Source: an uncultured Rhodobacterales bacterium (GTDB lineage: Bacteria; Pseudomonadota; Alphaproteobacteria; Rhodobacterales; Rhodobacteraceae). Taken from it: a stretch of DNA of 62,603 nucleotides. Location of the stretch: assembly GCA_903873585.1 (NCBI GenBank), contig CAIQOV010000028.1, positions 1 to 62,603 on the forward strand, given 5' to 3'. The position numbers and the translations under genes are program-made. The notes under the pieces are model-generated. The model saw nothing but the letters and a program-made list of their open reading frames with translations, was not told the DNA's origin and did no database searches. Positions 1-62,603 of the stretch are shown here, piece after piece. How positions within the stretch are numbered: position 1 is the first letter of the stretch; each line of letters begins with the position of its first letter.

Positions 1-1737
1 CTGAACGCCTGCGACTTTGGCGATTTGCTGCTGCATTGCGTGACGATCTTTCAAACCCATGCCGATGTGTTGGCACAATATCAACGCTGGTTTCGCTACA
101 TTCTGGTCGATGAATACCAAGACACCAATGTGGCGCAATATCTGTGGTTGCGGCTGTTGGCGCAGGGCCATCGCAACATCTGCTGCGTGGGCGATGATGA
201 CCAGTCGATCTATGGCTGGCGCGGCGCGGAAGTGGGCAATATCTTACGGTTCGAAAAGGACTTCCCCGGTGCCAAAGTGGTGCGGCTGGAACAAAACTAC
301 CGCTCGACCCCGCATATTCTGGCGGCTGCGTCTGGCGTGATCGCGGCCAATGCGGGGCGCTTGGGCAAGACGCTGTGGACCGAAGAAACCAATGGCGAAA
401 AGGTGCGCCTGATCGGCCATTGGGACGGCGAAGAAGAAGCCCGCTGGATCGGCGAAGAGGTCGAGGCCCTGCAACGCGGCGGGCGCGGCTTGGGGCTGAT
501 GGGGCTGGACGACATGGCCATTCTGGTGCGCGCCAGCCACCAGATGCGCGCCTTTGAAGACCGTTTCCTGACTATCGGCTTGCCCTACCGCGTGATCGGC
601 GGGCCGCGCTTTTACGAACGCCATGAAATCCGCGATGCCATGGCCTATTTTAGGCTGGCGGTCAGCCCCGAAGACGATCTGGCCTTTGAGCGCATCATCA
701 ACACCCCCAAACGCGGTTTGGGCGACAAGGCGCAGGCCGATCTGCAACGCACCGCCCGCTTGGCGGGCGTGCCCTTGCTAGACGGCGCGCGTGAAGTGCT
801 GGCCAAGGGCGAAATTGGCGGCAAAGGGGCCGCGCATCTGCGCGCCTTTGTGGGCAACATCGACCGCTGGCATCAGATGATCCAAGGCGCGCACAACCAT
901 ATCGAACTGGCCGAGCAGATTTTGGACGAATCCGGCTATACCGAAATGTGGCAGAACGACAAAACGCCAGAAGCGCCGGGCCGGCTGGAAAACCTGAAGG
1001 AACTGGTCAAAGCTTTGGAGCAGTTTGAAAACCTGCAAGGCTTTTTGGAACATGTCTCGTTGATTATGGACAATGAGACGGAAGAGGCGGCGGAAAAGGT
1101 GTCAATCATGACCCTGCACGCCGCCAAGGGGCTAGAGTTTCCCGCCGTCTTTCTGCCCGGATGGGAGGATGGCCTTTTCCCCAGCCAGCGCAGCATGGAT
1201 GAAAGCGGGCAAAAAGGGCTAGAGGAAGAGCGCCGCCTTGCCTATGTTGGCATCACGCGGGCCGAGCGGTTGTGCACCATCTCTTTCGCCTCGAACCGGC
1301 GGGTTTACGGCCAATGGCAAAGCCAAATGCCCAGCCGGTTTATTGACGAACTCCCCTCTGCCCATGTCGCCGTGCTTACCCCGCCCGGTCTGTATGGCGG
1401 CGGTTACGGCGCGGCGGCGGTGGGTTATAGTGCCGCGATTGACCAGCGCGCGACCAAGGCGGATGTCTATAACTCACCCGGATGGAAGCGGATGCAAGAC
1501 CGTGCGGGCACACGCGGTATGGCCCAACCGGCCGAGTCGCGCGGGATCGTGATTGATGCGCAGGCGGTGTCGCCCTACGGCATCGGCGACCGCGTGTTTC
1601 ATCAAAAGTTCGGCTACGGCGAGGTGATTTCAGTGGAAGGCGACAAGCTGGATATCGAATTTGACCATGCCGGATCGAAAAAGATCGTCGCCCGCTGGGT
1701 GATTGCAGCGCATCAGGTTTCAGACGTGCCGTTCTGA
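1..1737 (+). CDS. uvrD: UvrD/PcrA-type ATP-dependent DNA helicase (5' end outside window)
   Basis: Superfamily 1A 3'-5' DNA helicase of the UvrD/PcrA group, acting in nucleotide excision repair and replication-fork clearance. The frame is open from the first base, so Walker A and the N-terminus lie upstream; about 578 codons are present. Visible motifs are II (DEYQDTN, nt 109-129), III (GDDDQSIYGWRGA), IV (QNYRS), V (TLHAAKGLEF) and VI (VGITRAERL). The last ~50 residues, from YGIGDRVFHQKFGYG, look like the small Tudor-like domain at PcrA/UvrD C-termini. A leucine TTG at nt 25 is only an internal codon, not a start. A C/G-rich repeat follows the stop. The family is certain; uvrD versus pcrA is only a naming choice. 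Confidence 0.95.
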   Translation: MNACDFGDLLLHCVTIFQTHADVLAQYQRWFRYILVDEYQDTNVAQYLWLRLLAQGHRNICCVGDDDQSIYGWRGAEVGNILRFEKDFPGAKVVRLEQNYRSTPHILAAASGVIAANAGRLGKTLWTEETNGEKVRLIGHWDGEEEARWIGEEVEALQRGGRGLGLMGLDDMAILVRASHQMRAFEDRFLTIGLPYRVIGGPRFYERHEIRDAMAYFRLAVSPEDDLAFERIINTPKRGLGDKAQADLQRTARLAGVPLLDGAREVLAKGEIGGKGAAHLRAFVGNIDRWHQMIQGAHNHIELAEQILDESGYTEMWQNDKTPEAPGRLENLKELVKALEQFENLQGFLEHVSLIMDNETEEAAEKVSIMTLHAAKGLEFPAVFLPGWEDGLFPSQRSMDESGQKGLEEERRLAYVGITRAERLCTISFASNRRVYGQWQSQMPSRFIDELPSAHVAVLTPPGLYGGGYGAAAVGYSAAIDQRATKADVYNSPGWKRMQDRAGTRGMAQPAESRGIVIDAQAVSPYGIGDRVFHQKFGYGEVISVEGDKLDIEFDHAGSKKIVARWVIAAHQVSDVPF

Positions 1738-1756
1738 CACCGCAGCCCCGCCAAAG

Positions 1757-1809
1757 AGCGGGGGTTTCACACCCCCGCACCCCCGTGGGATATTTGTGCA
1801 CGTATGAAA
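1757..1809 (+). repeat. C/G-rich 3'-end repeat, copy 1
   Basis: A hairpin of the form AGCGGGGG-TTTCACA-CCCCCGC is followed by ACCCCCGTGGGATATTT and a tail ending in ATGAAA. It lies between the uvrD stop and the convergent benE stop. Related copies lie at 20054-20142, 36094-36116, 40786-40840 and 58718-58770, all just downstream of gene ends. It probably acts as a terminator or a REP-like element. Confidence 0.7.
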
Positions 1810-1813
1810 GGGG

Positions 1814-3019
1814 TTAGGGGCGCTTTGGTTTGACGACTTGGTCGAGGGCCAGCAGGCTTAAGCCCGCGATCAGGCCCCAGAAGGCAGAGCCTATGCCTGC
1901 GATGGCAAGGCCAGAGGCGGTTAAGGTGAGGGTGACGGTTGCTGCAAAGCGGGTTTGGGTGGCATGGTAGGCGTTGCCAAGGGCACCGGTGAGCGGGCCT
2001 AGCAGGGCAAGGCCGACCAGCAAGGTCAGGATATTGGGCGGCATGGATTGCAACACGGCGATGACCCAAGGGCCCGCCACACCTAGCATGACCCAGACGC
2101 AGGCGTAAGCAAGGCCCACTTTCCAGCGCTTGGTGCGGTTGGGGTGCACGTCGTCACCAAGGCAGATGGCGGCGGTGATGGCGGCCATAGAGACGGTGTG
2201 CGCGCCAAACAGGCCCGACAGGGCTGACAGGATGCCGGTGGTTTGTAAGGCTTGGCCCACCGGCGGTTCATACCCTGCGGCGCGCAGGGTGGCGAAACCG
2301 GGCAGGTTTTGGCTGGCCATGGTGACAAGATACAACGGCAGAGCAAGGCCGATCAGCACATCGGGGCGAAATTGCGGCGTGATCAGGGTGAGTGCGGGAT
2401 GCGGTGGGGTGAAGACCGGCAAGGCCGCGCCACTTGGTCCGAAGGCCAAGACCAAGCCCGCGCCAAGGGCGGCCAGCACGGCCAAGGCGGGATTGGCGCG
2501 GCGCACCACCGCGAAGACCGCCAGCAGGATGAGGCTGTTCGCCCCAAGCTGGCCGCTGATGGCCAAGCCTTTCAGGCAAAACGGCAGCAAGACGCCAGCC
2601 AACATGGCGGCGGCGATGGCATCGGGGATCTGGGCCACCAACCGCCCCAGCGGGCGCAGCGCGCCGGTTAGGGCGATAAGCGCCCCCGCCACAACAAAGG
2701 CCCCGACCGCTTGCGCCATGGTGATGCCCGAACTTGCCGCGATAAGGGCAGCCCCCGGGGTTGACCATGCCAGCACCACCGGCACGCGCGTGCGCCATGA
2801 CAAAAAGGCAGAGCCTGCGGCCTTGGCCAAGCACACCGCCAACAGCCAGCTTGCCGTTTGCGCCGGTGTCGCCCCCACGGCCTGCGCTGCGGCCAGCACC
2901 AAGGCCACCGTGCTGCCGTAGCCCACCAAGGCCGCGACGAGGGCGGCAGAGATCATCGAAAGCGGCATAAAGGTTCCAAACGGTGACGGTGCTTGCGCGG
3001 CCCGCACATTTGCGAACAA
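1814..3019 (-). CDS. benE: BenE family benzoate/H+ symporter-like membrane transporter
   Basis: A 401-residue inner-membrane protein with about ten to twelve hydrophobic segments, very rich in Ala, Leu and Gly. It carries features of the BenE family (NCS2-like fold): PLYLVTMASQNLPGF, and the loop ICLGDDVHPNRTKRWKVG that precedes a membrane segment. Known relatives move benzoate with protons. No benzoate-degradation genes are nearby, so the substrate here is unknown and the symbol is a family label. The start at 3019 is followed by a short hydrophilic stretch (MFANVRAAQAPSPFG) before the first membrane segment. The upstream djlA-like gene ends 34 nt away on the same strand, so co-transcription is possible. 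Confidence 0.85.
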   Translation of the reverse strand: MFANVRAAQAPSPFGTFMPLSMISAALVAALVGYGSTVALVLAAAQAVGATPAQTASWLLAVCLAKAAGSAFLSWRTRVPVVLAWSTPGAALIAASSGITMAQAVGAFVVAGALIALTGALRPLGRLVAQIPDAIAAAMLAGVLLPFCLKGLAISGQLGANSLILLAVFAVVRRANPALAVLAALGAGLVLAFGPSGAALPVFTPPHPALTLITPQFRPDVLIGLALPLYLVTMASQNLPGFATLRAAGYEPPVGQALQTTGILSALSGLFGAHTVSMAAITAAICLGDDVHPNRTKRWKVGLAYACVWVMLGVAGPWVIAVLQSMPPNILTLLVGLALLGPLTGALGNAYHATQTRFAATVTLTLTASGLAIAGIGSAFWGLIAGLSLLALDQVVKPKRP

Positions 3020-3053
3020 TCAATCACAAACGGCGCTTTGCCGCACCCATCGC

Positions 3054-3728
3054 TCATGCGCGGGCCTTTGAAATCTCTTCCCACGCGGCATTCAGCGCGC
3101 GCAGGCGGTCTTCGGCCAGCCTTACAGCTTCGGGCGGAACGCCGCGGGCGAGCATGGCATCGGGGTGAGAGGCTTTCACAGCCGCGCGCCACGCTTTGCG
3201 CACCGACCCGTCTGGGGCAGAGGGGTCAACGCCCAGCACGGCGTAAGGGTCATCTTGCACATGGCGCGCGCGCAGGGTGCGAAAGCACGGCTCATCAAGG
3301 CCAAAGATCTGCGTCACGCTGCGCAAAAACGCCTCTTCGGCGGGGTGAAAAGTTCGGTCGGCAACGGCGATGTGAAACAGCCCTTCCATCAGGTCAATCA
3401 TCACATCGCGGTCGGCGGGTTTGAACATGGCGCGGATTTTGCGGGCATAGGCGTCATAGCCTGCCACATCCTGACGCGCCAAATCAAAGACTTTGGCGGC
3501 GCTGGCCTCATCAGCCTTGGGAATGGTGAAGACACGGCGACAAGCGGCCACCTCGTCGCGCGTCACTAAGCCGTCAGCTTTGGCCATCTTCGCGGCCAAG
3601 GCGATGACGGCAATGGTGAAACCGACCGATCGTTCGGGTTTGGTGCGCAGCCGATCAAACAGCGCCCCAAGCCCTTCGCCAGCGGCAAGCGCACTTATGA
3701 TCTGGGCGATGCGGGACCAAATGGACAT
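3054..3728 (-). CDS. djlA: TerB / J-domain co-chaperone (DjlA-like)
   Basis: A 224-residue protein with an N-terminal TerB-like helical domain (roughly residues 30-145) and a C-terminal J domain (roughly 160-224). The diagnostic HPD tripeptide sits in KASHPDAM near residue 190. J domains stimulate the ATPase of DnaK. E. coli DjlA is membrane-anchored by an N-terminal helix, whereas this protein starts with the moderately hydrophobic WSRIAQIISALAAGEGLGAL, which might be a weak anchor. The start at 3728 is the only sensible one. It lies between the VOC gene and the benE-like gene, all on the minus strand. The exact DnaK client or stress role cannot be read from the sequence. Confidence 0.85.
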   Translation of the reverse strand: MSIWSRIAQIISALAAGEGLGALFDRLRTKPERSVGFTIAVIALAAKMAKADGLVTRDEVAACRRVFTIPKADEASAAKVFDLARQDVAGYDAYARKIRAMFKPADRDVMIDLMEGLFHIAVADRTFHPAEEAFLRSVTQIFGLDEPCFRTLRARHVQDDPYAVLGVDPSAPDGSVRKAWRAAVKASHPDAMLARGVPPEAVRLAEDRLRALNAAWEEISKARA

Positions 3729-3810
3729 GCACCACCTTAGCGCGACTTTGCGGCGCTGTCAGCGCGTGAATTGCAAAGATTGTGGCGCAAAAGTGTTGGC
3801 TTTTGGGGTC

Positions 3811-4422
3811 TTAGCCCAGCCTGCGCGTGCCAAACGGGGTTTGGAACGTGGCCGACAGGGATTTGCGCACGCCCTGCGCGATGATCACGCGCGGGTCGTG
3901 CAAGGTCAGGGCGGCGCGCAAGGCTTCGGCTTGGGGGTGTTCGATTGTCAGGCATTGCAGGCGCACGCCGACATCGGGCAGGGCTTGCGTGGGGTGCAGC
4001 GGGGTTTGCCACTCGATCAGCGCGGGATAAGCGCCGTCATAGGGCAAGATGCCATCGGTGGGCACGGCCATTTTCCAACGGTAATCGCCGCGCGCCAGCG
4101 ACAGGGGCACACCGCTGCCTCGCGGGCTGGTGGCAAGGGTTGTGGCCATATCATCGGTGCGCGCGACCCAGTTGGTCAGGCGGGGCGGGCCAGTGAAGCG
4201 GTCAAGGTCGAACCAGCGCGGTTGGGCGGGCGGGGCACCGGCGGGGTCAATTGCGATGACCTCAAGGTACAAATCGCCCAAGCCTAACAGGCGGTTGTGG
4301 GTGGCCATCAGGGGGTGCTGGCCGCCGCCTGCCATCTTGACGCCAAGGGCTTGCTCTACCCAATCAACACCTTCGTCCAAGGTGCGCGCTGAAATGGCGA
4401 TATGGTCAAAGGCCAGCGTCAT
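3811..4422 (-). CDS. VOC superfamily glyoxalase-like protein
   Basis: A 203-residue protein beginning TLAFDHIAISARTLDEGVDW, the typical opening of glyoxalase_3-type vicinal-oxygen-chelate proteins: a His near residue 7 in the first beta strand and a Glu in DLYLEVIAIDP near residue 55. These are the usual metal ligands. The substrate is unknown. Its ATG overlaps the ppx stop codon (shared ATGA at 4419-4422), so it is translationally coupled to ppx and closes the leftward permease-hdaA-ppk1-ppx chain. Nothing in the sequence links it to polyphosphate apart from position. Confidence 0.8.
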   Translation of the reverse strand: MTLAFDHIAISARTLDEGVDWVEQALGVKMAGGGQHPLMATHNRLLGLGDLYLEVIAIDPAGAPPAQPRWFDLDRFTGPPRLTNWVARTDDMATTLATSPRGSGVPLSLARGDYRWKMAVPTDGILPYDGAYPALIEWQTPLHPTQALPDVGVRLQCLTIEHPQAEALRAALTLHDPRVIIAQGVRKSLSATFQTPFGTRRLG

Positions 4423-5978
4423 TGCGGTTGCACCACGCTAATTTCGGCCCGCATCGCTTGGGCGAGAGAGGAGAAGCGGGCCTGCGCCACTTCGCCGTAA
4501 AGGTCATGGCCGTCTTGGGTTAGGTGCAGTTCTAAGACGCGCGATTGCTCATTCCACACCAAATGGCCCGCTTGTGCCGGATCACCGCCCGCAAACATTG
4601 CCCCAAAGCGCATGGCTTTGCCTAAGATTTCGGCCTCTTGAATCTGCGCATCGCTTAGCAGGCGAAACAGCGGTTCCAGCCGCGATCCTGCGCGCGAGTT
4701 TTTGTAGCGGTGCAGCAAGGACAGGCCCAAGAACACCCGCCCAGGGTGATCGAGCCCGCCAAGGTTGGCGCGGGTGGCGTTGTCAAAGCACGCCTCGGCG
4801 CGGTAGTCGGGGTGGGCGCGCCATGTGGTGTCATGCAACAGGCAGGCCGCTTTCATCAGGCGCAGACGCTGCGCATCGGCGTTGGGAAACAGCGGCAAAA
4901 GGAATTCGAACAATCGTTTGCCTGTGCCCGGAATGCGCGCTGCGGTTTGTTCGCTGACCCGTGCCGCTTCGATCAACGGGTCGCGCTGGCGCAGGCGTTC
5001 GGGCATGACTTCGTACAGCAACCCCTCGCGGATACCGTAGGCCGAGATGTCAATTTCTGACGGCTTGAGCATCAAGATCAACTCGCGCAGAACATCGCAA
5101 GCCAAGGGCACCAGTTCCATCCGTTCCGCCGAGGTGCCGGTGCGCGCGCGCAAGGCGGCAAGATCGGCGCTTTGAATCCAGTCGAGCGTTTCCAGCAGCG
5201 CATCGGGCATCATGCGGTATTCGTGCAGAACGGTCAGCGGGTAATTGCGCCGTTCCATATCAAGGCGGGCGATAACGCGCCATGAACCGCCGACGAGGTA
5301 AATCCGCTCGCCTTGCGATTGCACTTTGGCCTGCAAGTCTTTGATCAGGCGATCAATATGCGCCGCGCGCACCTTTGGGCCGCCTTGTACTTGCTGCAAG
5401 CGAAACGGCCCTAGGGCCGATGTGGCGCGCCGCCCCACTTTGCCATCGCCAATCCGCGCCAGTTCCATCGAATTGCCGCCGATGTCGCAGACCACGCCTT
5501 TGGCATCGGGCCAGCCCAAAAGCACGCCTTGGGCCGACAAGCGCGCTTCTTCGTCGCCATCAACCACCCAGATTTTTAGGCCGGTTTGTTCGAGCACCTC
5601 TTTTTGGAAATCCGGCCCATCTTCGGCTTCGCGTGCGGCGGCGGTGGCGACCACGGTCAGATTTTCAATTCCCATGCCTTTGGCGAGCAGGGCAAAGCGT
5701 TTCAGCGCGGTCAGGGCGCGCTTGCGGCCTTCGGGGTTCAAACGGTTGGTTTCGGCCAGCCCTTTGCCCAAGCCACACATGATCTTTTCATTGTAAAAAT
5801 AGGCCGGAGAGCGCGCAGCCCCATCAAACACCACCATCCGAACAGAGTTTGACCCCACATCCACCACGCCCACACGGCTTAACGCGCGCGCCATTGGGTC
5901 ATCAAACAGGCTGCGGCCGAACAGAACCTTGTCGGCGTCAGCTTGGTCTTCGCGGGTGGTTTTGGGTGATATGCTCAT
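4419..5978 (-). CDS. ppx: Exopolyphosphatase / guanosine pentaphosphatase (Ppx/GppA)
   Basis: An ASKHA-fold phosphatase that hydrolyses terminal phosphates from polyphosphate, or pppGpp to ppGpp. The N-terminal domain shows the paired phosphate-binding loops VGVVDVGSNSVRMVVFDG and VVCDIGGNSMELARIG. A C-terminal HD-like helical region includes LMKAACLLHDTTWRAHPDY. I start it at 5978 (MSISPKTTRED), preceded by GGGGA about 8 nt upstream. An earlier in-frame ATG at 6047 would add 23 residues of low-complexity sequence without a ribosome-binding site. At about 519 residues it is the length of long Ppx proteins. It lies downstream of ppk1 on the same strand, pairing polyphosphate synthesis and breakdown. 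Confidence 0.92.
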   Translation of the reverse strand: MSISPKTTREDQADADKVLFGRSLFDDPMARALSRVGVVDVGSNSVRMVVFDGAARSPAYFYNEKIMCGLGKGLAETNRLNPEGRKRALTALKRFALLAKGMGIENLTVVATAAAREAEDGPDFQKEVLEQTGLKIWVVDGDEEARLSAQGVLLGWPDAKGVVCDIGGNSMELARIGDGKVGRRATSALGPFRLQQVQGGPKVRAAHIDRLIKDLQAKVQSQGERIYLVGGSWRVIARLDMERRNYPLTVLHEYRMMPDALLETLDWIQSADLAALRARTGTSAERMELVPLACDVLRELILMLKPSEIDISAYGIREGLLYEVMPERLRQRDPLIEAARVSEQTAARIPGTGKRLFEFLLPLFPNADAQRLRLMKAACLLHDTTWRAHPDYRAEACFDNATRANLGGLDHPGRVFLGLSLLHRYKNSRAGSRLEPLFRLLSDAQIQEAEILGKAMRFGAMFAGGDPAQAGHLVWNEQSRVLELHLTQDGHDLYGEVAQARFSSLAQAMRAEISVVQPQ

Positions 5979-6071
5979 TCTCGATTCCCCGCCTTTTGGC
6001 CTTGATGGGTCGTCCATGCCGCACGATCCGCTCGCGGTCAACGTCACCTGTTAAGGCGGTGCGAAAAGGTC

Positions 6072-8246
6072 TTAGCCCTGCGTGCCTGCTAAACGTGGTG
6101 CGTCTTTGATGCCAGCCGAACCGCGCCCTGACAGCGAAGGGTTTTCCATGAAAAACCGGTGGCAGTTGAACAAAGAGGTCTGCGCCTTGGACAGGTCGCG
6201 TTCGTAGCTGCCATTGGCGTGCAGCAGCCAGCTTTGCGCCTCGTCGGCCAAATTGGCGGCCATGATTTGCCCCATGATCTGCGCGCGCACGGTGGGGTTG
6301 TGGATGGCGACCAAGGTTTCAACACGGCGCGACAGGTTGCGGTCCATCCAGTCGGCGGAAGACAAAAACACCAGCGCCTCGTTTGACGGCAGGCCGTGGC
6401 CGTTGCCAAAGCACACGATGCGGCTGTGTTCCAAAAAGCGGCCCACGACCGACTTGACGCGGATGTTTTCGGACAGGCCCTTGATGCCGGGCCGCAATCC
6501 GCAAATGCCGCGAATGATCAGGCTGATCTTCACCCCCGCTTGGGATGCCGCATAAAGCGCGTCGATCACATCGGGTTCGAATAGGGAATTGAGCTTGATC
6601 CAAATCTCGGCAGGCCGTCCCGCGCGGGCATGGTCAGCCTCGGCGGCGATCAGGGCCAGAAGGCGGGGCTTAAGGGTGATGGGGGCGATGGCGAGGTTTT
6701 CTAGCCCGGTGGGCTGCACATAGCCCGACAGGTAGTTGAACACCTTCGTCGCATCGCGCCCCAAGGCGGGGTCGCAGGTGAAAAAGCTAAGGTCGGTATA
6801 GATGCGCGCGGTGATCGGGTGGTAATTGCCCGTGCCGTAGTGGGTATAGGTGACCAGATTGTCCCCTTCGCGCCGCACCACGGTTGAGATTTTCGCGTGG
6901 GTTTTCATATGGGTAAAGCCGTACACCACATGCGCCCCCGCCCGTTCCAAGCGGCGTGATTGCAAGATGTTGGCGGCTTCGTCAAAGCGGGCTTTGAGTT
7001 CCACCAAAGCCGTGACCGACTTGCCGTTCTCTGCCGCCTCGCACAGGGCGGATACAATCGGGCTGTCGTGGCTGGTGCGGTAGAGTGTTTGTTTGATCGC
7101 CAGCACATCGGGGTCGCGCGCGGCTTGTTCCAAAAAGCGGATCACCGTGTCGAAGGTTTCGTAGGGGTGATGCAGCAGCATGTCTTTTTGGCGGATGGCG
7201 GCGAACAGGTCGCCGTCATGGTCTTGCACCCGTTCGGCCACGCGCGGGGTAAAGGGCGGCCACAGCAGATCGGGGCGTGACGATAGGACCAGTTGCTTTA
7301 GGTCTGCCACGCCCAAAAGCCCGCGCGCTTCGACCACTTCATCCGGTGTCACTGCCAGTTCGTGCATGATCATGGCGCGCAATTCTTCGGGCGCACCGGC
7401 GGATAGTTTCAGGCGGATCACCTCTCCCCGCCGACGCCGTTTCAGGGCGGTTTCAAATTCGCGCACAAGGTCTTCGGATTCTTCTTCCACTTCCAAATCG
7501 CTGTCACGCAGCACGCGGAACATGCAGTGGCCGCGATCGGTGTAGCCAGGAAACAGCATATCCAGATGCAGCAGCAGCAGTTCTTCCAACGGCAAAAAGC
7601 GCGCCTCGCCGGGTTTGCCGGGCAAAGGCACAAAGCGGGCGACCTGTTGGGGGATGGGCAGCAGCGCTTTCAAAGTGCGCCGGTCAGAGACCCGCTCCAG
7701 TTCCAGCGCCAGCGAAAAGCCGGTGTTGGGGATGAAGGGAAACGGGTGGGCAGGGTCAATCGCCAGCGGTGACAGAACGGGGAAGACTTTGGTCAGGAAG
7801 TTTTCTTCCAGCACCTTCAAATCGCGCACGGTGAGTTTAGAGCGGGTGAGGATGATAATCCCCTCCGCCTCCATCTCTTTTTTCAGCTTGTTGTAGACGG
7901 TTTGCTGCATCTGCATCAGGCGGCGGGCATCGGCGTGAATCAGGGTCAGTTGTTCGGCAGGGGTGCGCCCGTCGTCTGACAGGGGGGCGTTGCCATTGCG
8001 CACCTGCGCGCGCAGGCCCGCCACGCGCACGGTGTAAAACTCATCCAAGTTGGTGGCCGAGATGGACAAAAACCGCAGCCGTTCCAGCAGGGGCACGGCG
8101 GGGTTTGTCGCCTCATCTAACACGCGCCAGTTAAAGGCCAGCCATGACAATTCGCGGTTGAAAAAGCGGCGCGGCCCTGCGGTTTCGTCGACAGGATAGG
8201 GGACTGCGGCGGGGAAGGGGGCTTTGAGGAAATCGGTCTGGGTCAT
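6072..8246 (-). CDS. ppk1: Polyphosphate kinase 1
   Basis: A 724-residue PPK1, reversibly polymerising the ATP gamma-phosphate into polyphosphate. The start of the N domain is typical ([19 protein letters not shown]). The middle head domain follows. The C-terminal halves are phospholipase-D-like, with the phosphorylated histidine in [15 protein letters not shown] and the second conserved stretch [31 protein letters not shown]. It is full length. It lies 43 nt downstream of hdaA and about 93 nt upstream of ppx, so a permease-hdaA-ppk1-ppx-VOC operon is likely. Confidence 0.97.
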
Positions 8247-8289
8247 GGTTTATCCAAGGCGGGGCAGGGCGTGCCAGGAGCAACTTGTC

Positions 8290-8958
8290 TCACTCTGGCA
8301 GGGCACTGTCCAGCACCTCGGCGGCAAGGGCGCGGGTGACGGGGCGGTGGGTAGCCAAGGATCGGGCATCAAGGGCCGCAACCAAGGCTTGGGCTGCGGC
8401 GATAGAGCGTTCCATGCGGGGTAAAAGATACGGGATCAGCCGCGCCTCGGCGATGATCTGGCGGTCGGTGAACAGCTTTAGCAAAACGCCCGCCAACAGG
8501 TCGTCATCGGGCGGTTCTAGGCGGGCAATCGGCATGGCTTGCAGGCGTGAAAGCAGGTCGGGCAGGCAAAGCCCCCAATCGCGCGGCGCTGTGGGGGCTG
8601 TCAGCAGCAGGCGGCCTTGGGCGGTTAGGCGGTTGTACAGATGAAACAGCGCCTCTTCGGCGCGAGTGGTGACAAGATGGGCATCATCAAGGATGATGCA
8701 GGCGTCGGGGGCAATATAGGGCAGGCGGGCTTGCAGATCGGCCACGTTGACCCACATCGCTTGCGCCATCTCGGCCCAGATATGCGCCAGATGGGTTTTG
8801 CCCGACCCTTGCGGGCCAACCAGCAGCAACCGCCCGCCCGCCCAAGTGGCCCAGCCGTCCACCGCCGCCAGTGCCGCTTGGGTGGCGGGCGTGGCGATAA
8901 AGGCGCTGCGCTGCCAGCCTTGAATAAGCGGCAGGTCAAAGGTCAGTTGGCCTGTCAC
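8290..8958 (-). CDS. hdaA: HdaA, DnaA-related regulator of replication initiation
   Basis: A 222-residue AAA+ protein resembling the ATPase core of DnaA but lacking its DNA-binding domain, as in Hda/HdaA. Walker A is GPQGSGKTHLAH (around residues 49-60) and Walker B is CIILDDAHLV. Residues 4-9, QLTFDL, form a short clamp-binding motif like that by which Hda docks on DnaN and promotes hydrolysis of DnaA-ATP. In alphaproteobacteria such as Caulobacter this prevents re-initiation. The ATG overlaps the stop of the upstream permease gene (ATGA, 8955-8958). The annotation could also read DnaA/Hda family protein; the small size argues against true DnaA. Confidence 0.9.
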   Translation of the reverse strand: MTGQLTFDLPLIQGWQRSAFIATPATQAALAAVDGWATWAGGRLLLVGPQGSGKTHLAHIWAEMAQAMWVNVADLQARLPYIAPDACIILDDAHLVTTRAEEALFHLYNRLTAQGRLLLTAPTAPRDWGLCLPDLLSRLQAMPIARLEPPDDDLLAGVLLKLFTDRQIIAEARLIPYLLPRMERSIAAAQALVAALDARSLATHRPVTRALAAEVLDSALPE

Positions 8959-10022
8959 CCTTGGCCCTTATCTTGCGGGCCGTGGCCGCGGTACAGCAAG
9001 CTGTCTTGGTACTGCCCGATGGCAAAGCGCATCAACACCCCGATGGCTGCAGAGATCGGCACGGCCACCAGCATCCCCGCAATGCCAAAGATACCGCCAA
9101 ACAGCGACAGGGCGAACATCAGCCACACCGGATGAAGGCCGACCGATTTGCCCACAAGACGCGGGGTCAGCACATTGCCTTCCATAAACTGGCCAAAGGC
9201 AAACACGCCGCCGACAATGCCAATGGCAACCCAATCGCCCCAAAACTGGTACAGCGCAAAGCCCATCGCCAAGGCCCCGCCGATCAGCGCGCCGATATAG
9301 GGAATGACCGTCATCGCCCCCGCAATCGCGCCAATCACCAGCCCGAATTGCAACCCCGCCAGCACCAACCCCGAGGCATAATAGACCGCCAAAGTCAGGC
9401 ACACCGACACTTGGCCGCGCACAAAGCCTGCAAGGGCATTGTCCACCTCATGCGCCAGTTTGCGGATCACCGGAGCATGGTCGCGCGGCAAAAGATCGTC
9501 GATGCGCGCCACCAGCTTGTCCCAATCCATCAGCAGGTAAAACGCCACAACCGGCACGACCACGATGAAAAACAGCCAGCTCATCACCCCGAACACCGAC
9601 GACACCAAGCCCTGCGCCAAAGTCGCACCGCGCGCCTGAAGGGCAAGGGCGATTTGGTCAAGAGTGGTGCGCATGACAGAGGTGCTGTCGCTTAACTCTG
9701 GAAAGCGCAGGATCAAAAAGGCTTGAAACTCTGCCACCAAGGTCGGGGCTGCGGTGATCAGACCGCTCAGTTGCTGCACCAGCACCGGAATGACGGCCAG
9801 CACAACCAGCACCACCAACACCGTTGCCGCAATGGAAATCACCATCGTCGCCAACACCCGCGACAGGCCCAAACGTTCCAGCCGATCGGCCAAGGGATCA
9901 AGAAAATAGGCCACAGCCCCGCCCAACAAGAAAGGCAACAACACCGAGCCGAGATACCACAGCGCCACAAAGAACAAGATCGCAGCAATGGCCCAATAGC
10001 GCCCTTGGGTTTGGTTTGGCAC
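8955..10022 (-). CDS. AI-2E/PerM family permease
   Basis: A 355-residue inner-membrane protein of the AI-2 exporter-like (PerM/YdiK/TqsA) family. It has about seven or eight membrane segments, starting with YWAIAAILFFVALWYLG and LLPFLLGGAVAYFLDPLADRLER, which is the family's signature N-terminal pair. A conserved C-terminal block contains EGNVLTPRLVGKSVGLHPVWL. Members have been linked to autoinducer or ion export, but most are uncharacterised and the substrate here is unknown. It overlaps hdaA by 4 nt. This PerM-HdaA adjacency suggests the permease promoter also drives hdaA and perhaps ppk1. Confidence 0.88.
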   Translation of the reverse strand: MPNQTQGRYWAIAAILFFVALWYLGSVLLPFLLGGAVAYFLDPLADRLERLGLSRVLATMVISIAATVLVVLVVLAVIPVLVQQLSGLITAAPTLVAEFQAFLILRFPELSDSTSVMRTTLDQIALALQARGATLAQGLVSSVFGVMSWLFFIVVVPVVAFYLLMDWDKLVARIDDLLPRDHAPVIRKLAHEVDNALAGFVRGQVSVCLTLAVYYASGLVLAGLQFGLVIGAIAGAMTVIPYIGALIGGALAMGFALYQFWGDWVAIGIVGGVFAFGQFMEGNVLTPRLVGKSVGLHPVWLMFALSLFGGIFGIAGMLVAVPISAAIGVLMRFAIGQYQDSLLYRGHGPQDKGQG

Positions 10023-10093
10023 TGGCGAAACTCCTATTTAGGGATTTGGTATTGCCGATGAGGGGTTCGGATGCAAGGTTTGCCACGCCTTTA

Positions 10094-10110
10094 CCTGACA
10101 ATGTGTCAGG
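10094..10110. promoter_or_regulatory. Perfect 7-bp inverted repeat in the divergent permease/proS promoter region
   Basis: CCTGACA-ATG-TGTCAGG, followed on the plus strand by CTTTT. It sits about 70 bp upstream of the permease start and about 105 bp upstream of the proS start. It could be an operator or a small hairpin; I do not recognise a regulator. Confidence 0.4.
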
Positions 10111-10214
10111 CTTTTAAGACAAATTTGCCGCAGTGTGCACCAACCCCTGCCTCTGGCTTGCTTGGCTGGATGCAACCCGCTAGGAACGACCAAACCGTTT
10201 GTAAGAGGCCCATC

Positions 10215-11552
10215 ATGCGTCTGTCGCGCTACTTCCTGCCCGTCCTCAAGGAAAACCCCGCCGAGGCGCAGATCGTCTCGCACCGCTATATGCTGCGCGC
10301 GGGGATGATCAAGCAGCAGACGGCGGGGATTTATTCTTGGCTGCCACTGGGTTTGCGGGTGCTGAACCGCATTCAGACCATCGTGCACGAAGAACAAGCG
10401 CGCGCGGGCCACATTCCCTTGCTGATGCCCACGCTGCAACCCGCTGACCTGTGGCGCGAATCTGGCCGGTATGATGACTACGGCCAAGAAATGCTGCGCA
10501 TCAAAGACCGTCAGGGCCGCGAGATGCTGTATGGCCCGACGAATGAGGAAATGGTGACGGATATTTTCCGCAGCCATGTCAATTCCTACAAAGACCTGCC
10601 GCTGACGCTGTATCACATCCAGTGGAAGTTCCGCGATGAGATGCGCCCGCGTTTTGGCGTGATGCGGGGCCGTGAGTTCTTGATGAAAGACGGCTATAAC
10701 TTCGACATCGACAAAGACGCCGCATTGCACGCCTACAACCGCCACATGGTCAGCTATCTGCGCACCTATGAACGCATGGGGCTGACGGCCATTCCGATGC
10801 GCGCCGCATCCGGCCCTATCGGCGGCGATAACACGCATGAATTCTTGGTGCTGGCGTCAACCGGCGAATCGGAAGTGTTTTACGATGCCGCCGTGGTTCA
10901 CCTGAAACTGGGCGCGCGTGAGGTGGATTACGACGACCGCGCCGCTGTGGCAGAGGTCTGTGCGGAATTCACCACGCTCTATGCGCGCACCGATGAAACC
11001 CATGATGCGACCCTGTTCGACGCCATTCCCGAAGAGCGCCGCAAAGTGGGGCGTGGGATTGAAGTGGGGCAGATCTTCTACTTTGGCACCAAGTACTCTG
11101 AAAGCATGGGCGCCAATGTCGTCAACGACAAGGGCGAGAAGGTTGCGGTGGAAATGGGCAGCCACGGCATCGGCGTCAGCCGTTTGCTGGGCGCTATCAT
11201 CGAAGCCAGCCATGACGACAAGGGCATCATCTGGCCCGAAGGCGTGACCCCTTTCCCCGTGGGCATCGTGAACCTCAAGCAAGGCGATGCGGCGGCGGAT
11301 GCGGCTTGTGCGGCTTTGGAAAAGGCGCTGCTCGCCAAGGGACTGGAACCGCTGTACGACGACCGCGACGAACGCGCAGGCGCGAAATTCGCCACGATGG
11401 ACCTGATCGGCCTGCCGTGGCGCATCACCGTTGGCCCGCGCGGGCTCGCGAACGGGGTGGTGGAACTGACCTCACGCCGCACGGGTGTTTCGGTTGAAAT
11501 GACGCCGGAAGCTGCGGTGGCCAAGGTGGCCGAGATTTACGCCGGCATCTAA
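10215..11552 (+). CDS. proS: Prolyl-tRNA synthetase (short alphaproteobacterial type)
   Basis: A class II aminoacyl-tRNA synthetase that charges tRNA-Pro. Motif 2 is [20 protein letters not shown] and motif 3 is [13 protein letters not shown], followed by the C-terminal anticodon-binding domain. At 445 residues it lacks the ~180-residue editing insert found between motifs 2 and 3 in E. coli ProRS. This matches the short form known in alphaproteobacteria, where a free-standing editing protein clears Ala-tRNA-Pro. The start at 10215 ([18 protein letters not shown]) has AAGAGG just upstream. The longer open frame back to 10071 encodes no conserved sequence. A strong terminator follows. Confidence 0.96.
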
Positions 11553-11571
11553 GAACGTCTAACACCAGCAA

Positions 11572-11606
11572 AAGACGGCCCCGAACCTGTGGTTTGGGGC
11601 CGTCTT
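11572..11606 (+). terminator. Rho-independent terminator after proS
   Basis: A 16-bp stem (AAGACGGCCCCGAACC paired with GGTTTGGGGCCGTCTT, one G-T pair) around a TGT loop, 20 nt after the proS stop. The T-run is short. Confidence 0.85.
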
Positions 11607-11705
11607 TCATTTGGCGATGCAAAACAGCTTGTCTTTCTAGCAATTCAGACTGGCGCGGTGCGCGTCTTGGCCCTAGCTATTTTCCCAAACACAGGAGAGA
11701 GCATC

Positions 11706-12695
11706 ATGGACTATCGCCGCTTGGGCAAATCGGGCCTGCAAGTTTCGGAATTTTCCTTTGGGTCTTGGGTGACTTTCGCCAAACAGGTTGATCTGGCCCC
11801 TGCCAAAGAAATTCTGACGGCCGCCTATGACGCAGGTATCAACTTTTTTGACAATGCCGAAGGCTATGAACAGGGCCGATCCGAACTGGTGATGGGCCAA
11901 GTGATTGAAGAACTGGGGTGGAGCCGCGACAGCTATATCGTCTCGTCCAAGGTGTTCTGGGGCGGGGCCAAGCCCACGCAGCGCGGGCTATCGGCCAAGC
12001 ACGTGACCGAAGCCTGCCATGCCGCCCTAAAGCGGCTGCGTGTTGACCATTTGGATCTGTATTTCTGCCACCGCCCCGACATTGACACGCCGATTGAAGA
12101 AACCGTGCGCGCCATGCACAATTTGGTCGTGCAGGGGAAGGTAATTTACTGGGGCACATCGGAATGGTCTGGCCAGCAGATCACCGAGGCCCATGCCGTG
12201 GCCGCGCGCCACAACCTGACCCCGCCAACGATGGAACAGCCGCAATACAACCTGTTCGAACGCCACAAGGTCGAAGCCGACTATGCGCCGATCTATGACA
12301 CCTATGGGCTGGGCACCACGATCTGGTCGCCCTTGGCATCGGGGTTGCTGACCGGCAAATACAACAACGGCATTCCCAATGACGCGCGGGCGAATTTGGC
12401 GGGCTATGAATGGTTGCGCGACAATTTCACCTCTGAAGCCGGACAGGCCAAGATTGAAAAGGCGCGCGCTTTGTCCAAGGTGGCCGAGGGCGCTGGCCTA
12501 AGCCTAACCAACCTGTCGCTGCTGTGGTGCTTGCACAACAAGCGTGTGTCGACCGTGATCTTGGGCGCCTCACGCCTGAGCCAATTGACCGACAATCTGG
12601 CGGCGCTGACCCAAAAGGCCAAGCTGACCGATGATGTTTTGGCGGCGGTTGAGGCGGTTGTTGGCAATAAACCTGCCGCCCCGCAAAAATTCTAA
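11706..12695 (+). CDS. Aldo/keto reductase, Kv-beta/YghZ-like
   Basis: A 329-residue NADPH-dependent oxidoreductase with a TIM barrel. Catalytic residues are visible: Asp and Tyr in NFFDNAEGYEQGRSE, Lys in YIVSSKVFWGG and His in DLYFCHRPDIDTP. The opening MDYRRLGKSGLQVSEFSFGSW and the motif WGTSEWSGQQI place it near the voltage-gated K+ channel beta-subunit-like AKRs, which reduce aldehydes such as methylglyoxal. The start at 11706 has AGGAGAG about 6 nt upstream; the open frame extends to 11589 through the proS terminator and is not coding. It is flanked by terminators on both sides, so it is probably monocistronic. Confidence 0.92.
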   Translation: MDYRRLGKSGLQVSEFSFGSWVTFAKQVDLAPAKEILTAAYDAGINFFDNAEGYEQGRSELVMGQVIEELGWSRDSYIVSSKVFWGGAKPTQRGLSAKHVTEACHAALKRLRVDHLDLYFCHRPDIDTPIEETVRAMHNLVVQGKVIYWGTSEWSGQQITEAHAVAARHNLTPPTMEQPQYNLFERHKVEADYAPIYDTYGLGTTIWSPLASGLLTGKYNNGIPNDARANLAGYEWLRDNFTSEAGQAKIEKARALSKVAEGAGLSLTNLSLLWCLHNKRVSTVILGASRLSQLTDNLAALTQKAKLTDDVLAAVEAVVGNKPAAPQKF

Positions 12696-12702
12696 CGCCG
12701 AA

Positions 12703-12725
12703 CCGGAGGGTTTCACACCCTCCGG
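12703..12725 (+). terminator. Terminator hairpin after the aldo/keto reductase
   Basis: Perfect 8-bp stem CCGGAGGG / CCCTCCGG with a TTTCACA loop, beginning 7 nt after the stop and followed by CCTTT. Confidence 0.7.
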
Positions 12726-12819
12726 CCTTTGCGCAGTCTGTGTGCGAAAAGTGTTGGGGTTGTGCTTGCGTTGGATGGCGGCTTTGGGTCAAACTGCGGG
12801 CAAATCTGGGGAGGCTGGC

Positions 12820-13476
12820 ATGGCGAAACGGGCATTGATCACATGGGGCGGATGGGACGGGCACCAGCCCGACAAAGTGGCCGCTTTGTTCGCCGCCGAT
12901 CTGCGCGCGGCGGGGTTTGAGGTCGACGTCACCGACAGCTTGGCCTGTTTTGATGATGCGGCGGCGCTAAAATTGCTGGACCTGATCGTTCCGGTCTGGA
13001 CGATGAGCACGATTGAAAAAGAACGCAGCCAAGCCGTGGCCGATGCTGTGGAATCAGGCGTGGGACTTGCAGGCTGCCACGGCGGGATGTGCGACGCCTT
13101 TCGCAACGACGTGGTTTGGCAGTTCATGACCGGCGCGCAATGGGTGGCGCATCCGGGCAATGACGGGGTGGAATACCGTGTGCGCATCACCGACCCCAGC
13201 AATCCCTTGGTCGCAGGCATCGGCGATTTCGATGTGAAAACTGAGCAATATTACCTGCACGTTGACCCCGCCGTAAAAGTGCACGCCGTATGCGACTTTC
13301 CGGTGGTCGATGGCCCCCATGCGCCCAATGGCCCTGTTGCCATGCCCGTCGGCTTTACCAAAATGTGGGGCAAGGGGCGGGTTTATTACAACGCTTTGGG
13401 CCATCAGGCCAATGTGATCGACCATGGCCCTGCGCGCGAAATGATCCGGCGCGGGATGGCTTGGGCGGCGCGCTGA
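12820..13476 (+). CDS. ThuA-domain protein
   Basis: A 218-residue protein of the ThuA/trehalose-utilisation family, which has a class I glutamine-amidotransferase-like fold. It begins AKRALITWGGWDGHQPDKV and contains VGLAGCHGGMCDAFRND and DFDVKTEQYYLHVDP, stretches typical of the family. Members have been linked to sugar catabolism, but the reaction is not established. The start at 12820 has GGGGAGG just upstream; the frame is open further back through the preceding terminator, which cannot be coding. Its stop overlaps the ATG of the next small gene (TGATG at 13474-13478), so the two are translationally coupled. Confidence 0.85.
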   Translation: MAKRALITWGGWDGHQPDKVAALFAADLRAAGFEVDVTDSLACFDDAAALKLLDLIVPVWTMSTIEKERSQAVADAVESGVGLAGCHGGMCDAFRNDVVWQFMTGAQWVAHPGNDGVEYRVRITDPSNPLVAGIGDFDVKTEQYYLHVDPAVKVHAVCDFPVVDGPHAPNGPVAMPVGFTKMWGKGRVYYNALGHQANVIDHGPAREMIRRGMAWAAR

Positions 13477-13694
13477 TGAGCTTTCAGGCCTATCTGGACA
13501 ATATCCAAGCGAAAACCGGCAAAACTCCGGCTGATTTCAAAGCTATGGCGGCTGAAAAGGGCTTTGCGGGGCCTGCGGGCATTGCGGATGGTGTGAAAGC
13601 CACGCAAATCACCGACTGGCTTAAGGCCGATTTCGGCCTTGGCCACGGCCATGCCATGGCGATTTTTGCTTTGCTTAAGGGCAAGACCAGCTAG
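13476..13694 (+). CDS. DUF4287 small protein
   Basis: A 72-residue protein, MSFQAYLDNIQAKTGKTPADF onward, with the DUF4287 pattern: an N-terminal helix-rich segment and the ITDWLKADFGLGHGHAMAIF stretch. These proteins are small, cytoplasmic and of unknown function; several are annotated near the SufD-like or DUF5655 group. The start codon overlaps the ThuA stop. The coupling suggests a linked role with the ThuA protein, but nothing shows what it is. Confidence 0.85.
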   Translation: MSFQAYLDNIQAKTGKTPADFKAMAAEKGFAGPAGIADGVKATQITDWLKADFGLGHGHAMAIFALLKGKTS

Positions 13695-13781
13695 CCGCCC
13701 ATAACGGCATCGTGGCTTGACGGTGGGGCGCGCTGGCCGCATGGTCGCCGCGACTTTGGCTTGCTGAGAAAGACCCAAACC

Positions 13782-15062
13782 TTGTCCACCCGCCCCTTTG
13801 CCGCCTTTGAATTCATGATCGCTTGGCGTTATCTGCGCGCAAGGCGGGCCGAGGGTGGCGTGTCTGTGATGACATGGATCAGCCTTGTTGGCATCACGCT
13901 GGCCGTCTTTGCGCTGATCGCCACCTTGGCGGTGCGCGCGGGGTTCAGGGCCGAGTTTGTCGATACGATCTTGGGGGCCAATGCCCATGTCACGGTTTAT
14001 TCCGCAGGCCATGCCGATGAAAAGGGCAACCTGATCAAGGGCTTTGCCGATGATGCGGCCACAGTGGCCGCTTTGCGCGCGATTGAGGGTGTCACCCGTG
14101 CCGCCCCCTTGGTGCGCGGCCAAGTCATGGTTACGGCCTTTGATCAAACCACCGGCGGCGATGTTTATGGCATGACGCCGCAAGACCTTGCCAGCCTGCC
14201 GCGCATCGGGGCGGGCAGTCTGGGGCAGGGCAACTTGGCCGATTACCCGCAAGGCATCGCCATGGGGTCGGAAATGGCGCGCGAATTGGGGGTGACGGTG
14301 GGCGATAAGGTGCGCTTGATTGCGCCCTCAGGCGTCAAATCGGCCTTTGGCACCAGCCCGCGCGTTAAGGCCTATACGGTGGAATACATCTTCACCGCTG
14401 GCCGCTATGACATTGATAAGGTGCGCCTTTACCTGCCCCTGACCGAAGCACAAAGCTTTTTCAACCGCGAGGGGATTGTGGATGAATACGAAGTCATGGT
14501 CAAAAACCCCGACGCCGTTGACACCTATGCCGACGCGCTGATGCAAGCGGGCGGGCCGGATGCCTTGCTGTGGACATGGAAGCAAAGCTCTGGCGCGTTT
14601 CTGCGCGCCTTGTCGGTTGAGGATAACGTTATGTTCATCATCTTGTCGATCTTGGTGCTGATCGCCACGATGAACATCGTATCCGGCCTGATTATGCTGG
14701 TGAAAAACAAGGGCCGCGACATTGGCATTTTGCGCACGATGGGGCTGACCGAAGGGTCAATCTTGCGCGTCTTCTTCCTGTGCGGGTCGTTCACCGGCGT
14801 GATCGGCACGGCGATGGGCGTGGCCCTTGGCTGCCTGTTCGCGCTCTACATCGACCCTATTTTTTCCTTTGTGAACTTCTGGGCCGGTGGCGGCGTGTGG
14901 GACCCTTCGATCAGGGGCATCTACACCCTTCCCGCCAAGCTACAGGCGCAAGATGTGGGGTCTGCCATGGCGCTATCCTTGGGCCTGTCGTTCGTCATCA
15001 CCCTAATCCCCGCGCGCAAAGCCGCCCGCATGAACCCGGTTGAGGCGCTGCGCTATGAATAG
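13782..15062 (+). CDS. lolC: LolC/LolE-type lipoprotein-releasing ABC permease
   Basis: Inner-membrane subunit of the LolCDE complex, which extracts outer-membrane lipoproteins from the inner membrane and passes them to LolA. About 426 residues with one N-terminal membrane helix, a large periplasmic MacB-like domain (roughly 50-270) and three C-terminal helices containing the FtsX signature IGILRTMGLTEGSILRVFF. The start is uncertain: family proteins begin near PFAAFE-MIAWRYLRARR, so I chose the TTG at 13782. TTG 13761 and ATG 13815 are alternatives. A weak promoter candidate (TTGACG, 17 bp, CATGGT) lies at 13717-13745. It overlaps lolD by 8 nt. Alphaproteobacteria often have one hybrid LolC/E permease. 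Confidence 0.9.
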   Translation: MSTRPFAAFEFMIAWRYLRARRAEGGVSVMTWISLVGITLAVFALIATLAVRAGFRAEFVDTILGANAHVTVYSAGHADEKGNLIKGFADDAATVAALRAIEGVTRAAPLVRGQVMVTAFDQTTGGDVYGMTPQDLASLPRIGAGSLGQGNLADYPQGIAMGSEMARELGVTVGDKVRLIAPSGVKSAFGTSPRVKAYTVEYIFTAGRYDIDKVRLYLPLTEAQSFFNREGIVDEYEVMVKNPDAVDTYADALMQAGGPDALLWTWKQSSGAFLRALSVEDNVMFIILSILVLIATMNIVSGLIMLVKNKGRDIGILRTMGLTEGSILRVFFLCGSFTGVIGTAMGVALGCLFALYIDPIFSFVNFWAGGGVWDPSIRGIYTLPAKLQAQDVGSAMALSLGLSFVITLIPARKAARMNPVEALRYE

Positions 15063-15726
15063 CCTCACCCTGCAAGGCATTGAAAAAGCATACAATCGCG
15101 GCAAGGCGGGCGAGGTTGTGGTGCTGCGCGGCGCAAGCCTGACGGTCTCTGCGGGCGAGGTTGTGGCGCTTGTCGCCCCCTCAGGCGCTGGCAAATCCAC
15201 CCTGTTGCAAATCGCGGGTCTGTTGGATGTGGCCGACCAAGGCACGGTGCAATACGGCGCGCGCCAAATGACTGGCCTGAACGACCGCGCCCGCACCGAT
15301 GCGCGCCGCGCCGAGGTGGGGTTTATCTACCAGTTCCACCACCTGCTGCCCGAATTTTCCGCCCTTGAAAACATCACCCTGCCGCAACTGGCCCACGGCA
15401 TCGCCAAACCCGTGGCCGAGGCGCGGGCGCGTGACCTGCTGGCCCGTGTCGGCGTTTTGGCCCGCGAAAGCCACCGCCCTGCGGCCCTGTCGGGCGGCGA
15501 ACAACAGCGCGTCGCCTTTTGCCGCGCCTTGGCCAACAGCCCCAAACTGCTGCTGGCAGATGAGCCTACGGGCAACCTAGACCCCGCCAATGCCGCCCAA
15601 GTCTTTGATGTGCTGATGCAAATCGTGCGCGAAACCGGCCTGTCGGCTTTGATCGCCACCCATAACATGGATTTGGCCGCGCGGATGGACCGCGTGGTAC
15701 GGTTGCAAGACGGGCAGATCGTCTGA
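15055..15726 (+). CDS. lolD: LolD lipoprotein-releasing ABC ATPase
   Basis: ATP-binding subunit that powers LolC/E, 223 residues. Walker A is [11 protein letters not shown], the Q-loop is in VGFIYQFHHLL, the signature is LSGGEQQRVAFCRAL, Walker B is KLLLADEPTGNLD and the switch His is in LIATHNMD. The ATG at 15055 lies inside the lolC end (CTATGAATAG), so the two are coupled. The longer open frame to 15040 would begin inside lolC without a ribosome-binding site. Confidence 0.94.
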   Translation: MNSLTLQGIEKAYNRGKAGEVVVLRGASLTVSAGEVVALVAPSGAGKSTLLQIAGLLDVADQGTVQYGARQMTGLNDRARTDARRAEVGFIYQFHHLLPEFSALENITLPQLAHGIAKPVAEARARDLLARVGVLARESHRPAALSGGEQQRVAFCRALANSPKLLLADEPTGNLDPANAAQVFDVLMQIVRETGLSALIATHNMDLAARMDRVVRLQDGQIV

Positions 15727-15808
15727 CCCGCCGAAAGTTTTGCCGCACGACAGGTTTTCAACCCCTCATCACAGGTGTAGTCTGGCGCAAAATGACAAAG
15801 GATGTCCC

Positions 15809-16213
15809 ATGCGCGCCCCCCACCTGCTGCCCGCCCTGCTGATTTTGGCCGCCTGCGTGCCGGGCCAAGCGCCCACGCCGCCTAGTTCGGGCAAAGCCGA
15901 TTTCACCGAACTTTGCGCGCCCTGCCATGGGGTAAGTGCCAAGGGCGACGGCGCGTTGGGAAAAAGCCTCGCCCACCGCCCCGCCGACCTGACGGGCCTG
16001 TCCTCGCGGCATGGCGGGGTGTTCCCGATGGCCTATGTGATGTCAAAAATCTGGGGCTATAGCCACGGAGAGGCCCCCTCGGCCCTGATGCCCAAATTCG
16101 CCCCCTTGATGGAGGGGCCGACGGTGCTGGTGGATACCGGCGACGGGATCATGACGCCCACGCCGCAACGGTTGGTAGAGATTGCGGCGTATTTGGAGAC
16201 GGTGCAGGAGTAG
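15809..16213 (+). CDS. Lipoprotein c-type cytochrome
   Basis: A 134-residue protein with an N-terminal lipoprotein signal (LLPALLILAAC, lipobox LAAC) and one haem-binding CAPCH motif near residue 37. Met residues in SALMPKF or FPMAY are candidates for the sixth ligand. It is predicted to be an envelope-anchored monohaem electron carrier. The start at 15809 has AAAGGA about 7 nt upstream; the frame is open back to 15740 without coding character. It stands alone between lolD and the AT-rich TIR cassette, so its redox partner is unknown. Confidence 0.88.
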   Translation: MRAPHLLPALLILAACVPGQAPTPPSSGKADFTELCAPCHGVSAKGDGALGKSLAHRPADLTGLSSRHGGVFPMAYVMSKIWGYSHGEAPSALMPKFAPLMEGPTVLVDTGDGIMTPTPQRLVEIAAYLETVQE

Positions 16214-16246
16214 GGGGCGCGAATTACATACGCACCCTCATAATTC

Positions 16247-16645
16247 TTACGTGTTCTCTGCGGAAAGAAAGACCTCTGACGTTCTTTTCAATAGATCATC
16301 AATCAATTGTAACTGGTCTCGATCTCCATTCCTGCATATGAAGCGAAACATCTTGATGATTTTGATGCTTATATCAATCATTTCACCTGAAGCTTCTAAT
16401 TCAGCTAGATTTACCATCTTGTCAATTTCAAGTGTAAACTCATGAATAAGCCTTGAAGGTATTCGAGTGTTGGTGGGATAATCGGTCTGGGTTCGAAATC
16501 TGCTTTGTCTCATTCCGTCGAGGATTTCTTCCAGAATTTCACGATCAGATCGTTTTGCCGGCCTCGGCCCCGCTTTTTCACTCAAAATTTTCGATATTTC
16601 AACTTCCAAGTCTGGCCACCATTTTTCAAATACTTGGTCAACCAT
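16247..16645 (-). CDS. C-terminal fragment of the TIR-family protein (132 aa)
   Basis: The ORF starts at an ATG at 16645 and encodes a hydrophilic, helical protein: FEKWWPDLEVEISKILSEK, then AKRSDREILEEILDGMRQ and a C-terminal helical tail. I find no enzymatic motif. It is in frame with, and 18 nt beyond, the stop codon of the TIR ORF. The FEKWWPDLE segment is what I remember directly following the TIR domain in full-length relatives, so this is best read as the detached C-terminal part. There is no convincing ribosome-binding site before the ATG (only AAGAT-like sequence), so independent translation is doubtful. Codon use (ATA, AGA, TTA) differs from that of neighbours. Confidence 0.55.
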   Translation of the reverse strand: MVDQVFEKWWPDLEVEISKILSEKAGPRPAKRSDREILEEILDGMRQSRFRTQTDYPTNTRIPSRLIHEFTLEIDKMVNLAELEASGEMIDISIKIIKMFRFICRNGDRDQLQLIDDLLKRTSEVFLSAENT

Positions 16646-16663
16646 ATTATCTTGAAGTGCATC

Positions 16664-17062
16664 TTAATTATTAGTTTTGTTTATTGTTTTAATAAGTTTT
16701 CTAAAATCATCCTTATTAAATCTCGTAGTGTTAAAATTCGCAAGTGGCGCGTTTAATTCTGCTGGTTCCAGTCCGAATAAAACCGTGCAAACATTTGATC
16801 CTGCAAGCTGCTTCGATAACGCTCCAGCTTCAAATAAGATCCAAGGCTTGTTCAAATTGTCTCCAGTTAAGCAGATTATACCAATATCGCACTCGGAAAG
16901 TTTTTTGCTTAATTCAGAAACCCACTTTGTTCCTTTATCTATGTCATCCGGCGAATAGAACGGCCGAACAAACTGTAGAACTGAAGGTAGCCAGTCACTT
17001 AAAGCTTTCCCTATTTTTTGACTTTTTTCGCCGCTCCAACTTATAAAAACTCCTCTAGTCAT
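16664..17062 (-). CDS. TIR-domain protein, N-terminal fragment (132 aa)
   Basis: Begins MTRGVFISWSGEKSQKIGKAL, a TIR-type first strand and helix. It continues with DIDKGTKWVSELSKKL, CDIGIICLTGDNL and PWILFEAGALSK. Glu78 in the last segment is in the position of the catalytic glutamate of NAD-cleaving TIR domains. Bacterial TIR proteins commonly act in antiphage defence by depleting NAD or making signal nucleotides; that role is inferred here. The ATG at 17062 has a perfect GGAGG 6 nt upstream and lies 15 nt behind the parE stop on the same strand, so it may be co-transcribed with parE. It ends at a TAA that appears premature. Confidence 0.8.
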   Translation of the reverse strand: MTRGVFISWSGEKSQKIGKALSDWLPSVLQFVRPFYSPDDIDKGTKWVSELSKKLSECDIGIICLTGDNLNKPWILFEAGALSKQLAGSNVCTVLFGLEPAELNAPLANFNTTRFNKDDFRKLIKTINKTNN

Positions 17063-17077
17063 TTAAAACCTCCAAAA

Positions 17078-19030
17078 TTAAACATCCAACTCCTCAACAA
17101 ACCTCGCGTTTTCTTGGATATACTGAAACCGCAATTCCGGCTTCTTACCCATCAAGCGCTCAACCAAGTCGCCCGTCTCGCCGGGGTCTTCCTCAACTAT
17201 AGTTACGCGGATCAACGTTCGTGTCAACGGATTCATCGTTGTGTCTTTCAGGTCTTTGGCATCCATCTCGCCCAAGCCCTTGAACCGCTGCACATCAATT
17301 TTTCCGCGCCCGCCCAAGCCCTTGGCCAGCATCAGCTCCTTTTCGGCATCATCCGCCACATAGATCCGCTTGGCCCCTTGGGTCAGCCGATACAGCGGCG
17401 GGCAGGCCAGATATAGGTGGCCCTTGTCGATCAGCGGGCGCATTTGGGCAAAGAAAAACGTCATCAGCAGGCTGGCGATATGCGCCCCGTCAACATCGGC
17501 GTCGGTCATGATGATGATTTTATCATAGCGCAGATCGTCGACATTAAACTTGGCCCCCATCGTCACGCCAAGCGCTTCGCAAATATCGCGAATTTCGGAA
17601 TTGTCGTGCAATTTCGCCGAAGCAGCCCCCAGCACGTTCAAAATCTTGCCCTTTAGCGGCAGCAACGCCTGCGTTTCACGGTTGCGCGCCGCCTTGGCCG
17701 ACCCGCCCGCGCTATCGCCTTCGACGATGAACAGTTCCGTTCCTTCGCGGTTCTTGGCGGAACAATCGGTCAATTTTCCCGGCAAACGCAGCTTTTTGGT
17801 CGCCGTCTTGCGCGCCGTTTCCTTTTCTTGCCGCCGCTTTAACCGCTCTTCTGCCCGCAGGATCAGGAAATCTAAAATTGCCCCCGCATATTTCGTATTG
17901 CCCGCCAGCCAATTGTCAAAATGGTCACGCACCGCGCCTTCGACATATTTAACCGCCTCTTCCGTGGCCAAGCGGTCTTTGGTCTGCCCCACAAACTGCG
18001 GCTCGCGGATAAAGCATGACACAAGGGCGCAGCCCCCCGCTGTCAGATCATCGCGGGTGATCAATTCTGTCTTGCGGTTCTTGGTCAACTCGCCGTAAGC
18101 GCGAATGCCTTTAAGCACCGCGTTCCAAAACCCCGTCTCATGCGTGCCACCTTCGGGCGTGGGCACGGTGTTGCAATAGGATTGAATGAACCCGTCGCGT
18201 GCAGGTGTCCAATTGATCGCCCATTCTACAGACCCCGGCACACCAAACTTGGCCTGAAACCCCACCTTTCCGGCAAAGGGTTTGTCGGCATAGGTCGTGG
18301 TTTTTTCCAAAGTGTCGGCCAAGTAATCGGCCAAGCCACCGGGAAAGTGAAACACCGCTTCCATCGGCGTGTCGCCATCGGGGATCGCGGTTTTCCAACG
18401 GATTTCGACGCCCGAAAACAGGTAGGCCTTCGATCGCACCATGCGCATCAATCGGCCCGCGCGAAATTGCTGGCTGCCGAAGATCTGCGCATCGGGGTGA
18501 AAGGTCACCCAAGTGCCCCGCCTGTTGGCCACGGGGCCAACTTTGCGAATGGGGGCCAAGGGTTTGCCGCGCGAAAAGCTTTGGGTGTACAGCTCTTTGT
18601 TCAGCGCCACTTCCACATCCATCCGGTCAGACAGCGCGTTGACCACCGAAGACCCCACGCCGTGCAACCCGCCCGAGGTTTCATAAGCCTTGCCGCCGAA
18701 TTTACCGCCCGAGTGCAGGGTGCACAAAATCACCTCAAGCGCTGATTTGTCGGGAAACTTGGGATGCGGGTCGACAGGTATCCCCCGCCCATTGTCGCGC
18801 ACCGTCAAAGCGCCGTCTGCGTGCAGTTCAACTTCGATGCGCGTGGCATGGCCTGCCACAGCCTCATCCATCGCGTTGTCGACGATTTCGGCGGCAAGGT
18901 GGTGATAGGCGCGCTCGTCAATCCCGCCGATGTACATGCCCGGCCGCAGGCGCACCGCCTCTAGCGGTTCCAGCACCTCGATCGACGAGGCGTTGTAGGT
19001 ATCGGTCGTGTTGCTCAGCAAATCTGACAT
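17078..19030 (-). CDS. parE: DNA topoisomerase IV subunit B
   Basis: ATPase subunit of topoisomerase IV, which decatenates daughter chromosomes together with ParC. A 650-residue protein with a GHKL ATPase domain (EIVDNAMDEAVAGHA, VRDNGRGIPVD, GGLHGVGSSVVNAL), a transducer domain, and a TOPRIM domain with ELFIVEGDSAGGSAK and the acidic TDADVDGAHI motif. The length fits ParE rather than the ~800-residue GyrB. Its start at 19030 is followed by MSDLLSNTTDTYNASSIEVLEPLEAVRLRPGMYIG-like sequence typical of alphaproteobacterial ParE. The TIR cassette follows its stop directly. Confidence 0.96.
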   Translation of the reverse strand: MSDLLSNTTDTYNASSIEVLEPLEAVRLRPGMYIGGIDERAYHHLAAEIVDNAMDEAVAGHATRIEVELHADGALTVRDNGRGIPVDPHPKFPDKSALEVILCTLHSGGKFGGKAYETSGGLHGVGSSVVNALSDRMDVEVALNKELYTQSFSRGKPLAPIRKVGPVANRRGTWVTFHPDAQIFGSQQFRAGRLMRMVRSKAYLFSGVEIRWKTAIPDGDTPMEAVFHFPGGLADYLADTLEKTTTYADKPFAGKVGFQAKFGVPGSVEWAINWTPARDGFIQSYCNTVPTPEGGTHETGFWNAVLKGIRAYGELTKNRKTELITRDDLTAGGCALVSCFIREPQFVGQTKDRLATEEAVKYVEGAVRDHFDNWLAGNTKYAGAILDFLILRAEERLKRRQEKETARKTATKKLRLPGKLTDCSAKNREGTELFIVEGDSAGGSAKAARNRETQALLPLKGKILNVLGAASAKLHDNSEIRDICEALGVTMGAKFNVDDLRYDKIIIMTDADVDGAHIASLLMTFFFAQMRPLIDKGHLYLACPPLYRLTQGAKRIYVADDAEKELMLAKGLGGRGKIDVQRFKGLGEMDAKDLKDTTMNPLTRTLIRVTIVEEDPGETGDLVERLMGKKPELRFQYIQENARFVEELDV

Positions 19031-19141
19031 GGGGCGCCTGTTCTTGTTTGGTGCCCATTAGACACCGCCAAGGGGGCAGGGCGCAAGGGCTGGCCTTGGG
19101 CTAAAGCTTCAGGCATGGTTGCGCCAAAGCAGGAGGATTTG

Positions 19142-20032
19142 ATGCGCATACTTTTCACAGGCGGCTCGGGCAAAGCGGGCAAACATGTGGTGGCCTATTT
19201 GGCGGCACAGGGGCACAGGGTACTCAATGTCGATAAAGTGCCGCTGCGCCACCCCGGCGTGGCTGATTTGGTCGCCGATATCACCGACAGCGGGCAGATG
19301 TTCAACGCCATGACCGCCTATGCCAGCGGCGATGATCTGGAAGACGGTCTTGGCCAGCGCAAGTTTGACGCCGTGGTGCATTTCGCCGCCATTCCTGCGC
19401 TGATGATTGCGCCTGACAATGAAACCTACCGCGTCAATGTGATGGGCACGTATAACGTGCTGGAAGCGGCGCTGAAATCGGGCATCCGCAAGGTGATTAT
19501 CGCCTCGTCGGAAACCACTTACGGGGTGTGTTTCAGCGACGGTCAAACCGACCCCGCCTATCTGCCGCTGGATGAAGCCTACCCGATCAACCCGATGGAC
19601 AGCTACGGCATGTCCAAAAAGGTAAACGAGGTGACAGCCGAAGCGTTCCAGCGCCGCACGGGGGCTGATGTCTACGCGCTGCGCATCGGCAACGTGATGG
19701 AGCCGCAAGACTACGCCCGCTTCCCCGATTTTGCCAAAGACCCCGGCTCCCGCCGCCGCATCACGTTTAGCTACATTGATGCGCGCGATCTGGGGCAGAT
19801 TGTCGATCTGGCACTAAAGAAAGACGGGCTGGGCTATCAGGTGTTCAACGCGGTCAACGACACCAATTCCGTACCGCAACCCAACGCCGACCTTTTGGCG
19901 CAGTTCTTTGCGAACGTTCCCCTGACCCGCGCGGTCGAACCCAACGAAAGCCTATTGTCCAACCAAAAAATCCGTGAGGTTTTGGGCTTCAAAGAACAGC
20001 ACAACTGGCGCAACCACGTCCCCGCACGCTAA
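19142..20032 (+). CDS. NAD-dependent epimerase/dehydratase (extended SDR)
   Basis: A 296-residue extended short-chain dehydrogenase. The Rossmann motif is RILFTGGSGKAGKHV at the N-terminus; the active site has HFAAIPA, a Ser/Thr in VIIASSETTYG, and YGMSKK (YxxxK). Relatives act on sugar nucleotides or similar substrates, but no sugar pathway surrounds it, so the substrate is open. The start at 19142 has AGGAGGATTTG immediately upstream. The frame is open back to 19115 but adds nothing conserved. It is divergent from parE (111-nt gap) and ends at a repeat cluster. Confidence 0.88.
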   Translation: MRILFTGGSGKAGKHVVAYLAAQGHRVLNVDKVPLRHPGVADLVADITDSGQMFNAMTAYASGDDLEDGLGQRKFDAVVHFAAIPALMIAPDNETYRVNVMGTYNVLEAALKSGIRKVIIASSETTYGVCFSDGQTDPAYLPLDEAYPINPMDSYGMSKKVNEVTAEAFQRRTGADVYALRIGNVMEPQDYARFPDFAKDPGSRRRITFSYIDARDLGQIVDLALKKDGLGYQVFNAVNDTNSVPQPNADLLAQFFANVPLTRAVEPNESLLSNQKIREVLGFKEQHNWRNHVPAR

Positions 20033-20053
20033 TTGCCCCCCCCGCACCCCCCA

Positions 20054-20142
20054 TTTCATACTTGCTTAAATATCCCACGGGGGTGCGGGGGTGTGAAACC
20101 CCCGCTTTTTGACAGGGGGTGCGGGGGTGTGAAACCCCCGCT
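20054..20142 (-). repeat. C/G-rich 3'-end repeat, copy 2 (inverted, plus an adjacent partial copy)
   Basis: A complete copy in minus orientation spans 20054-20106 (TTTCATACTTGC, AAATATCCCACGGGGGTG and a hairpin ending GAAACCCCCGCT). A second copy of only the hairpin half follows at 20115-20142. It lies between the convergent epimerase and ridA genes and probably serves as a bidirectional terminator. Confidence 0.75.
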
Positions 20143-20156
20143 CTGGCTGTGCCGCT

Positions 20157-20510
20157 TTACTTCAAAGCGGCCGTAACGATCACTTCCACCAAGTAATCCG
20201 GCGTGGCCAGCTTGGCTTCACCCGTCGCACGGGCAGGGGTGTGGCCTGCGGGAACCCAAGTGTCCCAAACCGCGTTCATTTGGCCGAATGTCGAGATATC
20301 GGCCAACCAGATTTGGGTTGACAGAATGCGCGTCTTATCGGTGCCAGCTTGCGCCAAAATGCGGTCCACCTCGGCCAAACAGGTGCGGGTCTGGTCCGCA
20401 ACCGTGTCGCCCGGATTGCCAACTTGGCCTGCCACCCAAACGATGCCGTTGTAGCACACGGCCTCTGACATACGCGCGCCGGTGCCGATGCGTTTGATAT
20501 CTGTGTTCAT
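20157..20510 (-). CDS. RidA family protein
   Basis: A 117-residue RidA/YjgF/YER057c-type protein. Members hydrolyse reactive enamine or imine intermediates or act as related deaminases. Typical segments are AVCYNGIVWVAGQVG, QTRTCLAEVDRILAQAG and KLATPDYLVEVIVTAAL. The residue matching the catalytic Arg of RidA proper is not obvious (the C-terminal region reads ARATGEAKLATPDYL, where the Arg sits in ARATGEA), so it may belong to a Rid subgroup. The start at 20510 has GAGGGAG upstream; the long open frame back to 20768 overlaps merR and is a shadow. It is 73 nt downstream of merR on the same strand. Confidence 0.88.
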   Translation of the reverse strand: MNTDIKRIGTGARMSEAVCYNGIVWVAGQVGNPGDTVADQTRTCLAEVDRILAQAGTDKTRILSTQIWLADISTFGQMNAVWDTWVPAGHTPARATGEAKLATPDYLVEVIVTAALK

Positions 20511-20583
20511 GATAAACTCCCTCTGATGCGCTTTGCTACCCTGCTGGGCGGGGTTTGAAAAGCCGCTGTGAACCGCCAAAACC

Positions 20584-20979
20584 CTATTCGTAGTAAAGCC
20601 CGATCTCTTTAAGATGGGCATCCACGACCTCTTTGTCGGGCTGGTCAGCAAAGAACAAAAGCTGCTTTTTAACATCTTCCAAATCGGCGATCTGGGTATC
20701 GACCTGCTGGGCTTGGGCCAAAAGAAAAGCGCGGCGCTCTTCGCGGCTGATTTGGTCATTGATGGCACGGTTCAAAACCGCCCCGATGTCGCGCAGGGAA
20801 AAGTGCATCCGCTTGCCCAAGGCAATCAGCGCCAAGCGTTCCAGCGTGGTGTCATCGTAATCGCGGTAAATGCGGGTGCCCGCCTTAACCGGTTTAGAGT
20901 GGATCAGCCCAAGGTCTTCATAATAGCGCAGCCCGTCTTTCGACAGGCCCGTGATCTTCACCAATTCCCCAATCAGCAT
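20584..20979 (-). CDS. MerR family transcriptional regulator
   Basis: A 131-residue regulator with the MerR winged helix at the N-terminus (LIGELVKITGLSKDGLRYYEDLGLI), a dimerisation coiled coil (REERRAFLLAQAQQVDTQIADLEDVKKQL), and a short C-terminus without the Cys cluster of metal sensors. The effector is unknown. It precedes ridA on the same strand, so it probably regulates both genes. A 17-bp inverted repeat about 90 bp upstream (21069-21085) is a candidate operator. Confidence 0.9.
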   Translation of the reverse strand: MLIGELVKITGLSKDGLRYYEDLGLIHSKPVKAGTRIYRDYDDTTLERLALIALGKRMHFSLRDIGAVLNRAINDQISREERRAFLLAQAQQVDTQIADLEDVKKQLLFFADQPDKEVVDAHLKEIGLYYE

Positions 20980-21068
20980 GGCTTCCCCCCTTTGGTGCCC
21001 GTTTATTAGGCTTGGGCGAAACCCTAGACGAAGGGTCTTGGCTTATGGAAGTCATGAAACGCTAAAAC

Positions 21069-21085
21069 TGTAGGGTTACCCTACA
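21069..21085. promoter_or_regulatory. Candidate MerR-type operator
   Basis: Perfect 8-bp inverted repeat TGTAGGGT-T-ACCCTACA upstream of the merR-ridA pair. A second weaker pair of half-sites, ACCCT/AGGGT with a 6-bp gap, lies nearer to merR at about 21021-21036. High symmetry and position suggest autoregulation. Confidence 0.5.
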
Positions 21086-21174
21086 ATTTTCCCCCCAAAG
21101 CCGTGCGGCGCAAAAAATCGCTGAATTTGAACGCTGTAAAAAGCGCTCAAGGCAAGGCAGCGATGTAAAGGGGA

Positions 21175-21248
21175 TGGAGCGGGTGAGGGGAATCGAACCC
21201 CCGTATTCAGCTTGGGAAGCTGCTGCTCTGCCATTGAGCTACACCCGC
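21175..21248 (-). tRNA. tRNA-Gly (anticodon CCC)
   Basis: A 74-nt cloverleaf on the minus strand. The acceptor GCGGGTG pairs with CACCCGC, the D stem is GCTC/GAGC, the anticodon loop TTCCCAA gives CCC, and the T-arm is GGGGGTTCGATTCCCC. The CCA end is encoded (after discriminator T). Confidence 0.95.
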
Positions 21249-21258
21249 AGTGCGCGCA

Positions 21259-21287
21259 CAGGTAATCGCTTGCAACGCTTGCGTCAA
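21259..21287 (-). promoter_or_regulatory. Promoter of tRNA-Gly
   Basis: On the minus strand TTGACG is followed by 17 bp and TACCTG, ending 10 bp before the tRNA 5' end. The -10 is weak, but position and spacing fit. The same TTGACG element precedes tRNA-Leu at 37300. Confidence 0.5.
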
Positions 21288-21832
21288 GCCGCGAAGAACT
21301 GCGCGGCGGTGCTTTGGGCTTGGGGGTCTTTTTGCCAATCGCCTGGTGCGTTGGCATCGGCCAGCAACGCGCCGCCCCAGCACATTCCCAGATAGGCCGT
21401 AGCAAGGCGCAACCCGTCACGGGCGGGGGCAATCTCGGCGTCTGAGGATCCGGCGTGGGCCATGATCAGCCATGCGCGTTTGCCCGACATACGGGCTTTG
21501 AAATCTAAGTCCGGCAGGCGCATCCAATGCGACCAGTGGTCTAGGTACAGTTTCGCAGGGGCGGGCAGGCCGTACCAGTACAAAGGGGCGACAAACACGA
21601 TGTCGCTGGCTTGCAGCGTGCGTTCGGCCAGTGCTGCCATCTGTGGCGACAGCGGCCCATAGCGGGCCCCATGGCGCAGGTCTTCAAAGGCGGGCAGTTT
21701 GGCTTTTGTCAGGTCGCACCAGTCTTGCGCAACGCTATCCGCCAAGCCTGCGGCTGCCGCGCGGGCCATGCTTTGCGTGTTGCCATCGCTGCGCGCACTT
21801 GACAGCAAGAATAAAAAGCGCCGGTTGGTCAT
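21284..21832 (-). CDS. Flavodoxin-like NAD(P)H-dependent FMN reductase
   Basis: A 182-residue protein with the flavodoxin-like fold. It begins RRFLFLLSSARSDGNTQSMA, the FMN phosphate-binding loop, and has the substrate/FMN loop VFVAPLYWYGLPAPAKLYLDHW, as in NADPH-dependent FMN reductases and quinone reductases. It is probably cytoplasmic. It ends 35 nt before the tRNA-Gly gene and begins 9 nt after the end of the DUF4445 gene on the same strand, so it may be the distal gene of that unit. The physiological substrate is unknown. Confidence 0.85.
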   Translation of the reverse strand: MTNRRFLFLLSSARSDGNTQSMARAAAAGLADSVAQDWCDLTKAKLPAFEDLRHGARYGPLSPQMAALAERTLQASDIVFVAPLYWYGLPAPAKLYLDHWSHWMRLPDLDFKARMSGKRAWLIMAHAGSSDAEIAPARDGLRLATAYLGMCWGGALLADANAPGDWQKDPQAQSTAAQFFAA

Positions 21833-21841
21833 GGTCTGGCC

Positions 21842-23884
21842 CTACCCGCGCCGCCGCTTGCGCCCGCCCTCACCACCCGAACCGGCGGTGTTAAAGCTGA
21901 CATCGGGCAGCGGGTCTAGATGCGGAAAGGCATCGACCGCGTTGGGAATGGCCGAGGCATTGACGAAATGCTCTTGAAAGCGCGGTTCGATGGCGGTTTC
22001 GACCTTGTGGATGTCATGCACCACGGCCTCGATCGTGTCGCGCGCCGCGCGGTTGCACAAAGCGATCCGCGCGCCGGTGCCAGCGGCATTGCCAGCCGAG
22101 ATCACTTTATCAAGCGCGGCATCGGGGATCATGCCCAAGATCATCGCGTGTTTGGGCGAGATATGCGCCCCGAACGCCCCTGCCAGAACCACACGGTCCA
22201 CCGTTTCCACGCCCATTTCATCCATCAACAGCTTGGCACCCGCATAAAGGGCGGCCTTCGCCAGTTGAATGGCGCGGATATCGCCTTGCGTCACCAAAAT
22301 GCGCGGCCCGCCTTCGGCTGTGCCATCATGCAGCACATAAGAATGGGTGCGCCCTTCTGGAACTGACCGCGCCGTGCCGGTTTGATCCGGCCCGCCGATC
22401 AGCCCGCCTTGATCGACCAGCCCTGCACTGCGCAGTTCAGCCACGGCTTCGATGATGCCTGACCCGCAAATGCCCGTCACACCACTGGCCCCGATGGCCG
22501 CAGCAAAGCCGTCATCGGTTGACCACAGATCAGACCCGATCACCTTAAAGCGCGGCTCTTTGGTGACGGGGTCAATCTCGACCCGTTCAATTGCGCCCGG
22601 CGCTGCGCGTTGGCCCGAAGAAATCTGCGCGCCTTCAAAGGCGGGCCCTGTGGGCGACGAACAGGCCAGAACCCGTGTTTTGTTTCCTAACAACAGTTCG
22701 GCATTGGTGCCGACATCAACAATCAGCACCATATCGTCTGACTTGTTCGGCTCTTCGGCCAAGGCCACAGCGGCGCAATCGGCCCCCACATGGCCTGCGA
22801 TACACGGCAGCACATAGACCCGCGCGGTGCGCGCCACGGCGGTCAGGTCCAACTCGCGCGCGTCGAACGACAATGATCCAGAGGTTGCCAGCGCAAAGGG
22901 CGCTTGGCCCAGTTCCACCGGATCTATCCCCAGCAAAAGATGGTGCATCACGGGGTTGCACACAAAGACCAGTTCGTAAATGGCCGTCGCATCCACCTTG
23001 GCCTCTGCCGCAATCTCGCTCACCAGCGTGTTGATTGACGCGCGCACAGCGGCGGTCATTTCGACATCGCCGCCGGGGTTCATCATGGCGTAGGACACGC
23101 GGCTCATCAAATCTTCGCCAAAGCGGATTTGCGGGTTCATCACACCGGCTGACGCCAAAACCTTGCCATCGGTCAAGTCGCACAGATGGGCTGCGATGGT
23201 GGTTGACCCAAGGTCAATCGCAAGGCCCAACAACGGGCCTTCGTGATAGCCGGGCCACAGGTCTAGCAGGTGATAATCGGCGTCGTGGTTGCCCTTGTTC
23301 AGGGCGACCGTGATCTTCCATTCGCCCTTGCGCAAGGCAGGTTGCAAGCGGCGCAGCAGGGTCAGTTCAGCCTGAACGCCTTCTATCTGCCACTGCTCGG
23401 CCAAAGCGCGCTTGACGCGTTCGAAATCGCCCGTGGGTTCGTGCATATCGGGCTCTGCCACGTCGATGAAATACAGCCGAGTGGCCGGATCCATCGCAAT
23501 CACGCGGTCAGAGGCGGATTTGCGGATGACCTGCTTGTGCACTTGGCTTTCGGGCGGCACATCCACGATCACATCGCCCATCACCTTGGCCTGACAGCCC
23601 AAGCGCCGCCCGTCGATCAGCCCACGCACGCGCTTATAGCGCGCCTCAACCTCGTTCCATTCCGAAAGGGCATCAGCGGCCACCGTCACGCCGTGCTTGG
23701 GAAACTCGCCATACCCCGGCTGGATTTGGCATTTGGAACAAATCCCCCGCCCGCCGCAGACTGAATCCAGATCGACCCCCAACTGCCGCGCTGCCGTTAA
23801 AATCGGCGTGCCAAGCGCAAAGCGCCCGCGTTTGCCCGAAGGGGTGAAGATCACAAGCGCGTCTTGGGTGGCGGCATCGGTCAT
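21842..23884 (-). CDS. DUF4445 / ASKHA ferredoxin-fusion protein (RACo-like corrinoid-protein activator family)
   Basis: A 680-residue protein. Residues ~8-95 are a 2Fe-2S ferredoxin domain with cysteines in VCGGRGICSKC and a fourth in RLGCQAK. The rest is an ASKHA-type ATPase fold with GLAIDLGSTTIAAHL and VLIVDVGTNAELLLG as phosphate-binding loops. The family includes RACo/RamA, which reductively reactivate corrinoid methyltransferase proteins using ATP. No corrinoid protein or methyltransferase gene is in this window. The start at 23884 has AGGAG 7 nt upstream; the frame is open to 24022 but that reaches the kbl promoter region. Arg/Lys-rich C-terminus. Confidence 0.88.
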   Translation of the reverse strand: MTDAATQDALVIFTPSGKRGRFALGTPILTAARQLGVDLDSVCGGRGICSKCQIQPGYGEFPKHGVTVAADALSEWNEVEARYKRVRGLIDGRRLGCQAKVMGDVIVDVPPESQVHKQVIRKSASDRVIAMDPATRLYFIDVAEPDMHEPTGDFERVKRALAEQWQIEGVQAELTLLRRLQPALRKGEWKITVALNKGNHDADYHLLDLWPGYHEGPLLGLAIDLGSTTIAAHLCDLTDGKVLASAGVMNPQIRFGEDLMSRVSYAMMNPGGDVEMTAAVRASINTLVSEIAAEAKVDATAIYELVFVCNPVMHHLLLGIDPVELGQAPFALATSGSLSFDARELDLTAVARTARVYVLPCIAGHVGADCAAVALAEEPNKSDDMVLIVDVGTNAELLLGNKTRVLACSSPTGPAFEGAQISSGQRAAPGAIERVEIDPVTKEPRFKVIGSDLWSTDDGFAAAIGASGVTGICGSGIIEAVAELRSAGLVDQGGLIGGPDQTGTARSVPEGRTHSYVLHDGTAEGGPRILVTQGDIRAIQLAKAALYAGAKLLMDEMGVETVDRVVLAGAFGAHISPKHAMILGMIPDAALDKVISAGNAAGTGARIALCNRAARDTIEAVVHDIHKVETAIEPRFQEHFVNASAIPNAVDAFPHLDPLPDVSFNTAGSGGEGGRKRRRG

Positions 23885-24023
23885 GGTCGTCTCCTGCTTA
23901 CAGGGCGTTTTTAGGCTGGAAGGGCCCGGTGGCAAGGGCTGAATGCGGCAGGGGAGGGTCAGGCTGCGGCAAATGCGCCTTGAAGGGCGTGTTTGGGGCT
24001 GGGATTGTGATAAATCCGGCATG

Positions 24024-24072
24024 ACGGATTAATATCCGTTATATTGACATTGTGCCGATTTGGGCGGATAAT
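24024..24072 (+). promoter_or_regulatory. kbl-tdh promoter with upstream palindrome
   Basis: TTGACA (24044-24049), 17 bp, GATAAT (24067-24072) is a near-consensus sigma-70 promoter, about 28 bp before the kbl start. Directly upstream lies ACGGAT-TAAT-ATCCGT (24024-24039), a 6-bp inverted repeat with a 4-bp centre, which could bind an activator or repressor. The same half-site ATCCG occurs again at about 24014. Confidence 0.65.
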
Positions 24073-24099
24073 TTTGCAAATCCCAAAGGATATTCCCGC

Positions 24100-25283
24100 A
24101 TGTCACAGGCCTTTCTATCGCACATCGCCGCCACCCTCACCGCGATTGAGGCGGAAGGGCTGATGAAGCGCGAACGCGCCCTGCAAGGCCCTCAAGCGGC
24201 ACAGGTCATGCTGGGCGGGCGCAGTATGCTGAACCTTTGTTCCAACAATTACCTAGGCTTGGCCGATGATCCGCGTCTTATCGCTGCCGCCAAGTCCGCG
24301 ATGGACAGTCACGGCTATGGCATGGCTTCGGTGCGCTTCATCTGTGGGACGCAAGATTTGCACCAACGGTTGGAAAGCCGTTTGGCGCAGTTCTTGGGCA
24401 CCGACGATGCGCTTTTGTTTGCCGCCTGCTTTGATGCCAACGGGGCTGTCTTTGAACCTTTGCTCGGCGAAGAAGATGCGGTGATCTCTGACAGTCTCAA
24501 CCACGCCTCGATCATCGACGGCATTCGGCTTTGCAAAGCGCGGCGGTTTCGGTTTGCTAACAACGACATGGACGATTTGCAGCGCCAGTTGCAAGCAGCC
24601 CGCGACGGCGGGGCGCGGTTCATCTTGGTTGTGACGGACGGTGTGTTTTCGATGGACGGCAGCTTTGCCAATTTGGGCGATTTGGCGCGGTTGGCGGCGG
24701 ACTATGGCGCTTTGACGATGGTGGATGATTGCCACGCCACGGGCTTTATCGGCCCGCAAGGGCGCGGCACGGCGGCGCGGGCGGGGGTGAAGGTTGATCT
24801 GATGACAGGCACCTTCGGCAAAGCCTTGGGCGGCGCTTTGGGCGGCTATGTTGCAGGGCCGCAAGTGGTGATCGACCTGCTGCGCCAAAGAGCGCGGCCT
24901 TACCTGTTTTCCAACGCCTTGCCGCCTGCCGTGGTGGGGGCCGCTTTGGCAGCGTTGGATTTGGTCGAGGCGGCCGATGACCTGCTCGCCAAACTGGCCC
25001 AGAATGCCGCCTATTGGCGCGCGGGCTTGCAAGCCTTGGGATTTGCCTTGCTGGCGGGAAGCCACCCGATTGTGCCTGTGATGATTGGGGATGCGCCTTT
25101 GGCGCAAAAATTTGCCCAAGCGCTTGAGGCGCAAGGCGTGATGGTGTCGGCCTTTTTCTTTCCTGTCGTGCCCCGCGGTCAGGCCCGCATTCGCACGCAA
25201 ATGACGGCGGCGCTCAGCCGTGACGATCTCGATTTTGGCCTCGCCGCCTTTGGGGCTGCGGGTCGCGCGACGGGGGTTTTGGC

Positions 25284-25287
<4 letters not shown>
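24100..25287 (+). CDS. kbl: 2-amino-3-ketobutyrate CoA ligase (glycine C-acetyltransferase)
   Basis: PLP enzyme of the alpha-oxoamine synthase family. It splits 2-amino-3-oxobutyrate with CoA into glycine and acetyl-CoA, the second step of threonine degradation. At 395 residues it has normal length. Visible: [48 protein letters not shown] and the PLP lysine in [14 protein letters not shown]. The start at 24100 has AAAGGA upstream and matches the family N-terminus ([17 protein letters not shown]). It overlaps tdh by 4 nt (ATGA). Confidence 0.95.
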
Positions 25288-26309
<1,022 letters not shown>

Positions 26310-26363
26310 AGCAAAGACGCCGCTTTGCGCAGGTGAGGGTGGCAGACGCCCCCCGTTTCTGCG

Positions 26364-27656
26364 TCAAGACAGGGTGCCGTCGGCCTCGATCTTGGTCTTG
26401 CCGCCCAAATAGGGATGCAGCGCTGCGGGCAGGGTGACAGAGCCGTCAGCCTCTTGCCCGTTTTCCAACACCGCGATCAAGCAGCGCCCGACGGCGAGGC
26501 CAGACCCGTTCAGCGTGGCGACATAATCGGGCTTGCCGCCACCGTTGGGGCGGAAGCGGGCGTTCATGCGGCGGGCTTGGAACGCGCCGCAGGTGGAAAC
26601 CGACGAAATCTCGCGGTATTTTTGTTGGCCGGGCAGCCAGACTTCCAGATCATGGGTCTTTTGCGCGCCAAACCCCATGTCGCCGGTGCACAGCACAATG
26701 GTGCGGTAGGGCAGGCCCAGCTTTTCCAAAATCGCCTCGGCGCATTTGGTCATGCGGTCGTGCTCGGCAAGCGCCGTTTGGGGCGTGCAGATCGTTACCA
26801 TTTCGACCTTTTCGAACTGGTGCTGGCGCAGCATGCCCGTGGTGTCTTTGCCTGATGATCCGGCTTCTGACCTAAAGCACTGGGTATGGCCCGCCATGCG
26901 AATGGGCAGTTGGGCTTCTTCAAGAATCTCACCCGCGACCGAATTGGTCAGCGTTACTTCTGCGGTGGGAATAAGCCACCAGCCATTGGTGGTTTGATAG
27001 CTGTCTTCGGCGAATTTTGGCAGTTGGTTGGTGCCGTACATCGCATCGTCTTTGACCAAAACCGGCGTCCACATCTCGGTCAAGCCGTGGGTGTCAACAT
27101 GGGTGTCCAGCATCAGCTGGGCCAAGGCGCGGTGCACACGGGTGACAGCGCCCTTTAGCACCACAAAGCGGCTGCCTGACAGTTTGGCGGCGGTGGCGAA
27201 ATCCATGTTCGGGGTCACACCGGCGATCTCGAAATGCTCTTTGGGCGTGAAATCGAAGCTGCGGGGCGTGCCCCAGCGGTGAATCTCGACGTTTTGCGTT
27301 TCATCCTTGCCATCGGGCACAGCGTCCAGCGGCAGGTTGGGAATGCCCATCAGCATATCGCGCAGCGCTTGGTCTTCGGCGGCGGCTTCTTCGGTCAGGC
27401 GTTGGATGGCGGCTTTTTTCACCGCAACTTCGGCGCGCAGGCGTTCAAACTCGGCTTCATCGCCGCGCCCTTTGGCGGCCCCTGCTTCTTTGGAGGCGCG
27501 GTTTTGATCGGCCGTTGCGGTTTCAGCCGCGAGGATTTTGCCACGGCGGTCTTCATCCAAGGCCAGCACTTGGGCCGACAGGCCCTGCAATCCACGGCGC
27601 GACAGGGCCGCATCAAAGGCTGCGGGGTTTTCACGGATGGCGCGAATGTCGTGCAT
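26364..27656 (-). CDS. serS: Seryl-tRNA synthetase
   Basis: Class II synthetase charging tRNA-Ser (and tRNA-Sec). It is 430 residues, with the N-terminal long antiparallel coiled coil (roughly 30-105) that contacts the tRNA variable arm, motif 2 in [20 protein letters not shown] and motif 3 in [18 protein letters not shown]. The start at 27656 ([18 protein letters not shown]) is the family start, with AAAGG upstream; the frame runs on to 27689 without a ribosome-binding site. It converges with tdh (54-nt gap) and diverges from yajC. Confidence 0.96.
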
Positions 27657-27873
27657 GGCGGAACCTTTTTCGAACGTTGTTGCCCCCATATGCCCGATCA
27701 GCGCGCGCGGGTGAAGCGCAATTCAAACGTGCCCCCCCTTGAAGCGCGCCATACTCGCCCGCATGTGAGTAAGGGTAAGATGTGCCCGCCTTGCGCCTGT
27801 GCCCCCGTAAGGCTAGGGTGCGGCGAAATTTCAAGGTGGCCGCTGCCGCCGCCTTTGACCGAAAGGACGACCG

Positions 27874-28206
27874 ATGTTTGTGACTGCTGCTTACGCTCAG
27901 ACTGCTGGGGCTGCCGGAGGGGCTGGCTATGCCGTAGCCTCGTTCCTGCCACTGATCTTGATCTTCGGGATCATGTATATGCTGCTGATCCGTCCGCAGC
28001 AAAAGAAGATGAAAGACCTTAAAGCCATGATCGAAGCGGTGCGCCGCGGCGATCAAGTGCTGACAGCGGGCGGCATCATCGGCAAGGTTGTCAAAGTGGG
28101 TGACGACAATGTGCTGGAAGTTGAAATTGCCGAGGGCGTCAAGGTCAAGATCGCCAAGCACACGATCACGCAAGTGATGTCTAAGACCGAACCTGCGTCT
28201 GTCTGA
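27874..28206 (+). CDS. yajC: Sec translocase accessory subunit YajC
   Basis: A 110-residue single-span inner-membrane protein that associates with SecDF. The N-terminal region AYAVASFLPLILIFGIMYMLLI-like sequence is the membrane helix, followed by the conserved RPQQKKMKDL and a cytoplasmic domain (VLTAGGIIGKVVKV). Its start at 27874 has GAAAGGACGACC upstream. It lies 8 nt before secD, forming yajC-secD-secF. Confidence 0.95.
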   Translation: MFVTAAYAQTAGAAGGAGYAVASFLPLILIFGIMYMLLIRPQQKKMKDLKAMIEAVRRGDQVLTAGGIIGKVVKVGDDNVLEVEIAEGVKVKIAKHTITQVMSKTEPASV

Positions 28207-28214
28207 GCTGGCCC

Positions 28215-29894
28215 ATGCAACTGGAAACGCCGCTTTGGAAACGCCTGGTTATCTGGGCTGCGGTGGTGGCAGGGTTGATCCTTGCCGCCCCCAACCTGTT
28301 TTATTCCCGCGTTGAAACCCACAACGATGCCGCCACCGCCATTGCCAAGGCGCAAAAGGTCGGCGGTGTCGCGACGCCTGAACAGACAGCCGCGCTGGCG
28401 GTTTGGCCGTCTTGGGCACCTTCGGCCTTGGTCAACCTAGGGCTTGATTTGCGCGGCGGTGCGCATTTGCTGGCAGAGGTGAAGCTGGCCGATGTGTACA
28501 AGCAGCGCATGGATGCCTTTTGGCCCGATGCCCGCGACGCTTTGAAAGAGGTGCGCGATGCCACCGGCCCCGTGAAGCGCAAGCCCGCCCCTGATGGCAC
28601 CTTGCGCATCACCCTGACCAATCCTGACGGGATGCAGGCCGCTTTGGCCAAGTTGCAGGGGCTGACCGCGAATGTGGTAAGCCTGACCGGCGCAGGGCAG
28701 AAAGATATGGATATTGTCGCGGATGGCGGCGATATCGTGATCACTCTGTCAGATGCCGAAAAGGCTGCGACCGATACCCGCACCATGCAGCAATCGCTGG
28801 AAATCATCCGCCGCAGGGTAGATGCTGCGGGCACGCGCGAACCTTCTATCCAACGGCAGGGTGCAGACCGTATCTTGATCGAAGTGCCCGGCATCGGGTC
28901 GGCGGAAGAGCTTAAAGCCATCATCGGCACGACGGCCAAGTTGACCTTCAACACCGTGGTGGGCCAAGGGTCTGACAAGACGGCCAATCCGGGCGTGGGC
29001 AATTTGCTTTTGCCCGCATCTGACCAGCAAGGGCTGTATTACACGGTGGAAGAAGCCCCCGTTGTGACCGGCGATGATCTGGTTGATGCCCAACCTTCGT
29101 TTGACCAAAACGGGCGGCCTGCTGTCAGTTTCCGCTTTGACACATCAGGTGCGCGCAAGTTTGGCGAATATACCGGTGCCCATGTGGGCGAGCCTTTTGC
29201 CATTGTGCTGGACAAACAGGTGATTTCAGCCCCCACAATCCAAACCGCCATCACCGGCGGGTCCGGGATCATCACGGGCAACTTTACCGTAGAAGGTTCA
29301 ACCAATCTGGCCGTGCTGTTGCGCGCAGGCGCTTTGCCCGCCGAGATGACCTTTTTGGAAGAACGCACGGTTGGCCCCGAACTTGGGCAGGATTCGATTG
29401 ACGCCGGCAAAGTGGCGGCGATTGCCGGCATGGTGCTGGTGGGCCTGTTTATGCTGGCAAGCTACGGGATATTCGGGCTTTTTGCCAATATCACGCTGGT
29501 TTTAAGCATGGGGATCATCTTTGGCATTCTGTCGATGATTGGTGGTACGCTCACACTGCCGGGCATTGCGGGCCTTGTGCTGACGATTGGCACGGCGGTG
29601 GATGCCAACGTGCTGGTCTATGAACGCATCCGTGAAGAACTGCGCCACGCCAAAACGGCGGCGCGGGCGATTGAACTGGGCTATGAACGGGCCACAAGCG
29701 CGATTGTCGATGCCAACGTGACCACGTTGATCACCTCGATCGTGTTGTACTTCTTTGGGGCAGGGCCTGTGCGCGGCTTTGCCGTGGCGCTGTTCATCGG
29801 CATCGTGACCTCGGTGTTCACCGCGTTGTTCGTGACGCGGTTGATCATTCAGGTTTGGTTTAACTGGCGCAAGCCCAAGACCCTGATCGTGTGA
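28215..29894 (+). CDS. secD: Protein translocase subunit SecD
   Basis: RND-family subunit that uses the proton-motive force to help release proteins translocated through SecYEG. It is 559 residues, with an N-terminal membrane helix (LVIWAAVVAGLILAAPNLF), the large periplasmic P1 domain beginning LDLRGGAHLLAEV, and five C-terminal helices with the conserved GTAVDANVLVYERIREEL. At 559 residues it has normal alphaproteobacterial length. It lies 10 nt upstream of secF. Confidence 0.97.
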   Translation: MQLETPLWKRLVIWAAVVAGLILAAPNLFYSRVETHNDAATAIAKAQKVGGVATPEQTAALAVWPSWAPSALVNLGLDLRGGAHLLAEVKLADVYKQRMDAFWPDARDALKEVRDATGPVKRKPAPDGTLRITLTNPDGMQAALAKLQGLTANVVSLTGAGQKDMDIVADGGDIVITLSDAEKAATDTRTMQQSLEIIRRRVDAAGTREPSIQRQGADRILIEVPGIGSAEELKAIIGTTAKLTFNTVVGQGSDKTANPGVGNLLLPASDQQGLYYTVEEAPVVTGDDLVDAQPSFDQNGRPAVSFRFDTSGARKFGEYTGAHVGEPFAIVLDKQVISAPTIQTAITGGSGIITGNFTVEGSTNLAVLLRAGALPAEMTFLEERTVGPELGQDSIDAGKVAAIAGMVLVGLFMLASYGIFGLFANITLVLSMGIIFGILSMIGGTLTLPGIAGLVLTIGTAVDANVLVYERIREELRHAKTAARAIELGYERATSAIVDANVTTLITSIVLYFFGAGPVRGFAVALFIGIVTSVFTALFVTRLIIQVWFNWRKPKTLIV

Positions 29895-29904
29895 GGTAAT
29901 CGTC

Positions 29905-30885
29905 ATGGCATGGCGTCTAAGACTGGCCCCTGAAAAAACCAATATCGACTTCTTTCGGCACCAATGGATCACCTTTGGCGGGTCGATGCTGCTGATGGTT
30001 CTAAGCTTTGTCGCTTGGGGCGTGATGGGGCTGAATTTCGGCATCGACTTCAAAGGCGGCACCACGCTGCGCACCGATTCGGCCACGGTGATTGACACGG
30101 CCTTGTACCGGACCACGCTGGATGGGTTGAACCTTGGCGATGTGGCGATCAACGAGGTGTTTGACCCTTCTTTCCGCGCGGATCAGCACGTGGCGGCCAT
30201 TCGCCTTTCGGCGGCCAATGGCCAAGACCAGATCGACGATGCGGGCCTGAAGCGCATCACGGATGCGCTAACCGCGATGGACCCCGCGCTAAAAATCGTC
30301 TCGGTCGAGACGGTGGGGCCTAAGGTGTCGTCTGAACTGGTGTGGTCGTCGATCACGGCTTTGGTGGCGACCTCGCTGGGGATTTTGGGCTATATCTGGC
30401 TGCGGTTTGAATGGCAGTTCGCTTTGGGCGGCGTTTTGGCGCTGCTGCATGATGTGTTCATCACGGTGGGGATTTTTGCAGTGTTTCAGATCAAGTTTGA
30501 TCTGACCATTGTGGCGGCCTTGCTGACGATCTTGGGCTATTCGATCAACGACACGGTGGTGGTGTTTGACCGGTTGCGCGAAAACTTGATGAAATACAAG
30601 ACGATGCCGCTGAAAGAGGTGATGAACCTGTCGGTCAACGAAACCCTAAGCCGCACTTTGGCGACCTCTTTCACCACGCTTTTGGCGGTTGGGTCGATGC
30701 TGGCTTTGGGCGGCGATGTGATCCGGGGTTTTTCTTTTGCGATCTTCATGGGGATCATCTTGGGCACCTATTCGTCGGTTTATGTCGCCAAAAACTTGGT
30801 GCTGTTCCTTGGGCTTGACCGCAGCGATAAGCCGCGCGCTTCGGGCAAAGGGGCGGATCACGAGTTTGCCAATATAGATGCCTGA
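29905..30885 (+). CDS. secF: Protein translocase subunit SecF
   Basis: Partner of SecD in the SecDF-YajC complex, 326 residues. It opens with a membrane helix, then NFGIDFKGGTTLR (the SecF version of the DFxGG motif), a periplasmic domain and C-terminal helices with SINDTVVVFDRLRENL. It follows secD by 10 nt. Its stop overlaps a possible ATG of the next small gene. Confidence 0.97.
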   Translation: MAWRLRLAPEKTNIDFFRHQWITFGGSMLLMVLSFVAWGVMGLNFGIDFKGGTTLRTDSATVIDTALYRTTLDGLNLGDVAINEVFDPSFRADQHVAAIRLSAANGQDQIDDAGLKRITDALTAMDPALKIVSVETVGPKVSSELVWSSITALVATSLGILGYIWLRFEWQFALGGVLALLHDVFITVGIFAVFQIKFDLTIVAALLTILGYSINDTVVVFDRLRENLMKYKTMPLKEVMNLSVNETLSRTLATSFTTLLAVGSMLALGGDVIRGFSFAIFMGIILGTYSSVYVAKNLVLFLGLDRSDKPRASGKGADHEFANIDA

Positions 30886-31255
30886 ACCTGTTATGGCCGA
30901 TATTCGCATGACAGAGATCACTTACGGTTCGGCCCTCGCCATCGAAGGCTATGGGCCGGGCTTTTTTCGCATCGGCCGCCATGTGCTGCGCGGGGCGTGC
31001 TTGGTCACACCGTGGAACGCGGGCGCTTGGGGCGGTGTGGGCGACTGGGCGGGGCCTTTAGCGCTGCAGGGCAAGATTGATGTGCTGATCGTGGGCACGG
31101 GGGCAGAGATTGCGCATGTGCCCGCCGATTTTCGCGCCGCCTTTGAAGGGGTCGGAATCGGGGTGGAGGTGATGAACTCGCCTGCTGCGGCGCGCACCTA
31201 TAACGTGCTTTCGGGCGAAGGGCGGCGGATTGCGGCCTGTTTGCTGCCGGTGTGA
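30878..31255 (+). CDS. Mth938-like (DUF498) domain protein
   Basis: A small protein of the Mth938/NDUFAF3-like fold, whose mitochondrial relatives assist complex I assembly. Typical stretches are GYGPGFFRIG, VLIVGTGAEI and GIGVEVMNSPAAARTYNVL. It is about 120-125 residues. The start is unclear: ATG 30878 overlaps the secF stop (GATGCCTGA) and could be coupled; ATG 30893 and 30908 are equally possible. This gene commonly follows secF in Rhodobacterales. Its bacterial function is not established. Confidence 0.85.
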   Translation: MPEPVMADIRMTEITYGSALAIEGYGPGFFRIGRHVLRGACLVTPWNAGAWGGVGDWAGPLALQGKIDVLIVGTGAEIAHVPADFRAAFEGVGIGVEVMNSPAAARTYNVLSGEGRRIAACLLPV

Positions 31256-31274
31256 AGGGGTGACGCCCGCCTCA

Positions 31275-31355
31275 GGCCCCAAGGGGCCATCGGCGCGCGT
31301 CCGGAGGGGCCGGCCCCTCCTGTCCTCCGCGCTGGAAGGGCGTCTGCCCTTCCAG
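31275..31355. terminator. Three hairpins between convergent genes
   Basis: GGCCCC-AA-GGGGCC (31275-31288), the perfect palindrome GGAGGGGCCGGCCCCTCC (31303-31320), and CTGGAAGGGC-GTCT-GCCCTTCCAG (31332-31355, a 10-bp stem). They fill the 137-nt gap between the Mth938 gene and the FAD oxidoreductase and probably stop transcription from both sides. Confidence 0.6.
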
Positions 31356-31392
31356 ACCTTCCTGACAGTGTTTCCCGAAGACGCATGAGGGT

Positions 31393-32670
31393 TTAGCTGC
31401 GGCGCTCGCGCCAGTGGTCTTGGGCTTGAAGATACCAATAGGTCAGTTGCGCTACGGCCAGGCCTATCGCGCCGCCCGCGTAGTCTAGGCCCCAAGGCTT
31501 GAACAGGTCGATGCGGTTGGATTGGTTTAGGATGGCTTCGGCCAGAACCTTGCCCGCAATCGCGGTGGTGTTCAGGCCGTGGCCGCCAAAGGCGGTGATG
31601 TGCCAGACATCGGGCTGCAACGCGCCGATTTGTGGCATCAGATGGCGCGCATAGGCCATAAGGCCCGACCATGCGAGGTCGGTTTGCAAGGGGGCAAGCT
31701 GGGGATAAACATCCAGCATCGCGCGGCGCAGTTCGGCGGCAACTCCTTGGGGGTTGGCAGCGCGGGTGGTGATGCGACCGCCCCAAAGCAGGCGCTGGCC
31801 GCCATCGACCACGCGGTAATAATCTGATGCGCGGCGGTCATCTAGGATGGCAGCCTTGGTTCTAATCACCTGCGCCAACAGGTCGGGGGCGGGGGCTGAC
31901 ACCATCATATAGGTGGCAATCGGCAACACCGCGCGTTTCAGGCGCGGTATCAGCGTGCCGGTGTAACCGCCCGTGGCGAAGATGGCGCGTTTGGCCGTGA
32001 CATGGCCGTTCGGCGTGCGCAGGCGTTTGTGTGCGCCCTTCAGGTCACAGCCGATGGCGGGGCTGTGTTCATAGATTTTGCCCCCCAGACGTTCGACCTC
32101 GACCGCTAGGGCGCGCAGGTAGTTCAGGGGGTGGATGTGGAAAGCTTGGGGGTCTTCTAACCCGTGCAGATAGCGGGTGGTTTGCAGGCGCTCTTGAATG
32201 GCTTTGCGGTCGAGGTAGGTGAAGGCATAGCCATAGTCGCGGGCGAAATCCTCGGCATAGGCGTGCAGGTCTTGCGCTTGATCAAAGCGGCGCAGGTTTA
32301 GCAGGCCGGGGATCGGGTCGGCCTGCGGGATGCCTAGCGTTTGGATATGGCTGCGCAGGCGTTGCACGCCTTCAATCGTAAGGCGGTGCAGGGCGCGGGC
32401 ATTTTCTGGCCCCACACGGGCTTCGATAGCGTCAGAGCCGCAGGCGAAGGCGGGCGAGACGATGCCGCCGTTGCGGCCTGATGCGCCAAAGCCGATGGAT
32501 TCGCTTTCCAGCACCGTGACAGCCACGCCTTCGCGCGCCAGTTCCAGCGCCGTGGTCAGGCCCGCAAGGCCACCGCCGATGATAACGGTATCGGTATCTT
32601 GTGGGCCTTGCAGGGTGGGGCGATGGGTCTGGTCGGTGCGGGTTTGGGCGTAGAAGGTTTGGGGATACAT
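31393..32670 (-). CDS. FAD-dependent amine/amino-acid oxidoreductase (DadA/PuuB-like)
   Basis: A 425-residue flavoprotein of the D-amino-acid oxidase family. The N-terminal FAD-binding motif is DTVIIGGGLAGLTTALELA with the acidic end ESE, and a conserved GFGASGRNGGIVSPAF loop follows. The C-terminus has FGGHGLNTTAIAGKVLAEAI. The architecture resembles gamma-glutamylputrescine oxidase or small sarcosine-type oxidases; the substrate cannot be fixed. A hydrophobic C-terminal segment (DYAGGAIGLAVAQLTYWYL) may touch the membrane. I use the ATG at 32670, which overlaps the xth stop (TGATG), instead of the earlier in-frame ATG at 32691 inside xth. Confidence 0.87.
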   Translation of the reverse strand: MYPQTFYAQTRTDQTHRPTLQGPQDTDTVIIGGGLAGLTTALELAREGVAVTVLESESIGFGASGRNGGIVSPAFACGSDAIEARVGPENARALHRLTIEGVQRLRSHIQTLGIPQADPIPGLLNLRRFDQAQDLHAYAEDFARDYGYAFTYLDRKAIQERLQTTRYLHGLEDPQAFHIHPLNYLRALAVEVERLGGKIYEHSPAIGCDLKGAHKRLRTPNGHVTAKRAIFATGGYTGTLIPRLKRAVLPIATYMMVSAPAPDLLAQVIRTKAAILDDRRASDYYRVVDGGQRLLWGGRITTRAANPQGVAAELRRAMLDVYPQLAPLQTDLAWSGLMAYARHLMPQIGALQPDVWHITAFGGHGLNTTAIAGKVLAEAILNQSNRIDLFKPWGLDYAGGAIGLAVAQLTYWYLQAQDHWRERRS

Positions 32671-33452
32671 CAGGCGTCTAGCTCGATCCACACAGGCACA
32701 TGGTCGGATGGTTTGTCACGCCCGCGCACCGCTTTGTCGATGCCAGAGGTTTGCAGCAGGTCAGCGGCTTGGGGTGAGAGCAACAGGTGGTCGATGCGGA
32801 TGCCGTTGTTACGCTCCCACGCGCCAGCTTGGAAATCCCAATAGGTGTAGGTTCCCGAGGCGGGGTTTTGCGCGCGGATCGCATCGGTCAGGCCAAGGTT
32901 GAGCAGGCGCTGATAGGCTTGCCGCGATTGCGGCAGATACAGCGCGTCGGTCAGCCAGTTGTGCGGGTTGGCGGCGTCTTCGGCCTGCGGGATGATGTTG
33001 TAATCGCCGCACAGTACCAAGGCCTGCTCATCCGCCAGCAGCGTGCGCGTGCGGGAGAGCATTCTTTGCATCCAAGCCAGCTTGTAGTCATATTTCGGGC
33101 CGGGGGTCGGGTTGCCGTTGGGCAGATACAGGCCGCAGATCCGCACGGGGTGCTTGGGGCCGATCACCGTCGCCTCGATCCAGCGGGCCTGTTCATCGGC
33201 ATCGTCGCCGGGCAGGCAACGGGTGACATCTTCGAGCGGCAGTTTGGAGAGGATCGCGACGCCGTTGAAGGCCTTCATCCCGTGGGTTTCGACGGTGTAA
33301 CCTAGGGCTTCGAAGGCGTCACGGGGGAAAGCCTCGTCGACGGATTTGATCTCTTGCAGACAGGCGACATCGGGCTGCGCTTCGGCCAGCCAATCCAGCA
33401 GGGCTTGGGTGCGGGCTTTGATGCCGTTGATGTTGAAGGTGGCTATTTTCAT
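32670..33452 (-). CDS. xthA: Exodeoxyribonuclease III / AP endonuclease
   Basis: A 260-residue Mg-dependent nuclease of the exonuclease III family, which cuts at abasic sites and trims 3' ends in base-excision repair. The opening MKIATFNINGIKARTQALLDWL, the metal Glu in CLQEIKSVDEAFP, the active-site YLPNGNP, CGDYNIIPQ and the final SDHVPVWIEL are all typical. Length is normal. It is coupled to the downstream FAD oxidoreductase by TGATG overlap, although no functional link is evident. Confidence 0.95.
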   Translation of the reverse strand: MKIATFNINGIKARTQALLDWLAEAQPDVACLQEIKSVDEAFPRDAFEALGYTVETHGMKAFNGVAILSKLPLEDVTRCLPGDDADEQARWIEATVIGPKHPVRICGLYLPNGNPTPGPKYDYKLAWMQRMLSRTRTLLADEQALVLCGDYNIIPQAEDAANPHNWLTDALYLPQSRQAYQRLLNLGLTDAIRAQNPASGTYTYWDFQAGAWERNNGIRIDHLLLSPQAADLLQTSGIDKAVRGRDKPSDHVPVWIELDA

Positions 33453-33499
33453 GGGGCAGGCTCCTGTTGGGGCCTTGGTAGCGTGTCAGCGCGGCGCTG

Positions 33500-34228
33500 T
33501 CATCTGGGGGATGCGGTATAGGGCAAGCTGATTTGCGCGGCGTTCAGCCACATCTGGTCAAGCCGGTCGAGTTCGGCGGTGTCAAAGCGCTCTGCCTCCT
33601 CCCAATAGCGGCCAGAAGGAACTTGGTAGCCAAGGGCGGCTTCACGCGCTTGGGCGGCTTGGGTTAGGGCTGCATCAAAGGGCGCGGGGCGGGTTTGGGG
33701 CAGATCGGCGCGGGTGGCACGTGGGAAAACAAGGCGCGAGGGGCCGGTGGAAAGGTTGACCATCGCACAGCCCTGCATTGCTGCGAGAACCATCAGGCGG
33801 GCAGATTTGGCTTCAAGACTGCGCAAGGTGATGTCGGGGCGCAGCGGGTCGGCGGTGCCGGTGCCGTAGAAATGGGTTTCGCCTTGGGCGGGATAGTGCA
33901 TATCGCAGCCCAAAACGGCAATGACTTTGGGTTTGATCGCTGCAAGCATCCAATAAGCGGTGGTAAAGGCCATGGTGCCACCGGCATAGACAAAGCCGCC
34001 GTAAAGGTTTTGCGCGGGCACGAAATCTTCTTGCAGGATCAGGCGCTGGTGGGCCGCAGGGGTGGGGCGGCGGTCTTGCGGAAAATCCCACGGGCAGCAC
34101 AGGTCATCCCAGTCGTCGCGGATGCGCCACGCGTTGTTGATGGTCACGATATGATCAAAGGGCGCGCGGGGCCAATCGCGCGCGTCGACCGCGTTGGGGG
34201 CAGAGCCGAGCATAAGGGCGATGGGCAT
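33500..34228 (-). CDS. Conserved hypothetical protein, possibly DUF115/sialyltransferase-like fold
   Basis: A 242-residue protein I cannot assign. The start (PIALMLGSAPNAVDARDWP) looks like a Rossmann-type first strand and loop. Later parts include IVTINNAWRI, GGFVYAGGTMAFTTAYWML and VIAVLGCDMHYPAQGETHFYG. The first-strand GSAPN and the GCDMHYP segment recall DUF115 or GT29-type proteins, in which a nucleotide-sugar site is built from similar loops; this is only a resemblance. There is no signal peptide. It lies between erpA and xth on the same strand with 47-56 nt gaps. Confidence 0.75.
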   Translation of the reverse strand: MPIALMLGSAPNAVDARDWPRAPFDHIVTINNAWRIRDDWDDLCCPWDFPQDRRPTPAAHQRLILQEDFVPAQNLYGGFVYAGGTMAFTTAYWMLAAIKPKVIAVLGCDMHYPAQGETHFYGTGTADPLRPDITLRSLEAKSARLMVLAAMQGCAMVNLSTGPSRLVFPRATRADLPQTRPAPFDAALTQAAQAREAALGYQVPSGRYWEEAERFDTAELDRLDQMWLNAAQISLPYTASPR

Positions 34229-34284
34229 GAAACCTCCGGTCTATGGAGCCGAAAGCTAGGGCGAATCTGGCCGAGGGCGAGGGA

Positions 34285-34617
34285 TTAGAGCGAGAAAGAT
34301 GTACCGCAACCGCACGAAGATTGAGCGTTGGGGTTTTGGATAACAAAGCGCGCGCCGATCAATTCAGCGGAAAAATCGATCACTGCGTTCGACAGGTAGG
34401 GGAGTGAGACTTGATCAACCAGCACTCGCTGGCCGTTCTTTTCCAAGATCAGATCGTCGGCGGTGGGGTCATCAAGTTTGATGTCATACTGAAAGCCCGA
34501 ACATCCGCCACCTTCGACCGCCACGCGCAGGGCCTTGGCTTGGCCGGTAAGGGCTGCAATCTCGGCCAAGCGGTCAAAGGCGCGGTCGGTGACGCGGGGG
34601 GGTAGCGTGAGGGACAT
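34285..34617 (-). CDS. erpA: Iron-sulfur cluster insertion protein ErpA/IscA family
   Basis: A-type Fe-S carrier of 110 residues. It has the three conserved cysteines: one in GGGCSGFQYDI (about residue 39) and two in the C-terminal SSCGCGTSFSL. A-type carriers receive clusters from IscU/SufB and deliver them to apo-proteins. ErpA versus IscA/SufA cannot be settled on sequence alone; the isolated position, away from isc/suf genes, favours ErpA. The start at 34617 has AGGAG upstream. The divergent region to dgt carries the palindrome cluster. Confidence 0.9.
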   Translation of the reverse strand: MSLTLPPRVTDRAFDRLAEIAALTGQAKALRVAVEGGGCSGFQYDIKLDDPTADDLILEKNGQRVLVDQVSLPYLSNAVIDFSAELIGARFVIQNPNAQSSCGCGTSFSL

Positions 34618-34682
34618 GGGGCTCTCCTTGAGATTGGAAGATAGGCGCTGAGGGGGCGAGGTTCAAGGCGGAAGGTGGGGCG

Positions 34683-34779
34683 CGATTTTTCGCCGAAAAA
34701 TCGGTTTTGGCGAGGCATACGATTTTTCTGCGAAAAATCGAGTTGAGGCGGGATTTTCGATTTTTCGCCAGAAAAATCG
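34683..34779. repeat. Palindrome cluster 1 (three copies)
   Basis: Three copies of one palindrome: 34683-34703 (arms CGATTTTTCG/CGAAAAATCG, 1-nt centre), 34720-34740 (arms CGATTTTTC/GAAAAATCG, centre TGC) and 34758-34779 (same arms, centre GCCA). They lie in the divergent erpA/dgt promoter region. Related clusters are at 46466-46562 and 61822-61950. Confidence 0.85.
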
Positions 34780-34879
34780 GCATTTCAGCGAGCGTCTTTG
34801 GCAAAGCGCAAATCGGGGGGCTTTGGGTTGGTTTGTGGGGGCAGGGCGCGTATAAGGGGGCAAAGCTTTGTGAGGTTTC

Positions 34880-36067
34880 ATGCTTGCTCCTTTCGCCTGC
34901 CATCCCGACCAATCGCGTGGGCGCTTGCACGAAGAGCGTTTGTCGTCGTTCCGCTCGCCCTTTCAGCGTGACCGCGACCGGATCATTCATTCCAGCGCGT
35001 TTCGCCGCCTAAAGCACAAGACGCAGGTCTTTGTCGAACACGAGGGCGATTACTATCGCACCCGCCTGACCCATACGATTGAAGTGGCGCAAGTGGCGCG
35101 CACTTTGGCGGGGGTTTTGGGGTTGAACACCGATTTGGCCGAGGCAATCGCTTTGGCGCATGATTTGGGCCACACGCCCTTTGGCCATACCGGCGAGGAC
35201 GCGATGGAACGGTTGATGGCGCCTTATGGCGGCTTTGACCATAACGCGCAGGCGTTGCGCATCGTCACGCGGCTTGAACGGCACTACGCCGATTTTGACG
35301 GGCTGAACCTGACATGGGAGACGTTAGAAGGAATCGCCAAGCACAACGGCCCCCTGCGCGGGCCTTACGCCGATGACAAGCACGCTGGCCCCTTGCCCTA
35401 TGCTTTGGCCGAGGTGAACGCGGCGTGGGATCTAGAGCTTGACACCCACGCCAGTGCCGAGGCGCAGGTGGCGGCAATTGCCGATGACATCGCCTATTCG
35501 CACCACGATTTGCATGATGGCCTGCGCTCGGGCCTGTTTGACGAGGCGGACCTTATGGCCTTGCCCGTCACCGGCCCCGCCTTTGCCGAAGTTGACCGCC
35601 TGTATCCCGGCCTTGAAAAGATGCGCCGCAGGCACGAGGCGTTGCGCCGCGTGTTTGGCGTGATGGTGGAAGATGTGATCGCTGTGGCGCAAAATCGTCT
35701 GGCCGCTGCCCAACCGCGCAGCGTAGATGATATCCGCCATATGGGCACGACGGTGATCCGCTTCTCTAAGCCGCTGTATCAAGAGTTAAAGGCGGTTCGC
35801 TCGTTTCTATTTACCCGCATGTACCGTGCACCTTCGGTCATGGTCGAACGCGCGCGGGTCAGTCGGGTGGTGGATGGGTTGTTTCCTTTGTTTATGGCGG
35901 ACCCAAGCCTGCTACCGGCCGAATGGCAGGCCGATCTGGATGCGGCGCAGGATGAAACCACCTTGGCGCGGTGTGTGTGTGATTATGTCGCCGGCATGAC
36001 CGACCGCTTCGCTTTGGCAGAAGGGGCGCGGTTTTTGGGCGACAGATTTGGGGCACCCCCTTTGTAA
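34880..36067 (+). CDS. dgt: Deoxyguanosinetriphosphate triphosphohydrolase-like HD protein
   Basis: HD-domain dNTP triphosphohydrolase of 395 residues, removing triphosphate from dGTP-like nucleotides. The N-terminal RLHEERLSSFRSPFQRDRDRI and IHSSAFRRLKHKTQVF are typical of the type 2 subfamily. HD ligands are in RLTHTIEVAQ, ALAHDLGHTPFGHTGE and, at the last Asp, IADDIAYSHHDLHDGL. The start at 34880 has GAGG 5 nt upstream. It is transcribed away from erpA and ends at a repeat-like tail. Confidence 0.94.
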   Translation: MLAPFACHPDQSRGRLHEERLSSFRSPFQRDRDRIIHSSAFRRLKHKTQVFVEHEGDYYRTRLTHTIEVAQVARTLAGVLGLNTDLAEAIALAHDLGHTPFGHTGEDAMERLMAPYGGFDHNAQALRIVTRLERHYADFDGLNLTWETLEGIAKHNGPLRGPYADDKHAGPLPYALAEVNAAWDLELDTHASAEAQVAAIADDIAYSHHDLHDGLRSGLFDEADLMALPVTGPAFAEVDRLYPGLEKMRRRHEALRRVFGVMVEDVIAVAQNRLAAAQPRSVDDIRHMGTTVIRFSKPLYQELKAVRSFLFTRMYRAPSVMVERARVSRVVDGLFPLFMADPSLLPAEWQADLDAAQDETTLARCVCDYVAGMTDRFALAEGARFLGDRFGAPPL

Positions 36068-36093
36068 GGGTGCGCTTTTGGGCCGGTGTGGAA

Positions 36094-36116
36094 TGGATAT
36101 TTGGGCACGTATGAAA
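36094..36116 (+). repeat. 3'-end repeat, copy 3 (tail only)
   Basis: Only the conserved tail (GGATATTTGGGCACG followed by TATGAAA) is left, 27 nt after dgt. The C-rich hairpin is absent or degenerate. It lies between dgt and the convergent dsbB. Confidence 0.55.
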
Positions 36117-36126
36117 TCGGGACGTT

Positions 36127-36612
36127 TTAGCGCTTTTTGAACGCCAGCAGCCAAAGTGCGACCAAGGCCAGCGAGAAGAGCATATTCCACGAGGCCATGG
36201 ATAGGCTAAGCATCTGCCACGCGACTTGATCGCATTTCACCACAGGGGCGGCTTGGATTTGCGCCAGCAAATCCTTGGCCGAGATATGGGCGATAGAACC
36301 TGATGTGCAGGTGGTCGGGCCGGGCCACCAATGGCGTTCCACGCCGGTATGATAGGCCCCCAATACCGCCGTGGTGAACGCCGCCGTTGCCCCTGTTAGG
36401 GCGAGAAGGCGGGTAAGTACGGGCGCGCGGAGCATCAACGCCAAAGCCCCCAAGCCGAGTGCCGCGAAATGCGGGTAGCGTTGCAGCCAGCACAAATGGC
36501 ACGGCGCCAAGCCACCCAGATATTGAAAAGCATAGGCCGAGGCGAGGGCGAAGAACGACCCGCCGGTCGCCAAGGCGATGAGAAAGCGGCGGGTCAGTGG
36601 TGCGTTAAACAT
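36127..36612 (-). CDS. dsbB: Disulfide bond formation protein B (DsbB)
   Basis: A 161-residue inner-membrane quinone oxidoreductase that reoxidises DsbA. There are four membrane helices. The first cysteine pair CHLCWLQR follows helix 1-2, and the second periplasmic pair is formed by the Cys in GPTTCTSGS and the one in VVKCDQVAW. All four catalytic cysteines are therefore present. It overlaps the upstream yqaA stop by 8 nt, so the two are co-translated. Confidence 0.94.
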   Translation of the reverse strand: MFNAPLTRRFLIALATGGSFFALASAYAFQYLGGLAPCHLCWLQRYPHFAALGLGALALMLRAPVLTRLLALTGATAAFTTAVLGAYHTGVERHWWPGPTTCTSGSIAHISAKDLLAQIQAAPVVKCDQVAWQMLSLSMASWNMLFSLALVALWLLAFKKR

Positions 36613-37189
36613 AGGATTTCACCCCGATTATGAAAATCAGCGCCACGATCACCGCCAGCGCCACCAAGGCCATGCGCTTGGCCAAAGCATCGGCCAAGGG
36701 GGTGCCGTAGCGTTGCAACGCCCAGCCAAGCACCAAGAACTTCGCCCCACGCGCAACGACAGCGGCCAAGATGAAAAGCCCAAGGTTGAAACCCACGGCA
36801 CCTGCTAGAATCGTCACCACCTTCATCGGGGGCAAATGCGCCGCGCCTGAGGTGAGCAGCAGCACCAGAATCATCGCCGTGCCGGTTTGCGCCTTTAACG
36901 CCTCAAACGCGGGCATCGAGTGCCAGAAATTTAACAGCGGAGCGGCCAGCGCATCAAACAGGAAATGTCCGATCATCCAGCCAAGAATGCCCCCCAGAAC
37001 CGAGGCACTTGCCGCAATGGCCGCATAGCGCAGCGATTTTTCCGGTTTGCTTAGGCACATTGGCACCATCACCACCTCTGCGGGCAGCGGAAAGACCGAG
37101 CTTTCCAAGAAGGCCACCACCGCCAACACCCCTTGGGCATGGGGTGTTTGTGCCGCGGTGTGCAAACGGTGGGTCAGGCGGGGAAACAT
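36605..37189 (-). CDS. yqaA: YqaA family membrane protein (VTT/SNARE-associated-like)
   Basis: A 194-residue inner-membrane protein with the VTT/DedA-like fold. LAVVAFLESSVFPLPAEVVMVPMCL is the characteristic re-entrant segment with Glu and Pro, and LLTSGAAHLPPMKVVTILAGAVG the second. DedA-family proteins are lipid scramblases or flippases; YqaA itself is uncharacterised. The start at 37189 (MFPRLTHRLHTA) has AAGG upstream; an earlier ATG at 37291 adds an Arg-rich stretch that is not conserved. Its end overlaps dsbB by 8 nt. Confidence 0.86.
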   Translation of the reverse strand: MFPRLTHRLHTAAQTPHAQGVLAVVAFLESSVFPLPAEVVMVPMCLSKPEKSLRYAAIAASASVLGGILGWMIGHFLFDALAAPLLNFWHSMPAFEALKAQTGTAMILVLLLTSGAAHLPPMKVVTILAGAVGFNLGLFILAAVVARGAKFLVLGWALQRYGTPLADALAKRMALVALAVIVALIFIIGVKSYV

Positions 37190-37299
37190 CAGCGGCCTTG
37201 CGATCTGTAACGGGCGTTGCTTTTGGATGTGGCGACTTTGCGCCCTTTGGTCAAGGGCGCGGGCAGGCACGCGGCTTGCGCATTTTGCCACAAGGGGCG

Positions 37300-37328
37300 T
37301 TGACGCCGCCGTCTGGGCGATTTAAACG
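37300..37328 (+). promoter_or_regulatory. Promoter of tRNA-Leu
   Basis: TTGACG (37300-37305), 17 bp, TAAACG (37323-37328), ending 10 nt before the tRNA 5' end. It shares the TTGACG element and geometry of the tRNA-Gly promoter. Confidence 0.5.
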
Positions 37329-37338
37329 ATGCTCCAGT

Positions 37339-37422
37339 GCGGGCGTGGCGGAATGGTAGACGCGACAGACTCAAAATCTGTTATCGCAAGGTGTGTCGGT
37401 TCGAGTCCGACCGCCCGCACCA
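37339..37422 (+). tRNA. tRNA-Leu (anticodon CAA)
   Basis: An 84-nt cloverleaf with a long variable arm. Acceptor GCGGGCG pairs with CGCCCGC, the anticodon loop CTCAAAA gives CAA, and GGTTCGAGTCC forms the T-arm. Discriminator A and an encoded CCA end at 37422. Confidence 0.96.
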
Positions 37423-37676
37423 ATTCAAAGAAATGATAAATTTAGATTGGTGCACGCTCCGATCATGCATGCGCCTTTCCTAATGGGCGTGGCTCAACGG
37501 CGTTGTTTTTATCCGATATTTGGTTATGTCAAAGTCTTCTAATGTTGTCACAACAAGGCGCTAGGGTTTTCCCACGTGGCAAGAGTTATCGGGCGATTTG
37601 TCCCGCTGCCGACATAAGCCTATCATCCGCCATGCAACGCGTCGCAATCAGTCGGGAATCTATCGCCTAAGAGCGG

Positions 37677-39005
37677 TTATGATACCGCACGCGCAGTTTC
37701 GTGTTCGTTGGCCCAAAGAGCGGGGTCTTCTTCCAACGGTGTCATCATCGCCGTTAATGCGCAGTTGCCATAAACAAGCACGACAGTGCGGAAAACTTCG
37801 ATCAGCGGGTCAACGGCAATAAAGAGTGCAATGGCCGCTTCAACCGGCAGGTGCAGCGCGTCTGTGACAATGCTGATCATCACAACACTCAATGCGCCCG
37901 TCGCCCCGCTAGACGCAAAACCGGCTGCAACCGATGTGATGATGATCAAAACATATTGCGACAGCGACAGTTCAACGCCATACATCTGCGAAATAAACAC
38001 AGTGCCGATAACAAAATACTGCACATGCCCAAGGCGGCAAATCGTTGTGCCCAAAGGCATCACCAAATCGGTGCCAAAGCGGTTGAAATGCAGCTTTTCA
38101 ATCAACTCGCGCGCGGCAACTGGAATGCAGGCAAAGCTAGAGCGGGTCGTGATCGCCAAGATTAGCGTTTCGCGCAATTGCACCACGGCGGCGATAGGCG
38201 AAACCCGCGCCGCCCGTGCAATAATCAGCGCAAAAATAAGGAACAACACACAGGCTGTCAGCACTTGAACGGTGACGAAAGGTGCCAGTGACAACAAAGG
38301 GCCTGCGCCAACTTTTGCCACTTGACCTGATACCATCGCAAATAGCGTGATCGGCAGTACAAGGTTCAACCAGCGGATGACTTCAACGCAGGCCGACTGC
38401 ACGATCTTCATGTTGGCAAAAAGGCTTAAACTGCCCGAACCACCTTGATCGGCAAGCGCCGCACCAAAAATGATGCAAAAAATCACAACTTTCAGGCTGT
38501 CGCCTTGGGAAAGGGCCTCGAATACATTGCTGGGCACAAAGCGGTCGAGGATGGGATAGGAAGCCCCTTTGCTTTCAACTACTTCTGGCTTTGCAAGTGT
38601 CACTTCAAGTTTATTGATCGAAGACCCGCCATGGCTTTCTTTGTTTACGATTGCGCCCAAAGCGGCGATCGTCGGGCCATCAGATGTGTTTCCCGCTGGC
38701 GGCACGATAAAGCACGCTCCAAGCGATATCACCGCAACCACAATCATCGAAAGCGGATAAGTGACCATGATGCGCCAAGTATAACGCGCCCCGGCGGGGT
38801 CTGCGGCAACACTGGCAATGCCTATTGTGATCGTTGTGAACAAATAGGGTAGAATGATCATCTTCAGAAAACTGATATAATAGCCGCCGATCGGTTCAAG
38901 ACGGCTGCTTAATTCCGGAAACTTAACACCGAAAAAAATGGATGCGCCAAGGGTTGCCAGAATGAACACCGGGTTCGACAGAAGCTTTCGTACAGATTTC
39001 CACAT
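37677..39005 (-). CDS. SLC1/DAACS-fold transporter with altered sodium-site motifs
   Basis: A 442-residue transporter of the dicarboxylate/amino-acid:cation symporter (GltPh/GltP) fold. The fold is clear: FLKMIILPYLFTTI (TM2), the HP1 loop TTRSSFACIPVAARE, TM7 VMPLGTTICRLGHVQYF, HP2 SSGATGALSVV and TM8 VDPLIEVFRTVVLVYGN. Compared with GltPh, NMDGT in TM7 is CRLGH (323-327), and in TM8 D394/N401/D405 are E403/L410/N414, while R397 and T398 are kept. Sodium coordination should therefore be lost or changed. It starts 1 nt after the stop of the solute-binding protein gene. Base composition is less GC-rich than that of neighbours. Confidence 0.85.
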   Translation of the reverse strand: MWKSVRKLLSNPVFILATLGASIFFGVKFPELSSRLEPIGGYYISFLKMIILPYLFTTITIGIASVAADPAGARYTWRIMVTYPLSMIVVAVISLGACFIVPPAGNTSDGPTIAALGAIVNKESHGGSSINKLEVTLAKPEVVESKGASYPILDRFVPSNVFEALSQGDSLKVVIFCIIFGAALADQGGSGSLSLFANMKIVQSACVEVIRWLNLVLPITLFAMVSGQVAKVGAGPLLSLAPFVTVQVLTACVLFLIFALIIARAARVSPIAAVVQLRETLILAITTRSSFACIPVAARELIEKLHFNRFGTDLVMPLGTTICRLGHVQYFVIGTVFISQMYGVELSLSQYVLIIITSVAAGFASSGATGALSVVMISIVTDALHLPVEAAIALFIAVDPLIEVFRTVVLVYGNCALTAMMTPLEEDPALWANEHETARAVS

Positions 39006-39006
39006 G

Positions 39007-39870
39007 TCAATGCGAACCTTCCGTGGCAATAGACTCGCGATACATCTCAATCACGTCATCCGCATCCAATGCGATCATGCGATCCTCAATAACTTGGTTC
39101 ACGATGGCTAAAAGGCGCGGCGCGTTCCACTGAACCGCAACAGCAATAGAGTCGCGCGCATCGGCGATGGTGACAGCTCGCAGGTTGATTGAGGTTTCTG
39201 GAAAATCTTCGGTAATCCGGCGCACTTCGAATTCGTCGCGGTAAGCTGCATCAACTTCGCCAGAAATCGTGGCATCCAGCACTTCGGCCCAAGTTTTGAA
39301 TTCTATGATTTTCGCTTTTGGAAACCGTTGTTGGCCATTGATGACCCACGCTGACTTGGCGATCACGCCGATATTGCCATCAAAATTGCGCACATAGTCG
39401 CCCAAATCTTTACCCTGCGACTTTTGCGCCAAGTTCAAGCGGTTGAACATCAAGCCGTTTTTCAAGCGCACGTAGGGTGTCGAAAAGGCCACCACCAAAG
39501 CGCGCGAGTTGGTTCGGCTGATTTTGGAAACCGCAATATCCGCCTCGCCGTTCTTCACTTTGGCGACCACGTCGTTGAACGTCTCTGCGCTGCGGTCAAA
39601 TTCAACTTCAACGCCAAGGGCTTCGGCGATGTCATTGCTAAGTTCGACATCAATGCCTTCTAGATGGCCATCTTTCACGCTGTAAAACGGCGCATTGTCA
39701 AACGAGGTCATGGCGACGATCAATTTACCGCGTGTGGCGATGCCAAGCAGATCAGGCGGGCCAGCCAGTGTCGTGGCATCGGGAACGGTTTGAGCGACCG
39801 TAAATGTCGCAAAAAGAGCGACAAAAAGCATCGCGCCAATAGTCAGCGTCCGTTTCAGCATGCCAAACAT
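39007..39870 (-). CDS. Family 3 periplasmic solute-binding protein paired with the SLC1 transporter
   Basis: A 287-residue extracytoplasmic binding protein of the amino-acid/polar compound family (SBP_bac_3). The signal peptide LTIGAMLFVALFATFTVAQ ends near residue 27. The mature protein has the family core: GKLIVAMTSFDNAPFYS, GHLEGIDVELSNDIAEALG, GEADIAVSKISRTNSRALVVAFSTPY (with the Arg position used to bind carboxylates) and GEVDAAYRD. Usually these serve ABC importers, yet no permease or ATPase gene is here: the partner is the SLC1-fold transporter immediately downstream. The ligand is probably an amino or organic acid. The start at 39870 is preceded by GAGGAATATC. Confidence 0.88.
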   Translation of the reverse strand: MFGMLKRTLTIGAMLFVALFATFTVAQTVPDATTLAGPPDLLGIATRGKLIVAMTSFDNAPFYSVKDGHLEGIDVELSNDIAEALGVEVEFDRSAETFNDVVAKVKNGEADIAVSKISRTNSRALVVAFSTPYVRLKNGLMFNRLNLAQKSQGKDLGDYVRNFDGNIGVIAKSAWVINGQQRFPKAKIIEFKTWAEVLDATISGEVDAAYRDEFEVRRITEDFPETSINLRAVTIADARDSIAVAVQWNAPRLLAIVNQVIEDRMIALDADDVIEMYRESIATEGSH

Positions 39871-40152
39871 CTGTGATATTCCTCTTCAATTCTGCCGTTC
39901 GATAGCGAATTTATGGCTGCGCGTCTACTGCCCACATGGGCAAACTTTTGACCTGTTTTATAACGGATGCAAAGGCCTACTTTTCACGCGGCGCACCTGT
40001 GTATTAACGGCGTTCTGCCGCAAATCGGTAAATCGTTGGTTTGATTATGAAGAGATTGTAAATTTCACGTGACGCCGTGCGTCGAAAGGCGATGAATCTT
40101 TCGATTTTAATTCAGAAGTAAGGGGCGTAAGTGTCCCCGAAAGGGCGCGACA

Positions 40153-40761
40153 TTAAGACTTGGGTCCGTCTGAACTCAGGCGCGACAGGGTCCAAGCCTG
40201 CCACGCCTCGGGTGTGTCAAGGTCGATTAGGGCGTGGTTGTCGGGCAGGGTAAGGTTTTGCAAACGATGCGCGTTGGCCTGCACTATAGCGCGCGCACCT
40301 TGATCACCGCTTAGGGCGGCAAAGGCGCGGCGCAGATCAGCAGGGAAGATCACCGGATGGCCCGCGGTGCCGTCTTGGCCACAAGCGCGCCACAACACAT
40401 CACGCGCAGCGTTCGAGGTTTGGATCATCAACGTCAGGTCTTGGCTGGTCAGATCGGGCATATCGGCGGGCAAAATCATCAAACGCCCGTCGCCCTGCGC
40501 CGCCGCCCTGCGCAGCGAGGCGGAAAGGCCCGTGGCGGCATCGGGAATTGGAACGATGTGCACGGGCAAATCTTGCACCACCTGCAGGCGTGCTGTGTCA
40601 GTGATGCGCAATGTGATCACCACCTTCGGATGGGCGGCCAGCGCCATCATGGCGGTGCGGCGCAGCAGCGCGGTTCCGTCAATCTGGGTCAACAGCTTGT
40701 CAGAGCCGCGCATACGCGATGATGCACCAGCGGCGGGGATCACAATGGTCAGGTCTGACAT
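40153..40761 (-). CDS. MobA/MocA-like nucleotidyltransferase
   Basis: A 202-residue NTP-transferase-fold protein. The nucleotide-binding signature is IVIPAAGASSRMRGSDKLL, and the metal-binding region is LMILPADMPDLTSQD. Members attach CMP or GMP to molybdopterin, or act in other cofactor maturation; the closest look is the MocA-like (NTP_transf_3) group that makes MCD for xanthine dehydrogenase-type enzymes. No molybdoenzyme gene is adjacent, so the cofactor link is uncertain. The start at 40761 has AAGGGGG upstream. The frame is open back to 40800 into repeat copy 4. Confidence 0.84.
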   Translation of the reverse strand: MSDLTIVIPAAGASSRMRGSDKLLTQIDGTALLRRTAMMALAAHPKVVITLRITDTARLQVVQDLPVHIVPIPDAATGLSASLRRAAAQGDGRLMILPADMPDLTSQDLTLMIQTSNAARDVLWRACGQDGTAGHPVIFPADLRRAFAALSGDQGARAIVQANAHRLQNLTLPDNHALIDLDTPEAWQAWTLSRLSSDGPKS

Positions 40762-40785
40762 CTGGCCCCCTTTGATCGGCGGGGG

Positions 40786-40840
40786 CGCAGGGGGTTTCAC
40801 ACCCGCTGCACCCCCGTGACGTATTTGTGCCTTGGTGAAA
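40786..40840 (-). repeat. C/G-rich 3'-end repeat, copy 4
   Basis: CGCAGGGGG-TTTCACACCCGCTG-CACCCCCGTGACGTATTT and a tail ending in TGAAA. Plus-strand orientation; it lies just downstream of the minus-strand GcvT-family gene and upstream of the nucleotidyltransferase. Confidence 0.65.
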
Positions 40841-40842
40841 GA

Positions 40843-43263
40843 TCAGGCGCGCATGCGGCCTTGATCGTCCCACAGCGGCGCAAGGTGAACGCGGGCAGGG
40901 CGGCGCTCGCCCAAGATTTCCACTTCTAGGGCAAGGCCGTCAACCACGCGGTCGGCGGGGATGAAGCCTTGGGCGACGGATTTGCCTGTCCAATGGCTGA
41001 ACCCACCCGATGTGCACCAGCCGACAACGCCGCCATCCAGCCAGATCGGCTCCCATGCCACCACATCGGCGTCAGACACGTCAATCACGATGGGCACCAG
41101 CTTGCGCGACGGGCCTTTGGCCTTTTCGGCCAAGGCGGCGGCTTTGCCGATCCAGTCGCAGGGTTTGTTCCACGAGATGAACTTATCCAAGCCGGTTTCG
41201 GCAGGCGTGTAATCGGGCGAGAATTCGCGGCCCCAAGAGCCGAACCATTTATCAAGCCGCAGCGACATCATAGCGCGCATCCCAAAGGCGCGCAGACCAA
41301 GGTCTTTGCCGGCGGCATTCAGCGTGTCCCAAACTTGGCGGACAGACATGTGGTCGGTGAAAATCTCATATCCCAGATCAGCGGTGTAGCTGACGCGCTG
41401 CACCAAGCAATTGGCCATGCCCACCGTCATCTTGCGCACATCCATGAACTTGAACGCTTCGGCTGAAACGTCTGAACGGGTGACACGCGACAGAAGTTCG
41501 CGCGCTTTAGGCCCTGCAATCTGGAAGCCAGAGCGCGCGTCAGAGACGTTTTCCACCGTCACACCGTCCATCGCGTTTTGGTCAAACCAGCGCGAATGCC
41601 AGCCCTGCGCGCCGTAGCTTGCAGTCAGTTGGAATTCGCCTTCCGACAGGCAAGACACCGTAAAGTCACCGATGATCTTGCCCGAATGCGCCAGCATCGG
41701 GGTCAGCGACAGGCGGCCCGGCTTGGGAATGCGGCCTGCCATGATCTTATCCAGCCATGCGCGGGCATTCGGCCCTTTGACCAGATATTTGCCAAAGTTC
41801 TGCACCTCGTTGATGCCCACGCCTTCGCGCACGGCCATGACTTCTTGGCGCGTCGCCTCCCACGCGTTAGAGCGTTTGAAGGTGGGCTCTTCGTAGCGCG
41901 GTTCACCGGGCAGGGCGTAGTAGTTGGGCACTTCCAGCCCGTATTGCTGGCCCCAGACGGCGTTCATCTTGTCGAACACTTCATACATCGGCGTGGTGCG
42001 GAAGGGGCGGGCTGCAGGGCGTTCTTCGTTCGGATAGCCAACCGAGAAGCGCATCTGATAGTTTTCGATTACCTTGGGCACGGTATAGCCGGGTGACGTC
42101 CAGTTGCCAAAGCGCGCCACGTCAAAGCCGCGCGGATCGCGTTCCACCTCGCCGTGGATCATCCACTGGGCAAGCGCCAGACCCATGCCGCCACCTTGGC
42201 TAAAGCCCGCCATCACAGCGCAAGCCGACCAGTAGTTGCGCAGACCCGGCACGGGGCCGATCAGCGGGTTGCCATCGGGGGCAAAGGTAAACGGCCCGTG
42301 GATCACGCGCTTGACGCCCGAGCGTTCCAGCACGGGAATGCGCCGATAGGCGAAGTTCACCGAATCTTCGATTTTGTCGAATTGCTCGTTCAGCAGTTCA
42401 TGGCCAAAGTTCCACGGCGTGCCGTCAACCGACCACGGTTCGCAGGGCTTTTCATAAAAGCCGATGCACATGCCGCGGCCTTCTTGCCGCAGGTAAAACT
42501 CGCCACCCGGATCCATGACATGGGGGAATTCGCGGCCGGTTTTCAGAATGTCCATGATTTCAGGGATATCGTCGGTGACGATATACTGGTGCGCCATCGG
42601 CAGCAGCGGCAGATAAACGCCTGCCATAGCGCCCACTTCGCGCGCCCACAGGCCACCCGCGTTGACCAGATGCTCGCAGGTGATGGTGCCTTTTTCGGTC
42701 ACAACTTCCCAACCATCTTTGGTCGGGTTGGTTTCCAGCACGCGGTTGTGCAAAATAATCTCAGCCCCGCCCATGCGCGCGGCTTTGGCATAGGCATGGG
42801 TTGTGCCCGAGGGGTCAAGGTGGCCATCCAGCGGGTCGTAAAGACCGCCCAAGATGCCCTTGGTGTTCACCAGCCCGTCGGTGAGTTTTGAGATTTCTTC
42901 CGGCGACAAGATTTCCGTATCCAGCCCCATATACCGATGCTTGGCGCGTTCGGCCTTGAGCTGCTCAAACCGCGCCTCGTTATCGGCCAGCGTCACACCG
43001 CCCACATGGTGCAAGCCGCACGACATGCCTGTGATCGCCTCTAGCTCTTTATACAGGCGGATCGTGTAGCCTTGCAGGGCGGCCATATTGGTGTCGCCGT
43101 TGATGGTGTGAAACCCGCCAGCGGCGTGCCAAGTTGAACCTGATGTCAGGTCTGAGCGTTCAATCAAGGTCACATCCGACCAGCCCAGCTTGGTCAGGTG
43201 ATACAGAACCGAGCAGCCGACAACGCCGCCGCCTATAACCACCACGCGTGTATGGGATTTCAT
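40843..43263 (-). CDS. GcvT-family FAD dehydrogenase (dimethylglycine/sarcosine dehydrogenase-like)
   Basis: An 806-residue two-part enzyme. The first half is a FAD-binding amine dehydrogenase: RVVVIGGGVVGCSVLYHL, then the covalent-flavin His in TSGSTWHAAGG as in DMGDH/SARDH. The second half is an aminomethyltransferase-type folate-binding fold with YLVKGPNARAWLDKIM and FGMRAMMSLRLDKWFGSW. These enzymes demethylate dimethylglycine or sarcosine and pass the one-carbon unit to tetrahydrofolate. It sits downstream of a branched-chain-type ABC transporter but in its own unit after a terminator. The exact substrate is not fixed. Confidence 0.88.
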   Translation of the reverse strand: MKSHTRVVVIGGGVVGCSVLYHLTKLGWSDVTLIERSDLTSGSTWHAAGGFHTINGDTNMAALQGYTIRLYKELEAITGMSCGLHHVGGVTLADNEARFEQLKAERAKHRYMGLDTEILSPEEISKLTDGLVNTKGILGGLYDPLDGHLDPSGTTHAYAKAARMGGAEIILHNRVLETNPTKDGWEVVTEKGTITCEHLVNAGGLWAREVGAMAGVYLPLLPMAHQYIVTDDIPEIMDILKTGREFPHVMDPGGEFYLRQEGRGMCIGFYEKPCEPWSVDGTPWNFGHELLNEQFDKIEDSVNFAYRRIPVLERSGVKRVIHGPFTFAPDGNPLIGPVPGLRNYWSACAVMAGFSQGGGMGLALAQWMIHGEVERDPRGFDVARFGNWTSPGYTVPKVIENYQMRFSVGYPNEERPAARPFRTTPMYEVFDKMNAVWGQQYGLEVPNYYALPGEPRYEEPTFKRSNAWEATRQEVMAVREGVGINEVQNFGKYLVKGPNARAWLDKIMAGRIPKPGRLSLTPMLAHSGKIIGDFTVSCLSEGEFQLTASYGAQGWHSRWFDQNAMDGVTVENVSDARSGFQIAGPKARELLSRVTRSDVSAEAFKFMDVRKMTVGMANCLVQRVSYTADLGYEIFTDHMSVRQVWDTLNAAGKDLGLRAFGMRAMMSLRLDKWFGSWGREFSPDYTPAETGLDKFISWNKPCDWIGKAAALAEKAKGPSRKLVPIVIDVSDADVVAWEPIWLDGGVVGWCTSGGFSHWTGKSVAQGFIPADRVVDGLALEVEILGERRPARVHLAPLWDDQGRMRA

Positions 43264-43364
43264 GACCGTTCCTTATGTCTGCGAGAATTTGTGCCAGACA
43301 ATACCGCCCAAGGGGCAAAGTCACGCCAAAAGGCGACATTGCGCGTCGCGGATAGAATGCAAAA

Positions 43365-43387
43365 CGGCCCCTGTGGTGCAGGGGCCG
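43365..43387 (-). terminator. Terminator at the end of the liv operon
   Basis: Perfect 9-bp stem CGGCCCCTG / CAGGGGCCG around a 5-nt loop. On the minus strand it is followed by TTTTGC, 22 nt after the livM stop. Confidence 0.85.
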
Positions 43388-43409
43388 CTGCTTTGGTGTA
43401 AATTAAGCG

Positions 43410-44711
43410 TTACTTTTCGGGCAACAAGCCGCGCGGGCTAAAACGCAGCACCAACAGCAGGGCAACGCCAAGGGTCAGCAGGCGCAGCTGCGGGGCGGCA
43501 TCAACCAAATGCACCTTCAGCGGCCCATCTGCCATGCCCGCAGTAATGGCGCCCATGACCAAGGGGCCAGCGTTGTCAACGATCAGCCACAACCAGCCCA
43601 CCAGCAACCCGCCCAGAACAGAGCCCCAGTTGTTGCCCGACCCGCCCACGATCACCATGATCCAGATCAGAAAAGTAAAGCGCAGCGGCGTGTATTCGCC
43701 CGGCACCAACTGGCCCAACATCGACACATACATCGCCCCCGACATGCCCACGACGGCAGCGCCCAGAATGAAGATAATCAGATGCTGGCGCTTCACGTCT
43801 TTGCCCATGGCGGCGGCAGAGACTTCGTTGTCGCGAATGGCGCGCATCATCCGGCCCCAAGGCGAGTTCAGCGCGCGTTCCAGCAGCCAGATCAACAGGC
43901 CCAGCACGATGGCGAACATCACGATGTAAATGCCCTTGACCGCCAAGGTGGATGTTGTGGTTGGGTTCAGGCCCCAGTTGGTGCAAAACGCCAAAAAGCC
44001 GGGGTCGGCCTGCATTTCCACTTCGTAAGGCACGGGCCAAGGGCGCGGCAGGCTGACAAAGTTTTTCACCCCGCGCGACATCCAGTCTTCGGATTTGATC
44101 GCAGTGATGACGATTTCGGCGATGCCAAGGGTGGCGATGGCCAAGTAATCCTCGCGCAGACCAAGGGCGATTTTGCCGATGGCCCATGCGGCTATGGCAG
44201 CAAACAGCCCGCCAACAGGCCAAGCCCAGATCGAATTCAACCCAAATCCGCCGATATTGCCGTGGGTGGCCGGATCAAAGGCTTCAATCCGCTCAACCGC
44301 AGGGTCAAAGATGCCGCGGTATAAGAAGAAAAAGCCGATCAAAATCGCAGCCACTGCCAGATTGCGGCTGCGACCGGGCGCCATATAGGCCCAAGCGGCG
44401 ACGGCAGCGGCGATGCCCGCCACAGCCACAGCCAAACCGCCAATCGCCTGCCAACCGCCTGCGGCAAAGGCCTCGGGCACGGGCTGACCCGATACGAAGA
44501 CCACTGCAAGACCGCCCAAAGCGATAGAGCCGACGATGCCTGTCGAAAACAGACCCGCATAGCCCCACTGCATATTGACCCCAAGCGCCATGATGGCGCT
44601 AAGAAGGCCAAGGATCAGAATGTTCAAGCTGACGTTCCACGACAGCAAGACCCCGGTCAGGACATATAGCATCCCCACACCGGCAAAAAGGGTAATGGCC
44701 CGGGTGTTCAT
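43410..44711 (-). CDS. livM: Branched-chain amino-acid ABC permease LivM
   Basis: One of the two inner-membrane permeases of a LIV-type importer, 433 residues with about ten helices. The diagnostic cytoplasmic EAA-like loop reads GRMMRAIRDNEVSAAAMGKDV. The motif LREDYLAIATLGIAEIV is also typical of LivM. The start at 44711 has AAGGGGA upstream; the frame is open to 44738 but overlaps livH. It lies 1 nt past the livH stop. The large size matches the E. coli LivM class with extra N-terminal helices. Confidence 0.94.
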   Translation of the reverse strand: MNTRAITLFAGVGMLYVLTGVLLSWNVSLNILILGLLSAIMALGVNMQWGYAGLFSTGIVGSIALGGLAVVFVSGQPVPEAFAAGGWQAIGGLAVAVAGIAAAVAAWAYMAPGRSRNLAVAAILIGFFFLYRGIFDPAVERIEAFDPATHGNIGGFGLNSIWAWPVGGLFAAIAAWAIGKIALGLREDYLAIATLGIAEIVITAIKSEDWMSRGVKNFVSLPRPWPVPYEVEMQADPGFLAFCTNWGLNPTTTSTLAVKGIYIVMFAIVLGLLIWLLERALNSPWGRMMRAIRDNEVSAAAMGKDVKRQHLIIFILGAAVVGMSGAMYVSMLGQLVPGEYTPLRFTFLIWIMVIVGGSGNNWGSVLGGLLVGWLWLIVDNAGPLVMGAITAGMADGPLKVHLVDAAPQLRLLTLGVALLLVLRFSPRGLLPEK

Positions 44712-44712
44712 G

Positions 44713-45720
44713 TCATTTCCCCTTATTGAACAGCCCATTGGGCATGAACAAAAGCACGATGATCAGGATCGAAAAGCTGACAGCGAATTTGTAATCGGTC
44801 GACAAAAGCTGCATCAGCGAGTCTGGCGCTAGGCTTGCGGGCAGAACATAGGTCAGCACCTTTTTCCAAGCATAGGTCACGACCACCTCAGAGAAGGCCA
44901 CAACAAACCCGCCCGCAACAGCCCCCATCGGCGACCCAAGCCCGCCAACAACCGCCGAAGCGAAGATGGGCAGCAAAAGCGAGAAGTAGATGAAGGGCCG
45001 AAAGCTTTTGTCCAAGCCATACAACGTGCCCGCAATCACCGCGAGGGCAGCCGCGATCACCCAAGTCACCTGCACCACACGGTCAGGGTTGATGCCCGAC
45101 AGCAGGGCCAAATCCTCGTTGTCGGAAAAGGCGCGCATAGATTTGCCGGTGCGGGTTTTTTGCAAGAACCAGAACAGCGCGGCCATGGTCAGCAAGGCTG
45201 TCACCAGCGTCACGGCCGTGGTGCCTTTGATCGCCAAGCCTTCGGCAAGGCCCGTCCAAGCTTTGAAATCGGCGGCAGAGATTAAAAACCGCCCGCCATC
45301 GGCGAAGTTTTGCTCTTCTGTGCCGATGATGATGCGCACAAGGCCGTTCATTACGAACATCACACCAGCCGACACGATCACCAAGATGATCGGCTTGGCC
45401 TTTTGCTTGCGGTAAAAGCGGTAAACCACGCGGTCGGTGCCAAGCAAAAGCGCAGATGTCACCAAAATAGCAAAGGGCAGGGCCAAAAGGGCGGTGGGCA
45501 GGGGGGCAATCGAAATGCCCAAGCTTTGGAACAACCACGTGAACAAGATCACCACCATGGTGCCAAAGGCCATGGTGTCGCCCCATGCAAAGTTCGAAAA
45601 GCGCAAGATGCCAAAGATCAACGTGACACCCAGCGCGCCGACGGCCAATTGTGCGCCGTAAGAGGCGGCAGGAATGACGACAAAGTTCAAAAAAGCGACC
45701 AGAGCGTTCAACAGATCCAT
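44713..45720 (-). CDS. livH: Branched-chain amino-acid ABC permease LivH
   Basis: The second permease of the LIV importer, 335 residues with about eight to nine helices. It opens AASYGAQLAVGALGVTLIFGI with FSNFAWGDTMAFG, which matches LivH. The coupling loop GKSMRAFSDNEDLALLSGINP is present. It lies 3 nt after livF on the same strand (livF stop at 45724), so it is tightly packed. Confidence 0.94.
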   Translation of the reverse strand: MDLLNALVAFLNFVVIPAASYGAQLAVGALGVTLIFGILRFSNFAWGDTMAFGTMVVILFTWLFQSLGISIAPLPTALLALPFAILVTSALLLGTDRVVYRFYRKQKAKPIILVIVSAGVMFVMNGLVRIIIGTEEQNFADGGRFLISAADFKAWTGLAEGLAIKGTTAVTLVTALLTMAALFWFLQKTRTGKSMRAFSDNEDLALLSGINPDRVVQVTWVIAAALAVIAGTLYGLDKSFRPFIYFSLLLPIFASAVVGGLGSPMGAVAGGFVVAFSEVVVTYAWKKVLTYVLPASLAPDSLMQLLSTDYKFAVSFSILIIVLLFMPNGLFNKGK

Positions 45721-45723
45721 CTC

Positions 45724-46434
45724 TTAGCCCCCCAAGAAACTGCGGCGAACATCGGGATCGGCCAGAAGGGCCGCGCCCGTGTCGGTGTATCGGTTCGCGC
45801 CTTGCACCAGAACATAGCCCTTGTCGGCGATGTTCAGCGCTTGGCGCGCGTTTTGTTCGACCATCAGGATCGAAATGCCAGACCGCGCCACTTCGATGAT
45901 GCGGTCAAAAAGCTCGTCCATCACAATCGGGCTAACGCCTGCGGTGGGTTCATCCAGCATCAAGACTTGCGGTTGAGTCATAAGTGCGCGGCCAACGGCG
46001 ACTTGCTGGCGCTGACCGCCAGAAAGCTCTCCGGCAGGTTGATGGCGTTTGGTTTTAAGGATGGGAAACAGGTGGTAGACTTGCTCTAACGTGCCTTTGA
46101 TGTCATCTCGGCGTAGAAACGCGCCCATTTCTAGGTTTTCTTCGACGGTCATCGAGGTGAAGATGTTATGGGTCTGCGGCACAAAGGCCATGCCGCGGGC
46201 CACGCGGTCTTGCGGCGAAAGTTTGGTAATATCCTCGCCGTTCAAGCGCACGGACCCGCCGCGCAGGGTGAGCATGCCAAAGACGGCTTTCATGGCGGTG
46301 GATTTGCCCGCGCCGTTGGGGCCGACGATAACGGCGATCTGGCCTTTTTCAACGGCAATGGTGCAGTCGTGCAAGATGTCGGTGGCCCCGTAGCCGCCCG
46401 TCATCGCCTCGCCGATCAGGAAGGGGTCAGGCAT
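45724..46434 (-). CDS. livF: Branched-chain amino-acid ABC ATPase LivF
   Basis: ATP-binding subunit, 236 residues, with Walker A VGPNGAGKSTAMK, the Q-loop in VPQTHNIF, the signature LSGGQRQQVAVGRAL and Walker B VLMLDEPTAGVSP. The C-terminal part lacks LivG's long extension, so it is LivF. It is separated from livG by a 140-nt gap that is filled with palindrome repeats, an unusual interruption within the operon. Confidence 0.94.
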   Translation of the reverse strand: MPDPFLIGEAMTGGYGATDILHDCTIAVEKGQIAVIVGPNGAGKSTAMKAVFGMLTLRGGSVRLNGEDITKLSPQDRVARGMAFVPQTHNIFTSMTVEENLEMGAFLRRDDIKGTLEQVYHLFPILKTKRHQPAGELSGGQRQQVAVGRALMTQPQVLMLDEPTAGVSPIVMDELFDRIIEVARSGISILMVEQNARQALNIADKGYVLVQGANRYTDTGAALLADPDVRRSFLGG

Positions 46435-46465
46435 GGGGCAGCTCCATCACAGCGGTCTGAATCAC

Positions 46466-46562
46466 GAATTTTCTGCGAAAATTCTTGTTGTGAATTTTCG
46501 TGCGAAAATTCTTAAGCACAATTTTCGCAGAAAATTGGTTCTGCTGATTTTCGCAGAAAATC
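46466..46562. repeat. Palindrome cluster 2 (four copies) between livG and livF
   Basis: Four palindromes: 46466-46484 (GAATTTTC-TGC-GAAAATTC), 46492-46511 (GAATTTTC-GTGC-GAAAATTC), 46519-46537 (CAATTTTC-GCA-GAAAATTG) and 46546-46562 (GATTTTC-GCA-GAAAATC). Outer bases differ but are complementary in each arm, so the fold is conserved. In RNA each would form a hairpin between livG and livF. Confidence 0.88.
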
Positions 46563-46574
46563 TGGGCATTTTGG

Positions 46575-47357
46575 TCAACCATTCGCCAGCACCTTGTTTT
46601 TCAAACCAGTGCCCAAATAGGCTTCAATCACGCGTTCATCGTTCTTGACCTGATCAACTGTGCCTTTGGCCAGCACTTTGCCTTCGGCCATCACAATCAC
46701 CGGATCACAAAGCCGCGCTATAAAATCCATGTCATGTTCGATCACACAGAACGTATAGCCGCGCTCTTTATTCAGCCGAACAATTGCATCACCGATGGTG
46801 TTCAGCAGCGTGCGGTTCACGCCTGCGCCCACTTCATCCAAGAACACCACTTTGGCATCGACCATCATCGTGCGGCCCAGTTCGACAAGCTTTTTCTGCC
46901 CGCCGGAAATGTTGCCTGCTTTTTCATCGGCAATATGGGAAATCGTCAAGAAATCTAGAACTTCATCGGCTTTCTTACGCAACGCCGCCTCTTCCTGCGC
47001 GATCAAACCGCGGCGGAACCACGTGTTCCACAGTTTTTCGCCCGATTGATTGGCAGGCACCATCATCAAATTCTCGCGCACGGTCATCGAGGCGAATTCG
47101 TGGGCGATCTGAAAGGTGCGCAGCAACCCTTTGGCGAACAATTCATGCGGTGCAAGACCGCTGATATCTTGCCCGTCCATCAACACTCGGCCAGAGGTCG
47201 GCTTCAGCCGCCCTGCGATCACGTTAAACAGCGTGGTCTTGCCTGCGCCATTTGGCCCGATCAGGCCTGTGATGGAACCCGTGGCAATTTCCAGCGATGC
47301 GCCATCTACGGCGCGAAAAGCGCCGAAATGGCGGTGAAGGTCTTCAACGACGATCAT
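46575..47357 (-). CDS. livG: Branched-chain amino-acid ABC ATPase LivG
   Basis: ATP-binding subunit, 260 residues. Walker A is GPNGAGKTTLFN, the signature ISGGQKKLVELGRTM, Walker B VVFLDEVGAGVNRTLL and the switch His in FCVIEHDMDFI. The C-terminal AYLGTGL is typical of LivG. It is transcribed after the binding-protein gene, with a 107-nt gap holding a terminator hairpin. Confidence 0.93.
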   Translation of the reverse strand: MIVVEDLHRHFGAFRAVDGASLEIATGSITGLIGPNGAGKTTLFNVIAGRLKPTSGRVLMDGQDISGLAPHELFAKGLLRTFQIAHEFASMTVRENLMMVPANQSGEKLWNTWFRRGLIAQEEAALRKKADEVLDFLTISHIADEKAGNISGGQKKLVELGRTMMVDAKVVFLDEVGAGVNRTLLNTIGDAIVRLNKERGYTFCVIEHDMDFIARLCDPVIVMAEGKVLAKGTVDQVKNDERVIEAYLGTGLKNKVLANG

Positions 47358-47414
47358 GTTTCCCTGCTTCCCCCTGTGGCCCTTATGGGCTCTGGGTCAA
47401 TTTAGGTAAGGCAA

Positions 47415-47441
47415 CGGCCCGGGGGATTAAGCCCCGGGCCG
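47415..47441 (-). terminator. Hairpin between the liv binding-protein gene and livG
   Basis: 10-bp stem CGGCCCGGGG / CCCCGGGCCG with a 7-nt loop, 24 nt after the binding-protein stop; minus-strand downstream sequence is T-rich (TTGCCTTACC). Such hairpins usually give partial termination so that the binding protein is made in excess over the permease. Confidence 0.75.
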
Positions 47442-47464
47442 CAAAGTCTTATATCAAACGGCGA

Positions 47465-48667
47465 TCAACGGAACTTGATCGTTTCGTACTTGCCGCCCTT
47501 GATTTCGAACTCTTTGTAGCGGCCAGCGGATTCGCCAGCGCCCACCAAAGTCACGCCCGACGCGCCATCATAGTCGATGGCTTTGCCAGCCGCGATCAGC
47601 TCCATCGCGTGGCCCAACTGGCCGGGAAGGATCTTTTCGCCCGAACCGTCAGCCGGACCGTTGGCGATTTCCATGATCTTGGCCGAATAGACTTTCGAGT
47701 CGGTCGAGTTCGCAGCCTGCATAGCCAGCATGATCAGCGCAGCGGCGTCATAGCTTTCCATGGTGTAGGGCGAGGTTGCGTCATAAGCCGGAGTGTTGGC
47801 TTTGCCCATGTGAGCCAAGATAGCTGCACCAGCCGAGTCAGACTGTGCAACCTGGCCATACGATCCGTCCAAAGCCGGACCGATGGCTGCGGGCAGGCTG
47901 TCGCCAACCATACCGCCGGGCAGACCGAACTTGGTGAAAGCACCGGTGTCGAGCGAGGCTTGAACAATGCCCTTACCGCCCTGATCCAGATAGCCCGCCA
48001 CAACCAGCAAATCGCCGCCTGCTGCTGCCAGCGAAGCCACTTCGGCCGAGTAGTCAGACTTGCCGTCTTCGTGCGGGATATTGATCGTCACTTTGCCGCC
48101 AACAGCGGTGAACGAGGTCGCAATCGCGTCAGCCAGACCCTTGCCGTAGTCGCTGTTGGAATAGGTCAGCGCGATCGAGGTCACGCCATGTTCCTTCAGG
48201 ATGTCAGCCATAACTTCGCCTTCGCGCGCATCCGACGGAGCGGTGCGGAAGAACAGGCCGTCATCTTCAGCGGTCGACAAAGCGGGCGAGGTGGCCGAGG
48301 GCGACACCATCACGATGCCGTTCGGGCGGGCCACGTTTTGCAAGACAGCGCCAGTCACGCCAGAGCAGTCGCCGCCGATGATGCCTTTGACACCGTCCGA
48401 GGTAACCATTTTCTCCGCCGCAGTTTGCGCAGCCGCAGCGTCTGTGCAGGTGTCGTCGCCACGGTCAGACACAAAGGTCCAGCCGTTCAGCGCTTTGCCC
48501 GAAGCGTTCACTTCAGCCATAGCGGCTTCAGCAGCGTTGGCCATGTGGCCCGTCAAAGATTCGATTGGGCCGGTGAAGCCAATCAAGACCCCCAGTTTAA
48601 CGTCTTCAGCCGAAGCAACAGATGCGCAAAGCGCGGTTGCAGCCGTAGCGAGCAGCAGTTTTTTCAT
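47465..48667 (-). CDS. livJ: Branched-chain amino-acid ABC substrate-binding protein
   Basis: A 400-residue periplasmic binding protein, family 6 (Leu/Ile/Val type). The signal peptide MKKLLLATAATALCASVASA is cleaved before EDVKLGVLIGFTGPIES. The ligand site resembles LivJ: GIIGGDCSGVTGAV and MVSPSATSPALS. It leads the operon livJ-livG-livF-livH-livM on the minus strand. It may bind branched-chain amino acids or a related amino acid or amide; the sequence cannot say. It starts at 48667, and 276 nt upstream of it hold the divergent promoter region shared with DUF4189. Confidence 0.92.
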   Translation of the reverse strand: MKKLLLATAATALCASVASAEDVKLGVLIGFTGPIESLTGHMANAAEAAMAEVNASGKALNGWTFVSDRGDDTCTDAAAAQTAAEKMVTSDGVKGIIGGDCSGVTGAVLQNVARPNGIVMVSPSATSPALSTAEDDGLFFRTAPSDAREGEVMADILKEHGVTSIALTYSNSDYGKGLADAIATSFTAVGGKVTINIPHEDGKSDYSAEVASLAAAGGDLLVVAGYLDQGGKGIVQASLDTGAFTKFGLPGGMVGDSLPAAIGPALDGSYGQVAQSDSAGAAILAHMGKANTPAYDATSPYTMESYDAAALIMLAMQAANSTDSKVYSAKIMEIANGPADGSGEKILPGQLGHAMELIAAGKAIDYDGASGVTLVGAGESAGRYKEFEIKGGKYETIKFR

Positions 48668-48871
48668 TTTTAACTCCCATGTTGGATCGCAATCCTGACT
48701 TGAACCTAGAGTGACACGATGAAAAAGAAAAGTGGGCAGTCAGGGGTATTTCGGGGTCATTTTCAAAGCATTCGGGCGAAAGTGAGGTGAATCTGTTCGC
48801 GCTTGGGTGGTTTTTGCGGCGATTTTGCGCGGATTCGCAGCCCATTGTGGCATCTTGCTGCCCGCTGGCCC

Positions 48872-48901
48872 TTGACGCTGGCGCTTGGCATCGCCACCTA
48901 T
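48872..48901 (+). promoter_or_regulatory. Possible promoter of the DUF4189 gene
   Basis: TTGACG (48872-48877), an 18-bp spacer, then ACCTAT (48896-48901), 42 bp before the ATG. Moderate match only. Confidence 0.35.
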
Positions 48902-48943
48902 TTAGAAGAAGCCCGCCGCGGATTGGGGGGTGAAAGGAGGATC

Positions 48944-49303
48944 ATGTCTTACCGTTTGGCCAGTGCCGTTGCCTTCACGCTTGCCCTTGGCGCCCCTGCC
49001 ATGGCCGACGGGTTGTTTGGCGCGATAGCTTTTTCGCCCTCGACCGGTAAGGTCGGCGCGGGGTGGAACTTTGCGTCGAAAGACGAAGCCTCGGCTGATT
49101 CGATCAGCCGTTGCGGCGTGGGCGATTGCAGCGCGGTTGTGGTGTTTCCCAATTGCGGCGCTGTGGCTGTGGGCGACGGGTTCGGCATGGGCTTTTCTGC
49201 CGACCAATCGGTCGCCAAGGCAGAAGAGACAGCTTTGGCCAACTGTTCAGGTTACACAGCGAATTGTTTGATCGTGCAGTCGTTTTGTAACGAAGGGTCG
49301 TAA
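48944..49303 (+). CDS. DUF4189 secreted protein
   Basis: A 119-residue exported protein. The signal peptide SYRLASAVAFTLALGAPAMA ends at AMA, before DGLFGAIAFS. The mature part has the DUF4189 pattern, with SRCGVGDCSAVVVFPNCGAVAVG and paired cysteines (about six in all), suggesting disulfides in the periplasm. The function is unknown. ATG at 48944 has AAAGGAGG just upstream, which decides the start. It is followed 35 nt later by DUF805 on the same strand. Confidence 0.85.
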   Translation: MSYRLASAVAFTLALGAPAMADGLFGAIAFSPSTGKVGAGWNFASKDEASADSISRCGVGDCSAVVVFPNCGAVAVGDGFGMGFSADQSVAKAEETALANCSGYTANCLIVQSFCNEGS

Positions 49304-49338
49304 GCGGGCTTTGCAAATCAACTATTAAGGACCAGCCT

Positions 49339-49725
49339 ATGACGTTTCAGGGCGCGATCACTTCAGGCTATCAGAACTACGCCAATTTCACCGGTCGCGC
49401 CTCGCGCTCGGCCTATTGGTGGTGGACGTTGTTTCAGGTGCTGGCTTCCACCGCGATTGGCATTGTTTTCGGCCACGGTGTCATGATGACAGACCCGACC
49501 ACGATGGCGATGGGCTATCATGGCGGTGTCGTTTCAAACCTGTGGAGTTTGGCGAATCTATTGCCGTGCTTGTCCTTGGGCACGCGCCGGTTACACGACA
49601 TTGGCAAATCAGGCTGGTGGCAGTTGATTGTGCTAATTCCGCTGATTGGCTGGATCGTGCTGATCGTGTGGTTCTGCCAGAAAAGCGATGCTGGCCCCAA
49701 CGAACACGGGCTGCCCCCCGCTTAA
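49339..49725 (+). CDS. DUF805 membrane protein
   Basis: A 128-residue inner-membrane protein of the YhaH/YhaI family. It has the family opening GYQNYANFTGRASRSAYWWW, about three or four membrane segments, and the GTRRLHDIGKSGWWQLIVLIP motif. The function is unknown. Its end overlaps the end of the convergent glxA-type gene by 4 nt. It probably shares a promoter with the upstream DUF4189 gene. Confidence 0.9.
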   Translation: MTFQGAITSGYQNYANFTGRASRSAYWWWTLFQVLASTAIGIVFGHGVMMTDPTTMAMGYHGGVVSNLWSLANLLPCLSLGTRRLHDIGKSGWWQLIVLIPLIGWIVLIVWFCQKSDAGPNEHGLPPA

Positions 49726-50747
49726 ATCGACAGGCGGCCTGCCATCGGGGGCGGAAGGGTGCCTTGCGTTCCCCGTTCACGATACGGGGTGGTGTTGTAA
49801 TGGCTGCGGTAGCATTTGGAAAAATGCGACGGGCTGGCAAAGCCGCAGGCAAGTGCTACGTTGATCACCGACATATCCGTTTGCATCAACAGGTTGCGCG
49901 CCTTTTGCAGGCGCAGTTCCATGTAATAGCGCTTGGGCGAGCGGTTCAGATAGCGGCGGAACAGGCGTTCTAACTGACGGGTTGACATGCCCACTTCTTC
50001 GGCCAGATCGGCGGGCGACATCGGGTCTTCGATATTGCCTTCCATCATCTGGATGACTTGCGACAATTTAGGATGGCGCACGCCGATGCGCGTAGGAATC
50101 GACAGGCGTTGGGTGTCTTGGTCGGTGCGCGGGGTGGAATAGATCAACTGGTCGGCCACGGTATTGGCGACATCTTCGCCGTGATCGCCTGCAATCACCT
50201 TCAGCATCAGGTCTAAAGACGAGGTGCCCCCCGCCGTCGACCAGCGGTTGCCATCCATCACGAACACCGACTTGGTCAGGGTCACATCGTCGAATTCTTC
50301 CAAAAAGCCGTCCTGATTCTCCCAGTGAATCGTCGCTTTCTTGCCATCCAGCAGCCCTGCCTTGGCCAAGGCATAGGCCCCCGTGCAAAGCCCGCCGATC
50401 ACAACGCCGCGCCGCGCTTCGCGCCGCAGCCAGTTCAGCACTGGTTTGGTTGCGGCCTTTTGCACATCAATGCCACCGCAGGCGAGCAAGATATCGTCAC
50501 GCTCGATCTCATCCAGCCCCATGTCTAACTTAAACGCCGTGCCATTCGAACAGGTCGCCCATTCGCCACCTTCGCCCGCCAAGGCCCAAGTATAGGCCTG
50601 CTCACCGATTACACGGTTGGCAATGCGCAAGGGTTCGATGGCCGAGGCGAAGGCCAGCATGGTGAATTTGTCCAAAAGCAGAAAGACAAAGCGGCGCGGC
50701 GCCTCTGGCTTTGAGGTTTGGGTGGCTTTGCGCGGAGCGATAGACAT
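49722..50747 (-). CDS. GlxA-type transcriptional regulator (DJ-1/PfpI + AraC HTH)
   Basis: A 341-residue regulator with an N-terminal DJ-1/PfpI-like sensor domain (RRFVFLLLDKFTMLAFASAIEP-type start; the nucleophile-elbow-like VIGGLCTGAYALAKAGLL) and a C-terminal AraC DNA-binding domain (SPADLAEEVGMSTRQLERLFR ... VINVALACGFASPSHFSKCYR). Relatives such as GbdR and CdhR control glycine betaine, carnitine or arginine catabolism. A target cannot be named from here. The start at 50747 (MSIAPRKATQ) is the family start; the open frame to 50921 crosses the aroG promoter. Confidence 0.9.
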   Translation of the reverse strand: MSIAPRKATQTSKPEAPRRFVFLLLDKFTMLAFASAIEPLRIANRVIGEQAYTWALAGEGGEWATCSNGTAFKLDMGLDEIERDDILLACGGIDVQKAATKPVLNWLRREARRGVVIGGLCTGAYALAKAGLLDGKKATIHWENQDGFLEEFDDVTLTKSVFVMDGNRWSTAGGTSSLDLMLKVIAGDHGEDVANTVADQLIYSTPRTDQDTQRLSIPTRIGVRHPKLSQVIQMMEGNIEDPMSPADLAEEVGMSTRQLERLFRRYLNRSPKRYYMELRLQKARNLLMQTDMSVINVALACGFASPSHFSKCYRSHYNTTPYRERGTQGTLPPPMAGRLSI

Positions 50748-50854
50748 GTTGCGACCTGACGTGTCGTTATTGACGCATCGATACAGGAAAAGTTTCCCGC
50801 CGCAAGGGGAAATGCCAGAAAATTGGGCTACAAATTTGGCCGTCGTTCTGCTCT

Positions 50855-50882
50855 TTGCAACGGGCGGTAATTTCCTTATATC
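50855..50882 (+). promoter_or_regulatory. Candidate promoter of aroG
   Basis: TTGCAA (50855-50860), a 16-bp spacer, TATATC (50877-50882), about 30 bp before the aroG ATG. Reasonable match. Confidence 0.4.
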
Positions 50883-50913
50883 GCTGTGAACTTCTGACGT
50901 GAGGACACCTGAA

Positions 50914-52284
50914 ATGACCAAAGGCTGGACAAAATCGGATTGGCGCGCAAAGCCACGGGTGCAGATGCCCGATTATCCCGATCAATCGGCGCTCAACGGG
51001 GTTGAGGCGCAATTGGCCAAATATCCGCCGCTGGTCTTTGCAGGCGAAGCGCGCAAGCTGAAAAAGCAGTTGGCCTTGGCCGCCGAAGGCAAGGCGTTCT
51101 TGCTTCAGGGCGGCGATTGCGCCGAAAGCTTTGCTGAATTTGCCGCTGACAATATCCGCGACACCTTCCGCGTGATGCTGCAAATGGCGGTGGTGCTGAC
51201 CTACGGCGCCAAGGTTCCGGTGATCAAAGTGGGCCGCATGGCGGGCCAATTCGCCAAGCCGCGTTCGGCTGGCACCGAGGTGATCGGCGGTGTTGAACTG
51301 CCCTCGTACCGCGGCGACATCATCAACGGCTTTGATTTCGACAGCGCGTCCCGCGTGCCTGATCCTGCGCGGATGTTGCAGGCTTACACGCAATCGGCGG
51401 CTTCGCTGAACTTGCTGCGTGCGTTTTCGACCGGTGGTTTTGCCGATATTCACCGTGTGCATGCCTGGACTTTGGGCTTTGCGGAACATGACAAGGCTGA
51501 ACGCTACCGCGCCCTTTCCAACCGCATCTCTGACGCGCTGGATTTCATGAACGCCGCAGGGATCAATTCTGAAACAGCGCCCTCGCTGGCGTCGGTTGAT
51601 TTCTACACCAGCCATGAAGCGCTGCTGTTGGAATATGAAGAGGCCTTGTGCCGGATTGATTCGATCACCGGCCAGCCGGTCGCAGGGTCGGGCCATATGA
51701 TCTGGATCGGCGACCGCACCCGCCAGCCTGACGGCGCACATGTAGAATTCGCGCGCGGTGTGTTGAACCCGATTGGGTTGAAATGCGGGCCGACGACCAC
51801 GGCGGAAGACTTGAAAGTTCTGATGGCCAAGCTGAACCCGCACAACGAACCGGGCCGTTTGACCCTGATCGCCCGGTTTGGGGCGGGCAAAGTGGGCGAC
51901 CATTTGCCGCGCTTGATCAAGACGGTACAGGCCGAAGGCGCGAATGTGCTGTGGTCGTGTGACCCGATGCACGGCAACACCATCAAAGCGGCGTCGGGCT
52001 ACAAAACCCGCCCCTTCGAATCGGTGCTGCGCGAAGTGCGCGAGTTCTTTGAAATTCACAAAGCCGAAGGCACGATCCCCGGCGGCGTGCATTTTGAGAT
52101 GACCGGCAAGGATGTCACCGAATGCACAGGTGGTCTGCGCGCTGTGACGGATGAAGACCTGTCTGATCGCTACCACACCGCGTGTGATCCGCGCCTGAAT
52201 GCCAGCCAATCGCTGGAGCTGGCGTTCTTGGTGTCGGAAGAGCTGTCATCTTTGCGCGAAGCGCCGCGCCGCGTGGCGCTGTAA
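50914..52284 (+). CDS. aroG: 3-deoxy-7-phosphoheptulonate synthase, class II
   Basis: First enzyme of the shikimate pathway: condenses phosphoenolpyruvate and erythrose 4-phosphate. This is the plant/actinobacterial-like class II type of 456 residues, with [13 protein letters not shown] near the N-terminus, [13 protein letters not shown], the Arg-rich [15 protein letters not shown], and [10 protein letters not shown]. The start at 50914 ([14 protein letters not shown]) is the family start; the frame is open to 50899. It ends with a strong terminator, so it is monocistronic. Confidence 0.95.
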
Positions 52285-52304
52285 TCTCACCCAAGCTTTC
52301 AAAG

Positions 52305-52332
52305 AACGGCCCAAGGGAAACCTTGGGCCGTT
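52305..52332 (+). terminator. Rho-independent terminator after aroG
   Basis: Perfect 12-bp stem AACGGCCCAAGG / CCTTGGGCCGTT with a GAAA loop, running into TTTTCGTTT. Confidence 0.93.
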
Positions 52333-52342
52333 TTCGTTTGCC

Positions 52343-53026
52343 CTAGTCGCGCGAATGCACCAGCCGCAGTTTGGGTGGGAATTTCAGCGGGTTTTGGTGC
52401 CTTCCGTCAGGGCCAATCACCGTGATTTTGCGCAAGGCGGGCATTGGCGTGAAGCGGTCGGGATCGGCTGGGGATATGCTTTGCGCGCCCGCCTCCAAAA
52501 CAAGGGCCTCGCGCATCAGGCCCATCATGGCAAAACGGCGCGGCGCGCGGCCCATGCCGCCGATCATCGCCAAGCAGCCCAAGGCCAAGGTGGTTTTCCC
52601 GTGCGCATCGGATAAGGGCAGCACCAGCATGCGCCCCTCTAGGTTCGGGCGGCCAAGGCCGCGTTCGGCCTCTAGCCACAGCTCCAAAATGGCGGGGGTG
52701 GTAAAGACGGCCTCAAGCCCCTCGGCCAAGCGGGTGCGGGCGGCGGGATCGAACAGGGTTGAAATCGGCATGCCGCGCACATCCATCCCGATCAGATCAT
52801 GCAGATGCATGCCCGCAATGCGAAAGCGCGCGATTCCGGGGGCCACGCGCTCTAGCAGAAAGGTGCTTTCCAACGCTTCGGCAATGCCGCGCGGGTCAAT
52901 CGTTTCGCGCAGGGGAAGCGCTGTGCCGTGGCGCAGGCCCTGCCAATAGGCGCGCACCTGTGCCAGCAGCGCAAAGCGCGGCCCTCCGGCACTTTGGCCC
53001 ATGTCGCCCGAAGATGAAAATGCCAT
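52343..53026 (-). CDS. PAS_5-type PAS domain protein
   Basis: A 227-residue protein of the PAS_5 family, frequent in Rhodobacterales and Rhizobiales. It shows ALLAQVRAYWQGLRHGTALPLR-type sequence, FLLERVAPGIARFRIAGMHLHDLIGMDVRGMPISTLF-type core, and a C-terminal region with RKITVIG. No output domain follows, so it may signal through a partner or be a stand-alone sensor. I start it at 53026 (MAFSSSGDMGQ); the long open frame upstream to 53440 overlaps yicC in antisense and is non-coding. It converges on the aroG terminator. Confidence 0.8.
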   Translation of the reverse strand: MAFSSSGDMGQSAGGPRFALLAQVRAYWQGLRHGTALPLRETIDPRGIAEALESTFLLERVAPGIARFRIAGMHLHDLIGMDVRGMPISTLFDPAARTRLAEGLEAVFTTPAILELWLEAERGLGRPNLEGRMLVLPLSDAHGKTTLALGCLAMIGGMGRAPRRFAMMGLMREALVLEAGAQSISPADPDRFTPMPALRKITVIGPDGRHQNPLKFPPKLRLVHSRD

Positions 53027-53234
53027 ATTCCGCCCGTCGCCGCAGGATGCGGGACGCCTTTTCAAAAAGAACCGCAGGAAGGGTTTTTCTTCTGCGCGGT
53101 GCAAGGTTAAGATTGTAGCAACTTCTGTTGCCAATGGCTTACCATACAGGCTTGCGCTGGCTTTTGGGGGAGAATCTAAACAAATGGTAAACACCGGTCC
53201 GTCAGCCCCCTGACCCCACCGATAGGAGATGCAG

Positions 53235-54134
53235 ATGACCCTTTCCATGACAGGTTTCGCCGCGCGCAAAGGGCAGGGGGCGGGGCATTCTTGGGCTTGG
53301 GATCTGCGGTCAGTCAACGGCAAGGGGCTAGACCTGCGCCTGCGCTTGCCCGATTGGGTGGATGGGCTGGAACTGGCCCTGCGCGGCGAACTGGCCAAGG
53401 CTTTGGGGCGCGGCAATGTGTCACTGGCGCTGAAAATCACCCGCGATGCTGGAGAAGAGGGCGAGGCCGGTTTGCGCCTGAACCCTGCCGCCTTGCAAGC
53501 GGCCCTTCTGGCTTTGCGTGCGGTGGAAGATCACGCGATGAACATTGGCGTCACGCTCGGCCAAGCCTCTGCCGCCGATGTGCTGGCGGTGCGTGGTGTG
53601 GTGGAACAGGGCGTTGTCGAGGTGGATCTTGCGGCGCTGCGCGCAGCCATTCTGGCTGACCTGCCCGCTTTGCTGGCCGATTTCAACGCCATGCGCGCCG
53701 CCGAGGGGGCAGCCCTTGGGGCCATTCTCTCTGCCCAGATTGATCGTATCACCGATCTGGTCGCCCAAGCCAAGATCGCCGCCATAGCGCGGCAAGACGA
53801 AGCAGCCCTATCGCTGCGCGACGCTGTGGCGCGCATCATGGCGCAAAGCGACGCGGTTGATCCCGCCCGTCTGGCGCAGGAATTGGCCTTGCTGGCGGTG
53901 AAAACCGACATCACCGAAGAAATCGACCGCCTCACCGCCCACCTGCAAGCCGCCCGCTCTCTATTGGCCGAAACGGGCCAAATCGGGCGCAAGTTTGACT
54001 TTCTGGTGCAAGAGTTTCTGCGCGAAGCCAACACCCTATGTTCCAAGGCGCAATCCATCGCCCTAACCCGCATCGGGCTTGACCTGAAGACTGTCATAGA
54101 TCAGATGCGCGAACAGGTGCAAAACGTAGAATGA
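53235..54134 (+). CDS. yicC: YicC family endoribonuclease
   Basis: A 299-residue protein of the YicC family; E. coli YicC is an endoribonuclease. The N-terminal [18 protein letters not shown] and [14 protein letters not shown] and the C-terminal [23 protein letters not shown] are characteristic. ATG 53229 lies directly on the AGGAG sequence, so the ATG at 53235, 6 nt away from it, is the likely start. It overlaps gmk by 4 nt (ATGA), the usual yicC-gmk arrangement. Confidence 0.93.
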
Positions 54135-54769
54135 ATATGACAAGACGCGGGCTTTTGCTGATCCTTTCTTCCCCTTCGGGTGCGGGCAAATCAACCTTGT
54201 CGCGCAAGCTGATGGCGTGGGACACGGACCTTAGCTTTTCGGTCTCCGCCACCACCCGCAGCCCCCGCAGCGGCGAGGTGAACGGGCGCGAATACTACTT
54301 CAAAACCCGTGCCGAGTTTCAGGCCATGGTCAAAGACGGCCAGATGCTGGAACATGCCGAGGTCTTTGGCAACTTCTACGGCTCGCCGCGCGGTCCTGTC
54401 GAAGATGCGATGACCCAAGGCCGTGACACTTTGTTTGACATTGATTGGCAAGGTGGCCAGCAAATCAAACAGGCGATGCGCGGGGATGTGGTGTCGATCT
54501 TTATCTTGCCGCCGTCGATTGCCGATCTGGAAAGCCGCTTGCGGGGCCGTGCGCAGGATTCTGAACAGGTGATCGCCCAGCGTATGGCCAAAAGTCAGGC
54601 TGAAATCAGCCATTGGATGGAATATGACTATGTGATCGTGAACCGCGATCTGGACACGGCCTTTGGCGAGTTGGTGACGATCTTGCAAGCCGAACGCCTG
54701 CGCCGCGACCGCCAACCGCATCTGGCCGACTTTGTGCGCGGCCTTAATCAGGAGTTTGCTGCGCGATGA
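54131..54769 (+). CDS. gmk: Guanylate kinase
   Basis: A 212-residue enzyme phosphorylating GMP to GDP. P-loop [15 protein letters not shown]; the GMP-binding core is [30 protein letters not shown] and the lid segment follow. It overlaps both neighbours by 4 nt, giving a translationally coupled yicC-gmk-carbonic-anhydrase-like operon. Confidence 0.96.
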
Positions 54770-55287
54770 TCTATGCTCTTGACGGCCACGCCCCCGAACT
54801 GCGCGCTGGCGCTTGGGCCGCGCCTTCGGCCGATTTGATCGGCAAGGTGCTGTTGGAAGAGGCCGCCAACGTTTGGTTCGGCGCGGTGCTGCGCGGCGAT
54901 AACGAGGTGCTGGTGGTGGGCCGTGGGTCAAACGTGCAAGACAATGCCGTGCTGCACACCGATAAGGGCGTGTCGATGGTGATCGGGGCCAATTGCACCA
55001 TCGGCCACCGCGCCATGCTGCATGGCTGCGAGATTGGTGACGGCACGCTGATTGGCATGGGCGCTACGATCTTGAACGGGGCCAAGATTGGCAAGGGTTG
55101 CCTGATTGGCGCTTGTGCTTTGATTACCGAAGGCAAAGAAATTCCAGACGGCGCGTTGGTGATGGGCGCACCGGGCAAAGTGGTGCGGATGCTCACGCCG
55201 GAAGAGCAAGCCCGCCTGCTGCGCTCTGCCGAAGGCTACCGGCGCAACGCGCTGCGCTACGCTAAGGGATTGGTGGCGCAGGGTTAA
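54766..55287 (+). CDS. Gamma-carbonic-anhydrase-like left-handed beta-helix protein
   Basis: A 173-residue hexapeptide-repeat protein (PaaY/CaiE/YrdA type). The beta-helix spans roughly residues 15-150. The possible metal ligands are in [20 protein letters not shown] and similar positions (three His). Gamma-type enzymes hydrate CO2, though many homologues are inactive or have other roles. It overlaps gmk by 4 nt and ends at a bidirectional terminator. Confidence 0.9.
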
Positions 55288-55299
55288 GGCCCGCAAAAG

Positions 55300-55325
55300 A
55301 AAAGGGCGCCCGATGGCGCCCTTTT
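55300..55325. terminator. Bidirectional terminator between the carbonic-anhydrase-like gene and gap
   Basis: 11-bp stem AAAAGGGCGCC / GGCGCCCTTTT with a CGAT loop: A-run on one side, T-run on the other. It serves the convergent gap gene as well. Confidence 0.93.
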
Positions 55326-55344
55326 GCTGAATACTTACAACGTG

Positions 55345-56349
55345 TTAGATCAACTTGCCCATGGCAACAGCCGTGTCTGACATCCGGTTGGAAAAGCCCC
55401 ATTCGTTGTCATACCACGTCAAAATCCGCACCATCGTGCCGTCCAACACCTTGGTCTGGTCCATGTGGAACACCGACGAATGCGGGTCGTGGTTGAAGTC
55501 TGATGAGACATTGGGCTGATCGGTAAAGCCCAAGATACCAACCAAGGGGCCGGTGGTGGCGGCTGCGCGAATGGCGGCATTGACCTCTTCGACAGTGGTT
55601 GACCGCTTGGCTTCAAACACCAGATCCACCACCGACACATTCGGCGTTGGCACGCGAATGGCGACACCGTCAAGCTTGCCCTTCAATTCCGGCAGCACCA
55701 AGCCCACCGCTTTGGCAGCACCGGTCGAAGTCGGGATCATGCTAAGTGCGGCAGCCCGCGCGCGGTACAGGTCTTTGTGCATCGTATCCAGCGTCGGCTG
55801 ATCGCCGGTATAGCTGTGGATCGTGGTCATAAAGCCCTTCACGATGCCGATGGAGTCATTCAACACCTTGGCCACTGGCGACAGGCAGTTCGTGGTGCAA
55901 GATGCGTTCGAAACGACCAAGTCATCCTTGGTCAACGTGCCGTGGTTCACCCCGAACACAATCGTCTTGTCAGCATTATCGCCGGGGGCCGAGATCAGCA
56001 CCCGCTTGGCACCGGTCGACAAATGCGCCTGCACCTTTTCCTTTGAGGTGAAAATCCCCGTGCATTCCATGATCACATCCACATCGCCCCAAGGCAATTC
56101 AGCCGGATTGCGAATGGCGGTCACTTTGATCGGGCCACGGCCCACATCAATCGTATCGGCGGTGGTGGTGACAACATGGGGAAACCGCCCATGCACCGAA
56201 TCAAAGCGCAGCAAATGCGCGTTGGTTTCCACCGGTCCCAGATCGTTGATGGCAACGACCTCGATATCGGTGCGCCCCGATTCCAGAATGGCGCGCAAAA
56301 CATTGCGCCCGATGCGGCCGAAACCGTTGATGGCGACTTTGACGGACAT
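55345..56349 (-). CDS. gap: Glyceraldehyde-3-phosphate dehydrogenase, copy 1
   Basis: Glycolytic/gluconeogenic GAPDH of 334 residues. The opening [21 protein letters not shown], the catalytic Cys in [15 protein letters not shown], the His in [10 protein letters not shown], and the C-terminal [12 protein letters not shown] are present. After the second beta strand it has AINDLGP, with the Asp that favours NAD. It has a LacI-type operator candidate about 40 bp upstream. A second copy lies 212 nt upstream on the same strand. Confidence 0.95.
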
Positions 56350-56388
56350 GGATGTCTCCTTTTAGCAAGGCGCGACTCGGGCGCCGCA

Positions 56389-56404
56389 ACGATAGCGCTA
56401 ACAT
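56389..56404. promoter_or_regulatory. LacI-family (CceR-like) operator candidate upstream of gap copy 1
   Basis: The near-palindrome GATAGC-GCTAAC (56391-56402), 42 bp before the gap start. It has a GC-centred TAGCGCTA core as in LacI-family operators. In Rhodobacter such sites bind CceR, a regulator of central carbon metabolism; the consensus is quoted from memory. Confidence 0.55.
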
Positions 56405-56561
56405 CGTCATTTTGCGCCGGATTTCAACCGAAAATGGTCGCTTCACCCGAATGACGCCAGAAAGTTAGCACCAGCGCAAGGGCCATCCCCTTCAGGGTGG
56501 CAAAAAGCGCTGCGATGCGCCGATGGCGCAGGAGATCAAGGCGATAAACCGCCAAGCGCCC

Positions 56562-57560
56562 CTATTGTAAAAGCCGCCCCATCACGCCCGCCACATCGGC
56601 CATGCGGCACGAAAAGCCCCATTCGTTGTCATACCACGCCAAAACCCGCACCATCCGCCCCACCACGCGCGTCTGGTCTGGCGCAAAGATCGAGGAATAG
56701 GGCGTGTGGTTGAAATCTATCGAAACTTTGGGTTCAGGATCATAGCTTAGCACCTTGCCCATCGGGCCAAGGGCGGCCTCGCGCACGATCTCGTTGATCT
56801 GTTGCACCGTCACCGACTTGGCCGCCCGAAACGTCAAATCCACCGCCGACACATTCGGCGTCGGCACGCGGATGGCAGACCCGTCTAGCCGCCCTGCAAG
56901 CTCTGGCAGCACCTCGCCAATCGCTTTGCCGGCTCCGGTTGTGGTCGGGATCATCGCCATGGCCGCAGCACGGGCGCGGTACAGGTCTTTATGGCGGCGG
57001 TCGAGCGTTGGCTGATCGCCAGTGTAAGAATGGATCGTGGTCATGATCCCCTCTTCAATCCCCACCGTGTCGTTCAAAATCTTGGCCAAGGGGGCCAAAC
57101 AATTTGTGGTGCAAGAGGCGTTTGACACAACATGGTGATCGGTTTTCAACCCGCAATGGTTCACCCCGTAAACCACCGTCATATCTGCCCGCTTGGCCGG
57201 AGCCGAAACAAGAACCCGCTTCGCCCCGCGCCCTAGGTGAACCGCTGCCTTATCACGGTCGTTGAATTTGCCGGTGCATTCCAACACAACATCCACACCC
57301 TCCCAGTCCAGCTCATCTGGGGCATAGGTCGACATCACGCGGATCGGCCCGCGCCCAAGGTCTAGCGTGTTGCCCTCGGTCTTGATCACGCCGGCAAAGC
57401 GGCCATGCACCGAATCGTAGCGCAAAAGATGGGCGTTGGTTTCCAGCGGGCCGGTGGCGTTGATTGCGACAACCTGCACATCGTTGCGCCCCGATTCCGC
57501 GATATGGGCCAAAGTGCAACGTCCAATCCGGCCAAAGCCGTTGATTCCAATGGTGATCAT
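56562..57560 (-). CDS. gap2: Glyceraldehyde-3-phosphate dehydrogenase, copy 2
   Basis: A second GAPDH of 332 residues, clearly diverged from copy 1 but with the same catalytic residues (Cys in [15 protein letters not shown], His in [11 protein letters not shown]). In place of AINDLGP it has AINATGP, so the acidic residue that contacts the adenosine ribose of NAD is replaced by Ala, hinting at relaxed or NADP preference. AAGGAG lies 5-8 nt before the ATG. The gene faces away from DUF808, with LacI-like sites between them. Confidence 0.93.
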   Translation of the reverse strand: MITIGINGFGRIGRCTLAHIAESGRNDVQVVAINATGPLETNAHLLRYDSVHGRFAGVIKTEGNTLDLGRGPIRVMSTYAPDELDWEGVDVVLECTGKFNDRDKAAVHLGRGAKRVLVSAPAKRADMTVVYGVNHCGLKTDHHVVSNASCTTNCLAPLAKILNDTVGIEEGIMTTIHSYTGDQPTLDRRHKDLYRARAAAMAMIPTTTGAGKAIGEVLPELAGRLDGSAIRVPTPNVSAVDLTFRAAKSVTVQQINEIVREAALGPMGKVLSYDPEPKVSIDFNHTPYSSIFAPDQTRVVGRMVRVLAWYDNEWGFSCRMADVAGVMGRLLQ

Positions 57561-57641
57561 GCCCGCTCCTTGCGCTTTGCACCTTGCCGCTTAGCGATGG
57601 TCAAAGCGCTTGAAAAGGCTTTTTGTGATTTAAAAACAAAC

Positions 57642-57675
57642 TGTTAGCGTTAACCATGCCATGTTTTCGCTAACA
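57642..57675. promoter_or_regulatory. Two LacI-family-like operator candidates between gap2 and DUF808
   Basis: TGTTAGC-GTTAACC (57642-57655) and TGTTTTC-GCTAACA (57662-57675), spaced exactly 20 bp, i.e. two helical turns. They share the TGTTAGC/GCTAACA halves with the site upstream of gap copy 1. Confidence 0.55.
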
Positions 57676-57735
57676 GGGGTTTGGTTGAACTCTTGCCCGC
57701 ATGCGCTATACGCTTTCAAAAGGCATGGGGGCACA

Positions 57736-58692
57736 ATGAGCGGACTTTTGGCACTTCTTGACGATGTCGCGGCCATTGCCAAAGTGGCGGCGGCCTCGGT
57801 TGATGATATCGTGGGCGCTGCCGCTAAGGCGGGGGCCAAGGCGGCGGGCGTGGTGATTGATGACACGGCTGTCACCCCCACCTATGCCACGGGCTTTGCC
57901 GCCGAGCGTGAATTGCCGATCATCTGGCGCATTGCCAAAGGGTCGCTCAAAAACAAGCTGCTGATCTTGTTGCCCATTGCGCTGCTTTTGTCGGTTTTCC
58001 TGCCCGCAGCCATCGTGCCGCTGCTAACACTTGGGGGCGCTTATCTGTGCTTTGAAGGCGCAGAAAAGGTGTTTCACGCCCTTGCCCCGCACGCCGATGA
58101 CCATGTGAAAGCCGACTTTGACGTGGCCGACCCCGCCCATCTGGAAGAGCAAAAGGTCGCAGGGGCCATCAAAACCGACTTTATCTTGTCGGCAGAGATT
58201 ATGACGATTGCCCTTGGTTCCCTGCCCGACAGCGCCCTGTGGGTCGAGGCTGTGACCCTTGCCATCGTCGCCGTGATGATCACGCTTTTGGTCTATGGCT
58301 CGGTCGCGGTGATCGTCAAAATGGATGACATCGGCCTGTATCTGGCGCGCAAAGCCTATTGGCGGTGGTCGCGCGCCTTGGGGCGGGGCATGGTTCTGGC
58401 CATGCCGCCGCTGTTGGCGTTCTTGGCCACGCTTGGCACAGCGGCGATGCTGTGGGTTGGCGGGTCAATGCTGGTGCACGGGGCAGAGGTGTTTGGCCTA
58501 TCCGCCCCCGCACACGCTTTCGAGCACTGGGCCGAGAGTGTCGCCCACGCCGCCCCTGTTGCCCAAGGCGCTGTGACTTGGGCTGTCAAAGCCGCGCTTG
58601 ACGGAGTGGTAGGCCTGATCGCTGGCCTAGCGCTGATCCCGTTTGCCACCCGCGTGATCGGCCCGCTGGTCGCGCGCGTCACCAAAAAGTAA
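57736..58692 (+). CDS. DUF808 (YedI-like) membrane protein
   Basis: A 318-residue inner-membrane protein of the DUF808/YedI family. The N-terminal MSGLLALLDDVAAIAKVAA is characteristic. About five or six membrane segments follow. The function is unknown. ATG 57736 with a G-rich (GGGGG) upstream stretch is preferred; the open frame to 57661 crosses the operator sites. It converges with tkt, with repeat copy 5 in between. Confidence 0.87.
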   Translation: MSGLLALLDDVAAIAKVAAASVDDIVGAAAKAGAKAAGVVIDDTAVTPTYATGFAAERELPIIWRIAKGSLKNKLLILLPIALLLSVFLPAAIVPLLTLGGAYLCFEGAEKVFHALAPHADDHVKADFDVADPAHLEEQKVAGAIKTDFILSAEIMTIALGSLPDSALWVEAVTLAIVAVMITLLVYGSVAVIVKMDDIGLYLARKAYWRWSRALGRGMVLAMPPLLAFLATLGTAAMLWVGGSMLVHGAEVFGLSAPAHAFEHWAESVAHAAPVAQGAVTWAVKAALDGVVGLIAGLALIPFATRVIGPLVARVTKK

Positions 58693-58717
58693 AGCGCAGC
58701 CCCATCGGCACTGCGCT

Positions 58718-58770
58718 TTCATCTTGGCCCAAATAAACTCGGGGGGTGCGGGGGGGGCGAGCCCCCCCGT
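58718..58770 (-). repeat. C/G-rich 3'-end repeat, copy 5
   Basis: Minus-orientation copy: TTTCATCTTGGCCCAAATAA, then CTCGGGGGGTGC and a hairpin GGGGGGG-CGA-GCCCCCCC. It lies between the convergent DUF808 and tkt genes and probably ends both transcripts. Confidence 0.7.
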
Positions 58771-58772
58771 TC

Positions 58773-60788
58773 TTAAAGCAGGCTTTTCGCCAAGGCCGTT
58801 GTCGCCTCGGCCGTGATGCCGAACTCTTTGTACAGCCGATCAATCGGAGCAGATGCACCGAACGACGACATCCCCACAAACCCCGCCTTAGCCTCGCGCC
58901 CGCGCTCTCCAAGCAGCCAGCGGTCCCAGCCTTGGCGCACGCCCGCTTCAATCGCCACGCGCACTGGCCCGGGGGGCAGCACTTTGCGGCGGTAAGCTTC
59001 GTCTTGTTCGGCGAAAAGCTCCATGCAGGGCATAGACACCACGCGGCAACCGATGCCTTCGGCTTGCAACGCTGCGCGGGCATTTAGGGCGATTTCCACT
59101 TCTGAACCGGTGGCAATCAAGATCACCTGCCGCTTGCCCTCCGCCTCGGCCAGCACATAAGCACCTTTGGCGGTCAGGTTGGCGTTGGAATGTGTCAGGC
59201 GCACGGTGGGCAGGTTTTGCCGGCTTAGGGCCAGCACCGACGGGGTGGATTTCGCACTGAGCGCCAGTTCCCACGCTTCGGCGGTTTCCACCAAGTCGGC
59301 AGGGCGGAAGACATAGGTGTTGGGCGTGGCACGGCTGATGGCCAAGTGTTCCACCGGCTGGTGGGTCGGGCCGTCTTCGCCCAAACCGATGCTGTCATGC
59401 GTCATCACGTACACCACCGGCACACCCATCAGGGCGGATAGGCGCATCGCGGGGCGCGCGTAATCGGTGAAGCACATGAACGTGCCGCCATAAGCGCGCA
59501 CGCCGCCGTGCAGCGCCATGCCGTTCATCGCCGAGGCCATGCCATGCTCGCGGATACCATAATAAACATAGCGCCCCTTGCGATCTTCGGGCGAGAAAAC
59601 GCCCAGATCGGGGGTCTTGGTGTTGTTCGATCCGGTCAGGTCAGCCGACCCGCCGATGGTTTCAAACATCACAGGGTTGACCGCTGTCAGCACCTTTTCG
59701 CTGGCCGAACGGGTGGCGAGTTTGGGCTTGGCTTCAACAGCGGCCTTTTTCACCTCTGTGATGGCTTTTTTCAGGCCCTTGGGCGCGTCACCGGCAAAGA
59801 TGCGCGTGACAAGATCTTGGCGGCCTTGGGGCAGGGTGGCAAAATGCGCCTCCCATGCGGCACGGGCGGCGGCACCGCGTACGCCAAAGCTTTCCCAACG
59901 GGCTTTGACAGCGGCGGGAATGGTGAAAGGCGCTTCGGTCCAGCCATAAGCGGCTTTGGTATCGGCGATCAGCTTGGCGTCGGTCAAAGCGCCGTGGCCC
60001 TTAGAGGTATCCTGCGCCGATGACCCCAGCGCGATATGGGTTTTGCACGCGATCAAAGCCGGCGCACCTGCGGCCTTGGCTTGGGTCAAGGCGCGGTCGA
60101 TATCGACCGGATCATGGCCGTCGCACGAAAACACCGCCCAGCCCGAAGCCGCAAAGCGCGCTTTTTGGTCGGTGATATCAGCGATCGAGACTTTGCCATC
60201 AATCGTGATGCCATTGTCATCCCACAGCACGATCAGGTTTTCCAGCTTTTGCTTGCCAGCCAAGGCAATCGCCTCTTGGCTGACCCCTTCCATCAGGCAA
60301 CCGTCGCCAGCGATCACATAGGTGCGGTGGCTTTGCACCTTGGAGCCCAGACGCGCGCGCAGGTTGGCTTCAGCCATCGCAAAACCCACGGCATTGGCAA
60401 TGCCTTGGCCCAAGGGGCCGGTTGTCGTTTCAATGCCAGCGGCATGGCCATATTCCGGATGCCCCGCCGTGCGCATACCCCATTGGCGAAAGCCCTTGAT
60501 CTGATCCAGCGTGATGTCGGCGTACCCTGTCAGATACAGCACCGAATACAGCAACATCGACCCATGGCCTGCCGACAGGATGAAACGGTCACGGTCGGGC
60601 CAATGCGGGGCCTTGGGATCAAACTTCAGGTGTTTTTCAAACAGCACCGTCGCCACATCGGCCATGCCCATCGGCATGCCAGAGTGGCCGGAATTGGCGG
60701 CGGCCACCGCGTCCAGCGTCAAGGTGCGAATGGCGCAGGCGGCCATCCAATGCTCGGGGTGGCGGGCGCGCAGGGTTTCGATATCCAC
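58773..60788 (-). CDS. tkt: Transketolase
   Basis: TPP-dependent enzyme of the pentose-phosphate (and Calvin) pathway, 671 residues. The N-terminal domain has [24 protein letters not shown], and the TPP motif [13 protein letters not shown] to NGITIDG. The middle pyrimidine-binding domain has [20 protein letters not shown]. Normal length. It is not next to other Calvin-cycle genes, so this is probably the housekeeping copy. Confidence 0.96.
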
Positions 60789-60959
60789 TTTGGTGTCCTG
60801 ATGTTAAGAAAGGATCAAGTCTTGGCTGGATGCGTGCATAACAGCCTACGGGCCAAGTTCAAGCGCATGGGGGAAGATTTTGGAAAGATCGGCCTTGACG
60901 CGGGCGGCTTTGCATCGCCAAGCTAGGGCTACTCCAAGCGCATGAACCCGAGGGCAAAG

Positions 60960-61442
60960 ATGGCTGACCTAGCCGAGATTGAACAGCGCATCACAACCGC
61001 CTTGGCGCGGATCGGTGCAGGTCTGGATCATTGGCCCAAGCCCGCGACAGGGCCAAGTGCCGACCAAGCGGCCCATATCGCCCATCTTCAGGTGCAACTT
61101 GATCTGGAACGCGCCGCCCGCAGCCAAGACGCCGCAGCCAAGGCCCCCGCAACCGAGGGCGATCACATCGCCGAAGTGGCGCGCCTGCAACGCCAGCTTG
61201 ATGAAACCGACCTTGAAAATCAGCGCCTGCACACGGCCATCGGCCTGTTGCGCCAAGACCTGCGCCTGATGGAAGAACAAGCCGAGGCGACTTTGGCCAA
61301 AGCCACCTTTGCCAACGCAAATTTGCAAGCCGAGCTCGACGCCCTATTGCAAGCCCGCGAAGCCGAAACCGCCGAGATCGCCAAGATCTTAGCCGCCCTA
61401 GCCCCCTTGGTCGACGCAGCAGAGGTCAACCCCAATGCCTGA
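60960..61442 (+). CDS. zauP: Coiled-coil protein upstream of zapA (ZauP-like)
   Basis: A 160-residue, Ala/Glu/Leu-rich, mostly helical protein. Coiled-coil heptads run from about residue 45 to 145 (QVQLDLERAARSQ, VARLQRQLDETDLENQRLH, AEATLAKATFANANLQAELD). It overlaps zapA by 8 nt, so the two are translationally coupled. In Caulobacter, ZauP is a coiled-coil partner encoded immediately upstream of ZapA that focuses the Z-ring. Synteny and architecture fit that role here; sequence identity was not tested. The start at 60960 has GAGGGCAAAG upstream; ATG 60942 is an alternative. Confidence 0.7.
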   Translation: MADLAEIEQRITTALARIGAGLDHWPKPATGPSADQAAHIAHLQVQLDLERAARSQDAAAKAPATEGDHIAEVARLQRQLDETDLENQRLHTAIGLLRQDLRLMEEQAEATLAKATFANANLQAELDALLQAREAETAEIAKILAALAPLVDAAEVNPNA

Positions 61443-61803
61443 TCTTGAAATCACCATCGGTGCGCGCAATTTCACTGTGACCTGTCAGGCAGGCGAAGAG
61501 CCGTTCTTGCAGGCCGCCGCCAAATTGCTGGATGCAGAGGCCACCCCCCTGCAAGACAAAGTGGGCCGCTTGCCCGATGTGCGCATGTTGCTGATGGCGG
61601 GATTGATGTTGGCCGACCGAACCGCCACGCTGGAAGAAGACCTGCGCCGCACCAAGGCGCGGGTGGCAGATATGGAACACTTGCTGAAGCAAACCGCAGC
61701 CTCTGACCTGTCGGGCGGCTTGCCCGAGGCGATGGACCGTTTGGCACAAATTGCAACACAGGCCGAGGCTTTGGCGAACCGGCTTGAGGCGCAGTTGGGC
61801 TGA
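61435..61803 (+). CDS. zapA: Cell division protein ZapA
   Basis: A 122-residue ZapA-family protein that cross-links FtsZ filaments. The globular head starts LEITIGARNFTVTCQAGEE, and ALDAEATPLQ-like sequence and VRMLLMAGLMLADRTATLEE lead into a C-terminal coiled coil. It begins inside the end of the ZauP-like gene. A palindrome cluster follows its stop. Confidence 0.88.
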   Translation: MPDLEITIGARNFTVTCQAGEEPFLQAAAKLLDAEATPLQDKVGRLPDVRMLLMAGLMLADRTATLEEDLRRTKARVADMEHLLKQTAASDLSGGLPEAMDRLAQIATQAEALANRLEAQLG

Positions 61804-61821
61804 TTTTTGTGCGACGGGCAC

Positions 61822-61950
61822 AGATTTTCTGCGAAAATCTTGGCGCTGCGCTGTTTGCCAGAGTGTGACGCAAAGCAAAACTGACCTGTCAGAATAAAAA
61901 AAAGTCGGCGCGCTTTGCAGCGTGCCGACGAAAATTTTCGCAGAAAATTT
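61822..61950. repeat. Palindrome cluster 3 (two copies) after zapA
   Basis: AGATTTTC-TGC-GAAAATCT (61822-61840) and AAATTTTC-GCA-GAAAATTT (61932-61950). They flank a stretch that also contains TCGGCGCGCTTTGCAGCG-like inverted sequence. They are in the convergent zapA/grxD interval. Confidence 0.85.
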
Positions 61951-61965
61951 GTAAGCCTTCCCGCC

Positions 61966-62331
61966 TTAACTTTCCTTATTCGCTTCGCGGATCTTTTCTG
62001 ACGCGGCCTTATCAAAGGCCACGCCTTTGGCTTCCAGCAACTGGTCCAGCTCGCCCGACAGGGTCATTTCTGTCACGATGTCACAGCCGCCAACGAACTC
62101 GCCCTTCACATACAACTGCGGAATCGTGGGCCAGTCGGAAAAGTCTTTGATCCCTTGGCGAATGTCGGCATCGGCCAGCACGTTCACATCGGCATAGTCG
62201 ATGCCCATGTAATTCAGAACCCCCGCCACGCGTGAGGAAAAGCCGCATTGCGGCATCATTTTGGTGCCTTTCATGAACAAGACAACATCGTTCTTGGCCA
62301 CGGTGTCTTTGATTGTGTCAATCGCGCTCAT
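61966..62331 (-). CDS. grxD: Monothiol glutaredoxin (Grx4 family)
   Basis: A 121-residue CGFS-type glutaredoxin that binds a [2Fe-2S] cluster as a dimer and forms complexes with BolA proteins. The active site is MMPQCGFSSRV (Cys about residue 29). Full length from the ATG at 62331. The partial bolA-type gene just upstream on the same strand gives the classic BolA-Grx pair for Fe-S and iron sensing. Confidence 0.95.
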   Translation of the reverse strand: MSAIDTIKDTVAKNDVVLFMKGTKMMPQCGFSSRVAGVLNYMGIDYADVNVLADADIRQGIKDFSDWPTIPQLYVKGEFVGGCDIVTEMTLSGELDQLLEAKGVAFDKAASEKIREANKES

Positions 62332-62383
62332 TCTTCGTCCTTTCGCCGCAGGTCCATGTTTGCGGGTTGGTTTGGGGCTATCT

Positions 62384-62603
62384 TATTCCGGCACTTTGGT
62401 TGTCAGGGCCAAGGCATGCAATTCGCCATGTGCGCCGTCCATCTTGCCTTTAAGGCTGGCATAGACCGCGCGCTGTTGTTGCACGCGGCTTTGGCCTTTG
62501 AAGCTGGCGTCGATCACCTCGGCCGCCCAATGGTTGCCGTCACCGGCAAGGTCGGTGATGGTGATCTTGGCGTCAGGAAAGCTGGCGCGGATCAGGGCTT
62601 CGA
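62384..62603 (-). CDS. bolA: BolA family protein (5' end outside window)
   Basis: A frame open from the right edge to a TAA at 62384-62386, about 73 codons. It reads ALIRASFPDAKITITDLAGD, then NHWAAEVIDASFKGQSRVQQQ and ends in LHALALTTKVPE. The FKG-SRVQQQRAVYASL stretch and the His in GELHALALTTK match BolA/IbaG-type proteins, which bind Fe-S clusters with monothiol glutaredoxin. The N-terminus is cut by the window. It lies 53 nt upstream of grxD. Confidence 0.88.

What the first reader, a model, noticed from the sequence alone, without database searches (positions are those of the whole stretch)
16247..17062. TIR-domain gene cut in two by one in-frame TAA
Seen: the TIR ORF (stop TAA at 16664-16666) and the next ORF (ATG 16645) are in the same frame with only six codons between them. 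Reading through gives a 271-codon protein with TIR domain and a FEKWWPDLE...RSDREILEEIL C-terminal region. From memory, single-chain TIR proteins have just this order. So it is either a recently inactivated defence gene, a stop read through under some condition, or a genuine two-protein system. There is no good ribosome-binding site before the second ATG. Glu78 of the TIR domain (WILFEAGAL) is intact.
Basis: partly seen in the sequence, partly recalled or inferred. Interest (0 to 1): 0.8.

Follow-up and report, generated by a model that had tools for sequence, protein, structure and literature searches.

The report
Broken TIR gene in exchange site
A probable phage-defence gene of the TIR type has been cut by one stop codon and is most likely dead; it sits just behind the housekeeping gene parE, at a spot where related bacteria carry many different single, foreign-looking genes, several of which look like defence genes.

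Summary
Relatives encode both halves as one chain: 17 of 17 homologues translated (of 21 homologous loci in hand) are single ORFs, and one PADLOC profile matches both pieces in order. The stop falls in a loop before a helix holding a near-invariant Trp. The first start has a strong ribosome site, the second none. Best reading: a nonsense-inactivated single-chain TIR defence gene, not a two-protein system. A homologue in phage AC1 belongs to a tested anti-phage locus (PMC9122126, passages).

The gene fills the gap between parE and a convergent cytochrome c gene. In this bacterial family the stretch behind parE is a hotspot of single AT-rich genes: 38 of 73 sites, 35 of 70 without the three chosen for their TIR; gyrB 0 of 28, proS 0 of 30. 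The 51 cargo proteins form 41 unrelated clusters. Four species of at least three genera carry this TIR type there; one other copy is broken too. Cargo includes Abi, HEPN, type IV restriction and GmrSD-like genes, but most is unknown.

The parts
16664..17062 (-). TIR-domain ORF (132 aa plus stop)
   Evidence: Pfam TIR_2 E 7.2e-9 (36.6 bits, cut-off 28); PADLOC TIR-TM E 1.4e-55, profile 3-129 of 293
16664..16666 (-). in-frame TAA stop that cuts the chain
   Evidence: falls at the column of residue 132 of the intact Loktanella relative, a loop in its model
16646..16663 (-). six in-frame codons between stop and next ATG
16247..16645 (-). second ORF, C-terminal part of the same chain (132 aa plus stop)
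   Evidence: PADLOC TIR-TM E 2.4e-6, profile 139-214 of 293; no Pfam match
17069..17073 (-). GGAGG ribosome site of the TIR ORF, inside the 15-nt gap after parE
16214..17077 (.). AT-rich insert between the stop codons of two convergent core genes (38.8% GC against 59.3% for the window); occupant of the parE hotspot
17078..19030 (-). parE (topoisomerase IV subunit B), conserved flank
   Evidence: DNA_gyraseB, Toprim, HATPase_c (the ParE rather than GyrB assignment rests on a second, 42%-identical gene elsewhere in the genome, and is an inference); in 96 of 100 family genomes
15740..16213 (+). small cytochrome c-like gene, convergent flank
   Evidence: Cytochrom_C E 2.2e-4; a homologue lies somewhere in the fetched downstream DNA in 32 of 92 parE stretches

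Best explanation
This is a nonsense-broken copy of a single-gene TIR defence protein. In its intact relatives one chain carries an N-terminal TIR domain with the WxxxE glutamate, followed at once by a conserved helix and then a variable helical region that I infer to be the sensing part. Infection would trigger the TIR part to consume NAD+ or make a signal (inferred from TIR enzymes and from the tested AC1 phage locus; not shown here). In the window the stop ends translation before the conserved helix, and the second ORF has no ribosome site, so most likely neither piece works. The gene starts 15 nt behind parE and is probably transcribed with it, if at all (inferred). It is the present occupant of an exchange site: the gap between parE and a convergent cytochrome gene, where related species hold different single AT-rich genes, probably swapped by homologous recombination in the conserved flanks (inferred). 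Loss by mutation fits a locus with fast turnover.
For: Single chain in relatives: 17 of 17 translated homologues (4 of the 21 loci in hand were left out: L003 and L007 broken, L008 and L020 weak partial hits). Both pieces match one profile in order with 9 profile positions between, and the number of residues between the halves is the same as in the Loktanella relative. Stop in a loop ahead of a helix modelled at pLDDT 86-88 that holds near-invariant W148. No ribosome site at the second ATG. Another parE-linked copy (G085) has a stop where relatives have a conserved Trp, plus a frame shift, and G061 is split against its congener G466, so broken copies of this gene exist elsewhere. Fold: the model of the relative matches TIR domains of SPARTA, TIR-STING, SpbK and others. 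Homologue in phage P2_AC1 (48.8% over the TIR part), whose three-gene locus protects E. coli C (PMC9122126, passages). Hotspot.
Against: The C-terminal part shows no further lesion and its frame is still open, so the break is recent or the part is still selected; one genome cannot tell which. A TAA 18 nt before an ATG could allow re-initiation without a ribosome site. A base error in the assembly cannot be excluded without reads. Two of the three broken copies (window, G061) leave a nearly complete TIR ORF, which would be expected if truncation were tolerated or useful, though three cases prove nothing. The C part is weakly conserved: tblastn with it finds only 5 of 9 other loci tested. The model behind the loop argument has a mean pLDDT of 67 and rests on 7 rows. 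NADase activity of the window gene is untested here.
Confidence: 0.82

Rival explanations
1. A working two-protein (split) TIR system: the TIR piece and the C piece are made separately, the second by re-initiation after the TAA, and assemble.
For: Both frames are open and undamaged; the second ATG is 18 nt past the stop, in re-initiation range (the range is general knowledge); the break lies in a loop.
Against: 17 of 17 translated homologues are one ORF; the only other copy in two ORFs, G061, looks like a frame shift; no ribosome site; the stop removes a helix modelled with good confidence next to the TIR unit.
Confidence: 0.07
2. The stop is an assembly or sequencing error and the gene is intact.
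For: A single stop is the only lesion seen; the assembly is a 55-contig draft.
Against: The rest of the chain and the neighbouring parE, ABC transporter and cytochrome genes are open; substitution errors in drafts are rare (general knowledge, not tested).
Confidence: 0.06
3. The TAA is read through under some condition, giving a little full-length protein as a leaky switch.
For: The frame continues.
Against: TAA is generally the least leaky stop (general knowledge); none of the 12 homologues aligned has a stop at this place.
Confidence: 0.03
4. The truncated TIR alone is selected as a product (for instance a decoy or inhibitor of other TIR proteins), and the C part is debris.
For: Strong ribosome site and intact TIR ORF; G061 also leaves a TIR-sized ORF of 131 codons.
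Against: Only three broken copies are known here, and in G085 the TIR part itself is cut; no second gene matching this TIR was found in the 95%-complete genome.
Confidence: 0.04

Closest known systems
PADLOC TIR-TM family (PDLC03016)
   Same: Both window pieces match it, in order; TIR part E 1.4e-55.
   Different: In the window the chain is cut by a stop. A simple hydropathy scan finds no membrane helix in the window pieces or in any of the 17 homologues, despite the name of the profile.
TIR protein of P2-like phage AC1 (Rousset et al. 2022, PMC9122126; passages seen)
   Same: Same TIR subfamily (48.8% over the TIR part); one chain of 315 aa; sits in a hotspot.
   Different: AC1 has associated membrane-protein genes and was tested as three genes; the window gene stands alone between core genes and is cut.
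SpbK, and TIR effectors of CBASS, Thoeris and SPARTA
   Same: TIR fold (fold level only) and the WxxxE glutamate (its role is recalled).
   Different: No partner gene at this locus; the Thoeris model scores far below cut-off (16.2 against 220 bits).
Replacement-type defence hotspots of E. coli and Vibrio (named in PMC10250203, passages seen) and hotspots recombining through core flanks (PMC5635113, abstract and one section seen)
   Same: Fixed core flanks, unrelated short cargo, many without a mobility gene.
   Different: Here the cargo is an AT-rich stretch of 0.5-1.3 kb (37 sites) with one called AT-rich ORF at 34 of 38 sites and two at 4, behind parE, across dozens of genera of one family. 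The listings showed no report of this site.

Membership tests
single-chain TIR defence protein (PADLOC TIR-TM) | TIR domain | tested here: met
   fold of the intact relative
single-chain TIR defence protein (PADLOC TIR-TM) | catalytic Glu in WxxxE | tested here: met
   Glu78 aligned with a near-invariant column; activity not testable
single-chain TIR defence protein (PADLOC TIR-TM) | TIR and C-terminal part in one open chain | tested here: not met
   TAA at 16666-16664; it descends from such a protein but is not one as it stands
single-chain TIR defence protein (PADLOC TIR-TM) | transmembrane helix (as the profile name suggests) | tested here: not met
   also absent in the 17 homologues, so the name, not the gene, may be at fault
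Thoeris | ThsB-like TIR with a ThsA-like effector beside it | tested here: not met
   ThcB4 far below cut-off, ThsB E 0.011; neighbours are parE and a cytochrome gene
CBASS with TIR effector | CD-NTase in the same operon | tested here: not met
   neighbours at the locus are core genes; the rest of the genome was not searched for a CD-NTase
replacement-type defence hotspot | constant core flank with unrelated cargo | tested here: met
replacement-type defence hotspot | cargo is mostly defence | tested here: inconclusive
   10 of 40 non-TIR cargo proteins scanned one by one match PADLOC at E 0.001 or better, several clearly (AbiTii, type IV REase, NsnA/GmrSD, PDC-S31); but of 52 control genes further out, families such as mad3 also match, in up to 8 members each, so the raw rate does not discriminate
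replacement-type defence hotspot | exchange by recombination in core flanks | not tested
   sharp edges at both stop codons fit it; no recombination test was run

The most novel reading that the evidence does not exclude
The stretch behind parE is a family-wide single-gene exchange site of Rhodobacteraceae, where defence cassettes of about 1 kb are swapped by recombination in core flanks and delivered by gene transfer agents, whose DNA loads (about 4 kb, recalled) would fit such a cassette with homology on both sides. The broken TIR would be one card in this shared and quickly decaying deck. The site itself is shown; GTA delivery is conjecture, resting only on cassette size and on a GTA marker in 12 of 16 genomes of the genus, the window's own included.
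Probability: 0.25. Interest if true: 0.75.

Novelty: new member of a known kind. Interest (0 to 1): 0.45.

Why it matters
The broken gene alone is ordinary: defence genes come and go. What matters is the address. A fixed spot behind one housekeeping gene that holds a small foreign-looking gene at about half of the sampled sites, rarely the same one, is an easy place to look for new single-gene defences (30 of 40 cargo proteins scanned match no PADLOC model at E 0.001), and a simple system in which gain, loss and decay of such genes can be followed at one place.

Tried and rejected
Two-protein system, read-through and assembly error: see rivals. Integration at a tRNA: the nearest of the two tRNAs of the window is 4 kb away (21175-21248; Rfam over 12000-22000 adds nothing), and no direct repeat frames the insert (15900-17400). 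A promoter or terminator of its own: pattern counts near shuffle level (3 against 1.8 +- 1.3; 1 against 1.3 +- 1.5). Hotspot as a property of parE in Alphaproteobacteria: 1 of 25 usable sites outside the family, from the 27 best-scoring such loci. Hotspot as a property of core-gene ends: rejected against gyrB and proS. Idea that the 188-aa cargo family is often broken at parE: rejected; the stop flagged in G065 is its natural end, and G288 holds only a partial match near a contig end. Adjacent same-frame open stretches as a nonsense signal: useless in GC-rich DNA. PADLOC rate as proof of defence cargo: not discriminating. Viral contigs: no relative of the Loktanella form confirmed; relatives of the AC1 form at 4 loci. 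E. coli genomes: no DNA match for 462 bases. Solved structures by sequence: weak hits only. Papers: nine searches; I saw capped listings with titles and abstract beginnings, none on this site; (parE, defense island, hotspot) held 0 papers; the one 'pare' match in PMC10250203 is an author name.

Rows dropped or chosen: of 96 ParE hits 79 were fetched; 6 near contig ends and 11 others, mostly the lowest-scoring, were left out. With G312, Loktanella and 11 congeners this gave 92 stretches, 73 long enough for the GC count; 3 of these 73 (window, G312, Loktanella) were there because of their TIR, and all 3 count as hits. Of 51 cargo ORFs, 44 passed a GC rule and 7 were added by hand; 8 were not put in alignment A1 (4 TIR; 4 short or doubtful, of which L123 later proved related to the G014 cargo); 3 short ones (L145, L028, L104) were not scanned one by one.

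Full report
WHAT IS THERE. On the minus strand, 15 nt after the stop of parE, an ATG (17062) with a strong ribosome site (GGAGG, 17069-17073) opens a 132-aa ORF ending in TAA at 16666-16664. Six codons on, in the same frame, an ATG opens a second 132-aa ORF ending at 16247. The interval between the stop of parE (17078) and that of the convergent cytochrome c-like gene (16213) has 38.8% GC in a window of 59.3% and holds its most AT-rich 800 nt.

ONE CHAIN OR TWO. The first piece is a TIR domain (Pfam TIR_2, E 7.2e-9; PADLOC TIR-TM, E 1.4e-55). The second matches nothing in Pfam or NCBIfam but matches the same PADLOC profile further on (139-214, E 2.4e-6). Of 21 homologous loci in hand, 17 were translated and all 17 are single ORFs of 261-345 aa (the mEp390 one is annotated at 272 aa). 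They come from relatives of the window's family, a Bacteroidia MAG, plasmids and phages. The four left out are two broken copies (G085, G061) and two weak partial hits (G271, G413). By profile, 10 of 390 genomes of the order and 4 of 367 of the class match, the window's own included in both. In these two samples only the window's match carries an internal stop, and G061 is split in two ORFs; its congener G466, 95% identical over 3.4 kb, is intact. G085, with a stop inside, came from the TIR search.

WHERE THE STOP FALLS. In a model of the intact Loktanella relative (mean pLDDT 67; ten-residue blocks of the first 160 residues 58-88) the stop column is residue 132, in the loop between helices 116-129 and 137-161. 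The second helix is modelled at 86-88 and carries the near-invariant W148, so the cut product lacks what looks like part of the TIR unit. The C-terminal helices are modelled poorly (blocks of 30-55). Foldseek finds TIR domains of SPARTA, plant receptors, TIR-STING and SpbK, with a few flavodoxin-like and other folds among them (TM-scores by query length 0.22-0.41, so fold level only). The WxxxE glutamate is present.

EXPRESSION. The second ATG has no ribosome site. Re-initiation cannot be excluded. The post-stop frame is open in 2 of 5000 shuffles, so it was a coding frame until recently, or still is. Together: most likely a gene inactivated recently.

WHAT THE INTACT FORM DOES. The TIR of P2-like phage AC1 is a homologue (48.8% over the TIR part). 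Passages of PMC9122126 report that an AC1 lysogen, and the three cloned genes of its hotspot, protect E. coli C against lambda and LF82_P8, and that the system also protects against P2. There the TIR is accompanied by membrane-protein genes; here it stands alone, as in phage mEp390. NAD+ consumption or signalling is inferred from the family.

THE SITE. Searching relatives showed the same TIR type directly behind parE in four species of at least three genera: the window, G312, G085 and Loktanella sp. SALINAS62 (TIR parts 56-77% identical, ParE 80-85%; whether Loktanella is one of the unnamed genera is not known). None of the 15 other genomes of the genus has the TIR, and 7 others of 394 in the family do, one by a weak hit. 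The 13 sites of the genus compared (window included) all differ right after the parE stop, and in the 8 where the cytochrome gene was found, similarity resumes at its stop. ParE was then located in 96 of 100 family genomes, 95 of 99 genera; 79 of the 96 were fetched, giving 92 stretches with the genus, G312 and Loktanella. In 38 of 73 stretches long enough, the first 600 nt lie more than 10 GC points below the DNA further on; without the three sites chosen for their TIR it is 35 of 70. Among the 30 best-scoring loci per gene the numbers are 14 of 29 for parE (13 of 28 without the window), 0 of 28 for gyrB and 0 of 30 for proS (Fisher p 1.4e-8 and 4e-8; genomes are related, so this is a guide only). 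Outside the family it is 1 of 25. The AT-rich stretch is 500-1300 nt long, median 900 (37 sites), with one called AT-rich ORF at 34 of 38 sites and two at 4. The 51 first genes fall into 41 clusters, 35 of them single; 34 of 51 point the same way as parE. Beside the TIR, an unknown 188-aa family recurs: 9 of 295 genomes have it, five of these at parE, one by a partial match, besides the query genome.

CARGO. Pfam on 43 non-TIR cargo proteins finds 20 families, one member each except DUF2971 with two: Mrr_cat and MrcB_N, AbiTii, HEPN_AbiU2, RiboL-PSP HEPN, GmrSD with HNH, DUF4238, DUF3800, an exonuclease and others. PADLOC matches 10 of 40 scanned one by one. A control of 52 genes further out also gives PADLOC matches, to 11 families, five of them with eight members each and the best at E 3.9e-28 (mad3); some are described as AAA ATPases, and I suspect the LolD-like transporter genes, but the call does not show which members match. 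So the raw rate does not prove defence; the kinds of families suggest it. That the family is Rhodobacteraceae is inferred from the named Loktanella and Tritonibacter relatives.

HOW THE SITE MAY WORK. There is no tRNA within 4 kb and no framing repeat, and none of the six neighbouring genes scanned is an integrase; the other window genes were not scanned. Sharp edges at the two stop codons fit recombination through core flanks, as argued in general in PMC5635113 (abstract and one section seen). A GTA marker (PF13547) is present in 12 of 16 genomes of the genus; delivery by GTA is a conjecture.

VERDICT. A nonsense-broken single-chain TIR gene in a single-gene exchange site. The gene is ordinary; the site is the more interesting part. 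The listings of the searches made showed no report of it; they cover open-licence papers only and are capped.

Noticed in passing
window 16214-17077 and parE 3' flanks in L089-L168: Family-wide hotspot of single AT-rich genes directly behind parE, not seen behind gyrB and proS in 58 control loci and at 1 of 25 sites outside the family.
   Followed up: yes
L023:2737-3300, L122:3416-3979, L137:320-883, L149:311-808, L238:510-1055: An unknown 188-aa family, with a small companion ORF in the first four of these loci, recurs at parE; no Pfam match for L023 and L122, no PADLOC match for the first four.
   Followed up: partly
L003:1501-2300: A second parE-linked TIR copy (G085), broken by a stop at a conserved Trp position and by a frame shift.
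   Followed up: partly
L021 (G061) against L015 (G466): A TIR copy split near the domain junction against a 95%-identical congener whose ORF is intact.
   Followed up: partly
L053:2495-3313 and L054:3995-4810: TIR homologues placed alone, reversed, between antitermination gene Q and lysis genes of lambdoid phages or prophages, a likely cargo site for defence genes.
   Followed up: no
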